From IMG/VR virus record IMGVR_UViG_3300031673_000293, positions 1 through 32,917 of that record: a stretch of 32,917 nt of DNA. The stretch is one strand, 5' to 3'. The position numbers and the translations under genes are program-made. The notes under the pieces were generated by a model. The model made no database searches. It was not told the DNA's origin and was given only the letters and a program-made list of their open reading frames with translations. Of this stretch, positions 1-32,917 are shown in pieces. This DNA is from a virus. Within the stretch, counting starts at the first letter, position 1. The number at the start of each line of letters is the position of its first letter.

Positions 1-93
1 GCCCGCGGAGACATCGACCCGCAGAAGCTGGCCGCAATCCTCGGGACACTGCCACGGGACATGAAGGGCCTTTTGGCCTCCCACATGCGCTAG
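1..93 (+). CDS. C-terminal fragment of an unknown phage protein
   Basis: An open frame enters from the left edge in frame 1 and stops at TAG (91-93). Only 30 residues are visible, ending in G-L-L-A-S-H-M-R. No domain can be recognised. The next gene starts 8 bases after the stop, so the two are probably in one plus-strand operon. The gene start lies outside the window. Confidence 0.6.
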   Translation, partial: ARGDIDPQKLAAILGTLPRDMKGLLASHMR

Positions 94-101
94 GAAAACC
101 A

Positions 102-416
102 ATGCTCACACATGCGTACACTGCCGGGTTTCAAGCCGCCTGCGTCAAACTGGCCATGAACCCTAAGCTGCTCGCTAAGCACACGGGGGCCATGAAGGCC
201 ATCGAGGGGCGCAAGAGCAAGGGCCAGTTTGCCAACACGGGCGATCAAAAGAAGCACAATTACCTGCGACACCGCACCGAAGCAACGGGGCAGGTAAACA
301 TGAGAGACTCCGAAACAAAGCGGCCGCTGCCAGAGCACATGAGGCCTGGCGCCAGGGCTGATTCGTTGGAAGCTCTCAAGATGGTGCAGGACCCTAGCTA
401 CAAACCCGCGGCGTAA
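102..416 (+). CDS. Small basic phage protein with the shared AYxxG N-terminal motif
   Basis: This encodes a 104-residue basic protein that I do not recognise as a known family. The ATG at 102 follows the previous stop after 8 bases, with a purine-rich GGAAAA stretch upstream. Its first residues, M-L-T-H-A-Y-T-A-G-F-Q-A-A, match a pattern repeated at the N-termini of the proteins starting at 28756, 30923, 31504 and 31800. The remainder is rich in Lys and Arg with no membrane segment. Inference: a virion or assembly protein sharing a sorting or interaction signal with those others. It is probably real because of start position, spacing and this shared motif. Confidence 0.7.
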   Translation: MLTHAYTAGFQAACVKLAMNPKLLAKHTGAMKAIEGRKSKGQFANTGDQKKHNYLRHRTEATGQVNMRDSETKRPLPEHMRPGARADSLEALKMVQDPSYKPAA

Positions 417-423
417 CGCGAGT

Positions 424-1134
424 ATGGATTTCGAGAACGCCATCGAGCATCTCCGGATGGAGAAGTACGCCGCCGCCGACCCGGGCGCCGCTCGTCGGCT
501 CCTCCTGAGCCCTCAGACGACCGCTGTCGCTCTCCTTCCAGCGTGCAAGCAGATCATCGGCAACTTCCTCTCCTGGGAGCCTGAGTCCATCTGGCGCGAG
601 CTGGAGCACCACCAGATTGATCTGCCCGAAGAGAACCGGGTCAAGCTCATGGCTGCCATGACTCTGCACCTGGTCCCTAGCTTCTACTGGGACGGCCTGG
701 TCTTCGAGAACACCATCCACGCCTTCGACCACGAAATCCCTAACCCCGAAGCGCTCGAGGAGGCCCCGGTGACCGCGGTCGCCTGGGCGGTCAAGGAGGC
801 CGCCTGGGTCCGCCAGTGGCTTGGGGATCAGCAGCTCACCTTTGAGAGTGAGCCCTGCGCCTACACCGCGGTCATCCTTCACCGCGAAGGCTTTCTGGTG
901 CCCCCCAAGCAGCTCGCGTTCGCGCACGACTGTCTCAAGAGGATGACCCGGAACCACGTCGAGCTGGTCGAGGACGTCGAAAAGGCGTGGAAGGCCCTCG
1001 ACAAAACAAAGCTCGATTCCCACGCCTTCCCCGAGACTCCTGAAGGGGTGCAGCTCGCCCGCCTTGCGATGGTAGAGCTGCACATTCAGGACCGGGAAAA
1101 GACGACCAAAGCTGACCTGGACGCGCTCGCCTAA
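424..1134 (+). CDS. Hypothetical phage protein, 236 residues
   Basis: The start at 424 lies 7 bases after the previous stop. I do not recognise the family. The 236-residue protein looks soluble, mostly helical and mildly acidic, with several Trp-containing segments (for example around residues 50-60 and 125-137), no signal peptide and no clear catalytic motif. It is the last plus-strand gene before the minus-strand MoxR/zinc-ribbon pair and overlaps the convergent gene at its stop by 4 bases. Its position at the end of a run of plus-strand genes suggests it belongs with virion or assembly genes, but this is only context. Confidence 0.7.
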   Translation: MDFENAIEHLRMEKYAAADPGAARRLLLSPQTTAVALLPACKQIIGNFLSWEPESIWRELEHHQIDLPEENRVKLMAAMTLHLVPSFYWDGLVFENTIHAFDHEIPNPEALEEAPVTAVAWAVKEAAWVRQWLGDQQLTFESEPCAYTAVILHREGFLVPPKQLAFAHDCLKRMTRNHVELVEDVEKAWKALDKTKLDSHAFPETPEGVQLARLAMVELHIQDREKTTKADLDALA

Positions 1135-1319
1135 TAGAAGTCCTTGGCGTTGTCGGTGTACCCACAGGGGCACCAGATTTTAATCGGGCCCTTTTTTACA
1201 CGGTGTACACGCAACAGGGCATCACAGTGCGGGCACGGTTCCCCGAAGTTGTCACCGTCTCTCAGTTGCTGAAAGCCCTTTGTGCCTCGTATCCCCCCTG
1301 CTGTCTGTGCGTTTTTCAT
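1131..1319 (-). CDS. Small zinc-ribbon protein
   Basis: A 62-residue protein with a C-P-H-C pair near residue 30 and a C-P-C pair near residue 51 (W-C-P-C-G-Y). This is a compact Cys4 zinc ribbon, as in small phage nucleic-acid-binding or adaptor proteins. Its ATG at 1319 overlaps the TGA of the upstream MoxR ATPase gene (TGATG), so the two are translationally coupled. The 3' end overlaps the convergent gene by 4 bases. Function is unknown. Coupling to an AAA+ ATPase suggests it may act with it, but this is inference. Confidence 0.7.
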   Translation of the reverse strand: MKNAQTAGGIRGTKGFQQLRDGDNFGEPCPHCDALLRVHRVKKGPIKIWCPCGYTDNAKDFY

Positions 1320-2569
1320 CAGAGCCCGCTCTTCTCGGCCTCTTCCTGACCCTTGCGCTGCGCCCGCTGCAGGCGCTCAACGGCTTCACGGAAGTAGCCG
1401 TCCTTCTCCTTAGCCATGAGGCCATTGAGGGCGAGCAGGTACTGCTGTCCGCCCGACGAGTTCTTCGACTGCTCGCTGATTTCTCTGATGAACGCGAGAG
1501 TTACCTCCTCCGGCATGTCGCTCATGAACAGGCCGAGTTGTTTTCCGATGGTCTCGGGGCGCTTGTTGGTGTCCTCGTACAGCTTGATGGCCACAGCGGT
1601 ACACAGGGTCGACACCCTGTCGAGACGGCTGTCCTCGACGAGCTTCTTGAAGCGCTCCCTCACTGTGGATTTCTTGGCGTAGTGCTGAAGGATCTCTTTG
1701 GGGGTGATGACTACGGATGCATCCTCGACGAACTCGACGAACGCCTGTGTCGCAGTCAGGCCGATCGCGCCGGCGAACAGTGCACGGGCTTCCGCGCCCG
1801 AGAGAGGCAGCTTGTTCGCTTCGAGCTGGTAGCACATGGTCGAGACGTCTTCCCAGGTCGCCGGACAAGCGAAGATCTTGCCAGCCAACGACGCCCCGTC
1901 GTCGTAGAAATGCTGCGGCTGGGATTCCAGATGCGCCACGACCTGCTCGTGGAACTTCGTCTTTTTGGCATGGCGGATGAAGTCGCCGTAGTTGGCGGTC
2001 ACACCCACCCACTTGAGCCGACGACGCATTGCCGGGTCCCGCTCGAACTCGTTGACGGCCATCCCTCCGCCAGAGGGGTTGAGGGTCACGACCATCTGAA
2101 TCGCCGGGTCGATATGAATGTCGCCAATCATGCGTTCATTGAGGGCGGTGAACATGGCCCGTGTCACGTGTTTGTCCGGGGTCCTGTTGATTTCTTCGAA
2201 GGACAGGATGGGGTTCCTTCCCGCAGGAAACTCCCCGCCATTCTCCTCCCGGAGCCGATTGACGAAATCGAACAGTTCTTGAAATTTCCGCGGAACCCGT
2301 TTGTCGTAGTACACTCGGGTATCTTGGGCAGTTGTCGGAATACTGAAATCCTCAATGCTGGTCGTCGGACCATCGATGAAGACGTAGGGCGCATTGCGCG
2401 ACGCGGCAATCTGCCGTGGGATCGCCGACTTGCCAATGCCGGACCTGCCGACAGCCGCCACAACGAGCTTCGTTCCCGCGCAAAGGTTGACCAACGTGAC
2501 GTACATAGCGGTGGACACCATGGAGATGTCCATTTTCTCGGTGAAGGACTCTTCTTTTCTCTCAGCCAT
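1319..2569 (-). CDS. MoxR-type AAA+ ATPase
   Basis: A 416-residue AAA+ ATPase. Visible motifs are Walker A G-R-S-G-I-G-K-S (41-48), Walker B with I-L-S-F-E-E-I-N (121-128), and a sensor-1 segment V-V-T-L-N-P-S (about 160-166). The R-D-P-A-M-R-R-R segment near residues 177-184 fits the arginine-rich part of MoxR-like proteins. These ATPases usually remodel partner complexes together with VWA-domain proteins; no VWA gene is visible here. ATG at 2569 is preceded by a good SD (AGGAG). The coupled downstream gene is the zinc ribbon. The promoter must overlap the divergent terminase gene, only 26 bases away. The helical C-terminal half (from about 200) has no recognised domain. Confidence 0.85.
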   Translation of the reverse strand: MAERKEESFTEKMDISMVSTAMYVTLVNLCAGTKLVVAAVGRSGIGKSAIPRQIAASRNAPYVFIDGPTTSIEDFSIPTTAQDTRVYYDKRVPRKFQELFDFVNRLREENGGEFPAGRNPILSFEEINRTPDKHVTRAMFTALNERMIGDIHIDPAIQMVVTLNPSGGGMAVNEFERDPAMRRRLKWVGVTANYGDFIRHAKKTKFHEQVVAHLESQPQHFYDDGASLAGKIFACPATWEDVSTMCYQLEANKLPLSGAEARALFAGAIGLTATQAFVEFVEDASVVITPKEILQHYAKKSTVRERFKKLVEDSRLDRVSTLCTAVAIKLYEDTNKRPETIGKQLGLFMSDMPEEVTLAFIREISEQSKNSSGGQQYLLALNGLMAKEKDGYFREAVERLQRAQRKGQEEAEKSGL

Positions 2570-2595
2570 GTATTTCTCCTGCGTGAGTTGGTGAT

Positions 2596-4227
2596 GTGAT
2601 GAGGGGCGCTGCGACTGAACAAGGGCCGGTAGAGAACTACCGTTCCAACATCGCTCAGTCGCTTTTTTACGTGGATGGGAAGCCGTTCTCGCTCGAGAAC
2701 TACCCCATGTACGTGGCCATTTACGACGGGTTCTACCCTCGTATCTTGCTGAAAACAGGACGTCAGGTCGCTAAGTCTACGACAATCGCGAGCTTCATGA
2801 TTGCCCAGTGCGTGGGGCAAGAGCAATTCAAGTGCTACTACATCTCTCCGACGCAAGAGCAAACGCGCAAGTTCTCCCACACGCGCGTTGCCAAGATCCT
2901 CGCGTACTCTCCTGACCTCCGGCGCTATTTCGTAGGGCCTGAGTCGATCGATAGTGTCCTCCTTCGTATGCTGCGGAACGGATCGGAGATGGCGTTCACG
3001 TACGCGCTGGATGACCCAGATCGCGCACGTGGTTACACCGCGAATCTCTGTGCGTTCGACGAGGTCCAGGACATCCTGTTCGAACCAGTCATTCCAGTTA
3101 TCGAGGAATGTATGAGCGCCCAGGACGAGGCGTACTCGATGTACTGCGGCACTCCAAAGACGATGGAGAACACCATCGAGGTGCTTTGGGACCGGTCGAC
3201 GAGGTCTGAGTGGTGCATCAAATGTGACGGGTGTGGGAAGCTGACCTTCATCGACAGTACGAAGGCCGTTGGGCTCTACGGCCCTGTTTGTCTAGGCTGC
3301 GGAAAACTGCTGGACGTACGGAAGGGTCGCTGGATCGACATGAACCCCGGTGCCGGCATCAAGGGGTTCCACATCTCGCAGCCGATGATGCCGGAAAACG
3401 TCCCGGCCTGCTGGGGTACGTCGCACGCCTACTACAAGAAAGCGATGGAACGCTGGGAGCGCATTCTCTACAAGATGGAGAACTGGGGCGAGGTCAAGTT
3501 CCTCAACGAGTGCATTGGGGTCTCGACGTCCACGGGCGCTCGGCTGCTGACAAAAGAAATCCTCGAGGGCCTTTGCGATCCCAATTACGAGATGACTCGG
3601 TTACCGCTAAAGACGTCTCGTACAGGGCTCTTGCGCGTCGTAGCCGGTGTCGACTGGTCGGGTGGTGGCGGCGAGGTCAAGGGGATGGAGGGCTTGCTCA
3701 AGTCCCGCACCGTGCTGCACATTTGGGGGGACATGGGGGACGGGCGGTTGAAGACGATGTACTACAAGATCTTCCCAAATGGCCATCCCTCGGGCTGGAT
3801 CGATGAGATCTGCGAGCTGTGTCAGGCCTGGGGCGTCGAAATGATCTGCGGCGACGCCGGCGAAGGGGCCCTGGCCAATGCCATGCTCCGCGACAAACTA
3901 GGGGCACACCGGGTGGTGCAAGCCCGGTACCTGAGTGCATCGAAACCGATCGACTGGAATCCAAACACAATGGCCTACCATTGTGACCGCACCACGCTCA
4001 TCGATAACTACGCCCTGTTTCTGACGCACCAGAAAGCGGTCTACCCCAAGCTCTCGCAAATACAGCCTGCCATCGACGACATCCTCAACATCTACGAGGA
4101 GACGACAATGGCAGGCCGTAAGGTGTGGCGACACGCTGCTACGCAGCCGGATGACTGCTTCCATGCCCAGCTCTTCGGGTGGCTGGCCTGGCGCGTCCTG
4201 ATACAGGACCTGCGCTTCTACGCTTGA
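2596..4227 (+). CDS. terL: Terminase large subunit (packaging ATPase/nuclease)
   Basis: This is the DNA-packaging motor. The N-terminal ATPase has Walker A K-T-G-R-Q-V-A-K-S-T (53-62) and Walker B L-C-A-F-D-E (151-156). A linker carries a zinc-finger-like cluster with Cys207, 210, 213, 232 and 235. The C-terminal RNase H-like nuclease has three acidic sites: D353 (G-V-D-W-S), D420 (C-G-D-A-G-E) and D519/D520 (P-D-D-C-F). The length of 543 residues is normal for the family. The start is GTG 2596 or ATG 2599; neither has a strong SD. The gene stands alone on the plus strand between minus-strand genes and overlaps the exonuclease gene tail to tail by 10 bases. No small terminase subunit is recognised. 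Confidence 0.93.
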   Translation: MMRGAATEQGPVENYRSNIAQSLFYVDGKPFSLENYPMYVAIYDGFYPRILLKTGRQVAKSTTIASFMIAQCVGQEQFKCYYISPTQEQTRKFSHTRVAKILAYSPDLRRYFVGPESIDSVLLRMLRNGSEMAFTYALDDPDRARGYTANLCAFDEVQDILFEPVIPVIEECMSAQDEAYSMYCGTPKTMENTIEVLWDRSTRSEWCIKCDGCGKLTFIDSTKAVGLYGPVCLGCGKLLDVRKGRWIDMNPGAGIKGFHISQPMMPENVPACWGTSHAYYKKAMERWERILYKMENWGEVKFLNECIGVSTSTGARLLTKEILEGLCDPNYEMTRLPLKTSRTGLLRVVAGVDWSGGGGEVKGMEGLLKSRTVLHIWGDMGDGRLKTMYYKIFPNGHPSGWIDEICELCQAWGVEMICGDAGEGALANAMLRDKLGAHRVVQARYLSASKPIDWNPNTMAYHCDRTTLIDNYALFLTHQKAVYPKLSQIQPAIDDILNIYEETTMAGRKVWRHAATQPDDCFHAQLFGWLAWRVLIQDLRFYA

Positions 4228-4790
4228 TCGAAGAACGGCGCGTAGATCTCCATCAACGCGCAGTAGACCTTGCGACACATGTGCGCGTCCGCGAGAGCAC
4301 TGTGAGCGTCTTTGAACTCGAACTCGAAGTACTTCGCTAGAGTTACGAGCTTTACGTTGGAAACTCGCCTGGAGACGAGTAGCGGGTGCGCCAGAGCCAC
4401 AGTGTCGATGCGGTGGTAATCGCTCGGCCACCGCATCGCCCGTTGGGCCATGGCGAACTCGAAGAACCCCCAGTCGAAGGCCGCGTTGTGCGCGGCGAAC
4501 AACGAGTTTCTTGCCATCCGCAGTAGAGGAACCATGGCCTTGTCGAGATCGACGGCGGCCTCTGCCCACTTCTCAGCGGTGTAACCGTTGACCGCCGCCG
4601 CTTTCGGATGCACCTCCTTGAGAGGGAACACCTTGGCACAGAACTCATCGAGCACCTTCGACCCCGTGGGGTCGGTGAGCACGCAGGCAACCTCAACCAT
4701 GTCGGCGACGCCGGGGCGAAGTCCCCCGGTCTCGCAGTCGAAAAAGAAGAGGTTCAGCTCGTTGATAGGCGGGCGATTGTAGTAGGCCAT
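4218..4790 (-). CDS. DnaQ-like DEDDh 3'-5' exonuclease
   Basis: A 190-residue exonuclease of the DNA polymerase III epsilon superfamily. The metal-binding set is complete: D18 and E20 in F-F-D-C-E-T-G-G, D106 in A-H-N-A-A-F-D-W, and H163 with D168 in D-A-H-S-A-L-A-D. This is the DEDDh subtype and should be an active 3'-5' exonuclease on single-stranded ends. The ATG at 4790 has a GGAG SD 6 bases upstream. The family A polymerase in the same block already has its own DEDDy exonuclease domain, so this protein is a second nuclease, perhaps for repair, recombination or host DNA breakdown. It is the last gene of the minus-strand replication block. Confidence 0.9.
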   Translation of the reverse strand: MAYYNRPPINELNLFFFDCETGGLRPGVADMVEVACVLTDPTGSKVLDEFCAKVFPLKEVHPKAAAVNGYTAEKWAEAAVDLDKAMVPLLRMARNSLFAAHNAAFDWGFFEFAMAQRAMRWPSDYHRIDTVALAHPLLVSRRVSNVKLVTLAKYFEFEFKDAHSALADAHMCRKVYCALMEIYAPFFDQA

Positions 4791-4808
4791 AGAGTCTCCA
4801 GTCAGGGG

Positions 4809-4814
4809 CTTATA
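4809..4814 (-). promoter_or_regulatory. Possible -10 element before the exonuclease gene
   Basis: The 54-base gap 4791-4844 contains TATAAG on the minus strand, about 18 bases before the exonuclease ATG. No convincing -35 is present 16-18 bases upstream. It could give a short leader including the SD. This is weak evidence. Confidence 0.2.
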
Positions 4815-4844
4815 CCACGGATGTTTATCTAGTTTACCATCCTA

Positions 4845-5372
4845 CTATGCCGCTGGCGCGTCTTCAACGGTCTCGGGCGCGGGTTCTGGGACCGCCTGGA
4901 GTGGGTCACTGTTCGGCGGGGCTTCAGGAACGCCGGAGACCTCGTGCGCCCCCTCGGGTGCGTCGATGGCCGCGTTGATCACGACAGGGTTCATGCGGTA
5001 GCTGCCCTTGGCGAACTGCTCGAAGTAGCCCAGGTATCCCTTGAGCAGAATCGGCGGGATCGGCGACGAGCTGAAGATGCACGACTGGCGCAGGTCCATG
5101 AACGACTCAATCGGGAACAACGGCAGGAAGAGGACGTTCGATGGGGGCGCTTCCTGGACAGCAGCGGGGGCATAGATCCGCACGGCACTTTCACTCGCGC
5201 CCCCGATGAGACCGATGATCACGCCTCGCCCGAGCGTCGTGAAAAGGATGGGCGGGTACTGCGCAATCTCTTCCCACGTGGGGATCTTTTCCTGCTCAAC
5301 CTGTGCCGCCTTCTTCCTAGCTTGCGGCTGCTTTCGCTTCCCTTTGTTCTTCTTCGTCTTCCCTGAATTCAT
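4845..5372 (-). CDS. Hypothetical protein with basic N-terminus, overlapping the polymerase gene
   Basis: A 175-residue protein I do not recognise. The first 28 residues are very Lys/Arg-rich, the centre is hydrophobic and Pro-rich (residues 40-120), and the tail is acidic and Pro/Ala-rich. The ATG at 5372 has a GAGGA SD 8 bases upstream, and no alternative start codon lies closer. The gene therefore overlaps the 3' end of the polymerase gene by 56 bases in another frame. The basic N-terminus is encoded by the same bases as the acidic polymerase C-terminus. Expression is probably coupled to the polymerase. Function unknown. Confidence 0.7.
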   Translation of the reverse strand: MNSGKTKKNKGKRKQPQARKKAAQVEQEKIPTWEEIAQYPPILFTTLGRGVIIGLIGGASESAVRIYAPAAVQEAPPSNVLFLPLFPIESFMDLRQSCIFSSSPIPPILLKGYLGYFEQFAKGSYRMNPVVINAAIDAPEGAHEVSGVPEAPPNSDPLQAVPEPAPETVEDAPAA

Positions 5373-8280
5373 TGAGAGCTTCCTCGTCTAGCACTTGGAG
5401 CAGTGCTTCGTCAGCAGTGGGGGACTGCGGTTGATGGTCGGACAGATATTTTTCGAGCTTTACGTGTTCCCCATAACTCGGCCCGATTTCGATGTCACAT
5501 GCGAAGTCCACGGGGAGCCACGGAAACTTCTCCCTGACTCGTTGGACAGCGTAGTAGTTGATGAAATCCGGGAGCTGGCTAACGTACTTCTTCTTCACGT
5601 TGGCCACAACGGAGTCGTGGACTGTAAGGCATAGTCGCCCGCCAATTTCCGGTAGGTGTTCATGAAGTTCGCAGAGCTGCGAAATGAGGATGTCCGAAGA
5701 CGTCGACTGAATCTTCATGTTCTTGCCGCGGCGCTCTGCTTGCCCCCGGAAGAAGCCATTGACGTTCTGGAGGGGGAACCGGCGACGGCGCCCGAACAGG
5801 GTTTCGACGAAACCGAAGCGATGAATCTGCGCGACAGTATCGTTCATGTACTGGACGAGCGTGGGGAAGCGGTTGAACAGGTTGTCGATGACATCCTGTG
5901 CTTCTTGCATTGAAATGCCCGCGGTCTCGGCAATCTTCTTCGCCATGGCGCCGTAGAGCGTTCCGAAGACGACGCGCTTGACGGTCGTCCTCGTGGCGTC
6001 CATCTTCTTGTCGTGGTCCTTGAGTCTCTGGACCTCATCGTAGGGGATACCAAAAACCTCTTGAACGAAGAAGGAGTGAACATCGAGGCCGTCGTTGAGG
6101 GCTTTGATCAGTGCGGGGTCGGGAGCGTACGCGGTGAAGACCCGAATCTCCGCGCCCTTGTAGTCCATGTTGAGGATGAGGTCTTCCTCGGGGTCGTCGG
6201 GGATGAAGATCTTTTTGATGTTGTAGCCCGCCAACCATGCGGGCAGATTCTGCGTATTCAAGTCGGACGAGGACAGGCGCCCCGTCGACGTGCCATGGAT
6301 ATGGAAGTTCGTATGAAGGAATCCGTCGGCCTCCGACAACAGCTTGATGTCGTGGATGAACCCCGAGAGCGCCTTGTGCGCAGAACGGTAGTCCAAGAGG
6401 GCTTTGGTGAATAGACACCCGGTGTTCTCGACGATGGCGCGGAGCGTTGCCTTGTCCGTCTTGAACTGGCCGGACTTCGCGTTGCGCTCAGACCACGGAC
6501 CGGACCGCGGGGCATATACACCGAGCTTCCCCGTGTTGGGGTCGGGCGTGTCTGGTTCGTAGATACCTTTACTGAACAGGAGGTGGCCGACATTCGCCGT
6601 CGAGTTGGGATTGAACTCACCGTCCGCCGAGTCCCAATACCCTTGCAGGATGGCGGTCTTCTCCTTCACGACCCGCGTTAACTCGGTCTCGAGATAGTCG
6701 ACGTAGGGGCGGTCTACCCGCATCCCGTCGAACTCCATTTTACCGAGCGCCCTCGTGGCCGGGACGCAGTGGTTCGTCATCAGCGTTTTTGCATTACTCA
6801 AGAAATTGTCCTCCCGCATTCGGGTGAACTGGCTCTTGAGCAACATTCGCGTCAGATCGGTATCAATCGCGGCGTAGGGGAGCAGCGTGCTGAGCGGCAC
6901 GCGCTCGTATCCTGAGTCGTTGAGGCGCTTACGGCGGTCTTTCTTACGGCCAAAGAGATAGGTCTCAACTTGCTTCTTGGTCCAATCCGACGTCATGCCC
7001 GGATCAAACCCGGGGGTGCCCTTCTTAATTTTCCCCTTGCGAACGTTCTCGAGGGCGTTCTTGGCAGCGATCTCATCCACGGTTAGCGTCTCGGCTAGCT
7101 CGTGAACCTTGTCCGCGTAGTTCGAGAACTTCGGGAAATAGCTCCGGCCAAGAACCTTGAGGGAGTAGGACCCTGATTGGTCTTCGCGGAGGAGGTGCTC
7201 GCCAAGCATCGAGTCCCAGGCGTAATTGAACACCTTGACCTTGTGCCGCAGCTCAAGGAACTTCAGGTCGAACTTCGCGTTGTGGAAGACCTTCGGCTTC
7301 GCGCACTGGAGCACACGGGTGACGTGCCCCCACACCGCCGCCAACTCCTCCGGAGTCCAGGGAGACTCTGGGTGATCCAGCGCGATAGCTGTCGACAGCC
7401 CGGTGTCCCACGCGAACGAGACGCACAAAGCATGTGCGTCAGGTCTCTGTGGGTGCAGGGTATTCGTCTCGATGTCGACAGCCAGGGCGCACTTCGCTGC
7501 CGCGTCGGCGCCGGGAACAACGTACGCGATGATGTCGTCGCATAGCTTCCCCACTTCCTCGACTGTCGTGGCGTAGCGGTAGTTCTTGGTGACCTCCTCG
7601 ATGGAAGTGCTAGCCAGCGCATCGTCGACACCCGAAGCGAGGCGAAGCCCACGGATCACGTCGGTGTAAAACAGGCTGTAGAGACCCGTCTTAGCCATGA
7701 GGTGCTTCGTCGAGAAGGTCGGGATGACCACGACCTCGTGCCCCTCAATTTGCATTGTCAGCTGCTGTCCACGGACCTCTGTGAACTTCTTGGCCTGGAT
7801 GCCGAGAGACTTCAGTGCGGTCGCACCAAACGCCATGATGACTTTGGGGCGCTTGTGAAGAATGGCCGCACGGAGATAACACGAGCACCGGTCAATGACC
7901 GTCTTGGGGATGCGGACCGATGCCTCACGCCCCTCTTCAACCTGGCATTGGACCGCGTAGCAGTCCCACTTGCGCAGGTGGTTGAACCGCAGTTTTCCGC
8001 CGGTCTTCAGGTCCAACTCTTTGAGGGTCTTCCACGTCTTGCGAAGGATGCGTCCGCCGCGCCCATAGAAGACCTGCTGGTTGTTCACCGACCACGACGA
8101 GGGTGACTCGGCGACAAACATGATGTCGACTTCGCCGCGAGCACCTTCACCAATGGAGCGGGATTTCTTCACCAAGGGGCATTCCTTGCACATGATGCCC
8201 TTGGCCGCGTTGGACAAGTTGTCCGGCGCGATGGTCGCGTCGTCTACGGGGATGTCGGGTAGAACGATCTTCTTAGCCAT
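5317..8280 (-). CDS. Family A DNA polymerase with N-terminal uracil-DNA-glycosylase-like domain
   Basis: The replicative DNA polymerase, 987 residues in three parts. Residues about 28-215 resemble a family 4/5 uracil-DNA glycosylase: C31-x2-C34, an A-E-S-P loop (57-60), F-Y-G-R-G-G (71-76), further Cys at 107, 112, 132 and 134, and a degenerate final motif I-P-T-F-S instead of H-P-S. Residues 262-480 form a DEDDy proofreading exonuclease: D269, E271, D338, and Y469 with D473. Residues 500-945 are the family A polymerase: motif A with D706, motif B R764/K768/F772/Y776, motif C H888-D889. All catalytic residues of exonuclease and polymerase are present. The ATG at 8280 follows TAGGAG. Similar N-terminal glycosylase-like domains are known in SPO1-type phage polymerases. 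Confidence 0.93.
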   Translation of the reverse strand: MAKKIVLPDIPVDDATIAPDNLSNAAKGIMCKECPLVKKSRSIGEGARGEVDIMFVAESPSSWSVNNQQVFYGRGGRILRKTWKTLKELDLKTGGKLRFNHLRKWDCYAVQCQVEEGREASVRIPKTVIDRCSCYLRAAILHKRPKVIMAFGATALKSLGIQAKKFTEVRGQQLTMQIEGHEVVVIPTFSTKHLMAKTGLYSLFYTDVIRGLRLASGVDDALASTSIEEVTKNYRYATTVEEVGKLCDDIIAYVVPGADAAAKCALAVDIETNTLHPQRPDAHALCVSFAWDTGLSTAIALDHPESPWTPEELAAVWGHVTRVLQCAKPKVFHNAKFDLKFLELRHKVKVFNYAWDSMLGEHLLREDQSGSYSLKVLGRSYFPKFSNYADKVHELAETLTVDEIAAKNALENVRKGKIKKGTPGFDPGMTSDWTKKQVETYLFGRKKDRRKRLNDSGYERVPLSTLLPYAAIDTDLTRMLLKSQFTRMREDNFLSNAKTLMTNHCVPATRALGKMEFDGMRVDRPYVDYLETELTRVVKEKTAILQGYWDSADGEFNPNSTANVGHLLFSKGIYEPDTPDPNTGKLGVYAPRSGPWSERNAKSGQFKTDKATLRAIVENTGCLFTKALLDYRSAHKALSGFIHDIKLLSEADGFLHTNFHIHGTSTGRLSSSDLNTQNLPAWLAGYNIKKIFIPDDPEEDLILNMDYKGAEIRVFTAYAPDPALIKALNDGLDVHSFFVQEVFGIPYDEVQRLKDHDKKMDATRTTVKRVVFGTLYGAMAKKIAETAGISMQEAQDVIDNLFNRFPTLVQYMNDTVAQIHRFGFVETLFGRRRRFPLQNVNGFFRGQAERRGKNMKIQSTSSDILISQLCELHEHLPEIGGRLCLTVHDSVVANVKKKYVSQLPDFINYYAVQRVREKFPWLPVDFACDIEIGPSYGEHVKLEKYLSDHQPQSPTADEALLQVLDEEALNEFREDEEEQREAKAAAS

Positions 8281-8288
8281 GACGTCTC

Positions 8289-11200
8289 CTAGACGATGAT
8301 GTCTCCGTCTGTTTCAAGTCTCGAAGGATCTCCTTCTCCCGGGATGTTGAGTTCGGGGGCGATATCCGAAGCAGGCACCACACCTGCTTCCATCGCCTCT
8401 TTACGCCGCTGACGAGCGGCAGCCAACAGGTGGTCCACCTTGAAGACGGTCACCTGTTCGTAGTCGACACACGGACCGATTTCATCCATCAAGCCTTCGA
8501 GCACCTTCGCCGCCCGCGCAACCGTCTCCGGTACATGTTGTGGCGACCGCTCCGATACCTGCTTGAGGAAGTTCACGTGTTCGGTCTTGAAGCGCGAATG
8601 GGACAGCACTCCTTGCTGTGCTTGGAGCCAGTGAACGGCCAGCCACTCGTTCTTGATGTCGAGGTAGACGCCCATGCGCGTCTTGTTGATCATCCCGATG
8701 TTGTTTGGGTCAACCAACATGTTGCGGATACTGGTCACCGCCGACATGTGCCCGGCGTCTCGTTCGACGCTAATAGGGGAGCTGAGGATTGCCTCGAAGA
8801 TTTGTTCATTCTCCGAGGTTGTCTTCAACCGAGCAAGCATCCCTTTGCGACTCTCCGCGAAATCGTACGCGAAGGTCTTATAGTCGGGGAGCTGGTCAGG
8901 TTCGTACCCGTGCGCAAGCCCGTATTCCCGGACGAACTTCATCATTGTCAGAACGGGGTAAAGAGACTCTCGGAACCGGGATGATGCGTGCGCTGGGAGC
9001 GACGCGCCGGCGGAGTACTCACGCTCAATTTCGAGCTGTAACTCGCGCAGCCGCGGGATGTGTCGCAGAAGCCCAACGGCCAGGTCGCGCTTGAGGCTGT
9101 AGATCCCAGCCTCTCCGATAGACTCCTGCACCGCCTGCACCGGATCAATACGCGTCGGGTCTTTGACCAGCTCGAACACGACGAAGCGGGACAGCGACGC
9201 AGCGTCACGCAAGGGACGAATCGCGCTGGCAGCTACGGGGAAGCGCAAATGGAACGTTCGCGCCTCCCCTGTCACCGTTCCGATGGACACCCGAACCTCT
9301 TTCTCGGAGATGAGGTCACGGAACATCTCGAGCACCGCGCGAGTACGCATCGACTTAGGGTCGTGACCGCCGTAATCCTCGAACTCCTCGAGACAGAGCA
9401 GGAGCGAGCTGTTGTTCCGTTCTTGGCGAATAGCCGCCGCAGAATAACCGTGCATGGTGATCGCGTGCGCCACAATGTGAATACGGGGAAAGCTGGCTCC
9501 GCCAATGAGCCCCGAGACCAGGCGACTTTTCCCCGACTCGTGCTCGGCGTTCACTATGATAGCGGTCTGCCGATGGAAGGCCGACATGACCGCGATGGTC
9601 ATCATATGTGTACCTAAGAAGGTACAGTCCAGGTCCTGGTTACGAAAGGTCCAGCCGGTGTTGAGCACGTTGACAGAACGGTTATAGAGGTCGACGATGT
9701 CGACGTCAGCGTGCAGGTCCTCCATAGGATTCTCGAACTCGATCCAGGGGAGTGCGGTGTTGTTGAAGATAACGCCGTTGTGACTGGGGCCATCTAGCGC
9801 GACCACTTCGTAGCGCTCGCCTGCGTGCAGGATATGGTAGACGTCCTGCCCATTGATCAAGTACGAATTGTGTTCCCCCTCGGTCTCCCCGATGTAATGG
9901 ATCCCTTGGGCCTTGGTCACCGCGTGGTCCAGCGAGGGCAGCCCTTTCGCCAGTTCCAGGAAGGCGAAGTTAGCGTAGGTCCGGTACCGTTTGGCGCGGA
10001 CCTCCACCCCGAACGCAGTGTCTTCGCCGTCGGTCATGAAGCCGGGGTCGCCGGTGGTACTGGCCACGAAGTCGAAGATGTTTCCATAGGTCTGCGCGAG
10101 CATTGTCTCGAGCGCCCGCTCATCGTTCAATGGGAGCTGCTCAGTCTTACGGTCTGCCTTGCTCCAGATGTAGAGAATCTTCTTGCGGTTCTCGCCCCTC
10201 TTCACCCCGATCAGGTGGAACCCGTCCCGAATGACGTTGGCCAACCGGGTAATGAAAGCTTCCTCGCTCTCGTCCTTGGTGAGCGTCTCCCGCAGGAGCA
10301 GTACAGCATCGATGCCAAAGGCGCGCTCGATGCTTTCACAATAGATCTTGCACGTCTGCTCATGTCGAATGAGCCGCCCCCACTCCATCGCGATATTCGA
10401 GCGCCGCTTTATGTCGTCGATGGGGGCAGCGGAAATCTCTCGAGAAGCCTGGGAGAAACACCACTCCTGGACAGACCAGTAATTGTTCGTATCGTTGACG
10501 TGCCTGGCGAACTTCGGGTAGCCGAGGTGCCTGATGGCCTCGTCGGGGTCCTTGATACGGGCATCCGGGTTGGTGGGGTCTTTCCACTTCTTGTACTCGT
10601 CAGGCCAGTTGAACACGCGAAACGTGAGCTTCTCGTGGGCTGACTTCTTGAGGATCTTCTGCGTCTCGCCAATCCCCGCCTGGTCTCGGTCCTGGACAAC
10701 GTGGACCATGCGTAGGCCGTAGTTCAACAGGCGTGTAAGCGGCTGCACCGCCGCCCCGCCCGTCGCGAGCACGATGAAGTCGTCCCTCATGCGGGCAGTC
10801 TGCTGGGCAATACAGGCGAGCGCGTCGAACTCGCCCTCGACTACGACACAGTCTTCGACCATCGAATGGTCGTCGACCGACTTAGCGCCGATGAAGGCGC
10901 GGTAGTGGTGCAGTCCATAGAGGCCGCGGAAGTCCCCCATCTCAGCTTCGTAGGGGTCGTCGACAAAGAAGATGACTTTGTCCTTCTTCGACGGCTGCCG
11001 CATCTTGAAACGACACACGGAGTCGGGCTCGTCGTGTAGCGGCATGACGAGGAAGCCGTGGAAGTTTTGCCCTACTTGTGCTCCTGTGTACGCGCCGAAG
11101 TAGCTCTTGAACCACTTCATCTCTTCTGAGTCTGCCCCGAAGTGATTCGACACGAGGTACTCTGGCGGGAAGAGACCGAGCAGCTGGCTCCCGACAATCG

Positions 11201-11816
11201 TGTGCCAGATGCCCAGCGGGTCCCCGGGGCACGGGGCCTTCTCAGGATTCTCTACTATTGGGCGAATCTCGGCAGGAGAATAGTCACCGAGGTTGCGCTC
11301 GATGAGGTACTTGACGGCCACTTCGGCCCAGCCGAAACCCGCCGCATCCATGTTCGGGTACGCGAAGATCGCATCGAAGAGCAGTTTGCCGAAGAACTGC
11401 GTGAAGACCCGTTTGTAGTTCTGCTGAATCGAGTGGTCGCGGACCTTCTCGTACAACGCGTCCGGGATCGCTGCCTTGAGGCCAAACCGCTTACGCAGGT
11501 ACTGAATTGCCTCGCCAACATTGGGCGGCGTGCCGCGCTCGGCTTGCAGCGCAGCAACGAACGTAACCGGGTTGACCCATGTCTTGTGACAACTCCCAAA
11601 GCACTTGGCGATGCCCTTATGCGGGGTGATCACGAACGACGGCGTATCCTCATCGTGGAAGGGGCAACACCCCTTGATGTTCGACGTCCCGTACCACCCG
11701 GAGTCGGGCTTGAACTCGGTGGCAATAGAGAGCCAGTCCCCGACTGATAGATCACGCCAGATCTCGCGGAGCTTATTGAAGAGGATCTTCTTCTCCGCTT
11801 TTTTACCTTTAGGCAC
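8289..11816 (-). CDS. Very large primase-ATPase (CHC2 zinc finger, TOPRIM, P-loop)
   Basis: A 1175-residue replication protein. The N-terminus has a DnaG-type CHC2 zinc finger (C51-x2-H54 and C72-x3-C76). A TOPRIM core follows, with V-E-G-E-F-D-A (E328) and the D-R-D pair (D376/D378). A C-terminal P-loop module has A-E-H-E-S-G-K-S (757-764) and a hydrophobic Walker B-like strand ending in L-E-E (about 804-811). The region 400-740 is long and unassigned. The protein should make primers and may unwind DNA, but the ATPase does not look like a normal DnaB/gp4 helicase and resembles DNA-bound AAA-type or D5-like ATPases more. The start is GTG 11816, overlapping the stop of the upstream nuclease gene by 8 bases; the polymerase follows 8 bases downstream. 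Confidence 0.87.
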   Translation of the reverse strand: MPKGKKAEKKILFNKLREIWRDLSVGDWLSIATEFKPDSGWYGTSNIKGCCPFHDEDTPSFVITPHKGIAKCFGSCHKTWVNPVTFVAALQAERGTPPNVGEAIQYLRKRFGLKAAIPDALYEKVRDHSIQQNYKRVFTQFFGKLLFDAIFAYPNMDAAGFGWAEVAVKYLIERNLGDYSPAEIRPIVENPEKAPCPGDPLGIWHTIVGSQLLGLFPPEYLVSNHFGADSEEMKWFKSYFGAYTGAQVGQNFHGFLVMPLHDEPDSVCRFKMRQPSKKDKVIFFVDDPYEAEMGDFRGLYGLHHYRAFIGAKSVDDHSMVEDCVVVEGEFDALACIAQQTARMRDDFIVLATGGAAVQPLTRLLNYGLRMVHVVQDRDQAGIGETQKILKKSAHEKLTFRVFNWPDEYKKWKDPTNPDARIKDPDEAIRHLGYPKFARHVNDTNNYWSVQEWCFSQASREISAAPIDDIKRRSNIAMEWGRLIRHEQTCKIYCESIERAFGIDAVLLLRETLTKDESEEAFITRLANVIRDGFHLIGVKRGENRKKILYIWSKADRKTEQLPLNDERALETMLAQTYGNIFDFVASTTGDPGFMTDGEDTAFGVEVRAKRYRTYANFAFLELAKGLPSLDHAVTKAQGIHYIGETEGEHNSYLINGQDVYHILHAGERYEVVALDGPSHNGVIFNNTALPWIEFENPMEDLHADVDIVDLYNRSVNVLNTGWTFRNQDLDCTFLGTHMMTIAVMSAFHRQTAIIVNAEHESGKSRLVSGLIGGASFPRIHIVAHAITMHGYSAAAIRQERNNSSLLLCLEEFEDYGGHDPKSMRTRAVLEMFRDLISEKEVRVSIGTVTGEARTFHLRFPVAASAIRPLRDAASLSRFVVFELVKDPTRIDPVQAVQESIGEAGIYSLKRDLAVGLLRHIPRLRELQLEIEREYSAGASLPAHASSRFRESLYPVLTMMKFVREYGLAHGYEPDQLPDYKTFAYDFAESRKGMLARLKTTSENEQIFEAILSSPISVERDAGHMSAVTSIRNMLVDPNNIGMINKTRMGVYLDIKNEWLAVHWLQAQQGVLSHSRFKTEHVNFLKQVSERSPQHVPETVARAAKVLEGLMDEIGPCVDYEQVTVFKVDHLLAAARQRRKEAMEAGVVPASDIAPELNIPGEGDPSRLETDGDIIV

Positions 11817-12621
11817 CGCCGGTCAACTCCTGATAGGGCTTACAGACCAGGCGAAAGTCACACCATTTGCACGGCCAGCTTGCCCGCGGCTTGGCGGTGA
11901 ACGGCTCGACAAGATTCTCCGCGACGTCATTGAGATGGTTGTACAGCCAGGGCGTGTAGACGGTCGCCACGCTAACCGCGGAGATGTAGTCCAACCACTG
12001 AAGGCGGATGTCCTCTTTCCCTTGCAGGAAGTTGATACCGCAGCGGACTCCATTCAAGTCTGGGATATTGGCAGTGGCGAGAACCGTGTACGAATAGAGC
12101 TGTTGCTTCTTCGTCAGGTCCTTGCCGATGACCTTCGCTACGCCCGACTTGTGGTCGATTACGTACAGGTCTTTTTCTTCGGTGAGCGCGCTGAGGTCGA
12201 CTTTCCCACGGAAATACACGTCATCCGCGAAGAACTCCGTGGGCTTACCGTCCGCAGTGATCCCCCAGGCGACTTCTCTGAAGATCTCCGTGACACGTTC
12301 TCGCCGACAAAATCCATCAAAGCGTGTCAGAAACGCCTCGATGGCATCGTCTAAGACCCGCAGGTCTTCCCGCTCCTGGGCGGTAAGGGGCGTCGCCTCG
12401 AGGGCGAGCTTGCGTGCATCGTCGGCGGAGGTCCCTACCACGCGATGCTCAAGAACGGTGTGCGCCGCGGTGCCCACCTTGTTCGCCGACGACGAAACAC
12501 CCCCCGGCGTTCGATCGATGTATTTGTGTTTGAACTGGGCAGCACACGTATTGGCTGTGCCTGCCTTCGAGATTGACCATGGCGCGTACTGCGCCGCTAG
12601 CAGTGAAATATCTGGTGCCAA
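11809..12621 (-). CDS. Cas4/RecB-like PD-(D/E)XK nuclease with Fe-S type cysteines (first copy)
   Basis: A 270-residue nuclease of the RecB/AddB/Cas4 type. Motifs visible are an early Cys (about residue 26), G-T-A-A-H-T-V-L-E (His motif), F-R-G-K-V-D, Y-V-I-D-H-K-S-G (the D-x-K core), Q-L-Y-S-Y, and a C-terminal C-K-W-C-D-F-R-L-V-C. The C-x2-C-x5-C spacing plus the early Cys is the classic four-Cys 4Fe-4S set of Cas4 and AddB. The start is TTG at 12621 with a G-rich SD-like stretch 9 bases upstream, and no better start is seen. A second protein of the same type lies at 17497-18471. The likely role is end resection in recombination-dependent replication. Confidence 0.85.
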   Translation of the reverse strand: MAPDISLLAAQYAPWSISKAGTANTCAAQFKHKYIDRTPGGVSSSANKVGTAAHTVLEHRVVGTSADDARKLALEATPLTAQEREDLRVLDDAIEAFLTRFDGFCRRERVTEIFREVAWGITADGKPTEFFADDVYFRGKVDLSALTEEKDLYVIDHKSGVAKVIGKDLTKKQQLYSYTVLATANIPDLNGVRCGINFLQGKEDIRLQWLDYISAVSVATVYTPWLYNHLNDVAENLVEPFTAKPRASWPCKWCDFRLVCKPYQELTGGA

Positions 12622-12695
12622 ATCAAAAACCCCCGTGAGAAATGTCCAGCCTCTCGTCGAAGATAGACGGTGGAATAACTCTCCATCCTCGACGA

Positions 12696-12716
12696 AAAGC
12701 TGGACGGCCCAGCTTT
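12696..12716 (-). terminator. Hairpin between the SSB-like and nuclease genes
   Basis: A perfect 8-base-pair inverted repeat (AAAGCTGG / CCAGCTTT, 5-base loop) lies in the 138-base gap 12622-12759. On the minus strand it ends in four T residues, then becomes GC-rich, so it is a weak terminator at best and may be an attenuator or processing site. I see no other gene in this gap. Confidence 0.35.
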
Positions 12717-12759
12717 CCGTGGAACCAGGGTTTACGTCTCAGGTTCCCTCGACGAGCAA

Positions 12760-13827
12760 CTACATCGGTTTCGACGCAGTGCGCGCCGACGACTCCTCAG
12801 CCCCCAGGTCGGGCTCGATATCGTCGAGACCTGCAGCGAGTGCGGACTCAGAGACAGCCGCCTCCATCTGGGCAGCCTGCAACGGAGCCGACGCGATGCG
12901 GAGATGGAAGTCCCCGAGGGCCCGCTTCCGCTCGGCCTGGTACAGCTCCTGAAGAGCCCGTGCGATCTTCGACACCCCCGCGTCGTTGTCGCGCCCGGTG
13001 GGCTCGACCTTAGCCTTCCAGTAGGTCCCCAGGTCCCCTGGGATCTTGTCCGTGCTGAGCAGGTACGTCTGCTTCCACGGGTAGGGGTGCGCCTTTGCGA
13101 GCGCGATGAGTGCCTGGCCCGCCGACCGGCTCGTCTTGCTGAACTGGCAGGTGTAGACCTGCGACAGGTCCGACGCCAACATCGCGACGACGATCTGCGA
13201 GTTGCAGTCGGTCTTCTCCTGCTGGCCCTTGCCACCGCGCTGTTTGCCGAAGGGCAGGTAGGGACAACTCCCACAGATCCCGTACTGACCACCGACCTTG
13301 CCGTCCGGGGACTGGCACACGGGGTTGCGGGAGCCCTGCTCGAAGTTCACGAACTCTTCGTGAAAGTAGAAGGGCACGAAGGCGAACGGGGTCTCGAGCA
13401 GCTGCCCGGACGTGCTGTAGAGGTTCCCCGGACGGGAACTCTCGGGCTTCTTGGGGTCGTTGGAGGTGGGCTGGTGAATCTGGATGCGCGGCGGCGCCCA
13501 GGTGTCACTGACCTCCTCCATGCCCGGCTTGGCGGGGTTCGCCAGGTCGACGAGGACGCGGACCTGCTCGCGTAGCTCGGGCGTCAGTTCCGCATCGTCG
13601 ATGAGGTCCGTCAACGCCTCGCGCTTGGCCGCGATACGCACGGCCATCTTGCTCAACTCAGCCTCGGAGGGGATGACAATCCCGAGCGCCTCGAGCTTGT
13701 CCACGACGGTCAGCGCTGCCTTCGCGGGTTCCTTCACCGTCAGTGCCTCTGTGGCCGGCGCCTCAGTAGCCGTAGCGTCCATGACGGGCGCCTTCTCATC
13801 TGAGGTCTTCTTACCATTTTTCGACAT
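12760..13827 (-). CDS. Zinc-binding, possibly single-stranded-DNA-binding protein
   Basis: A 355-residue protein, first gene of the replication block. The N-terminal 100 residues are Ala/Glu/Lys-rich and probably helical. The core (about 145-290) has a Cys4 set, C171, C185, C188 and C208, set among aromatic beta-strand-like segments. The C-terminus is acidic with many Asp/Glu, as in many phage SSBs. I recall this Cys-rich core from uncharacterised phage proteins next to replication genes, and the acidic tail and position favour an ssDNA-binding role, but this is inference. The ATG at 13827 has an AAGGA SD. The promoter should lie in the divergent gap 13828-14073 shared with the sigma gene. 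Confidence 0.65.
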   Translation of the reverse strand: MSKNGKKTSDEKAPVMDATATEAPATEALTVKEPAKAALTVVDKLEALGIVIPSEAELSKMAVRIAAKREALTDLIDDAELTPELREQVRVLVDLANPAKPGMEEVSDTWAPPRIQIHQPTSNDPKKPESSRPGNLYSTSGQLLETPFAFVPFYFHEEFVNFEQGSRNPVCQSPDGKVGGQYGICGSCPYLPFGKQRGGKGQQEKTDCNSQIVVAMLASDLSQVYTCQFSKTSRSAGQALIALAKAHPYPWKQTYLLSTDKIPGDLGTYWKAKVEPTGRDNDAGVSKIARALQELYQAERKRALGDFHLRIASAPLQAAQMEAAVSESALAAGLDDIEPDLGAEESSARTASKPM

Positions 13828-13939
13828 TTCAAATTTCCTTATCGTTATGCGTTATTGCGACAACCAATCACCGAATAATTTCGATTGGTGGAGTCATCCT
13901 AGGCTGCTCGAAACCCGAGTGGCAAGCAGTTTCAGCACG

Positions 13940-13964
13940 TGAATCGACGTAAACTGTCGATTCA
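13940..13964. promoter_or_regulatory. Inverted repeat in the divergent SSB-like/sigma intergenic region
   Basis: The 246-base gap 13828-14073 separates the divergent SSB-like and sigma genes. It holds a perfect 9-base-pair inverted repeat, TGAATCGAC - 7 bases - GTCGATTCA, and a second imperfect one around CCAATC...GATTGG upstream. The first could be a DNA operator for either gene or an RNA hairpin in the sigma leader. A GTG at 13939 could extend the sigma frame upstream, but it sits at the edge of this repeat and lacks an SD. Confidence 0.4.
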
Positions 13965-14073
13965 TTCGAAACGCTCGAACCCCGCGAAATCTGGGCAGCA
14001 GAAAAGAGGCCGAGTAAACCGCGTAAAGAACTCTTCTTGCGGCCCCCCGGCGGTACTGTTACCGTCAAACTAC

Positions 14074-14862
14074 ATGGACACGAATGCCGCGCACAGCGCC
14101 GTGCTCTACTTCGGGGATATCGCCAAAACGGTACCCATCGTCGACAAGCGCAAGGAGCGCCGCCTGATTCGTCTTTGGCAGCAAAAGGAAGACTGCGTCG
14201 CGCGAAACACGCTGGTGCAGTCACATCTACGCTTCGTCGTGACACTGGCCCGGAAACGCTCCCGTGACCCCGACCGTCTCCCGGACCTTATCGCCGCCGG
14301 GAACATTGGCCTCATCAAGGCGGTCGATAAGTACGACCTCAAGCGGAAACCCGCGCCACGCTTTCTGACGTACGCTGGATGGTGGGTCCAAAAGGAAATC
14401 GCCGACGAGGATTACAGGACCTCCTCCGTCGTACACGTTCCCACTCACCGTCAAAAAGCGCAGCGCCGGCGCGCTAAGGAATACCAGAAAGCGATCCAAA
14501 CAGACGGACCCAATCACCCGAAGACCCGTAAGATGGTTCCCGAGGCCCCCGAAGGGCGCACCGTTGCCCTCGATGACCTGCGGGAATCTGCTGACGACGA
14601 TCCAAACAGTACACCAGCCGTCTACGATACCTTGCAGTCGAACCACCTACTACGACGGGTTATCGGGCAGCTCCCTTCGCGTGAACAGACAGTATTGAAC
14701 CTGTACTTTGGAACTAAGGACGACCCGCGAAACCTCGTGCAGATCGCAGCCATCCTTGGGATGTGCCCGGAACGAGTGCGCCAGATCAAGATCAGCGGTG
14801 TCCACCTGCTCCGGGACTTACTAGAGACGCGCGCTATTCAAACGTCACGCGACGTCTACTAG
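14074..14862 (+). CDS. Sigma-70-family RNA polymerase sigma factor
   Basis: A 262-residue sigma factor if started at ATG 14074. Region 2 spans about residues 46-112 and contains D-L-I-A-A-G-N-I-G-L (2.2, contacts the beta' clamp helices) and F-L-T-Y-A-G-W-W-V-Q-K-E-I (2.3-2.4, with the Trp pair used in -10 melting). Region 3 is shortened (113-170), and region 4.2 has a helix-turn-helix, I-A-A-I-L-G-M-C-P-E-R-V-R-Q-I-K. It lacks region 1.1 and resembles RpoH/RpoD-type phage sigmas. An in-frame GTG at 13939 would add 45 basic residues; neither start has a good SD. It is the only plus-strand gene within the early minus-strand blocks. It could serve the phage's own polymerase or the host's. Confidence 0.9.
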   Translation: MDTNAAHSAVLYFGDIAKTVPIVDKRKERRLIRLWQQKEDCVARNTLVQSHLRFVVTLARKRSRDPDRLPDLIAAGNIGLIKAVDKYDLKRKPAPRFLTYAGWWVQKEIADEDYRTSSVVHVPTHRQKAQRRRAKEYQKAIQTDGPNHPKTRKMVPEAPEGRTVALDDLRESADDDPNSTPAVYDTLQSNHLLRRVIGQLPSREQTVLNLYFGTKDDPRNLVQIAAILGMCPERVRQIKISGVHLLRDLLETRAIQTSRDVY

Positions 14863-14882
14863 TGTCTACTAGTGTCTACTAG
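14853..14882. repeat. Three tandem 10-base repeats at a convergent gene junction
   Basis: The unit TGTCTACTAG occurs three times in a row (first copy with C at position 1). The first copy supplies the sigma gene's stop codon. On the other strand the last copies supply a double TAG TAG stop for the convergent gene ending at 14879. It looks like a small slippage expansion at a gene junction. Confidence 0.8.
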
Positions 14883-15382
14883 TCTGCGGCATTTGTCATG
14901 CCGTCACTAACGGCGGCGTCAATATAGCCCTTGAGCCAGCGAAAGACCTCATCTTCCGTAACGCCAGGCTCCTTCAACTTCGAGACGATGAAGTCGGCCT
15001 CGAGGGTCGTGTGCGCAACCAGCTGGCCCTTCTTCAAAGCCACCAGCGTGATGTCGTCCGACATCAGATCAATGCGCATCATCGCTACAGGCTTCGCCCC
15101 CTTTTTGGCCAGGACCTGTACTGCCGTGAAGTCTAGGGCGTTGAAGGCCCAGACACCGGTGCCCTGGAGTGCCCCATAAACCCCGAACGGGTCAATAGGC
15201 GCCTGTCCGATCAAGGACAGCAAGACCTCGGTGTTCAACAAGGAGAGGCGGCCTAACCGCCGCAGGTTGTCAATCGTGGCGGGCGGCACGAGACCCTTGA
15301 TAGGGAGGACAAGGTCTACTTCGTCGACCTCGTCCGCAATCGCTACGTACGTCTCGAGGTCGACTTGCGCAGGGGTACTCAC
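14879..15382 (-). CDS. Hypothetical phage protein downstream of ParB
   Basis: A 167-residue protein if started at GTG 15382, which overlaps the ParB stop by four bases (GTGA), the usual coupling arrangement in this operon. An upstream ATG at 15418 would lie 36 bases further inside parB and is less likely. The sequence is alpha/beta-like with hydrophobic strands and no motif I recognise. It is the last gene of the nine-gene minus-strand chain and ends in the tandem repeat. Function unknown. Confidence 0.65.
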   Translation of the reverse strand: MSTPAQVDLETYVAIADEVDEVDLVLPIKGLVPPATIDNLRRLGRLSLLNTEVLLSLIGQAPIDPFGVYGALQGTGVWAFNALDFTAVQVLAKKGAKPVAMMRIDLMSDDITLVALKKGQLVAHTTLEADFIVSKLKEPGVTEDEVFRWLKGYIDAAVSDGMTNAAD

Positions 15383-16386
15383 AGCTTCGCTCGTACGCCC
15401 ATGTGGAACTCGGAGCACTTGATCTGGATCCGGGTCACTACCTTGGTCTCGTCGCTTGTTTGAGGGTTCTCCAAACGTGCGATCAAGATGCCGTACTGCT
15501 CGAGCGCGGCACTTACCGGGCGCATCTTGATCTCGACGTCGCCGAGGACCTCCTTGGCCGCTGCGATCTTGTCCTTGTCGTACTCGACAGCGTCCTTCGA
15601 CCCCTTGCGCGACCGTGTCTTCTTGATACCGAGGTCCGCCTTGTGTTTGTCGGCCTCCTCTTTGATGTCCAGAACCGTGACCTTTTCTCCCTTGTCCATC
15701 TTGTCGGTGACGGATTGGAGAATCTCCTTCTGCGTGGAAACAGGGAGCGTGGACATCTCCCGGACGTGCGTCGCAGTGATAGTCCCTGCCGCTACCGCCG
15801 CTTGAATCTCCGGTGCCGCGCGTAGGAGCGCTAGGTGCTGGGACACGTACGGCTCACTCATGCCCATGCTCTTCGCTACTTGAGCCTGAGACATGCCGCC
15901 CAGCTCCATGAGCTTCGCGATACCCCGGGCGACCTCAAGAGGTTCGAGGTCGGCGCGCTGCAGATTCTCAAGGAGGTTGACCAACGCGCTGTCGAGTGCA
16001 TTGCACTTCTTCAGCTTAACCTCGACCTGCTTGAACTTATTGCTGTTCGCACGGATCAGGTTAATAGCCCAGTAGCGCCGCTCCCCTGCGATGAGAAAGT
16101 AGCGCCTCTTCTTGGAGGTCTTCGACGGACCGCCTTCACGTACAACAATCGGCTGAATTAGCCCGTGTTGCTCGATCGAGGAGGACAGCTGCTTCAGGCT
16201 GTCCAGCATCTTCATCTCGTGGTCGGTGAGCACCTTCTTCAGCGCTGCGGGCGCCTTGAGGACAGACTCCTCTCCCTCAGCCGTAACGAACGCCTTTTTA
16301 GCGAACTCACGGAAACTCTCGCGAGAATTGAAGTCATCGCCGATAACGATGTCGGCGTAGGGAACCATTTGTCGGATCTCACTCAT
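15379..16386 (-). CDS. ParB/Noc-like CTPase-fold DNA-binding protein
   Basis: A 335-residue ParB-family protein. It shows the N-terminal ParB fold with Q-H-G-L-I-Q-P-I-V-V (box I) and L-I-A-G-E-R-R-Y-W-A (box II, G-E-R-R, the nucleotide-binding motif). The N-L-L-E-N-L-Q-R-A-D-L segment follows, then a helix-turn-helix (S-Q-A-Q-V-A-K-S-M-G-M-S-E-P-Y-V-S). ATG 16386 is chosen because AGAGGT precedes it and it overlaps the upstream stop (ATGAGTGA); an in-frame upstream extension is less likely. No ParA is visible, so plasmid-like partition is unproven. Lone phage ParB-like proteins may instead act in DNA condensation or regulation. A 16-base palindrome 350 bases upstream is a candidate site. Confidence 0.87.
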   Translation of the reverse strand: MSEIRQMVPYADIVIGDDFNSRESFREFAKKAFVTAEGEESVLKAPAALKKVLTDHEMKMLDSLKQLSSSIEQHGLIQPIVVREGGPSKTSKKRRYFLIAGERRYWAINLIRANSNKFKQVEVKLKKCNALDSALVNLLENLQRADLEPLEVARGIAKLMELGGMSQAQVAKSMGMSEPYVSQHLALLRAAPEIQAAVAAGTITATHVREMSTLPVSTQKEILQSVTDKMDKGEKVTVLDIKEEADKHKADLGIKKTRSRKGSKDAVEYDKDKIAAAKEVLGDVEIKMRPVSAALEQYGILIARLENPQTSDETKVVTRIQIKCSEFHMGVRAKL

Positions 16387-16723
16387 CGGGGACCTCTGCG
16401 TCCTCCACCAGCAGTTCATGGAGAATATCTAACTTTGTCCGGAGCTTCTCCGCGCCGGCGGTATCGGGGGTTTCGTGAAGCTGCCGCTTCAGCTCCTTGA
16501 TGCGGCGTCGTAGTCGAGGAGAATTATCGACGACCACCGACAGATCGTTGTCGGCGTGGCGAACAATGGCGTCTAGGGCGTCCACTACGCCAGCAGTTGC
16601 GGCCTTTCCTGGCGCTACCACTGGTAACAGTTTCGAGAGGACCTCTGCCGCGGTCAAGATACGTTTTCGCGTCACGAATCTTCGGCGACGGTAGAGAACC
16701 TTCTCGATTACATTTCGACCCAA
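16379..16723 (-). CDS. Small basic hypothetical protein with TTG start
   Basis: A 114-residue protein with an Arg-rich N-terminus (about residues 12-20) and a Glu/Leu-rich helical C-terminus that may form a coiled coil (about residues 70-105). The TTG start at 16723 directly follows the upstream stop and has a strong SD, AGGAGG, 5 bases before it. It overlaps the ParB start by 8 bases. I do not recognise the family. Co-translation with ParB suggests a functional link. Confidence 0.65.
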   Translation of the reverse strand: MGRNVIEKVLYRRRRFVTRKRILTAAEVLSKLLPVVAPGKAATAGVVDALDAIVRHADNDLSVVVDNSPRLRRRIKELKRQLHETPDTAGAEKLRTKLDILHELLVEDAEVPDE

Positions 16724-16972
16724 CTAGCCCTCCTGTACGTGCTCGAGCACGTGTTCTTTGTTGATTTTTTGAAACTCCATCTGCTCTAGAGGGCGCCCCT
16801 CGAGCAGCTGACCAACAGCGTGATAGAATTCCACCGCTGCATCTTGTACTGATGAGTCTGGGTCGTTATAGACAGCGAGCCATAAGGCACGAATACTAGC
16901 AAGACGCCGGACGATGTCGCCCGTCACCTTGAGACTGAGACCGCTGCGAGACCCCCCTTTACGTGCCGCCAT
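16724..16972 (-). CDS. Small hypothetical protein, 82 residues
   Basis: An 82-residue protein starting at ATG 16972, which overlaps the upstream TAA by one base (TAATG). A longer frame to 17056 exists but would overlap the zinc-ribbon gene heavily. The N-terminus is basic and Gly/Ser-rich (M-A-A-R-K-G-G-S-R-S-G), and the remainder is helical with no motif I recognise. It is part of the coupled minus-strand chain. Function unknown. Confidence 0.6.
   Translation of the reverse strand: MAARKGGSRSGLSLKVTGDIVRRLASIRALWLAVYNDPDSSVQDAAVEFYHAVGQLLEGRPLEQMEFQKINKEHVLEHVQEG
16737..16752. promoter_or_regulatory. 16-base perfect palindrome near the ParB gene
   Basis: ACGTGCTCGAGCACGT is a perfect palindrome inside the 3' end of the gene at 16724-16972, and its right end overlaps a CACGTG. 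CACGTG is the core of many bacterial parS sites, and this lies 350 bases before parB. It also encodes a repeated Glu-His-Val, so chance in coding sequence is possible. Confidence 0.3.
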
Positions 16973-17127
16973 TACTTCTCGAACGGCTTGGTGCCGTGTA
17001 GGGGGCACTTTGGAACATTGGCGTCGCCTTCTAAGGCTTGCTTGCACAGGGGACACTCGGGGTCTTTCTTTGGTTTGTCCTCCGCCTCTTTGGGCGGCTC
17101 TTCTGTGACAACGCCGTACTTTTCCAT
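16972..17127 (-). CDS. Small CPxC zinc-binding protein
   Basis: A 51-residue protein starting at ATG 17127, with a purine SD (GAGAGG) upstream. The C-terminal part has C-P-L-C and C-P-L-H, a small zinc knuckle (C-x2-C...C-x2-H), followed by G-T-K-P-F-E. Tiny zinc ribbons like this are frequent in phage early operons and their targets are unknown. An upstream in-frame ATG at 17184 lacks an SD. Coupled to the next gene by TAATG. Confidence 0.6.
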   Translation of the reverse strand: MEKYGVVTEEPPKEAEDKPKKDPECPLCKQALEGDANVPKCPLHGTKPFEK

Positions 17128-17191
17128 CGCGGGCCTCTCTTCACGCAGGAAAGGGAGCGCCATCCAGCGTGGCGCCCCCTTCAACTAACTA

Positions 17192-17476
17192 CTAACGCAA
17201 GGACACCTTCTGCTTCTGCTCGATCCGGCTTCCCTTGATGACCTCGAAAGTCTCGGGAACGTCCTCCCCGCTGTTCAAGAACGCCTCGGCCTCCCGGGCG
17301 TTCTCGAACTGTTTGATCTGCCCGGTCACGATGAAGATGTACTTCTTCGCGCGCTTGGGCGTCTCTTCGGTCTCCGTCGTGGTGGTCTCAGTGTCTTTGG
17401 CGCCGTTGGCACCGTTGGTTGGCGGCTTAGCCGCGGGCTTGCTGTCTTTGGGAGTCTGTGTCTGCGGAGTAGCCAT
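17192..17476 (-). CDS. Small protein with Thr/Pro/Ala-rich N-terminus
   Basis: A 94-residue protein. Residues 1-42 are low-complexity (Thr, Pro, Ala, Lys, Glu). Residues 43-94 look like a small folded alpha/beta domain starting with K-Y-I-F-I-V-T-G-Q-I. The SD is strong (AAGGAG, about 7 bases before the ATG), so it may be made in larger amounts than its neighbours. No family recognised. Confidence 0.7.
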   Translation of the reverse strand: MATPQTQTPKDSKPAAKPPTNGANGAKDTETTTTETEETPKRAKKYIFIVTGQIKQFENAREAEAFLNSGEDVPETFEVIKGSRIEQKQKVSLR

Positions 17477-17496
17477 GTCTTTTTCTCCTTAGGGGT

Positions 17497-18471
17497 CTAC
17501 TTTTTTCCTCGGCAAAAGCTCCACATGGAGCACCACTTATCACTGCACCACCAGCACGATGGGTCACACAGCGGGAAGCGGCCTGACGCGATAGTTTCCG
17601 CGACGCCGCTCAAGACGTTGACGCCGTGGCTGACGTCTGCGGGGGTCATTATGCTCGTGAGCGCTTCGTAGCGCGGCTTCGGTACCTTGGCCTGGCCCTT
17701 GATGATCTGGTCGACCTGGATGTCGGGCACGTGTTCGACGCCGGCGTAGAGCATGAACTGGAGCGAGTTCTTGATCTTGTCCTCGTTCCACCTGTTCGTC
17801 ACAACCTTCAAGTCATGGACGCGCAGGGGCTTTGTAACCTTGGGCTCCGTGAGCCGCTTCGCGCCAGCTTCCTTCTGTTGGGTGAGCGCCGGGGCAACCT
17901 TCTCGCGGATGTCCTGGTACTCCTGCTCGTTGAACGCTTGTACCTGGATAGAGTCGATACGCCCGAGGACGGGGAGCTGGATCTCCACCCCGTCAGACGT
18001 ACGGATAGCGATGACCGTGGAGAACGTTTTCTCGACGTTCACGGGCATCGCGACGCCGGAGGCTTCCTGGTGGTAGACCCTGGTACACTTGATCCCGAGG
18101 TCCTTCACCTCCCCTTGGGTCTGGCCTTCCCAGTCGTCAATGAGCTTGATCTGTTCGTTGAACGTGTCGGAGTACACGTCCGTCGACACATCCAAGGGGG
18201 GCAGTGCTCCGGTGTAGAGCAGGGTTTCGAGCATGTGCTCGACTGCACGGTGAACCTGGATGCCCTGGAACATCCGCGCAGACGCAGCGCCCCTGCACCG
18301 CTGCACGTACTTCAGGAACCACGAGTACGGGCACTTGAGGACCATGGTCGCCTGGGAAACTGAGAGATATCCCTGCGGCAGGATGTCCGACAACGACGGT
18401 CCAACGTCATCGGGGATTGGTATTACTGGGTCGAGGATGTCCTCGATCTCGTCCATTCCGGGTATTGCCAC
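17497..18471 (-). CDS. Cas4/RecB-like PD-(D/E)XK nuclease (second copy)
   Basis: A 324-residue second nuclease of the same superfamily as the protein at 11809-12621. It has L-S-V-S-Q-A-T with K-C-P-Y-S-W-F-L-K-Y (N-terminal Cys), G-I-Q-V-H-R-A-V-E (His motif), L-G-R-I-D-S-I (Asp), V-H-D-L-K-V-V (D-x-K), an S-L-Q-F-M-L-Y segment, and a Cys-rich end with Cys in C-D-P-S-C-W-W-C-S-D-K-W-C. The Cys pattern allows an Fe-S cluster. GTG 18471 overlaps the upstream TAG by one base (TAGTG). It differs strongly from the first copy, so an old duplication or separate acquisition is likely. Expected role: resection of DNA ends with the neighbouring helicase. Confidence 0.8.
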   Translation of the reverse strand: MAIPGMDEIEDILDPVIPIPDDVGPSLSDILPQGYLSVSQATMVLKCPYSWFLKYVQRCRGAASARMFQGIQVHRAVEHMLETLLYTGALPPLDVSTDVYSDTFNEQIKLIDDWEGQTQGEVKDLGIKCTRVYHQEASGVAMPVNVEKTFSTVIAIRTSDGVEIQLPVLGRIDSIQVQAFNEQEYQDIREKVAPALTQQKEAGAKRLTEPKVTKPLRVHDLKVVTNRWNEDKIKNSLQFMLYAGVEHVPDIQVDQIIKGQAKVPKPRYEALTSIMTPADVSHGVNVLSGVAETIASGRFPLCDPSCWWCSDKWCSMWSFCRGKK

Positions 18472-18857
18472 TAGTTATCCTCCGGGAATTCGTCGAATTC
18501 CTGCATCATGTCGTTTCTAACGAGGGTGCGCGGACCCTTCGGCTCGAACTTCCCTGGCTGGGTCATTACAAGCTGTTTGGACGCGCCCAAAACACTCCCC
18601 ATCCCTACGGCTTCTTCCGCTGCAGTGAGCGCCAACGCCTCAGGGGGTGTGTCGGCTGAGAGCGGCGCTGATGTAATTGTCTCGTCGAGGGTAGAGGATT
18701 CAGGACCCTCATCTTCGGTCTCTACCTGAAATCCAACCTGGAGCGCTCCTTTATATGCGAGCGTGGTCCCACTCTTCAGCCGAAGTCCTTGAGCCTGCAT
18801 ATCCTTGTGTACCAGGCGTAGGATGTCCTTCTTCTCGTACGTGACCTTGATCTTCAC
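18471..18857 (-). CDS. Small hypothetical protein between helicase and nuclease
   Basis: A 128-residue protein starting at GTG 18857, overlapping the helicase stop by one base (TAGTG). The N-terminal 45 residues look like a beta-rich small domain (M-K-I-K-V-T-Y). The remainder is acidic and probably disordered, ending in E-F-P-E-D-N. It may be an adaptor between the helicase and the nuclease it is co-translated with. No family recognised. Confidence 0.65.
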   Translation of the reverse strand: MKIKVTYEKKDILRLVHKDMQAQGLRLKSGTTLAYKGALQVGFQVETEDEGPESSTLDETITSAPLSADTPPEALALTAAEEAVGMGSVLGASKQLVMTQPGKFEPKGPRTLVRNDMMQEFDEFPEDN

Positions 18858-20803
18858 TAGCCCTCCGTAACATCTACGAATTGCGCTCTCAGCACCGGGC
18901 GCGACATGTTACGCTGGTACTTACACGCGGCGTCGAACAAGGACACGCCTCCGGCGAGACAGGGGATACTGCGGTCGCAAAAGATGCAAGCGAGCTTCGT
19001 GGCCAACACCCTATCGACCTCTACTTTGTTGTCGAGCAAATGCACGATTGCCGGGTCCACTGTCTGTTTACCTAGTAATCGCCAAACTGTCACGTTCTTT
19101 GTTTGCCCAATTCGGTAGTTTCTGTCTAAGCTCTGGAGGTAGGATCCGAGCGAATACGGGAGCGAGTAATAGGCCATGTACGCGGCAGCATTCAACGTGA
19201 TCCCAACTCCGGTCGAGACCTGGGCTAAATAGACACGTGTATCGGGATCGTCGTTGAATTGGTCAGCTCGCGCCTGAATCTTGCTCCCGGTACTGCCGTC
19301 CACGCGCACGTAGCCGACGCCCATCCGCGCCAGCCGCTCGCCGATGATGTCCAGCTCCTTCTTGTAGTAGCCCCAGACGATGGTCTTGTTGGGAGGGTCG
19401 ACGAGGATGCTGTCGAGTAGCTCCATGAGAGCCTCGAGCTTCGGGTTCTTGTCGAAGACCGTGACTTGGTCCTCGAGGCGTGTCTGAGTCACCGCACACG
19501 CTGGCGTCCCGGGCCGGATGCCGTTGGGAACACAGGCGAACTTGTGTGGACATCCTCCCTCTTCAATGTCGTCACAGAGCCCCAGAGTGGCGTTGGTAAT
19601 CAAAAACCCCGACGAGACCTGGAGCAACTTGTTCAGGAGGACAGCCATGTGCGGGAGCACTGAGTCCGGCGGAAGCGCGTCCGTAACCGCCCCCATCCCA
19701 CCCAACATGTGGATGAGGTTGACCACGTCAACTCCCATCTCCATCACGAGCTGGTTGTAAACCGTGCTCTGGTGCTTGGACATCTCAAACTCGAGATTGA
19801 TCAAAGTCTGAGGCGGTAGATCCAGGCACTCCTCCTTGGTCTTGCGTATTGCCAGAAGACCGGTGCGGGCATTCAGAATGTCCAGGTTCTTGTACCCCAG
19901 AACCACGTGCGAATTCGGACCCGCATGGTTGAGGAACTTCCGCTTGTATTTGTGGTAGGGCTCCGGCATGAAGCAATCGCCCAGAAAGCGGTACTGCCCG
20001 TAGAGGTCCAGCGGAGAACCCAGCGTGGGGGTGCCCGTCATGATAATCTTGCGGGACGCTTTTTGGCCGATCTCATGCGCAGCCCTCGTCACACCAGTGC
20101 CCCACGTTTTGATGCGATGACTCTCGTCCGCAACGACCAACCGGTATGGGATCTCCCTGTGAATGAGATCGACGAAGTTCCGTGCTGTATCAAAGGTCAC
20201 GAGCAGTACGTCGAACTCACCGCGGGCGGTCGCCTCGATGACCGCCTGCTTCTGCTTCGGCGTCCCCAAGACAGCCCCCCAGCGCAACGCACCGTCCGAA
20301 TGCTCGTCGATCTGTCGGCCCCAATTGAGGACCGTCACGACAGGCCCCATAATGACGGTGGGACTCTTGTGCCCCAGGAAGTGCATCAACCGCATCAGAT
20401 CAATGATGATCTTCGACTTACCCAGGCCTGCAGCGTAGAACAGGGCCGCCCGGAGATAGTAGTAGACGTGGCACAACCCCTCCACCTGGTGGTCGTAGGG
20501 CTTCGTCACGAACTCGAATCCATCAGGGAGTGCCAGAGCCTCTTTACGGCGTTCAGTCTCCTCGAGCCCCACCAGGTACTTCTGAACGGGCTCCGAGAGA
20601 TCGAAGTGGATATGCTTGTCGAACCCCTGCTCGAGGTCCGCTATCACCGATCGTGCCGCCGGCAGAAATGCCGGGTACATCCAAAGCCGTTGTTCACCAT
20701 TCCAAACAGCACCGAACGGTCTCCCGAACTCAGCCGACTGCTCCGAAATCGTGAAGACGGGAACGCCGTTACTCGCACGCCCCAAACGGACTGTCACATT
20801 CAT
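18857..20803 (-). CDS. SNF2-type superfamily 2 DNA helicase/translocase
   Basis: A 648-residue SF2 ATPase. Motif I is Y-A-A-G-L-G-K-S (123-130), motif II is D-E-S-H (226-229), motif III is M-T-G-T-P-T (255-260), and motif VI is R561-N-Y-R564-I-G-Q. The first Arg in S-L-D-R-N-Y-R-I-G-Q is typical of SNF2 proteins. Two Cys4 sets flank or interrupt the second RecA domain: C410, C418, C424, C436 and C606, C609, C615, C627, possible zinc or Fe-S sites. Start ATG 20803 is chosen because of the AGGAG SD just before it; an upstream in-frame ATG at 20842 has none. It is the first gene of the nine-gene minus-strand chain and likely works in recombination or fork processing with the nuclease two genes downstream. 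Confidence 0.88.
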   Translation of the reverse strand: MNVTVRLGRASNGVPVFTISEQSAEFGRPFGAVWNGEQRLWMYPAFLPAARSVIADLEQGFDKHIHFDLSEPVQKYLVGLEETERRKEALALPDGFEFVTKPYDHQVEGLCHVYYYLRAALFYAAGLGKSKIIIDLMRLMHFLGHKSPTVIMGPVVTVLNWGRQIDEHSDGALRWGAVLGTPKQKQAVIEATARGEFDVLLVTFDTARNFVDLIHREIPYRLVVADESHRIKTWGTGVTRAAHEIGQKASRKIIMTGTPTLGSPLDLYGQYRFLGDCFMPEPYHKYKRKFLNHAGPNSHVVLGYKNLDILNARTGLLAIRKTKEECLDLPPQTLINLEFEMSKHQSTVYNQLVMEMGVDVVNLIHMLGGMGAVTDALPPDSVLPHMAVLLNKLLQVSSGFLITNATLGLCDDIEEGGCPHKFACVPNGIRPGTPACAVTQTRLEDQVTVFDKNPKLEALMELLDSILVDPPNKTIVWGYYKKELDIIGERLARMGVGYVRVDGSTGSKIQARADQFNDDPDTRVYLAQVSTGVGITLNAAAYMAYYSLPYSLGSYLQSLDRNYRIGQTKNVTVWRLLGKQTVDPAIVHLLDNKVEVDRVLATKLACIFCDRSIPCLAGGVSLFDAACKYQRNMSRPVLRAQFVDVTEG

Positions 20804-20863
20804 TATCTCTCCTCGACTAGAACGAGCGCCAAGATGTACCATAACGCCCGGACAGAGGGCTAC

Positions 20864-20877
20864 GGGATAAACATCCC
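20864..20877. promoter_or_regulatory. Short inverted repeat in the helicase/portal divergent gap
   Basis: GGGAT-AAAC-ATCCC is a perfect 5-base-pair inverted repeat in the 156-base gap 20804-20959. Its GATAAACATCC core also occurs on the minus strand before the exonuclease gene (4819-4829). It could be an operator for the minus-strand chain. Confidence 0.25.
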
Positions 20878-20929
20878 AGGCTCATTCCACACTGAATTCG
20901 ACTAGACGTGGCCAATCGCAGTGCTGGCC

Positions 20930-20935
20930 TACAAT
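20930..20935 (+). promoter_or_regulatory. Promoter-like -10 element before the portal gene
   Basis: TACAAT sits in TGGCCTACAATAC, about 25 bases before the portal ATG. The same context, GCCTAYAAT, appears before the genes at 28163 and 31800. No good -35 is seen. Probably the start of the plus-strand virion operon. Confidence 0.45.
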
Positions 20936-20959
20936 ACGTGAACAAAGGCGGAACAAACC

Positions 20960-22735
20960 ATGGCGAACCCAGCTGCTGACCCCACCATCTCAGACATGTT
21001 GTCCCCGACCAGCTCCCATGGGTCGCCGCTGTTCGACTTCCTGACAGCCTTCGCCCCCCGGAAACTGAAGGACCTGTTCCGTCTCTGTGAGTACCTGTAC
21101 TTCAACTGCTCGCAGATCTACGCGGCGTTGCAAAAGTTCTGCACCTACCCCATCACGGATATCCTCTACGACACAACCAACGAATCGTTGAAGGAGAAGT
21201 GGAAGAAGCTCCACGAGAAGACGCTGAAGACCAAGCGACGCCTCTACCAGGCCGCCGTCGACAAATTCGTCTACGGCAACTTCTTCGCCTCGCTCTACAC
21301 CCCCTTCATTCGTTTCTTGAAGTGCCCCAAGTGCGAGCACCTCACCAATATCACGGCGGTCGACTACAAATACGAACCAAAGAAACTCGTCTTCAAGTAC
21401 GACTGCCCGCACTGCGCCGGCGCGGTGAGCGGCACGATCGTTGACAAACGCCTGACCCGCGCCGACAAGGTCGCCATCATCAGGTGGGATCCGAAGCTGA
21501 TCGACATCGACTACAACCCGATTACCGACCATAGTGAGTACTACTGGACCATCCCGAAGGAGATCAAGGAGCGGGTCACCAACGGCAGCAAGCATCTCAT
21601 CAACACGCTACCGGTCGAGTTCCTTAAAGCCATACAAGGCGACAAGATCTTCAAGTTCGCTGAGGGACAAATCTTCCACATGAAGATGGACGCCCCCGCT
21701 GGCATTGAGGCCCAATGGGGCTTTCCGCCGCTAGCATCGACCATCAAGCTCTTCTTCTACGCCGCTGTACTGCGTAAAGCCAATGAGGCCATCGCACTCG
21801 ACTACGTCGTCCCGTTCCGTATCATCTCCCCCAAGCAGGCCTCCTCCGACGGAGACCCCGTCCAGCGCATCTCTCTCAATCGCTGGGCCGGAGAGATGAA
21901 AACGAACATCAAGCGTTGGCGCCGCGACCCGCTCCACATCATGTGGAGCCCCATCCCCGCTGAGATCACCCACCTCGGTGGCCAGGCCCGCGCCCTCATG
22001 ACCCTCGGCGAGGTCCAGGCAGCGGAGGACAACATCATCGCAGCCCTCGGGCTGCCCAAGGAGTTCATCTACGGCGGCTTCAGCGCTATGGGCTCTGGCA
22101 TCCAGCTCCGTGTCCTCGAGAACCAGCTCCTTCACCAAACGGGTGACCTTAACGACCTGCTCCAGTGGCTCACTGATAAAATGGCCAAGATGCTCGGCTG
22201 GGCCTCCGTCGAGACGGAGCTGGCGCCGTTCAAGTTTATCGACGACGTCCAACAAAAGACGCTGCTCATTCAGCTCAACTCGGCGGACCCCGAGGGGCCG
22301 TGGATCTCAAAGACCACTATTGGCGAAGCCTTCGACATCGACCCGGCAGAAGAACGCCAGAAACGTGTTCAGGAACAGCTGGACGAGGTGCGCTCCCAGC
22401 AAAAACTGCAGGTCGAGATACAGAGCCTGCAGAACACCTTGGCCGCGCAGGTACAGTCACAGCAAGCCGTAGGACAGCAGGGGCTCCAATACGACCAACA
22501 GCGCGTTATCGGCCAGGCCGACATGCTGGTGCAAGAGTTCATGGGCCTCGACCCCGGCATGCGTCGGTCACAGATGCATGCTTTGCAGATGGAGGATTAC
22601 GTCATGTACTCCGTCGTGAAGTCGCGCCTAGAAGACGAGCAGACAGCTATGCACTACGAAGCCGTCACACAAGCACGTGACGCCAATGGAATGAATAACG
22701 GCGGCGGCGACGGCGGAATGCCCCCCGCTCAATAG
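20960..22735 (+). CDS. Portal protein with internal zinc ribbon
   Basis: A 591-residue portal-type protein forming the ring at the capsid vertex for DNA entry and tail joining. Supporting features are its length, a mixed alpha/beta N-terminal half, a long helical region around residues 330-420 with G-L-P-K-E-F-I-Y-G-G (typical portal segment), and a Gln-rich C-terminal coiled coil (455-530). An inserted Cys4 zinc ribbon is clear, with C122, C125, C149 and C152. ATG 20960 has a weak SD (AGGCGG). It starts the large plus-strand virion block, far from terminase (16 kb away), which is unusual because these genes usually lie close together. No prohead protease is visible next to it. Confidence 0.82.
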   Translation: MANPAADPTISDMLSPTSSHGSPLFDFLTAFAPRKLKDLFRLCEYLYFNCSQIYAALQKFCTYPITDILYDTTNESLKEKWKKLHEKTLKTKRRLYQAAVDKFVYGNFFASLYTPFIRFLKCPKCEHLTNITAVDYKYEPKKLVFKYDCPHCAGAVSGTIVDKRLTRADKVAIIRWDPKLIDIDYNPITDHSEYYWTIPKEIKERVTNGSKHLINTLPVEFLKAIQGDKIFKFAEGQIFHMKMDAPAGIEAQWGFPPLASTIKLFFYAAVLRKANEAIALDYVVPFRIISPKQASSDGDPVQRISLNRWAGEMKTNIKRWRRDPLHIMWSPIPAEITHLGGQARALMTLGEVQAAEDNIIAALGLPKEFIYGGFSAMGSGIQLRVLENQLLHQTGDLNDLLQWLTDKMAKMLGWASVETELAPFKFIDDVQQKTLLIQLNSADPEGPWISKTTIGEAFDIDPAEERQKRVQEQLDEVRSQQKLQVEIQSLQNTLAAQVQSQQAVGQQGLQYDQQRVIGQADMLVQEFMGLDPGMRRSQMHALQMEDYVMYSVVKSRLEDEQTAMHYEAVTQARDANGMNNGGGDGGMPPAQ

Positions 22736-22772
22736 CAATTGCGCAATACCCCTCTTTCGATAGGATGAGACC

Positions 22773-23180
22773 ATGGGCAAAAATGACGCGCCTGCCACGT
22801 TCGCCGACCTGATCGAGAGTGCACAGAGAACCCCTCAGGGGGGTGTAATGGGCGTTGATGTCTCGAGCCCTTTTCCGTTGCCTATCCCTGATGACCACCA
22901 ACTCAGGAACATAGACGAGGAGGAGGACCCTGCGAAGATCCCGGGGATCCCAAAGTACAACTATGAAGCGCACGTCGAGTACTACGAACTTCCAAGCGAC
23001 GTTCGCGCATACGAAACTACACTGAACGAGATCCTCAACGGGAACGCGGTGCTGCGCTACGAGGAACGTCACTTCACGAAAGAAGGCGACTGCGTCGTCG
23101 TGATCAACTACCTTACGTACAAGCCTCCCCCTGAGAAAAAAGACGAGGACGAAGAAGAACGAAGGCGACACGATAGCTAA
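22773..23180 (+). CDS. Small acidic hypothetical protein before the RNA polymerase gene
   Basis: A 135-residue protein with an SD-like AGGATGAG before the ATG at 22773. The N-terminal half is Pro-rich and acidic, residues 70-115 look like a folded alpha/beta segment, and the tail is highly charged (runs of Lys, Asp, Glu and Arg). I do not recognise it. A perfect 10-base palindrome ATTGCGCAAT lies upstream at 22738-22747. Its place between portal and RNA polymerase suggests a virion protein or a polymerase partner. Confidence 0.65.
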   Translation: MGKNDAPATFADLIESAQRTPQGGVMGVDVSSPFPLPIPDDHQLRNIDEEEDPAKIPGIPKYNYEAHVEYYELPSDVRAYETTLNEILNGNAVLRYEERHFTKEGDCVVVINYLTYKPPPEKKDEDEEERRRHDS

Positions 23181-23194
23181 ATCTCTTCGATGCC

Positions 23195-23209
23195 TCCTTG
23201 TACCAAGGA
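23195..23209. promoter_or_regulatory. Short inverted repeat before the RNA polymerase gene
   Basis: TCCTTG-TAC-CAAGGA is a perfect 6-base-pair inverted repeat 25 bases before the ATG of the giant RNA polymerase gene, in the 54-base gap. The loop is only three bases, so it could be a small RNA hairpin limiting translation or a DNA operator. Confidence 0.3.
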
Positions 23210-23234
23210 ACCGCCGCAAGCTTAGAGGGACCCG

Positions 23235-26200
23235 ATGCCCAAAGACAAAGACCTGTCGCCTGTCCTTATAGACTCGCTCACACGACGACAAAACATCCGA
23301 CGAAAAACGCTCGAGGGGCTATCGGAGTCCTTTCCACTCCAAACCAAGAACTATTCTGTCGCCATCAACAACCCGCGTGTTGAGGAAAAAGAATACTCGT
23401 CGCGACAGCAAAAAGATGCGCTACTCGCCGGTAAGACGCTATCCGAGCGTGTGCGGGGTGACATCGTTGTCAAAGACGCGCAGGGAAAAGTCGTTAACGA
23501 GGCACGGGACTTCACGCTGCTGCAGCTCCCGTACTTCACCCCGCGGCACACTTTTATCGTCGATGGTACTGAGTACAGCGTCTCGAACCAGATCCGAACG
23601 AAGCCTGGGGTCTATACCCGTCGCCGCGGCAACGACGAACTCGAGGCTACCTTCAACCTTTCAAAAGGATCCAACTTCCGCGTTCTCATGGACCCGGCCA
23701 AAGGATACCTCTATACACAGCCCACGAGCAGTGCTTCCCGCACCCCCCTGTACCCCGTCCTACGGGCTCTCGGTATCCCTCATCAGGATATTGCAAAAAA
23801 CTGGGGGGCAACAATCGCTGAGACAAACCGCGCGGCATTCAAGGACCCCGATCGATATGTGGAGAAATTCTACAAGAGCTTCATCCACCCCGCGCAACAG
23901 GTGCACAAGACACATGATGACCGTGTAAAAGCGGTACATGACTACCTCGACAGAACGCAAATGTCCCCCGAGGTTACTAAGCGCACCCTCGGCACCGCCC
24001 ATGACAGGGCCTCACCTCTCGCGATTTTGTCCGCGTCGGCAAAGCTGCTCGACGTCCACCGCCAGGCGGAAGACACTGACGACCGCGATTCCCTCGAGTT
24101 CAAGACCTTCCACTCCGTCGATGACTTCATCAAAGAGCGCCTCCATCTCGACGCCCGCGGTCTCAAAGGAAAGCTCGGCTTGAAACTCGATTCTCACAAG
24201 GGTGATATACGAAAAGCGTTACCTTCTGCTCCTTTCACCCGTGCTGTACACTCATTCCTTGCGAAGTCCTCGCTCGCATCTGTTCCAATGCAAATCAACC
24301 CGATGGAGCTAATGGACTCCGCCGTCCGGGTCACGTCGCTAGGTGAAGGCGCAATCTCTTCCGACCGCGCGATCCCACTCGAGGCTCGTAAGCTACACGC
24401 AACGCACTTCGCCGTGATGGACCCTGCCCGTACTCCAGAGAGCTTCAAAGGCGGTATAGACATCCGCGCGGCAATGACCACGCGTCGCGACGACGCTGGC
24501 AATCTCTACGCGATGCTCCGTGACGTCAAAACCGGACGTCGGGTCCCCCTCAAAGCAGCAGACGTTGCAAACGCGGTTGTCGCCTTTCCTGACGAAAAGC
24601 TCGGGAAAGGGCGTGTCGTGGACGTCATGCGAAACGGAAAGATCGAACGTATTGGCGCCGCGCACGTTACCCACCAAGTCGACCACGCCTCGGACCTATA
24701 CGGGCCAACCACGAACCTGCTCCCACTCATCGGCGGTATGCAGGGAAACCGTGTCCTCATGGGCGCGAAACAGCAGGCCCAGGCCCTTTCCCTCGTAAAT
24801 CGTGAAGCGCCTCTGGTGCAGGTCAGCTCCTGGAATCCACGCCAGTCGATGGAGCAACACATGGTCTCTCTGATCGTCCCGACGGCGCCTGTCGCGGGAA
24901 CCATCGAAAAAATTGACCAGGACTACATCTACCTGCGCCCAACGCAAACAAAGCGAGGCGCCGCCAACTGGGACGTCAAACCCCTCGAGACTGATGCGCA
25001 CAAAGCGCTCGGCAAAGCGCTCGAAGGGCAAACTTGGGGTGGTGTTGACAACCCGAGAGACACGGACCGTATGTTTGGTGTTTTCTCTGATGGGCAACTC
25101 GCGGGAGTCACGCGAGTGAACCCCGGTGACCCCCTGGGCGATTGGAAAGGCCCTGGAGGGCCACCCGAGTCACTTCAAAAACTGGACCCCGACGCTTGGA
25201 TCAACTCAACAGTCGTTGACCCAAAGTACCGTCGCCAAGGAATTGCCCGTGCCCTGCGAGAACGCGTTCAACAGGAATACGACTCGATCCTCTCCAGCGT
25301 AGGGCCCGAATCAAACGCGGCTGCGATGCAGCACCTGAATGAGGAGCAAGGGTTCACGCCCGTGCGAGAACGAAGAGGCCGCACACAGTACCATTGGAAA
25401 CGCCCCGAGAATGAAGTGCCTCCGTTCTTCAAGCGCGGCTCCTACGAAGAAGACGACGAGTTCTACTCAGACTTCCTCAAGCTCGCGGGCGATGACGGAC
25501 TCCTTCGCCTTCACTACGACCAGAACTTCCCCCTCGCCGCCAAGTCATACCTCCACAACAACCTCACGGTGAACGCCGGTGACAAGGTTCGCGCTGGCCA
25601 GCACCTCGCCGACTCGAACTACACGAAGAACGACACGCTCGCGCTAGGGACGAATCTGAGCGTTGCCTACATGCCGTACCGCGGGCTCAATTCAAACGAC
25701 GGTCTCGTCATCTCGGAGGGGGCAGCCAACCGCATGACGTCGGAGCACATGTACAAGTACGTCATGCAGCTCGACGGTGACCTCACGCCCGGCAGGGATA
25801 AACACAAAGCGTATTTCGGTAGCCTGTATTCCGCCGTCCAATACGGACAGCTAGATGACTCTGGCGTCGTAAAAAAGGGCACCACGGTACAGCCCCACGA
25901 CCCCCTGATCGTCGCCGTGCGTGAGACAAAAGCCACTGGAAACGCCGTTCTCCTGGGCCGCCTTTCTAAGTCCCTCGTACGTCCATACGTCGAGGAGACT
26001 GAAGTCTGGGACCATGATCGGCCTGGCCTCGTCATGGACGTTGTCAAAACCGCCCGGCGCATTACGGTTACAGTCAAGACCGAGGAGCGTCTTGGAATTG
26101 GCGACAAGCTCAGCGGTCGCTATGGCAACAAAGGCGTCATCGCTAAGATCATTCCAGATCACCTCATGATACACGGGGAAAACAGGAAGCCCATCGACCT

Positions 26201-28130
26201 CATCTTCACGTCCGCCGGTATTGTATCTCGCATCAATCCTGCGCAAATCGTTGAAGCAGCCCTCGGCAAAGTCGCGGACAAGACCGGCAAACCAATGGTC
26301 CTTGACCAGTTCCACCCGAGTGACAACGTGGAATTCGCCAAAAGGCAGCTCAAAAAGCACGGCCTCCACGACAAAGAGGTGGTATTCGACCCCGAGACGG
26401 GGAAAAAGATCCCCGGTGTGTTCGTCGGAAAGAGCTACATCCTCAAGCTGTTCAAGACGACGGATTCCAACTGGGCCGCGCACGGGGCAGAACGCTACGA
26501 CTTTAATCAGCAACCTGCACGAGGCGGTGCGGACGGCGCCAAGGCCCTCGGCAAGATGGAATTCGATGGCTTAGTCGCGCATAACGCGCGCAACGTTCTG
26601 CGGGAAGCGGCATCTATCAAGGGACAGAGGAACGACGAATTCTGGCGATCAGTTCAACTCGGCCTCCCCACGCCTGCACCTCAGACCTCTTTCACGTACA
26701 ACAAATTCCTCACCGCGCTTCAGGGCGCTGGCGTCAAGGTCGACAAGCAGGGAAATCGCCTTGCCCTCGGCCCCCTGACCGACCATGACATTTCAAAAAT
26801 GTCCGCGGGAAAACTGCGTTCCCCGCAGAAATTGCTCCGAGCGAAGGACCTCAAGCCTGAAAACGGTGGTTTGTTTGACCCCGTGGTCACGGGGGGAACG
26901 GACGGTACGAAGTGGTCCCACGTCGACCTGCACGAACCCATTGTAAATCCGGTCTTCGTCGAACCTGTTCGACGTTTGCTCGGTATGACGAAGAAGGAGT
27001 TCCTGGAGCAGCACGGGCAACACGGGGGGGACTACTTCAAGCGAGAACTGAAGAAGATCGACGTCGACAGCAAGCTCAACGCGCTACACACGAGTACAGA
27101 AACTCTCCGGGGGGCCTCTCTCGACGATGCCGTTAAGCAGATCAAATACCTTAACGCCCTCAAGGCACAGAACCTGAAACCACAGGACGCTTATGTGCTG
27201 TCCAAAATCCCTGTAACGCCGCCAATCATCCGTCCTGTGCTCCCTCTCAAAGACGGGCGCCTCCAGGTGGGGGACGCGAACCTGCTCTACCGTGACGCGT
27301 TCCTCGCCAACAAGCAGCTTGGGGAAGTGAAGGGCGTGCTCCCGGCGGATGAGTTGAAGCATCCGCGCAACCACCTCTTCGAAGCAATCGGTGCGGTCTT
27401 CGGCACCCACGCCCCCGTAAGCCCTACGACCAGTAAACGCGGCGCGAAGGGCTACCTCAATCTCATCGCAGGAACGCGCCCGGGAAGCGGCTTCTTTCAG
27501 TCCAAGCTAATGAAGCGACAACAGGATGTCTCCGGGCGTGCGACTATCGCCCCCGATCCAACCCTCAATATGGACGAAGTTGGTGTTCCTGAGGACATGC
27601 TCTGGGGGATGTACGGGAAATTCGTCATCGGGCGCCTAGTGAAAAAAGGCTACTCTGCCACCGACGCGCAGAAGATGGTCGAGGAAAAACGACCCCTGGC
27701 ACGGAACGAACTGCTTACGGAGGCACAGGAACGCCCCGTCATGATCAATCGAGCACCGTCGCTACACCGCTTCAACATCGTCGGTGCCTTCCCGAAAATC
27801 GTGGAAGGGAAAACCATCCGGCTAAACCCCTTCGCTGAAAAGGGCATGAGCGCTGATTACGATGGTGATGCAATCCAGGTCCACGCTCCAGTTACCCCTG
27901 GGGGTATCGCCGACGTCAAAAATATGACCTTGTCGAACCTCATCTTCAGCGACAAGCAACCCGGACAGCTCAACATCGCACCCCAACATGAAGCCGTCTT
28001 AGGGCTGTACAAAGCCACCGCTCCCGGCAAACGAGGGAAAGCAAAGCACTTTGCTTCGAAGCAAGAGGCTCTCGCTGCCTACCACCGCGGAGAGATTTCG
28101 TTGCAAGACAATGTTGAGATTGGTCGGTAG
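23235..28130 (+). CDS. rpoBC: RNA polymerase beta + beta' N-terminal fusion with embedded GNAT domain
   Basis: A 1631-residue multisubunit-type RNA polymerase chain. Beta part: protrusion/lobe strand F-I-V-D-G-T-E-Y-S-V (106-115), N-L-L-P-L-I with R-V-L-M-G-A-K-Q-Q-A (494-515), L-A-L-G-T-N-L-S-V-A-Y-M-P-Y (802-815), G-D-K-L-S-G-R-Y-G-N-K-G (956-967, the conserved double lysines), and K-M-E-F-D-G-L (1107-1113). A GNAT acetyltransferase interrupts it at about 596-725. Beta' part: K-P-E-N-G-G-L-F-D (1207-1215), clamp helices (about 1263-1317), P-I-I-R-P-V-L-P-L-K-D-G (1330-1341), D-V-S-G-R (1431-1435), and catalytic S-A-D-Y-D-G-D (1539-1545) with D1541/D1543/D1545. It stops where beta' would continue into the gene at 29133. 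The first beta' zinc ribbon is missing. RBS AGAGGG precedes the ATG. No alpha or omega subunit is visible. Confidence 0.93.
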   Translation: MPKDKDLSPVLIDSLTRRQNIRRKTLEGLSESFPLQTKNYSVAINNPRVEEKEYSSRQQKDALLAGKTLSERVRGDIVVKDAQGKVVNEARDFTLLQLPYFTPRHTFIVDGTEYSVSNQIRTKPGVYTRRRGNDELEATFNLSKGSNFRVLMDPAKGYLYTQPTSSASRTPLYPVLRALGIPHQDIAKNWGATIAETNRAAFKDPDRYVEKFYKSFIHPAQQVHKTHDDRVKAVHDYLDRTQMSPEVTKRTLGTAHDRASPLAILSASAKLLDVHRQAEDTDDRDSLEFKTFHSVDDFIKERLHLDARGLKGKLGLKLDSHKGDIRKALPSAPFTRAVHSFLAKSSLASVPMQINPMELMDSAVRVTSLGEGAISSDRAIPLEARKLHATHFAVMDPARTPESFKGGIDIRAAMTTRRDDAGNLYAMLRDVKTGRRVPLKAADVANAVVAFPDEKLGKGRVVDVMRNGKIERIGAAHVTHQVDHASDLYGPTTNLLPLIGGMQGNRVLMGAKQQAQALSLVNREAPLVQVSSWNPRQSMEQHMVSLIVPTAPVAGTIEKIDQDYIYLRPTQTKRGAANWDVKPLETDAHKALGKALEGQTWGGVDNPRDTDRMFGVFSDGQLAGVTRVNPGDPLGDWKGPGGPPESLQKLDPDAWINSTVVDPKYRRQGIARALRERVQQEYDSILSSVGPESNAAAMQHLNEEQGFTPVRERRGRTQYHWKRPENEVPPFFKRGSYEEDDEFYSDFLKLAGDDGLLRLHYDQNFPLAAKSYLHNNLTVNAGDKVRAGQHLADSNYTKNDTLALGTNLSVAYMPYRGLNSNDGLVISEGAANRMTSEHMYKYVMQLDGDLTPGRDKHKAYFGSLYSAVQYGQLDDSGVVKKGTTVQPHDPLIVAVRETKATGNAVLLGRLSKSLVRPYVEETEVWDHDRPGLVMDVVKTARRITVTVKTEERLGIGDKLSGRYGNKGVIAKIIPDHLMIHGENRKPIDLIFTSAGIVSRINPAQIVEAALGKVADKTGKPMVLDQFHPSDNVEFAKRQLKKHGLHDKEVVFDPETGKKIPGVFVGKSYILKLFKTTDSNWAAHGAERYDFNQQPARGGADGAKALGKMEFDGLVAHNARNVLREAASIKGQRNDEFWRSVQLGLPTPAPQTSFTYNKFLTALQGAGVKVDKQGNRLALGPLTDHDISKMSAGKLRSPQKLLRAKDLKPENGGLFDPVVTGGTDGTKWSHVDLHEPIVNPVFVEPVRRLLGMTKKEFLEQHGQHGGDYFKRELKKIDVDSKLNALHTSTETLRGASLDDAVKQIKYLNALKAQNLKPQDAYVLSKIPVTPPIIRPVLPLKDGRLQVGDANLLYRDAFLANKQLGEVKGVLPADELKHPRNHLFEAIGAVFGTHAPVSPTTSKRGAKGYLNLIAGTRPGSGFFQSKLMKRQQDVSGRATIAPDPTLNMDEVGVPEDMLWGMYGKFVIGRLVKKGYSATDAQKMVEEKRPLARNELLTEAQERPVMINRAPSLHRFNIVGAFPKIVEGKTIRLNPFAEKGMSADYDGDAIQVHAPVTPGGIADVKNMTLSNLIFSDKQPGQLNIAPQHEAVLGLYKATAPGKRGKAKHFASKQEALAAYHRGEISLQDNVEIGR
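25020..25409 (+). other. GNAT acetyltransferase domain inserted in RNA polymerase beta
   Basis: Residues about 596-725 of the fusion protein. A strand G-V-F-S-D-G-Q-L-A-G-V (615-625) leads to W-I-N-S-T-V-V-D-P-K-Y-R-R-Q-G-I-A-R-A-L (655-674). This has the acetyl-CoA pyrophosphate loop R666-x2-G669-x-A671 of GNAT motif A. Motif B-like N-A-A-A-M-Q-H-L-N-E-E-Q-G-F (694-707) follows. The flanks are ordinary beta sequence: the strand I-Y-L-R-P-T before it, and N-F-P-L-A-A-K-S-Y after it. The reading frame is continuous, so this is an internal insertion, not a separate gene. Confidence 0.87.
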
Positions 28131-28147
28131 ATCTCCGCGACTTCGCC

Positions 28148-28153
28148 TATAAT
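28148..28153 (+). promoter_or_regulatory. Consensus TATAAT element before the 28163 gene
   Basis: A perfect TATAAT lies in CGCCTATAATTC, 9 bases before the ATG at 28163, in the short gap after the RNA polymerase gene. A start point 7 bases downstream would leave an almost leaderless message, matching the absence of an SD. It shares GCCTAYAAT with the element before the portal gene. Confidence 0.45.
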
Positions 28154-28162
28154 TCGACCAAC

Positions 28163-28756
28163 ATGCCGATGAAAAGCAAAGCGCAGCGCCGCTGGATGTG
28201 GGCCAACGAACCTGATATGGCCGCCCGCTGGGAAAAAGAGACCCCAAACGGCAAGCGCCTTCCTGAGAAGGTCAAGCATGCCTACATCAAAGGTGCCGCG
28301 GATGCCCTCGACATCTATGGGCTCAAAACTGCGGCGAAGGAATGTCGCCGCAAGATCCCACAGAAGCCAAGCAACGGAAAGTTCCACGGCGCTAAGGCAG
28401 CCTTTCGTACGGAGGCGAGCAAGAATGCCGAACTCGAGCCCCCTATGCCTCCACTTCCCGCTGACGAGGTCCCCGGCGGTATCCTTCCTGAGGTGCCTCC
28501 GATGGAGGAACCTCCCGCTGAGGGCCTTCCCATCGAGGGGGAAGAGCCACAGGAGGGGGCGGGAGACTTGCCCATCGACAAGCTCACCAACATCCTCCAA
28601 GCACTTCCGGACCCTGTACCGGCCCCGGACGACGCCCGCCAGGACCCGCTCAACCGCGCCACGCATTGGGGCGCCCCCTCCGACCTATCCGGGGGGGACG
28701 CGGGCGGTCGTGTGGATAACCTTGGACAGAACACTGGAATTGGGACGGCCTTCTAA
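28163..28756 (+). CDS. Small phage protein with KSKAQRRxxWAN motif and Pro-rich region
   Basis: A 197-residue protein. It starts with K-S-K-A-Q-R-R-W-M-W-A-N and then A-A-R-W-E-K-E-T-P, a short motif I know from many phage structural or assembly proteins of unknown function. Residues 38-56 repeat the A-Y-x-x-G-x-x-x-A-L motif shared with neighbouring small proteins. The middle (93-165) is Pro/Glu-rich and probably disordered. No SD precedes the ATG; the TATAAT 9 bases upstream may make it leaderless. Its stop overlaps the next start (TAATG). It lies between the two halves of beta', so it could be a virion protein associated with the polymerase. Confidence 0.75.
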   Translation: MPMKSKAQRRWMWANEPDMAARWEKETPNGKRLPEKVKHAYIKGAADALDIYGLKTAAKECRRKIPQKPSNGKFHGAKAAFRTEASKNAELEPPMPPLPADEVPGGILPEVPPMEEPPAEGLPIEGEEPQEGAGDLPIDKLTNILQALPDPVPAPDDARQDPLNRATHWGAPSDLSGGDAGGRVDNLGQNTGIGTAF

Positions 28757-29124
28757 TGCTCAAAGACGCATACGACCAAGGTTACGCCGCAGCCCTCGAG
28801 AAGTTCGCCGTCGAAGGCCCCGTACGCTCCTCCGCGCTCGATCAGCGCGCCCCCGGTTCACACGGGACTTCCAACCCCGAGAAGCGGTTCGGTCGAGGAC
28901 TCGTCAGCGGCCAGAAACGACACCTGAGTAACCTGGGGAAAAGCGTCGGGCGCATCCTAGACCCTTCCACGGGACCAATGTCACGGAAGAACCTTAAAGG
29001 GCTCGCCTGGAGTTCCGCCAAAGGCCTCGCACCATCAATGGCCATCGGCGCAGCGGGTCTCTGGGGGGCCAAGAAACTCCTCGGCGGGTCCAAGAAGCAG
29101 CAACCCACCCAGCAGTTCGGCTAA
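28756..29124 (+). CDS. Small basic protein with the AYxxG N-terminal motif
   Basis: A 122-residue protein beginning M-L-K-D-A-Y-D-Q-G-Y-A-A-A-L-E-K-F-A, the clearest copy of the shared N-terminal motif. The middle is basic with Arg/Lys, and the C-terminal part has a Gly/Ala-rich hydrophobic stretch (about residues 91-108) that could be a membrane or core-packing helix. Start overlaps the previous stop by one base (TAATG). Function unknown; likely virion-associated. Confidence 0.7.
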   Translation: MLKDAYDQGYAAALEKFAVEGPVRSSALDQRAPGSHGTSNPEKRFGRGLVSGQKRHLSNLGKSVGRILDPSTGPMSRKNLKGLAWSSAKGLAPSMAIGAAGLWGAKKLLGGSKKQQPTQQFG

Positions 29125-29132
29125 ACTGACAC

Positions 29133-30923
29133 GTGCCCACTTTCGGTCAATACCTCGTTGACGACGCACTCCCGGAGAAGTACCGGGGGCGCGGCACGTT
29201 GACGAGTAAAAATATGCACAACGTCCTCACGGACATTGCCAAGAACGACCCTGACCAGTACGCGGCTGCAGTCACAGGCTTGAAGCGCGTCGGAGACGAA
29301 ATTTCTACACTAGAAGGGATCTCCGTCGGCCTCGACGACATCACCAGTGAGCCGAAGCGAAATGCGCTCATGAAGATGCACGCGACAAAGTACCACCGCG
29401 CCACTGGGGATGCGAAAGAGAGAGCCCTCCTCACAGCGCAAAACGCGGTCCTAGACTACACAAAGACGCACCCGGGCGAGATGGGGCGCATGGTAACGTC
29501 AGGTGGTCGCGGGGCTCACGGGCAGCTCATGAAAATCATCGGAGGCCCCGTTCTAGCGCGCGATAGTAATGATGTGATAATCCCCTGGTTCATCAGCAAA
29601 AACTACGCGGAGGGGCTCAAAGCCTCCGATGCATGGGTCGCCGGCGACGAAGCACGCATGAACGTTGTCAAGTCCAACCTCGCACCAGCAGACGCGGGAG
29701 ACTTCGCCAAAATCCTCGTCAACAATATGGGCGACAAGCTCATCACGATGCCCGACTGTGGCACCAAGAACGGCATCGCGCTGAAGGCTAGCGACCCCTC
29801 TATCATTGACAGATATCTCGCTTCAACACACGGGCAGTACCCTGCAGGGACCCTCATCACCCCTGCGATTGCGCAAAAGCTCTCAAAAAACACGACGGTT
29901 ATCGTCCGCTCTCCTATGACCTGTCAGGCCCCGAGCGGCCTTTGCCAGAAGTGCCAGGGGCTATCTACCAACGGCAAACACCACACAGTGGGCACAAATG
30001 TCGGTATGCGTGCCGCTCAGGCACTCGCAGAACCTTTGACACAATTCGCGCTCGACGCCCGGCACGGGGGGCGGGTCAACACAGAGGAAAAGAAACAACT
30101 GCGAGGTGTCCAAGGCGTCCGCCAAATGCTCGAGATACCCCGCTCTTTCCTGCACCACGCAGTCCTCGCTAGCAAGGATGGTGCGGTCGAGCGCATTGAA
30201 AAAGCGCCCCAAGGCGGTCACTACATTTACGTTAGTGGTGTGAAGCTTTACTCGAGTCCCGACCTGCGCATAACTGCACGCGCCGGAGACAAAGTAGAAG
30301 CGGGTGACGCGCTAACCGATGGCATCCCGAAGCCAGACGAGGTCGTACGTCTCAAAGGACTGGGGCAAGGACGCGAGCACCTGGTAGACATGCTCCACGG
30401 CATCTATCAACGTGAAACAGGCGGGGTCGACCGCCGCCACCTGGAGACATTGGCACGGTCGGTCATGAACCATGTCCTAATCACCGACACGGGGGACAAC
30501 ACTGACCACGGTTTCGTCAGGGGCGACGTCATCGACTACAACCGTTTCCATGCTGCGCTCGAGTCGCATCGCAAAAAAGTCCCGACCGATGCCGCAGTTG
30601 GCGAAACGCTCGCAGAGAACGTCTTACACTTTACGGCGGGAACTCGTGTGACTCCATCGATGCGTGATACGCTGAGAGCACGCAACATTCGCGCCGTGAA
30701 CATCTCCACGACCGCCCCGCGTGTTGAGCCGGTCGTTCGTGCAGCGTCACGTACCCCCCTCCTCAATCCTGACTGGATGGCACGCCTTGCGCATCGTTAC
30801 CTCAAAGAATCCCTCATCACGGGAGCACATCGAGGCGACGTGAGTGACCTACGTGGAATGAATCCTATCCCCGCCTACGCGGCAGGGGTCACCTTTGGTC
30901 AAGGTGAAGGAGGACGGTACTAA
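29133..30923 (+). CDS. rpoC: RNA polymerase beta' C-terminal part (bridge helix, trigger loop)
   Basis: A 596-residue protein continuing beta' where the fusion ends. It begins with P-T-F-G-Q-Y-L-V-D-D-A-L-P (as T-T-V-G-R-A-L-L in beta'). The bridge-helix region has V-T-S-G-G-R-G-A-H-G-Q-L (121-132). The second beta' zinc site is complete with C209 (D-C-G-T), C264, C271 and C274, at the bacterial spacing. The trigger loop is T-Q-F-A-L-D-A-R-H-G-G (303-313); the catalytic His (H311) is kept but the Arg two turns before it is Asp (D308). A C-terminal segment A-G-D-K-V-E-A-G-D-A-L-T-D (395-407) matches bacterial beta'. GTG 29133 is the first possible start after an in-frame stop and has no clear SD, so it is probably coupled to the previous gene. 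The jaw is small. Confidence 0.92.
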   Translation: MPTFGQYLVDDALPEKYRGRGTLTSKNMHNVLTDIAKNDPDQYAAAVTGLKRVGDEISTLEGISVGLDDITSEPKRNALMKMHATKYHRATGDAKERALLTAQNAVLDYTKTHPGEMGRMVTSGGRGAHGQLMKIIGGPVLARDSNDVIIPWFISKNYAEGLKASDAWVAGDEARMNVVKSNLAPADAGDFAKILVNNMGDKLITMPDCGTKNGIALKASDPSIIDRYLASTHGQYPAGTLITPAIAQKLSKNTTVIVRSPMTCQAPSGLCQKCQGLSTNGKHHTVGTNVGMRAAQALAEPLTQFALDARHGGRVNTEEKKQLRGVQGVRQMLEIPRSFLHHAVLASKDGAVERIEKAPQGGHYIYVSGVKLYSSPDLRITARAGDKVEAGDALTDGIPKPDEVVRLKGLGQGREHLVDMLHGIYQRETGGVDRRHLETLARSVMNHVLITDTGDNTDHGFVRGDVIDYNRFHAALESHRKKVPTDAAVGETLAENVLHFTAGTRVTPSMRDTLRARNIRAVNISTTAPRVEPVVRAASRTPLLNPDWMARLAHRYLKESLITGAHRGDVSDLRGMNPIPAYAAGVTFGQGEGGRY

Positions 30924-31507
30924 TGCTTCGTGATGTGCACCAACGCGGAGTGGATGATGCCCTCGCGGCCTACCACGTGAAAACCGCGTTCAACGCACGG
31001 GGGGCACTAACGACGCTACGAAGGCTCGCTATTGGCGACGCGCCAGAGATTATTGGCGCTGTACGCAAAGGACAAGGCAAGTCCCTGTTCAAGCCTGCCG
31101 TCGGCAAGGCGCCGGGAGGCCTCCTCAACGCCAAGCAGGTCCTCTGGCCCACGATTCCGGGGAAACCCATCCAACAATGGCTCTACCGCGGGCTTGGCGC
31201 ACTCCCTGCGCTCGGTGCTGTCCAGGCGGCGCGGGGGAAATCGGGAGACCCGAACGAGAGTCGGCTGTCCAATACTCTGGGCGCCCTCGGGTCCGCTGCC
31301 GGCTTCATGTATGGTATCCCTGCAGCCGGTATGCTTGGTGCGCCCATCGTTGGAAACGCTGGGCATCACATCGGGAGGGGGCTGGGGCGTCTGTTCAGTC
31401 AAAAGCCCGCACCGCCGTCAACACCAGGTCAACCCCCTGGAAATGCAGAATCGCTACCCAGCAGGTATCCCAGGCCAACAGGACCGTATTCGAGAGGTGT
31501 CCCATGA
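30923..31507 (+). CDS. Small Gly/Ala-rich phage protein with the shared N-terminal motif
   Basis: A 194-residue protein starting M-L-R-D-V-H-Q-R-G-V-D-D-A-L, a diverged copy of the shared motif. Residues 115-160 are a long Gly/Ala-rich hydrophobic stretch, with a basic domain before it and a Pro-rich tail. Possible membrane-associated or coat-lining protein. Start overlaps the beta' stop by one base (TAATG), so it is translated together with the polymerase subunit. Confidence 0.68.
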   Translation: MLRDVHQRGVDDALAAYHVKTAFNARGALTTLRRLAIGDAPEIIGAVRKGQGKSLFKPAVGKAPGGLLNAKQVLWPTIPGKPIQQWLYRGLGALPALGAVQAARGKSGDPNESRLSNTLGALGSAAGFMYGIPAAGMLGAPIVGNAGHHIGRGLGRLFSQKPAPPSTPGQPPGNAESLPSRYPRPTGPYSRGVP

Positions 31508-31725
31508 TCCGCTCTGCGTATAACCAGGGATTCGTAGATGCCTCGCAGTGTTTCCGCGTGTGTGCGGAAAAACTTGCTGAATTGAGTGCAGGCACCGCGA
31601 CCACGTCGCGCCTCTCTCCTGCCGCCGAGCAACCCCAAATGGCTCCCCAAGTACCCTCTGCGACTCCGACTCCTGCGACGTTGCCATCAGCCCCCGTCGC
31701 GCCCAATGCCCGACCAACCCTTTAA
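31504..31725 (+). CDS. Very small protein with the shared N-terminal motif
   Basis: A 73-residue protein starting at ATG 31504, overlapping the previous stop by ATGA. It begins M-I-R-S-A-Y-N-Q-G-F-V-D-A-S and continues with Cys residues and a Pro/Ala-rich, probably disordered tail (P-S-A-T-P-T-P-A-T-L). A longer frame beginning at 31177 exists but is inconsistent with the preceding gene. Function unknown. Confidence 0.62.
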   Translation: MIRSAYNQGFVDASQCFRVCAEKLAELSAGTATTSRLSPAAEQPQMAPQVPSATPTPATLPSAPVAPNARPTL

Positions 31726-31731
31726 GTTGAT

Positions 31732-31760
31732 TTGAATAACCCAGGGAGTTGGCCTATCAT
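31732..31760 (+). promoter_or_regulatory. Promoter before the right-end protein gene
   Basis: TTGAAT (31732-31737), a 17-base spacer, then TATCAT (31755-31760) form a good sigma-70-type promoter in the 74-base gap 31726-31799. The element TGGCCTATCATTC closely matches TGGCCTACAATAC before the portal gene. About 40 bases later there is a strong GAGGAG SD. Confidence 0.55.
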
Positions 31761-31799
31761 TCCTCTGCCGAACTTCCGCCGCTTCTGAGGAGACACAAC

Positions 31800-32917
31800 A
31801 TGTTCAAGCATGCATATGTTCGAGGCGTTCAGAACGCACTGATCCAGGGTGGGCATGTTGCGTTCCCTAGTGGGGACGACGCCTGCAAAGTTGCCGACTA
31901 TATCGCCGACCGCGTCGAGCTGGACCCGACCAACGGTGAAGCCGTCGCACGGGACAAGACCGCCGCGATCGCCGACGCCGTCATCGACGCGTCCAACTGG
32001 TACCGGAGCCAGCACGGTTTCAAGGCCGCTGCGTTCCAGAAACTCGCGTCCGTCGAAGACCTTGACCAGCTCGCCCACGCCCATGCCATTCACTTGATGG
32101 AAAAGGCCGCCGAAGGCTCAACCATCGAGGGCGGCGACAAGGGCAACACCGAGCCAACCACCGGCGAAGGCAAGATGGATGCCTCCGCGCGCCCCGAAGG
32201 CTATGCCGAGGATTCTCAGGGCTACACCGAGGTCGACACCCGTCCTGGCGCAGTCGGTGCCGAAGAGCCCCAGCCCAACGCGCCTTCGGTCTCGCCGCCG
32301 GGCGACAACTCCGTCATCGAGCAGTCGCGCACCGCGTCCCTGCACTCACTGATCTCGAAGCTCGCCGAGGGCTCGACGATCATCGGCGGCGACAAGGGCA
32401 ACACCACGCCGACCACCGGCGAAGGCAAGATGGACGCGGCCCTTCGCCCGCAGACCTACGCCGTTCTCCCGCAGCAGGGCGCACTGGGTGCCATGATGGC
32501 CCATGTCAGTGGCCCCGCCGTCATCGGTAAGGAAATCCCTCAGCCGATGAAGCCGGGCGAGACCCCCGCCGGCACCAACTCAGTCATTCAGCACTCGCAG
32601 AAGGCGGCCGCCGCCGACCCATACGTCGCCCTCTTCAAGAAGACCGCCGCCGAGGTGCACACGTACCTCCCCGGCGCGCTGACTGAGGACCAGAAGGTCG
32701 CCCACGTCCGTGCCTGTATGGGCATGACGCTGGAAGAAAAGGCCCACTACCTCAACGGCCTCCAGAAAGAAGCCGCCGACAAAACGTCCGGCGAAATGCC
32801 CGCGTTCATCCAAGAGAAGATCGACGCCAAGAAGAAGGACGGCGACAAAAAGGATGACGACGGGGACAAGGAAGAGTCCAAAAAGGACGACGACAAGGAC
32901 AATGCTGACGACAAGAA
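31800..32917 (+). CDS. Repeat-containing acidic/lysine-rich phage protein, truncated by window end
   Basis: This frame runs off the right edge (372 codons visible). It starts at ATG 31800 behind a GAGGAG SD with 7-base spacing. The first residues M-F-K-H-A-Y-V-R-G-V-Q-N-A-L are the shared motif. A segment with E-G-S-T-I and G-G-D-K-G-N, then T-T-G-E-G-K-M-D-A, occurs twice (about residues 104-132 and 189-217), and an N-S-V-I segment also repeats. Residues past 330 are runs of Lys and Asp/Glu. Its own promoter and strong SD suggest high expression. It may be a scaffold or other head component ahead of a capsid gene beyond the window, but I see no known domain. Confidence 0.72.
   Translation, partial: MFKHAYVRGVQNALIQGGHVAFPSGDDACKVADYIADRVELDPTNGEAVARDKTAAIADAVIDASNWYRSQHGFKAAAFQKLASVEDLDQLAHAHAIHLMEKAAEGSTIEGGDKGNTEPTTGEGKMDASARPEGYAEDSQGYTEVDTRPGAVGAEEPQPNAPSVSPPGDNSVIEQSRTASLHSLISKLAEGSTIIGGDKGNTTPTTGEGKMDAALRPQTYAVLPQQGALGAMMAHVSGPAVIGKEIPQPMKPGETPAGTNSVIQHSQKAAAADPYVALFKKTAAEVHTYLPGALTEDQKVAHVRACMGMTLEEKAHYLNGLQKEAADKTSGEMPAFIQEKIDAKKKDGDKKDDDGDKEESKKDDDKDNADDK
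32109..32609 (+). repeat. Two imperfect repeats of about 85 residues inside the right-end protein
   Basis: The DNA from about 32109 and again from about 32364 encodes near-identical segments containing G-G-D-K-G-N and T-T-G-E-G-K-M-D-A. A following N-S-V-I-x-x-S segment repeats at 32307 and 32577. The offsets (85 and 90 codons) show an internal duplication followed by small insertions. Confidence 0.75.

Follow-up and report, generated by a model that had tools for sequence, protein, structure and literature searches.

A predicted GNAT domain occupies a recurrent insertion hotspot in the beta subunit of a phage RNA polymerase

Why would the chain of a phage RNA polymerase be interrupted by what appears to be an acetyltransferase, and what could such a domain do there? 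The question is raised by a viral contig of 32,917 nucleotides (IMG/VR record IMGVR_UViG_3300031673_000293; the whole of this stretch is referred to here as the window), in which a sequence-only reading had placed a GNAT domain within an RNA polymerase beta subunit. The gene (Table 1) is a single open frame that continues uninterrupted across the inserted segment. Pfam recognized beta domains (Rpb2_3 and Rpb2_6) as well as beta' domains (Rpb1_1 and Rpb1_2, the former 0.1 bit under its cut-off), and NCBIfam rpoB and rpoC models matched this frame, with beta' continuing in a second, downstream ORF. A profile of ten relatives matched bacterial beta and beta' chains in the PDB with E values down to 5e-108, which argues that the polymerase is of the bacterial type. 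The gene is not beta alone, since the N-terminal half of beta', including the SADYDGD motif, is fused to it. The catalytic motifs are intact in both beta and beta', and the beta catalytic-lysine motif has its counterpart in GDKMAGRHGNKG at residues 1063-1074 of Salmonella beta. Judged by its sequence, the ORF is thus a bacterial-type multisubunit RNA polymerase, providing the beta and beta' core. The interval between the two polymerase ORFs (28163-29124) holds two small ORFs, the second of which has a AYDQGYAAALEKFA-like start; ORFs further downstream (30923 and 31485) have similar starts. Elsewhere in the window, a ParB-like protein was identified by PHROGs at 15379-16419.

Table 1. Positions of the polymerase genes, the insert and associated features in the window
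Feature	Position	Strand	Basis
Portal protein	20960..22735	+	29% identity, E 7e-96, to annotated Salmonella phage Arash portal
RNA polymerase beta + N-terminal half of beta' (fusion, 1631 aa)	23235..28130	+	Pfam, NCBIfam, PDB profile
Predicted GNAT insertion, residues about 578-730 (~150 residues)	24966..25424	+	PF00583, AlphaFold, Foldseek/VIA, empty site in L003
GNAT motif A, putative acetyl-CoA pyrophosphate loop KYRRQGIARAL, residues 664-674	25224..25256	+	Sequence, alignment
Motif B segment LNEEQGF	25335..25355	+	Sequence, alignment
Beta catalytic-lysine motif GDKLSGRYGNKG	26100..26135	+	Sequence
Beta' metal-binding motif SADYDGD	27849..27869	+	Sequence, residues 1539-1545
Beta' C-terminal half	29133..30923	+	Pfam Rpb1_5; 28% identity to Arash beta' C-half

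The segment that interrupts beta matched Pfam Acetyltransf_1 (PF00583) at 31.0 bits when taken alone and at 26.1 bits in the whole protein (cut-off 20.7), and a search of the genome placed the GNAT match at 25056-25292 (E 5e-9). Its borders were set by comparison with an insert-free relative (L003). The place originally proposed, 25020-25409, was correct, but its limits were too narrow, the insert being about 18 codons longer on the 5′ side and 5 codons longer on the 3′ side. GNAT motif A was located as claimed, and within it the R/Q-x-x-G-x-G/A acetyl-CoA loop is present as RRQGIA. A motif B-like segment had also been suggested; it is found as LNEEQGF, but without the usual general-acid tyrosine, the position being Asn in the window GNAT and Tyr in 7/7 other aligned GNATs (those of the related contigs L002, L015 and L021 and four bacterial GNATs). 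This Tyr is the usual general acid of GNATs, common though not universal, and its replacement by Asn places the activity of the window GNAT in doubt.

AlphaFold was applied to the isolated domain with an alignment of eight rows and gave a model with core pLDDT of about 70-88 and the strand-helix order of GNATs. Structure searches with this model (Foldseek and VIA-align) returned acetyltransferases, including RimI and NAA60, and all 50 VIA matches listed were acetyltransferase chains or complexes holding one; the best Z score, 12.0, was obtained for 1wwz and RimI 2cnm, with an rmsd of 2.3-2.5 over about 110 residues. In the context of the polymerase, the insert was modeled with low confidence (pLDDT 62, pTM 0.47). 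The comparison with GNAT folds that the sequence-only reading had proposed thus came out in its favor, and its central claim, a GNAT domain inside a phage RNA polymerase, is upheld by the Pfam score, the open frame and the predicted fold. On these grounds, the insert is a GNAT superfamily domain with a predicted RimI/NAA60-like fold, a fold which by itself does not reveal the substrate. Candidate roles put forward in the sequence-only reading are acetylation of the host polymerase, of host ribosomal or nucleoid proteins or of the phage polymerase itself, or service as a binding domain that has lost activity; that reading did not include the beta-beta' fusion, the presence of a homologue in virions, the hotspot common to GNAT and InPase or the precedent of phage Rac. 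GC content at third positions is 0.59 in the insert versus 0.66 and 0.70 in the flanking parts, which fits, without proving, a later arrival of the insert. A peptide-pattern scan of IMG/VR found the exact insert in one contig only, and no close relatives of the window GNAT were found in that scan, in phage records or in plasmids; when genome contigs were scanned for the motif, four bacterial GNATs were recovered, all of them distant, and an IMG/VR profile scan returned the L021 contig only. An intein origin of the GNAT insert was ruled out because it has no intein or homing-endonuclease match and has a predicted GNAT fold.

The closest relative found, L003, is colinear with the window and 87% identical over the kept columns, but a short linker takes the place of the GNAT insert; DNA identity between the two is about 80% on the 5′ side of the site and 78% on the 3′ side. 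Since L003 lacks the insert, the GNAT is dispensable for the core enzyme. Four IMG/VR scans together with named phage records provided 102 distinct site-spanning sequences besides the window, and 93 rows were kept after removal of redundancy. Of these 93, four have a GNAT in the loop, about 15 have a phage-type pyrophosphatase (InPase, PF18823), one has another phage domain and 73 have no domain. The GNATs besides that of the window are in L002, L015 and L021, so that the same insertion, which the earlier reading had suggested seeking in related polymerases, does recur at the same site. For the InPase rows, five of the 15 were tested by Pfam and scored 69-130 bits, seven were assigned by close resemblance, by eye, to tested rows, those of L135 and L150 were just above the Pfam cut-off, and that of L157 was below it (18.9 versus 26.8 bits) and is counted with caution. 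A third domain type is represented by the insert of L034, which belongs to a phage family of unknown function (phrog_30942) and had no meaningful Pfam or PDB match. L041 (9693-10502) and L150 have extra segments of about 100 residues beside the InPase, an indication that multiple domains can fit into this loop; the extra segment of L041 had no Pfam match and falls in phrog_17560, of unknown function, and a ParB-like identity for it found no support. Alignment with Salmonella RpoB places the insert at about residues 737-750, in the loop following the strand VDASRIVIKV, and its tolerance of whole domains suggests that this loop lies on the polymerase surface. Most relatives have Lys-Ala-rich stretches (KHAE, KTAA, KAAAE) here, either beside the insert or by themselves, which could be flexible or cleaved linkers. 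One loop of the phage polymerase beta subunit is a recurrent insertion hotspot for enzyme domains.

The distribution of these domains was then placed on trees, whose change counts do not separate gain from loss. At least six changes at the site were counted on a careful 51-row tree (GNAT 3, InPase 2) and at least nine on a quick 93-row tree (GNAT 3, InPase 5). L002 and the window are each surrounded by rows that have no insert, and identity between their GNATs is only about 20%; separate GNAT gains are therefore the simplest reading. The GNATs of L002 and L015 share 41% identity. The closest pairs of InPase inserts have dN/dS values of 0.07-0.11, indicating purifying selection as in the backbone, and the L037-L041 InPase insert is less constrained (0.40 versus 0.13).

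A polymerase of the same architecture has been detected in phage particles. Salmonella phage Arash (OQ632216, PMC10585845) also encodes a beta-beta'N fusion, Gp206, which is 35% identical to the window ORF, and a separate beta'C, Gp216, and its polymerase gene shortly follows that of the portal, the order seen in the window. In purified Arash particles, Gp206 had the highest spectral count, Gp216 the fifth highest, and a sigma factor was present, although the authors concede that some carry-over of abundant proteins is possible (PMC10585845). The Arash loop has no insert, and presence in particles was measured in that phage, whereas the window phage is known from sequence alone. Analogy with this homologue suggests that the window polymerase belongs to the virion class.

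Several known systems resemble parts of this arrangement. In the account of polyvalent proteins (Iyer 2017, PMC5512222), GNAT and InPase appear among the named domains, the GNATs are RimI-like, and the proteins are virion-packaged, with injection alongside the genome proposed. The likeness lies in the presence of these two domain types on a large, here putatively virion-associated, polypeptide; the carriers in the passages covered include portal and MuF proteins, with no mention of a polymerase, and polyvalent proteins combine several conflict-type domains on one polypeptide, of which the window polymerase has one. The Rac acetyltransferase of phiKMV-like phages is likewise a phage GNAT tied to transcription takeover, but it is a separate protein and triggers cleavage of the host RNAP alpha subunit (PMC7552054). 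In AR9 and PBS1, a beta fragment of the virion RNAP also carries a fused enzyme domain (HD) (PMC7598289, PMC7824862), but at the end of a split phiKZ-type subunit, whereas the GNAT of the window lies in an internal loop of a bacterial-type beta. Inserts of cellular beta, mostly BEAN domains at five described sites, are similarly polyphyletic and recurrent in position, but are mostly of one domain type, with no enzyme described (PMC11515920). The virion RNAP of P23-45 shares its polypeptide with another function, in that case by fusion to the tape measure protein, and the abstract of that report does not mention an inserted effector domain (PMC10770324). We found no earlier report of an acetyltransferase or pyrophosphatase within an RNA polymerase subunit in the literature covered, which was mostly open-access, so novelty is unproven.

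These comparisons provide the basis for a model, to which we assign a probability of roughly 0.55, in which a virion polymerase has an exposed loop that repeatedly gains effector enzymes of the polyvalent-protein type, here a GNAT, which are delivered with the genome. The polymerase would be made as beta-beta'N and beta'C and, by analogy with Arash, packed into the particle. Its beta surface loop (about 737-750 of enterobacterial beta) would repeatedly have gained whole enzyme domains, in this phage the GNAT, and the GNAT would most likely enter the cell with the polymerase, alongside the genome, where it could bind acetyl-CoA and modify a host protein or amino-bearing molecule as infection starts. 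Host-directed cargo is favored because GNAT and InPase are polyvalent domains (PMC5512222) and because Rac offers a precedent (PMC7552054). Also in favor of the model are the GNAT profile match and fold, the empty site of L003, the repeated occupation of this loop as against the intein-like inserts elsewhere, and the purifying selection on InPase inserts in the closest pairs. The cargo reading is limited by the virion data coming from the insert-free Arash, by the missing Tyr of the window GNAT, by the presence of the insert in a single contig and by the low confidence of the in-context model. More tentatively, and at somewhat short of even odds, we suggest that the beta subunit of virion RNAPs is a standard carrier with one swap-in loop, through which different phages deliver different enzymes (acetyltransferase, pyrophosphatase and others) at time zero; a single molecule would then both initiate phage transcription and attack the host. 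The polymerase may have a second role of this kind, that of carrying enzymes into the bacterial cell as soon as infection begins. If so, the repeated use of one site by three or more domain types would mean that effectors can travel on a core enzyme of transcription, and the hotspot inserts would amount to a list of candidate takeover enzymes. Carriage is open to test in relatives available in culture, Arash among them, and on the domains in isolation.

The main rival to delivered cargo is a role in cis for transcription, in which the GNAT acetylates its own polymerase or senses acetyl-CoA as a signal for it. Such inserts are tethered to the polymerase, and InPase, the commonest, would hydrolyze the pyrophosphate by-product of RNA synthesis, an idea also put forward for polyvalent InPases (PMC5512222). 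However, it is not obvious how a GNAT would relate to RNA synthesis, most relatives (73/93) manage without an insert, and the third domain type, that of L034, falls in a phage family that is unrelated and has no known function. We consider a cis role rather unlikely, though a serious contender. A further reading is that the loop merely tolerates folded domains, the window GNAT being a dead or near-neutral passenger that serves at most as a binding surface. Its absence from the nearest relative and the change of the general-acid Tyr to Asn agree with this, as does the nature of the lineage-specific inserts of cellular beta, which are BEAN domains with no enzymes mentioned (PMC11515920). Yet RRQGIA, the acetyl-CoA loop, is preserved, the GNAT state has changed three or more times and that of InPase several times, which exceeds what is expected of a neutral loop, and InPase inserts are, in the closest pairs, as conserved as the backbone; we judge the passenger role unlikely.

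An assembly chimera or mis-join, which the finding of the exact insert in one contig only might suggest, is very improbable because other contigs (L002, L015 and L021) have GNATs at the same site; moreover, the frame is open throughout and both flanks run colinear with L003.

Outside this loop, the large inserts of the gene look, from their sequences, like inteins. Among 57 sequences surveyed for inserts of >100 residues inside the beta-beta'N frame, the other large inserts sit at conserved motifs, corresponding to window residues 402 (L009, L010 and L072), 959 (L018, L053 and L070), 1417 (L070) and 1551 (L040 and L070). Those at conserved catalytic motifs are about 350-510 residues long, and L070 combines three of them with an InPase. 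Pfam matches were intein- or LAGLIDADG (homing-endonuclease)-like in L018, L040 and L053, and the L009 insert had no Pfam match. The beta frame is split in two in L064 and in L033 (Vibrio phage D181, 3001-8515), where a homing endonuclease gene lies between the beta halves. In the deep relatives L057-L059, the frame extends well beyond where it normally stops, which may reflect fusion of a larger part of beta', and their extra segments are near the frame end.

Follow-up and report, generated by a model that had tools for sequence, protein, structure and literature searches.

In Helicobacter and Wolbachia, rpoB and rpoC are fused and the β′ part of the RNA polymerase (RNAP) is whole. A divided β′ is known from cyanobacterial and phiKZ-like polymerases, which carry the same β′ parts on separate chains and part them at nearly the same site (PMC7598289). 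The closest described relatives of the locus analyzed here, and the cultured members of its family, are Salmonella phage Arash (gp206 and gp216) and Vibrio phages D69, D148, and D181, which likewise combine a fusion of β with the N-terminal part of β′ (β-β′N), a separate C-terminal part (β′C), and a neighboring portal gene. They differ from our locus in sequence (28-35% identity) and in lacking its GNAT insert; their proteins are annotated as β and β′ or as hypothetical, and we came across no reference to the fusion in the Arash paper (PMC10585845).

The window, meaning the whole stretch of DNA that was analyzed, comprises the 32,917 nt of IMG/VR record IMGVR_UViG_3300031673_000293. The features relevant to its RNAP are as follows.

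13939..14862, plus strand: σ70-type factor gene (PF04542 and PF04545), 28% identical to Arash gp196 (E 3e-21)
20960..22735, plus strand: portal gene, upstream of the RNAP genes, 29% identical to the Arash portal (E 7e-98)
23235..28130, plus strand: fused β-β′N gene, 1631 aa (P1), with Pfam Rpb2_2/3/6 and Rpb1_1/2 and PDB matches to β and β′
23235..26744, plus strand: β portion, P1 residues 1-1170, of which 1101-1170 align with E. coli β 1266-1338
24975..25424, plus strand: GNAT acetyltransferase insert in β, P1 about 581-730 (PF00583, E 3.5e-7 for the segment alone)
26100..26135, plus strand: β motif GDKLSGRYGNKG with the active-site lysines, aligned with E. coli GDKMAGRHGNKG
26745..26789, plus strand: β to β′ junction of 15 residues, from P1 1170 (E. 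coli β 1338) to P1 1186 (E. coli β′ 30)
26790..28127, plus strand: β′N portion, P1 1186-1631, of which 1261-1628 correspond to E. coli β′ 178-549 (PDB search)
27849..27869, plus strand: catalytic SADYDGD, with D287, D289, and D291 invariant in alignment A2
28163..28756, plus strand: small gene between the RNAP halves, 197 aa, without Pfam match, weak match to phrog_1375
28756..29124, plus strand: second small gene between the halves, 122 aa, without Pfam match, its start overlapping the stop codon of the preceding gene
29133..30923, plus strand: separate β′C gene, 596 aa (P2), GTG start, PF04998 (Rpb1_5)
29622..29729, plus strand: bridge helix region in β′C, by alignment with E. coli β′
29757..29954, plus strand: second zinc site, Cys 209, 264, 271, and 274 of β′C, 4/4 invariant among 19 sequences
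30039..30065, plus strand: trigger loop TQFALDARH in β′C, by alignments, with His 311 invariant

An initial annotation made from the sequence alone had read the first RNAP gene as β plus β′ to just past SADYDGD, fused at the natural rpoB-rpoC junction, and had placed the bridge helix and trigger loop in another gene behind two genes unrelated to polymerase. This reading held throughout: Pfam and PDB mapping carry P1 to E. coli β′ 549, alignments locate the bridge helix and trigger loop at 29133-30923, and neither intervening gene (28163 and 28756) has a Pfam match. At the junction, β is complete to its last residues (P1 1101-1170 versus E. coli β 1266-1338, score 54; shuffle mean 25.9, sd 4.3) and is followed by a 15-residue spacer and by β′ starting near residue 30, although the latter start is only tentative because the alignment there is short and its score of 44 (shuffle mean 26.1, sd 4.3) falls below the best of 300 shuffles (54). 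The first zinc ribbon of β′ is absent from P1 when aligned with E. coli β′. Region HMMs, with coordinates adjusted because the stop-to-stop frame begins further upstream, place the break in β′ between E. coli residues 550 and 573, and residues 119-314 of P2 match E. coli β′ 724-939 in a search of solved structures.

Related loci carry homologs of the 28163-28756 gene close to their RNAP genes, and the sole homolog of the 28756-29124 gene found in these loci is in L003. An A-Y-x-x-G-x-x-x-A motif lies near the N-terminus of five neighboring small proteins (window 28163, 28756, 30923, 31504, and 31797), compared with a mean of 0.19 and at most 4 in 2000 trials with shuffled sequences; perhaps it plays a role in virion targeting. 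Elsewhere in the window, a DNA polymerase A gene (5317-8280) begins with a uracil-DNA glycosylase-like domain (PF03167, E 2.8e-8), and a ParB-like protein is encoded at 15379-16419 (PF17762 and PF02195).

Together the two proteins have the hallmarks of a two-barrel multisubunit DNA-dependent RNAP, namely the DxDxD motif, the paired basic residues of the β barrel, the bridge helix, and the trigger-loop histidine, with SADYDGD and GDKLSGRYGNKG in the fused chain and the bridge helix, second zinc site, and trigger loop in β′C. The trigger-loop positions of E. coli M932 and R933 are altered in the split members and the histidine is invariant. A σ70 region 2 was detected in 22/25 relatives and region 4 in 14/21. 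The α dimer, the assembly platform of cellular RNAP, has no counterpart among the 25 relatives: none matched PF01000, a profile that was positive in 13 of 14 control genomes, and host α could still be used. The order portal, small gene, β-β′N is common to the window and Arash, their portals are homologous, and portal homologs are present in 73 loci.

IMG/VR was scanned with the β′C protein as query, giving 38 loci, and with an alignment as query, giving 171 relatives that were reduced to 80; L034 and Arash β′C as queries yielded few additional relatives. β-β′N followed by a separate β′C is found in 85 records, the window included, and in one further record that is incomplete at its start, so that 86/87 informative records, with Arash and Vibrio phage D69 among them, have the fusion and the separate β′C, in a sample conditioned on β′C because the loci were found through it. 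The remaining record, L034, has all β-β′ parts in a single 2036-aa ORF, and separate β and β′ genes occur in none of the 87. Some census records are near-duplicates, and the untruncated fused proteins amount to 71 unique sequences. An Acinetobacter phage MD-2021a record (CAKLQH020000005, L092) was considered as an unfused relative and rejected, its rplK-rpoB-rpoC region being bacterial; the record is therefore host chromosome, at least there. The β-β′N/β′C arrangement is thus a conserved trait of a large tailed-phage family. Its presence in 86 of the 87 records also excludes a sequencing error or frameshift at 28130-29133, one of two circumstances that the initial annotation had named as fatal to its reading; the other, a second β′C copy, was not seen in 24 split relatives, each of which has one, the window itself being a 32.9-kb fragment. 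Both RNAP genes are under strong purifying selection, with dN/dS between the window and L003 of 0.048 for the fused gene and 0.075 for β′C at a dS of ∼1.6, close to saturation. Family-wide conservation, the presence of the enzyme in the particles of a relative, the σ gene, the GNAT insert, and the loss of the first zinc ribbon are observations beyond those of the initial annotation.

The fused protein carries insertions of more than one kind. A linker at E. coli β about 729-761 is 5-43 residues long in most members and holds 134-269 residues in 10 of the 71 unique proteins. The insert is a GNAT domain in the window (PF00583, E 3.5e-7) and L077 (PF13508, E 5.7e-10) and a pyrophosphatase-like InPase domain (PF18823) in L015, L044, L045, L047, L081, and L090, with a weak match in L086; that of L004 yielded no domain identification. 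The L047 insert has ∼100 residues besides InPase that look ParB-like by eye and have no Pfam match. The two GNAT domains look independent, because the insert is missing from L003, the closest relative of the window, and L077 sits on a distant branch. An intein was considered for the window GNAT insert and rejected, as it has no intein motifs and its site differs from those of the intein-like inserts. The latter number 25, are 144-543 aa long, and occupy three conserved sites (near L003 residues 402, 812, and 1398, of which 1398 lies at the catalytic motif), most with Cys first and Asn last, as in inteins; they are carried by L007, L008, L010, L018, L019, L022-L024, L039, L043, L044, L046, L048, L049, L054, L062-L064, L066, L080, L084, and L090. 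In Vibrio phage D181 (L204:2604-2884), the fused RNAP gene is interrupted by a group I intron (RF00028, E 9.8e-26) with a homing endonuclease gene behind it; the D69 fused gene is uninterrupted.

Polyvalent proteins, for which delivery by the virion has been proposed, are known to include GNAT and InPase domains (PMC5512222), and a phiKMV-type GNAT modifies host RNAP (PMC7824862). Such domains are present here within the fused chain itself and may be delivered with it. Judging from sequence, we tentatively suggest, as a possibility rather than an expectation, that a virion polymerase acts as a cargo carrier, and that enzymes independently acquired at the β linker enter the host with it. If so, the cargo domains might, for example, acetylate host RNA polymerase or remove pyrophosphate.

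We consider it likely that the two genes specify one working two-chain multisubunit RNAP core, σ-directed and virion-packed, that arose by one fusion and then one break; the altered M932 and R933 equivalents and the fact that L034 is a single record count against this reading. A tree of the concatenated regions (FastTree, 61 taxa, mReC sequences not among them), an analysis the initial annotation had proposed, recovers the bacteria as monophyletic and the phage family apart from them, with L034 sister to all split members (0.99), the split clade at 1.0, and YerA41 and Carin-5 outside. The most economical interpretation of the position of the fully fused L034 is a single fusion with a single later break in β′. 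The order proposed in the initial annotation fits the tree, although re-fusion in L034 would undo it. A break in β′ after the catalytic domain is supported; gene insertion as its cause is unproven: the intervening genes differ among lineages and the gap varies. If the split state were ancestral and L034 re-fused, the enzyme would work alike and only the order of events would be wrong. We think this unlikely, if deserving of serious attention: L034 is represented by a single record with a long branch, and YerA41, which branches next to the family, also has a separated β′, but in the tree L034 branches outside the whole split clade (support 0.99 and 1.0), and it retains a bacterial-like trigger loop (TQLTMKTFH), and Carin-5, which groups with YerA41, has an unsplit β′. 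A merely apparent split, with the halves joined at the RNA or protein level by an intron or intein, is scarcely credible. The 25 intein-like inserts among the 71 unique fused proteins and the group I intron of one member speak for it, yet they lie at other sites; Rfam has no intron match in the window, on which ground an intron joining the halves was rejected, β′C begins with a start codon of its own, aligned members end their fused proteins at homologous sites, and the two halves are separated by different genes in different lineages and by 500-5716 bp, never zero.

The remaining alternative concerns where the enzyme acts. The Arash paper (PMC10585845) reports virion proteomics in which gp206, the fused subunit, has the highest count (3516 spectra), with 1210 for gp216 (β′C), 1148 for the helicase gp217, 467 for the σ factor gp10, and 1333 for the major capsid protein; the window σ matches gp196, and in the part of the virion table consulted, gp10 is listed and gp196 is not. 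These counts could also come from a non-virion polymerase, synthesized once infection is under way to transcribe middle or late genes, if its presence in particles were carry-over. The Arash authors themselves allow carry-over of abundant proteins, 116 proteins were detected in the particles with replication enzymes among them, and only one core per genome was found, as against separate virion and non-virion enzymes in phiKZ-like phages. Even so, gp206 spectra exceed those of the major capsid protein, and the gp206 gene lies close behind the portal gene, as its counterpart does in the window; we judge a purely non-virion enzyme improbable. On the strength of the Arash proteomics, the enzyme is most likely a σ-using, α-less virion RNA polymerase. 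The window's phage would by analogy pack its RNAP in the virion as Arash does, an extrapolation because the Arash proteins are only about 35% (β-β′N) and 28% (β′C) identical to those of the window.

In the two-chain virion core that we favor, the β-β′N chain would contribute the two double-psi barrels together with the catalytic aspartates and the basic residues, and β′C, which carries the bridge helix and trigger loop as well as the second zinc site, would dock onto it in the manner of cyanobacterial RpoC2 on RpoC1. The covalent β-β′ link probably takes over part of the assembly role of α, because α is not encoded, and promoter choice would probably fall to phage-encoded σ factors. By analogy with Arash, the core would be packed in the virion, enter the cell with the DNA, and start phage transcription. 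The layout itself would have its origin in a single β-β′ fusion and then a single β′ break after the double-psi barrel (DPBB) domain. For the window's phage, we infer assembly, injection, σ use, and virion location.

Such an enzyme adds a layout for the catalytic core of transcription, with β and half of β′ on one chain and the moving parts of the active site on another. The family is widespread and has cultured members, seemingly without α and with σ, unlike the phiKZ-like enzymes; it offers a test case for whether covalent linkage replaces α in assembly and a route to a reconstitutable two-protein core plus σ. The cargo site, if functional, ties virion polymerases to injected effector domains.

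Among known systems, the mReC lineage (Weinheimer and Aylward 2020, PMC7481178) is alike in being a phage multisubunit RNAP clade apart from bacteria, drawn from IMG/VR. Its β and β′ subunits are described, and fusion is mentioned for crAssphage only; the window's SADYDGD would fail the selection filter (NADxDGD), while L003 and others have NADYDGD. Compared by description only, the mReC lineage is probably related to or overlapping with the present family; a query taken from the lake series of one published mReC sample failed to recover that sample. Polyvalent phage proteins (Iyer et al. 2017, PMC5512222) similarly join GNAT and InPase to a virion-type protein, and the available part of that report lists N4-type virion RNAPs, with no two-barrel RNAP carrier found in it. 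The phiKZ-like virion and non-virion polymerases resemble the window in a β′ broken after the DPBB, the existence of a virion form, and the lack of α; however, they also have a split β, two enzymes per phage, and no σ (PMC7598289 and PMC7824862), whereas the window family has an intact β, one β′C per genome, and σ. RpoC1 and RpoC2 of cyanobacteria and plastids split β′ in the same 20-70 residue stretch, but cyanobacterial β is separate and RpoC1 extends ∼70 residues past the window's break. Because cyanobacteria and phiKZ-like phages share this near-identical split, a two-chain active site is not in itself unusual, contrary to the initial annotation. The Helicobacter and Wolbachia fusions likewise join the β C-terminus to the β′ N-terminus, and L034 is their phage counterpart. 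No description of the β-β′N plus β′C architecture was found in the literature covered, which left out most subscription journals and all preprints. The β′ split site is thus already known from cyanobacteria and phiKZ-like phages; to our knowledge, what is new is the β-β′N fusion with a separate β′C, together with a hot spot in β that receives acetyltransferase or pyrophosphatase domains.
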